Assembly: GCA_023250585.1 (NCBI GenBank)
Contig: JAHFAK010000132.1
Span: 1 to 5,339 of the forward strand
Source of the DNA: Deltaproteobacteria bacterium
GTDB taxonomy: Bacteria > Bdellovibrionota_F > JAHFAK01
DNA length: 5,339 bases
Reading direction: 5' to 3'
Position numbers and translations under genes: made by a program. Below are positions 1 to 5,339 of this stretch, one piece after another (position 1 is the stretch's first letter; every line of letters begins with the position of its first letter). The notes beneath the pieces are model-generated. The model saw only the letters and a program-made list of their open reading frames with translations. It had not been told where the DNA came from and did no database searches.

Positions 1-1
1 T

Positions 2-121
2 ATCAAACTGACTCTTGAAAAAGTGAATTACAATCAAATCAAAGCTTCAAAACTATTGGGCATTAATCGCAATACCCTTCGCAAGAAAATTCGCGAGCTC
101 AATATTCCCATGGAAAAATAA
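2..121 (+). CDS. Sigma54-dependent (NtrC-family) response regulator, C-terminal Fis-type DNA-binding tail (5'-truncated by window edge)
   Basis: Only the last 39 codons lie in the window, ending in TAA at 119-121. The translation contains AASKLL-type helix-turn-helix wording: a first helix with NQIKASKLLGI followed by a recognition helix NRNTLRKKIREL. This is the classic Fis-like HTH that closes NtrC/AtoC/ZraR-type bacterial enhancer-binding proteins. In that family the domain binds upstream enhancer sites, and the missing central AAA+ domain contacts sigma54 RNA polymerase. The A-x-x-LGI-x-RNTL-x-x-KI-x-EL pattern is seen directly; the family name comes from that pattern. The receiver and AAA+ domains must lie left of position 1, so which signal it serves cannot be told. 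A stand-alone Fis protein cannot be formally excluded. It converges on the minus-strand gene that ends at 182. Confidence 0.85.
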   Translation: MKLTLEKVNYNQIKASKLLGINRNTLRKKIRELNIPMEK

Positions 122-132
122 GGCTCATTCAC

Positions 133-150
133 CCACGGCTTAAGCCGTGG
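133..150. repeat. 18-base perfect palindrome, REP-like (copy 1)
   Basis: CCACGGCTTAAGCCGTGG is its own reverse complement, so it can fold into a hairpin. It lies 11 bases after the stop of the NtrC-type gene. A near-identical copy with one central difference (CTAAAG for CTTAAG) sits at 3664-3681, also between genes. GC-rich intergenic palindromes of this kind are typical of REP sequences or of IS200/IS605-type element ends moved by Y1 transposases. It has no U-tract on either strand, so it is not a textbook intrinsic terminator, though it may protect or end transcripts arriving from both sides. Confidence 0.75.
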
Positions 151-163
151 CGAACGGACGAGA

Positions 164-178
164 AGGAGCGTCACTCCT
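164..178. other. Small stem-loop in the convergent gap
   Basis: AGGAG and CTCCT form a five-base stem around a five-base loop (CGTCA). It begins 13 bases after the palindrome and ends just before the stop of the minus-strand gene at 182. On the plus strand it is followed, after a few bases, by the T-rich stretch AATTTTTATT, so it may act as a weak terminator for the regulator gene. Alternatively it is the second hairpin of a two-hairpin REP-like unit together with 133-150. The short stem and the distance to the T-run keep confidence low. Confidence 0.3.
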
Positions 179-181
179 CAC

Positions 182-1441
182 CTAATTTTTATTCAGTAAG
201 AAATCCATGACAAGTTTTTCAATCTTATCTGCAGAAGGATCTGATTGAAGCGCATAACAAGGAATTTGTAACTCTGCTTTCTCCCATAAATCACAATTAT
301 TATCAGTTATAACAAGCATCTTAACTTTTCTTGATTTCCATAATAATACTGTTCCGACATCATCCCCAAATAACTCATTTGAATTCTTTGGTTCACTACT
401 TGTACTCGTAAAATAAACAATGCGATCTATGTTTTTATACTGAGTGTCCACAAAGGATAAATTCTTTAGGCAATTAAAACCAACCGCATCTTCGCTAAAG
501 GTTAGCTTTCCTTGTATTTTACCAAGTATTGACTCGCCTGTTGTACTTTCCTTAGGTAGGCTCGATAATTCTTCTGCTGTAATTACTGTTCGCAATGCTC
601 CATCTCCTTCCATTGTGATAAGAGATAGTGCTTCTTTAAATCCCTCATCTTTTAATACAAAGAACATCTCTAGAAGAGAATCTCGTATCGCATTGGAACG
701 TCCTGCAGAATGAAAAGATTTTAAGTTTTCTAATAAAATTATTTTTTGGTTGGTCTTTATTAGTGTGAAATTAAAGACAAGCCTATCTCCTTCAATCTCT
801 CCCTGTTTGCATGGAGTTATATTCTTATTACTATTCATCATTTTCACCCAGCTACTTGAGGGTATTTCTAATTCAGCTATACTAAAAATAGGTCTCCACG
901 TGTAGGCTTCTTCTTGGTTGGTAATTGTTTGACAGCTACCTTCATCGACAAATACGACTATCTTCTCTTTGCCACTCAACTGATAGCCCTTAACTTTCAC
1001 TTTATATTTTTTAGAAGATTCTCTATCTCCTGTAGGAAAAGAACTATGAGTCGTCTGTTGTTCTTGTGTAGAATTTTGAGAAAATGCTTTAAAATTAAAT
1101 ACTACATAATTCCCTTCACGTAATCCTTTTTGGCAATTGGTTAAATCTTGACCCTTAAGTATCACTTTAGCCCACGTATTGGGGACAACTCTTCTTTCTT
1201 CAATAAAAGATTGAATGAAAAAATCAGATTCTTCTGGACTCTTACCTGTCGTACAACTATTTTCATCCCTAAAAAAAACCATTTCTGTACCATCTACTCT
1301 GAATTCAATACCTTTGACTTTTATAGCATATTCTTTATTTTCTTGAGCATCCATTACAGCTTTTTCTCCCGCTGATATACTTTCAATCATACACATACTT
1401 AGTAAACATATCATCATTCTCTGTACATTATATCTCCACAT
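182..1441 (-). CDS. Secreted protein of unknown family: two tandem ~80-residue two-cysteine domains plus a degenerate vWA-like C-terminal region
   Basis: The product is 419 residues. The ATG at 1441 is chosen because AAGGAGGT stands five bases upstream; an in-frame ATG at 1504 would overlap the preceding gene and lacks such a site. Residues 8-24 form a hydrophobic export signal with possible cleavage after ISA; no proper lipobox is present. Residues 38-117 and 146-225 are clearly duplicated. Each copy starts with KVKG, has F-x-DE-x-SC, P-x3-W-x-K and T-x-C-x2-G-x2-EG, and ends in VFNF. Two cysteines about 40 residues apart (63/103 and 170/211) suggest one disulfide per copy. Residues 233-398 show alternating hydrophobic strands and helices (IILLENLKSF, a long helix, EALSLITM, TTGES, RIVYFTS, KVKMLVIT) that resemble a von Willebrand A domain. 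The metal-binding DxSxS would be replaced by E-x-L-x-S, so the metal site is probably lost. I do not recognise a named family. The gene starts 22 bases after the beta-helix lipoprotein gene and is very likely in its operon; a periplasmic or surface role is inferred. Confidence 0.88.
   Translation of the reverse strand: MWRYNVQRMMICLLSMCMIESISAGEKAVMDAQENKEYAIKVKGIEFRVDGTEMVFFRDENSCTTGKSPEESDFFIQSFIEERRVVPNTWAKVILKGQDLTNCQKGLREGNYVVFNFKAFSQNSTQEQQTTHSSFPTGDRESSKKYKVKVKGYQLSGKEKIVVFVDEGSCQTITNQEEAYTWRPIFSIAELEIPSSSWVKMMNSNKNITPCKQGEIEGDRLVFNFTLIKTNQKIILLENLKSFHSAGRSNAIRDSLLEMFFVLKDEGFKEALSLITMEGDGALRTVITAEELSSLPKESTTGESILGKIQGKLTFSEDAVGFNCLKNLSFVDTQYKNIDRIVYFTSTSSEPKNSNELFGDDVGTVLLWKSRKVKMLVITDNNCDLWEKAELQIPCYALQSDPSADKIEKLVMDFLLNKN
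767..1330 (-). repeat. Region coding for the tandem duplicated domain (copy 1 at 1091-1330, copy 2 at 767-1006)
   Basis: The two copies align almost without gaps over 80 residues: one residue is missing in copy 2 before the first cysteine and one is added between the cysteines. The distance from the second cysteine to the VFNF motif is 11 residues in both. They are joined by a 28-residue linker rich in Ser, Thr and Gln. The similarity is at protein level; the DNA has diverged, so the duplication is old rather than a recent tandem copy. Confidence 0.85.
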
Positions 1442-1446
1442 AGTAA

Positions 1447-1454
1447 ACCTCCTT
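1447..1454 (-). promoter_or_regulatory. Shine-Dalgarno site deciding the start of the duplicated-domain gene
   Basis: Read on the minus strand this is AAGGAGGT, a near-perfect anti-16S match, five bases from the ATG at 1441. It lies entirely in the 22-base gap after the beta-helix gene stop. It supports efficient re-initiation in a two-gene operon and rules against the upstream ATG at 1504. Confidence 0.85.
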
Positions 1455-1463
1455 CTTATATAC

Positions 1464-3413
1464 CTATTGTTGATACTCATATGCCCCAAGGTCAATGATG
1501 TCATTGACTATCCGTGGGTTACTATCTTTGTCAAGCAGCGGTGTAATCTCATTCCACTCAGAATTATCGCCTCTATCAATACACGTTGATCCTTCTTCTA
1601 ATTGGAAATCATCGCTAAAATAGGGCTTACAGGTCATATTGTTCGGAAAATCGCTTCCCGTATAGGTATCAAAATCTATAGTTTTACCATCTGAGGTAGC
1701 TAAATGTGCAGTGCTATCACCATTAAAACCATTGTATTCAAATTCAGGGAGAATAGCACCATCATTGGTATCAATGAAAACATCAACATAATTATTTACT
1801 GGATACTCATATACAATATTATTTTTTACCTTGAGGGTTGTCCCAGGGTATCTCTTTAATCTCATTGCATCCCCTATCCAAGAATCGCTTGAATCATTAT
1901 TTACTAACGTATTATTCAATATAAGCATATTTGATTTCGAAGAAAATGACTGCGCAGATAGTCCTCCACCAAAGTATCCGCTGTTTCCACCAAAAACATT
2001 ATTTATAAGTGAAACCTGAGAGCTATCGTGACTATTTATACATAGTCCTCCATAAGAACCTCCATGAGAGCCATTACTTTTATTATCATAAATACTATTG
2101 TTTGAAATTGTAGTAATCGAATCATCATAGCTATTAGAAGATCCTCCTCCACAATAGTCTGCAGTATTATCTTCAATAATATTATTAACCATCAACATGG
2201 TCGAATCTTTACTACTTGAAGTATATATTCCTCCTCCATTATAAGAGTTATTATTCTCAACAATATTATTTGCAATATACACTATTACATCATCATACAT
2301 ATATACGCCTATACCTCCTCCAAATGTATAATTATCTCCTATCTTTGACTGACGAATATTATATCGTACTTGAGTATTCTCAATAGTTACTCTACTTGCT
2401 TCTTGAGCTAGAATCTTTATACCTAAATTATTATTTGGATTTGAATCCTTCTTACCTTCAATTATTAAGCCATTCACATAAACTTTAGAATCTGCCCAAA
2501 TTGCGATAAAGAGTATGTCAAAATTCGGTTGAGTGGCTTTTAAGCCGCTATTCTCATCAATGCTGATTAAAAATAATGTTTTATTTATGCTAATTTTTTT
2601 AGTTATATTTATCATTCCTTTGATATTGACACATGAATATTTACTTGAAGAACTCACTGCGTTTTGTAATGCATTTTCATCGCTCACGGTAATGCTCGTG
2701 CTACTATTATTACAATATTGCTTCTGCAATTCACAAACCCAATCATCTTGATCAGGATTAAAGTTCTGGGGACAATTGTCTTCTGAATTTTTAATTCCAT
2801 CTCCATCATCATCACTTATATCCTCAGGTATAGGTACATCACTGGTATAATCATCTGCAAGTTCATCATCACTGTATGACTCACCTTTATTTTCACAGGG
2901 ATCCCCTTTGCCATCACCATCGGTATCACTTTGATCTTTATTTGCGATGGTAGAACAATTATCTTTAGTATTTTCAATACCATCTCCATCCATATCAGCG
3001 TCACAGACATCGCCTGCTCCATCATTGTCTTGGTCTTTTTGATCAGCATTTGCAACATCAACACAATTATCCTGCCAATTTTGTACTCCATCTTGATCGT
3101 TATCCCCGTTATCTTGGCTGTCACACATATCACCAAGCTTATCTTGATCTTGATCGGCTTGATCTGCATTAATAATAGTAGGACAATTGTCACTCTCATC
3201 AGATATTCCATCTCCATCAGTATCTGTCTGAATACTCTTTTCGGCTCCTGCTTCTTCAAGTATACCAGTCGTAGCCTCTTCCGAAGTTGGGTCGTCAGTT
3301 CCAGCTAAGACCTGTTCAGAACTACTCGACTCACCTGTTTTCAAGGATATAATCCCATCTGAACATGCCACAGATACACAGGAAATTAAAATCAAGGGTA
3401 GTGCTTTTCGCAT
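1464..3413 (-). CDS. Surface lipoprotein with thrombospondin type 3 repeats and a right-handed parallel beta-helix
   Basis: The product is 649 residues from the ATG at 3413. GAGGAG lies six bases upstream of that ATG, whereas the ATG at 3419 touches it directly and is unlikely to be used. The N-terminus is a lipoprotein signal: MRK, a hydrophobic stretch, then Cys12 in LISC or Cys17 in SVAC. A Ser/Thr/Glu-rich linker leads to thrombospondin type 3 calcium loops (about residues 64-174 and 201-227) with repeated D-x-DGDG and DNC. Residues ~255-545 form a beta-helix with regularly spaced NN-[IVT] turns and GGG-[IL] motifs. The C-terminus has a C-I-D-x-G motif and a closing DLGAYEY, typical of bacterial surface beta-helix proteins. 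Known members of these families are calcium-stiffened stalks with adhesive or carbohydrate-binding heads; a catalytic site is not evident. It is probably anchored in the outer membrane, with the TSP3 part as stalk and the helix as head (inference). A TATAAA lies upstream at 3432-3437 but no good -35 box was seen. The next gene follows after 22 bases. Confidence 0.92.
   Translation of the reverse strand: MRKALPLILISCVSVACSDGIISLKTGESSSSEQVLAGTDDPTSEEATTGILEEAGAEKSIQTDTDGDGISDESDNCPTIINADQADQDQDKLGDMCDSQDNGDNDQDGVQNWQDNCVDVANADQKDQDNDGAGDVCDADMDGDGIENTKDNCSTIANKDQSDTDGDGKGDPCENKGESYSDDELADDYTSDVPIPEDISDDDGDGIKNSEDNCPQNFNPDQDDWVCELQKQYCNNSSTSITVSDENALQNAVSSSSKYSCVNIKGMINITKKISINKTLFLISIDENSGLKATQPNFDILFIAIWADSKVYVNGLIIEGKKDSNPNNNLGIKILAQEASRVTIENTQVRYNIRQSKIGDNYTFGGGIGVYMYDDVIVYIANNIVENNNSYNGGGIYTSSSKDSTMLMVNNIIEDNTADYCGGGSSNSYDDSITTISNNSIYDNKSNGSHGGSYGGLCINSHDSSQVSLINNVFGGNSGYFGGGLSAQSFSSKSNMLILNNTLVNNDSSDSWIGDAMRLKRYPGTTLKVKNNIVYEYPVNNYVDVFIDTNDGAILPEFEYNGFNGDSTAHLATSDGKTIDFDTYTGSDFPNNMTCKPYFSDDFQLEEGSTCIDRGDNSEWNEITPLLDKDSNPRIVNDIIDLGAYEYQQ
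2733..3224 (-). repeat. Region coding for the thrombospondin type 3 calcium-loop repeats
   Basis: About seven Asp-rich loops are seen in order, alternating a long type (DTDGDGISDESDNCP, DNDQDGVQNWQDNC, DMDGDGIENTKDNC, DDDGDGIKNSEDNCP) with a short type (DQDQDKLGDMCD, DQDNDGAGDVCD, DTDGDGKGDPC). This alternation with paired cysteines is the hallmark of TSP3. The last short loop is shrunken to NPDQDDWVC and lacks most of the calcium-binding aspartates. A 27-residue acidic spacer separates the last unit from the others. Confidence 0.9.
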
Positions 3414-3419
3414 AGTCAT

Positions 3420-3425
3420 CTCCTC
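3420..3425 (-). promoter_or_regulatory. Shine-Dalgarno site deciding the start of the beta-helix lipoprotein gene
   Basis: GAGGAG on the minus strand is six bases from the ATG at 3413 and zero bases from the ATG at 3419. This makes the downstream ATG the likely start and removes two residues from the longest possible reading frame. Confidence 0.75.
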
Positions 3426-3713
3426 ATATAATTTATACTATGCATTATTAAGCAATTGACATGCCAAATTTTAGTTTTTGTTTTATTTACTAATAGCCTG
3501 ATTGTATTAGCAAAATTTTTGAATGGGCTTAAATCTTGAAATACTTCATTTGATCTTTATACAAAATTCCACAAATAATCCTGTATCTATGAAAATTTTT
3601 CCTATTATATAAAAACAAAAAAGAGGGAAAGGGAAAGGTGCCATCCACGAATCACAGGGAGCCCCACGGCTAAAGCCGTGGTACTCTGCGAAGGCGGATA
3701 GATTTGTTGATAC
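3426..3713. other. Non-coding gap between the YdeI-like gene and the beta-helix gene
   Basis: These ~290 bases hold no convincing gene on either strand. The half next to the beta-helix gene is very AT-rich and must carry its promoter; a TATAAA at 3432-3437 (minus strand) is a candidate -10, but no convincing -35 stands at the right distance. The other half has a purine-rich tract at 3611-3638 (a pyrimidine and T-rich tract on the transcribed strand) and the second palindrome copy at 3664-3681. The hairpin and the distant T-rich tract could together end transcription of the YdeI-like gene, but they are about 26 bases apart, too far for a classic intrinsic terminator. Confidence 0.5.
3664..3681. 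repeat. 18-base REP-like palindrome (copy 2)
   Basis: CCACGGCTAAAGCCGTGG has seven-base perfect arms around the four bases TAAA. It matches copy 1 at 133-150 at 17 of 18 positions. It lies 32 bases downstream of the YdeI-like gene stop. The flanks differ (TACTCTGCGAAGG here, CGAACGGACGAG at copy 1), so only the palindrome core is shared. Two copies in intergenic spaces within 3.5 kb suggest a dispersed element in this genome. Confidence 0.75.
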
Positions 3714-4355
3714 TCATGTTTTTGAGACCTTCTCCCGTTTAGTAAGATATTTATCATTAAGCCCAATGCCCTTTGCAATCAATTCCAGTGCTTTTTCTAT
3801 ATGTGCTTTGCGCGTCTCTTCTCGTTTGGCTTGCGTAATCCATTCAATATAATCGTACTGTTTAGTCTTGGTGAATTCAGTAAATTTTTTCTCTAACTTC
3901 TTTTTGTGTAATTCAGTTCTGAAATAGGTAGGTATCGTAAGAGATCTTTTCTGAGCAACTGGTTTTATGCTTTTCTCATTAATCAAAGCTGATTCGCGTA
4001 AATATTCGGCAATTTGTCGAATCAACTGCGGGCTTAAATCTTGGCCCGAAAAGAATTTAATCATACGATTACGACTATTGTCATGACCATCAGTAAAAAG
4101 CTTAAAGGAATCTTTCATAAGACCACCATTGAAAAACACAAATGAGACATGCTCCTTAAATCCCCATATGCCGCATATCATACCATGATGGTTAAAGTTT
4201 GGCCCCCATTTCCAGTCTTCTTTAATGTCTGGAAGAGTTTCATGAATAAGTTTTCTAAGCTTAAGACAGATAGTTTTCTGAAACCCTGATAAATTACTAA
4301 ATGCTTCATCAATTTTCTTTTGAGCGTCTTTTCGTATAGTTGTCATAGGTTGCAT
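3714..4355 (-). CDS. YdeI/OmdA-type protein with N-terminal DUF1801-like domain
   Basis: The product is 213 residues if the ATG at 4355 is used. No clear Shine-Dalgarno stands before it, before the in-frame TTG at 4370 or before the ATG at 4346, so the start is uncertain by a few residues. Residues ~15-120 look like the DUF1801 fold: a helix with LRKLIHETLPDI, then W-x-WGPNF, G-x-I-x-GI-x-GFK and VFFNGG. Residues ~140-195 match the OmdA/YdeI tail: IPTYF, a Lys-rich helix ending F-x-x-F, Y-x-Y-x-EWI-x-x-AKREETR and HIEKALELIAKG. Proteins of this family are small, soluble and cytoplasmic; they have been linked by name to bacteriocin protection, but their biochemical activity is not settled. No signal peptide is present, unlike all its same-strand neighbours here, so it is probably functionally independent of them. 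It follows the lipoprotein gene by about 100 bases, which may or may not be a shared transcript. Confidence 0.85.
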   Translation of the reverse strand: MQPMTTIRKDAQKKIDEAFSNLSGFQKTICLKLRKLIHETLPDIKEDWKWGPNFNHHGMICGIWGFKEHVSFVFFNGGLMKDSFKLFTDGHDNSRNRMIKFFSGQDLSPQLIRQIAEYLRESALINEKSIKPVAQKRSLTIPTYFRTELHKKKLEKKFTEFTKTKQYDYIEWITQAKREETRKAHIEKALELIAKGIGLNDKYLTKREKVSKT

Positions 4356-4378
4356 TACAACATATGACAATAGAATTT

Positions 4379-4395
4379 TTCAATACAATATTGAA
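4379..4395. promoter_or_regulatory. Inverted repeat upstream of the YdeI-like gene, possible operator
   Basis: TTCAATA and TATTGAA are perfect seven-base arms around CAA. The site is 24-40 bases upstream of the ATG at 4355, where a dimeric repressor or activator could act. It could equally be the hairpin of a weak 3' end for the lipoprotein gene ending at 4454. The AT-only arms can arise by chance in this composition. Confidence 0.25.
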
Positions 4396-4453
4396 TGCTA
4401 ATGTACCAGCTCAATTAATGGGGAAGTTAGTGTGTAGGTATGTTCTCCCTAGT

Positions 4454-5062
4454 TTATTCTTTTTCAAATCCAACGACCATACCACTTCCAACTGGCAAAG
4501 ACACCGGTTCATCGCCTTTGAGCCATAGGCCCATTGCTTGCGAACCTGCACCAATAGCACCACCTGCAGCAGCTCCAGCGATAGCTCCAACAATTACTCC
4601 ACCAACCCCATATTTTGCGCCCACAAGAGCACCACCGAGTGCTCCAACTGTTCCACCTATTGCAGCACCTTTGCCCATTTCTTTCATATAGCGAGCTGTT
4701 GTAGGAGTAACGGCAAGTCGTCCTGATTGCATTGAATTTACTGGATATGATTGTTCAAAGTTATCTTTTTTGACTCGAATCACCGATGGAGCAAATTCGA
4801 CTTTGTTTCCACCCGTAACAAAGTATCCATCGAGAATGCTCCCCTGTGGAATTTTAGTTCCATCAGATAAATTAATAGGCGCAGCTACTTTAAACGATAC
4901 AGGTCCTTCCTCTACTGCCGTATTGAGCGCTGATTCTAAAAATACCGGCACACTTTTTTCAGTAATCGTTGGTCCCGTTGGATTCGTTCGTATTGGCTGT
5001 TTTGCAGCACAGGAAATGAAAAATAACACCGACATACTGTACAATAATATCTGTTTAACCAT
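4454..5062 (-). CDS. Small lipoprotein with glycine zipper, VirB10/TrbI-like fold suspected
   Basis: The product is 202 residues. The ATG at 5062 has GGAGG six bases upstream. Residues 1-18 are a lipoprotein signal ending in the lipobox-like FISC (Cys18), so it is probably anchored in a membrane facing the periplasm. Residues 38-118 form a beta-rich part with PVFLESALNTAV, V-x-APINLSDGTKIPQGSILDGYF, VEFAPSVIRV and a final SGRL. This order (small residue, then 'P-x-GS-x-L-x-G', then strands, then a Gly-Arg/Gly-Gly turn) resembles the C-terminal barrel of VirB10/TrbI, the outer-membrane core of type IV secretion. Residues ~130-174 are a long Gly/Ala-rich double hydrophobic segment with many GxxxG spacings, a glycine zipper that could insert in a membrane. 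The tail PVSLPVGSGMVVGF resembles the last VirB10 strand. The VirB10 link is my inference; a generic glycine-zipper envelope lipoprotein is the alternative. No other secretion genes are visible. Confidence 0.85.
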   Translation of the reverse strand: MVKQILLYSMSVLFFISCAAKQPIRTNPTGPTITEKSVPVFLESALNTAVEEGPVSFKVAAPINLSDGTKIPQGSILDGYFVTGGNKVEFAPSVIRVKKDNFEQSYPVNSMQSGRLAVTPTTARYMKEMGKGAAIGGTVGALGGALVGAKYGVGGVIVGAIAGAAAGGAIGAGSQAMGLWLKGDEPVSLPVGSGMVVGFEKE

Positions 5063-5068
5063 TGTATA

Positions 5069-5073
5069 CCTCC
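5069..5073 (-). promoter_or_regulatory. Shine-Dalgarno site of the glycine-zipper lipoprotein gene
   Basis: GGAGG on the minus strand, six bases from the ATG at 5062, fixes the start so that the lipoprotein signal is complete. Upstream, the minus strand has TTGACA and TTGACC boxes around 5112-5144, but neither is paired with a good -10 at 16-18 bases, so no promoter is called. Confidence 0.75.
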
Positions 5074-5185
5074 ATACTATATCGCTGAACGAACATCTTC
5101 CTTTTTATGTATTATTTGTCAAATTGATAATTTTTTGGTCAACTATCATTATTCGCTCCTTGCCCTTATTCATACTAATACTAAG

Positions 5186-5214
5186 TTGCATTCATAGAGG
5201 AACTAAATTATAAT
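5186..5214 (+). promoter_or_regulatory. Sigma70-type promoter of the transposase-like gene
   Basis: TTGCAT (5186-5191) and the consensus TATAAT (5209-5214) are separated by exactly 17 bases. Transcription would begin near 5220-5222, giving a leader of only about 15 bases that holds the ribosome binding site. This is the best promoter match in the window. Confidence 0.75.
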
Positions 5215-5222
5215 ATTTTCTG

Positions 5223-5230
5223 AAAGGAGG
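5223..5230 (+). promoter_or_regulatory. Shine-Dalgarno site of the transposase-like gene
   Basis: AAAGGAGG stands five bases before the ATG at 5236 and directly behind the predicted transcription start, so it fixes the start of the gene at the right edge. Confidence 0.8.
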
Positions 5231-5235
5231 GCATT

Positions 5236-5339
5236 ATGCGAATAGCAACGCCAATAAGTAATAATCAAAGGAGATCAATAGGTAAATTATTAAGTAAGAC
5301 AAAGAGCAAGGCTGATTTTCAGCGAGTGCAATGCATGTG
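5236..5339 (+). CDS. Probable IS630-family transposase, N-terminus only (3'-truncated by window edge)
   Basis: Thirty-four codons are visible, open to the window end. The start is fixed by a strong ribosome binding site and promoter. The sequence reads a polar N-terminus, then KLLSKTKSKADFQRVQCM. The pattern of K-x-K-x-(D/E)-(F/Y)-x-RVQC followed by a hydrophobic helix is what I recall from the start of IS630-type transposases with an N-terminal helix-turn-helix. The catalytic DDE domain would lie beyond position 5339, so the assignment rests on about 20 residues. If right, the left end of the element lies between the lipoprotein start (5062) and the promoter, probably at a TA dinucleotide, since IS630 elements duplicate TA. 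Confidence 0.6.
   Translation, partial: MRIATPISNNQRRSIGKLLSKTKSKADFQRVQCM

Follow-up and report, generated by a model that had tools for sequence, protein, structure and literature searches.

A putatively exported bacterial protein with a duplicated two-cysteine repeat and a predicted vWA-like domain

The locus and its surroundings

The window analysed here is the whole 5,339-nucleotide stretch of contig JAHFAK010000132.1, from a genome assigned to the Bdellovibrionota_F; its features are collected in Table 1. A search for a 16S rRNA gene in this genome gave no match. The gene under study encodes a protein referred to as P0001, the coding part of which occupies positions 185-1441 and is followed by the stop codon TAG, with the ORF ending at 182. 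The ATG at 1441 is preferred as the start over an alternative in-frame ATG at 1504 because a Shine-Dalgarno sequence, AAGGAGG, lies six bases 5′ of it (within TAAGAAGGAGGTTTACT), whereas no comparable sequence supports the alternative, which also overlaps the gene upstream. The N-terminus (MWRYNVQRMMICLLSMCMIESISAG) reads MMICLLSMCMI and then SISAG, and by inspection resembles a signal peptide, in keeping with the original prediction of an exported protein; hydrophobic signal-like segments also open the two paralogues, P0002 and P0003, that are encoded in the same genome.

Table 1. Features of the window (all on the minus strand)
Feature	Position	Strand	Description and basis
P0001 ORF	182..1441	minus	419 aa + stop; signal peptide, two repeat copies and vWA-like domain
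C-terminal domain, residues 231-419	185..751	minus	predicted vWA/I-domain fold without canonical MIDAS; conserved Cys383 + Cys395; profile search, model, structure comparison
Repeat copy 2, residues 138-229	755..1030	minus	Cys170 + Cys211; predicted beta-sandwich; self-alignment, model
Repeat copy 1, residues 30-121	1079..1354	minus	Cys63 + Cys103; predicted beta-sandwich; self-alignment, model
Signal-peptide-like N-terminus MWRYNVQRMMICLLSMCMIESISAG, residues 1-25	1367..1441	minus	by inspection
Ribosome-binding site TAAGAAGGAGGTTTACT	1442..1458	minus	directly before ATG at 1441; sequence
Upstream gene	1464..3419	minus	651-aa lipoprotein-like; thrombospondin type 3 repeats and right-handed beta-helix-like part; profile match
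DUF1801 + OmdA (YdeI) fusion gene	3714-4370	minus	ordinary; profile match
Lipoprotein-like gene	4454-5062	minus	glycine-zipper segment (YMGG-like, below cut-off); profile match

The upstream gene lies on the same strand as P0001 at a distance of 22 bp, and the two are probably co-transcribed as one operon. Its product contains five thrombospondin type 3 stretches (E 7.6e-28), while the match to a beta-helix is weak. A palindrome, CCACGGCTWWAGCCGTGG, occurs at positions 133-150 and again at 3664-3681 of the window and thereby flanks exactly the unit made up of these two genes. With only seven occurrences in the whole 2.24-Mb genome, two copies 3.5 kb apart are noteworthy; the palindrome may represent a REP-type element, the border of a mobile unit or a bidirectional terminator.

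A duplicated repeat with a conserved cysteine pair

Self-alignment of P0001 reveals two repeat copies with cores of ~80 residues each (residues about 38-117 and 146-225) that share 36% identity. Their local BLOSUM62 score of 138 is far above anything obtained from 5000 shuffles (mean 27, sd 4.8, maximum 57), and the duplication proposed in the original prediction is thus real. The copies have drifted apart at the DNA level, as had also been noted, with 55% codon-level identity and the same codon used at 19 of the 31 identical residues. Most of the motifs ascribed to both copies are indeed present in both, namely KVKG (residues 41 and 149), F-x-DE-x-SC (57 and 164), T-x-C-x2-G-x2-EG around C103 and C211, and VFNF (114 and 222), and the predicted equal spacing between the second cysteine and VFNF holds at 11 residues in each; P-x3-W-x-K, however, is found only in copy 2 (PSSSWVK), copy 1 having the shorter P-x2-W (PNTWAK).

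The two cysteines within each P0001 copy are 40-41 residues apart, and the distribution of cysteines across the family is sparse and regular. P0001 contains the pairs 63/103, 170/211 and 383/395 in addition to a single C324; P0002 has only C56, C94, C276 and C289, and P0003, after its signal segment, only C57, C100, C290 and C304. The corresponding segment of a homologue from candidate division KSB3 (described below) likewise has only four, two in the repeat and two in the C-terminal domain. One conserved pair is therefore present in all five known repeat copies, across two phyla. Disulfides formed in an oxidising compartment would be expected to give such a pattern, and the conservation of the pairs suggests one disulfide per repeat, as originally proposed, and one further disulfide in the vWA-like domain.

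The fold of the repeat was approached with AlphaFold2 models of moderate confidence, both built on three-sequence alignments: copy 1 alone (pLDDT 74.2, pTM 0.65) and copy 2 together with the C-terminal domain (pLDDT 69.8, pTM 0.59), the latter from P0001 aligned with the KSB3 protein and copy 1. Secondary structure strings from the two models agree in register at 86% of 87 positions, compared with a mean of 37% and a maximum of 51% in circular-shift controls; the models are not fully independent, since the same three repeat sequences underlie both. The modelled repeat is mostly beta with one short helix, close to the all-beta domain that had been anticipated, and is best described as a predicted small beta-sandwich of unknown relationship.

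Searches of the repeat or the whole of P0001 against Pfam, NCBIfam, PADLOC and PDB sequences returned no family match, so that a repeat that could not be assigned to any known family when first noticed also appears undescribed in the libraries tested. Weak PDB matches of the repeat profile to TFIIE-beta (E 0.026-0.68, over 40 residues) were rejected, and Foldseek searches of the repeat model against PDB and viral models yielded nothing below E 0.02. A match of residues 92-245 to a phage tail sheath profile (phrog_1480, E 1.3e-4) was judged to be due to chance, because the paralogues lack it and because the matched residues run across the linker that joins two distinct domains. A known anti-phage defence system was dismissed in view of the lack of a PADLOC match.

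In structure comparison, the copy 1 model comes closest to a carbohydrate-binding module, CBM41 (2j71; Z 5.5, rmsd 2.8, 74 residues aligned), and aromatic residues recur at certain positions of the repeat (W/F in Y-T-W and S-W-A-K), as would suit a glycan anchor, with a second interaction left to the vWA-like domain. Yet the CBM41 score is tied with that of an unrelated VHL beta domain and lies under the level that the structure-comparison tool calls meaningful. Although CBM41 and VHL-beta type sandwiches can be aligned over 74-78 residues of the model, they do so at Z values of only 5.0-5.5 and 5-12% identity. The repeat has no sequence match to CBM families, and CBM41 in particular has no Pfam match in P0001; a glycan-binding role is accordingly regarded as unlikely.

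A predicted vWA-like domain as constant partner of the repeat

The original prediction treated the repeat as if it made up the whole protein and overlooked the C-terminal domain, which stands beside the repeat in each of the four proteins known. Residues ~231-419 of P0001 are predicted to adopt the Rossmann-like alpha/beta fold of vWA/I domains. The best match of the model is 9qhg_G (VIA-align; Z 11.6, rmsd 3.0 over 145 residues), a NorD vWA domain, followed by integrin I domains, the TFIIH vWA domain and VWF A1 at Z 10.7-11.4; 422 chains reach Z 8 or more, and among the fifty listed nearly all are vWA/I domains. The likeness to the NorD domain, the LFA-1 and Mac-1 I domains and VWF A1 is one of predicted fold, at Z about 11 over 142-156 residues. 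The assignment rests on predicted structure, because Pfam VWA profiles find no match in P0001, P0002, P0003 or the KSB3 protein, and a profile-profile comparison (hhalign) of the family's C-terminal domain with three vWA domains from its own genome was not significant (probability 0.2%).

Unlike known vWA domains, the C-terminal domain belongs to no matching sequence family and has no conserved MIDAS, and a cysteine pair within a TxxxCxxW...C loop, present in all four members, also sets them apart from known vWA/I domains. In place of the canonical DxSxS...T...D, the first motif reads ENLKS / PTTNE / GNSEA / ENSQG across the four homologues, and the T and D of the other motifs are not conserved. 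Given the clear fold match, the domain might still bind metal through non-canonical residues and act as a classical ligand-binding vWA domain, and in the KSB3 homologue the first motif does retain ENS and the third T-D. MIDAS positions are conserved nowhere across the four proteins, however, and P0002 has PTTNE and S-A-K at the corresponding places, which makes retained metal binding improbable and favours a vWA-like domain without the canonical metal site.

Separate profiles were built for the repeat and the C-terminal domain, and within the genome both match only one and the same set of three genes. In P0002 and P0003, just one repeat precedes the C-terminal domain. Among 386 genomes, the C-terminal profile alone identified one further member (E 5.9e-23), a 691-aa protein with one repeat directly before that domain, encoded by a KSB3 metagenome-assembled genome (DOLJORAL78_50_49, PDSJ01000025.1), and the repeat profile matches only the same two genomes. 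As both profiles find exactly the same genes, every repeat seen so far is accompanied by the C-terminal domain. The KSB3 protein has the same order of domains and the same cysteine pairs, with 29% identity to P0003, but differs in its greater length, an extra N-terminal region, a Thr/Pro/Ala-rich linker and a single repeat copy.

Weak matches in four further genomes (G046, G070, G124 and G195; E 0.0008-0.0065) extend over just 42-79 positions and were set aside; by inspection, those in G070 and G195 belong to unrelated genes, for an rRNA methyltransferase-like protein and a response regulator, while the one in G046 lies in a reading frame interrupted by stops. Scans of genome contigs with a three-member family profile found nothing and, once the KSB3 member was added, only that member, although diverged members could be missed in such a scan because a strict 10-residue pattern is required. 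No homologues were found in viral contigs, plasmids or phages, and an origin from these sources was rejected. The family is very rare and so far known from only two little-known bacterial phyla.

The usual architecture is a signal peptide, one repeat and the vWA-like domain. The searches described above produced single-copy homologues but no multi-copy member other than P0001, the only known source of the two-copy form. The two copies of P0001 score higher against one another (z 22.6) than either does against P0002 (z about 16) or against P0003 (z 5-6), and given this greater mutual similarity the duplication is probably a lineage-specific variant that arose after the split from the single-copy proteins.

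A possible role in the cell envelope

The genes of the family are found in varied company. P0002 is located after nuo genes, and P0003 is flanked by exported-looking proteins and by an aspartyl-protease/PDZ-like gene. The KSB3 homologue is surrounded by OmpA-family, ABC-transporter, FGE-sulfatase and vWA genes, in what looks like an undescribed envelope cluster. Caspase/NHL, DUF4384 and OmpA-family proteins are also encoded there (L017 14451-16895, L018 6186-8198). As general background, KSB3 filaments have been described as Gram-negative and gliding (PMC4312070). With the exception of the nuo setting of P0002, which is uninformative, these gene surroundings, like the lipoprotein-like neighbour of P0001, fit the cell envelope; genomic context names no partner, because the neighbourhoods of the four homologues differ.

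The KSB3 cluster raises the question of whether P0001 is part of a larger envelope machine. Its family member directly precedes an 814-aa vWA gene with a match to TssR_VWA at E 0.035, below the cut-off; the same profile, representing TssR of T6SS-iii, has no match in P0001-P0003 or the KSB3 homologue. Against such a role, the three homologues of the P0001 genome adjoin the TSP3/beta-helix gene, nuo genes and the aspartyl-protease-like gene, with no shared neighbour seen, and we give the idea little weight.

The architecture and the duplication of P0001 are well supported. Beyond these, we lean towards an exported, disulfide-stabilised envelope protein in which the vWA-like domain provides a metal-independent recognition or scaffold face that is extended by the beta repeats. 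P0001 would be exported to the cell envelope and stabilised there by its disulfides; with the MIDAS residues missing, the vWA-like domain may offer a metal-independent face for protein-protein recognition. The repeats may lengthen this face and add contact surface, as in a scaffold or adhesin-type component of the periplasm or the surface, and their doubling in P0001 could provide a longer stalk or a second binding site. A periplasmic or surface protein for protein-protein recognition or scaffolding is the most likely role. More tentatively, and with rather less confidence, the repeat may represent a new family of disulfide-clamped extracytoplasmic beta domains, possibly with a new strand arrangement, that occurs only in fusion with a metal-less vWA domain and constitutes an undescribed envelope module of two candidate phyla.

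The immediate importance of these findings is modest, and the predicted disulfides are directly testable by way of the conserved cysteine pairs. Three paralogues, one of them internally duplicated, offer a clean case of tandem domain copying before a degenerate vWA domain, and the dark proteome of candidate phyla gains a domain family that is both undescribed and very rare.
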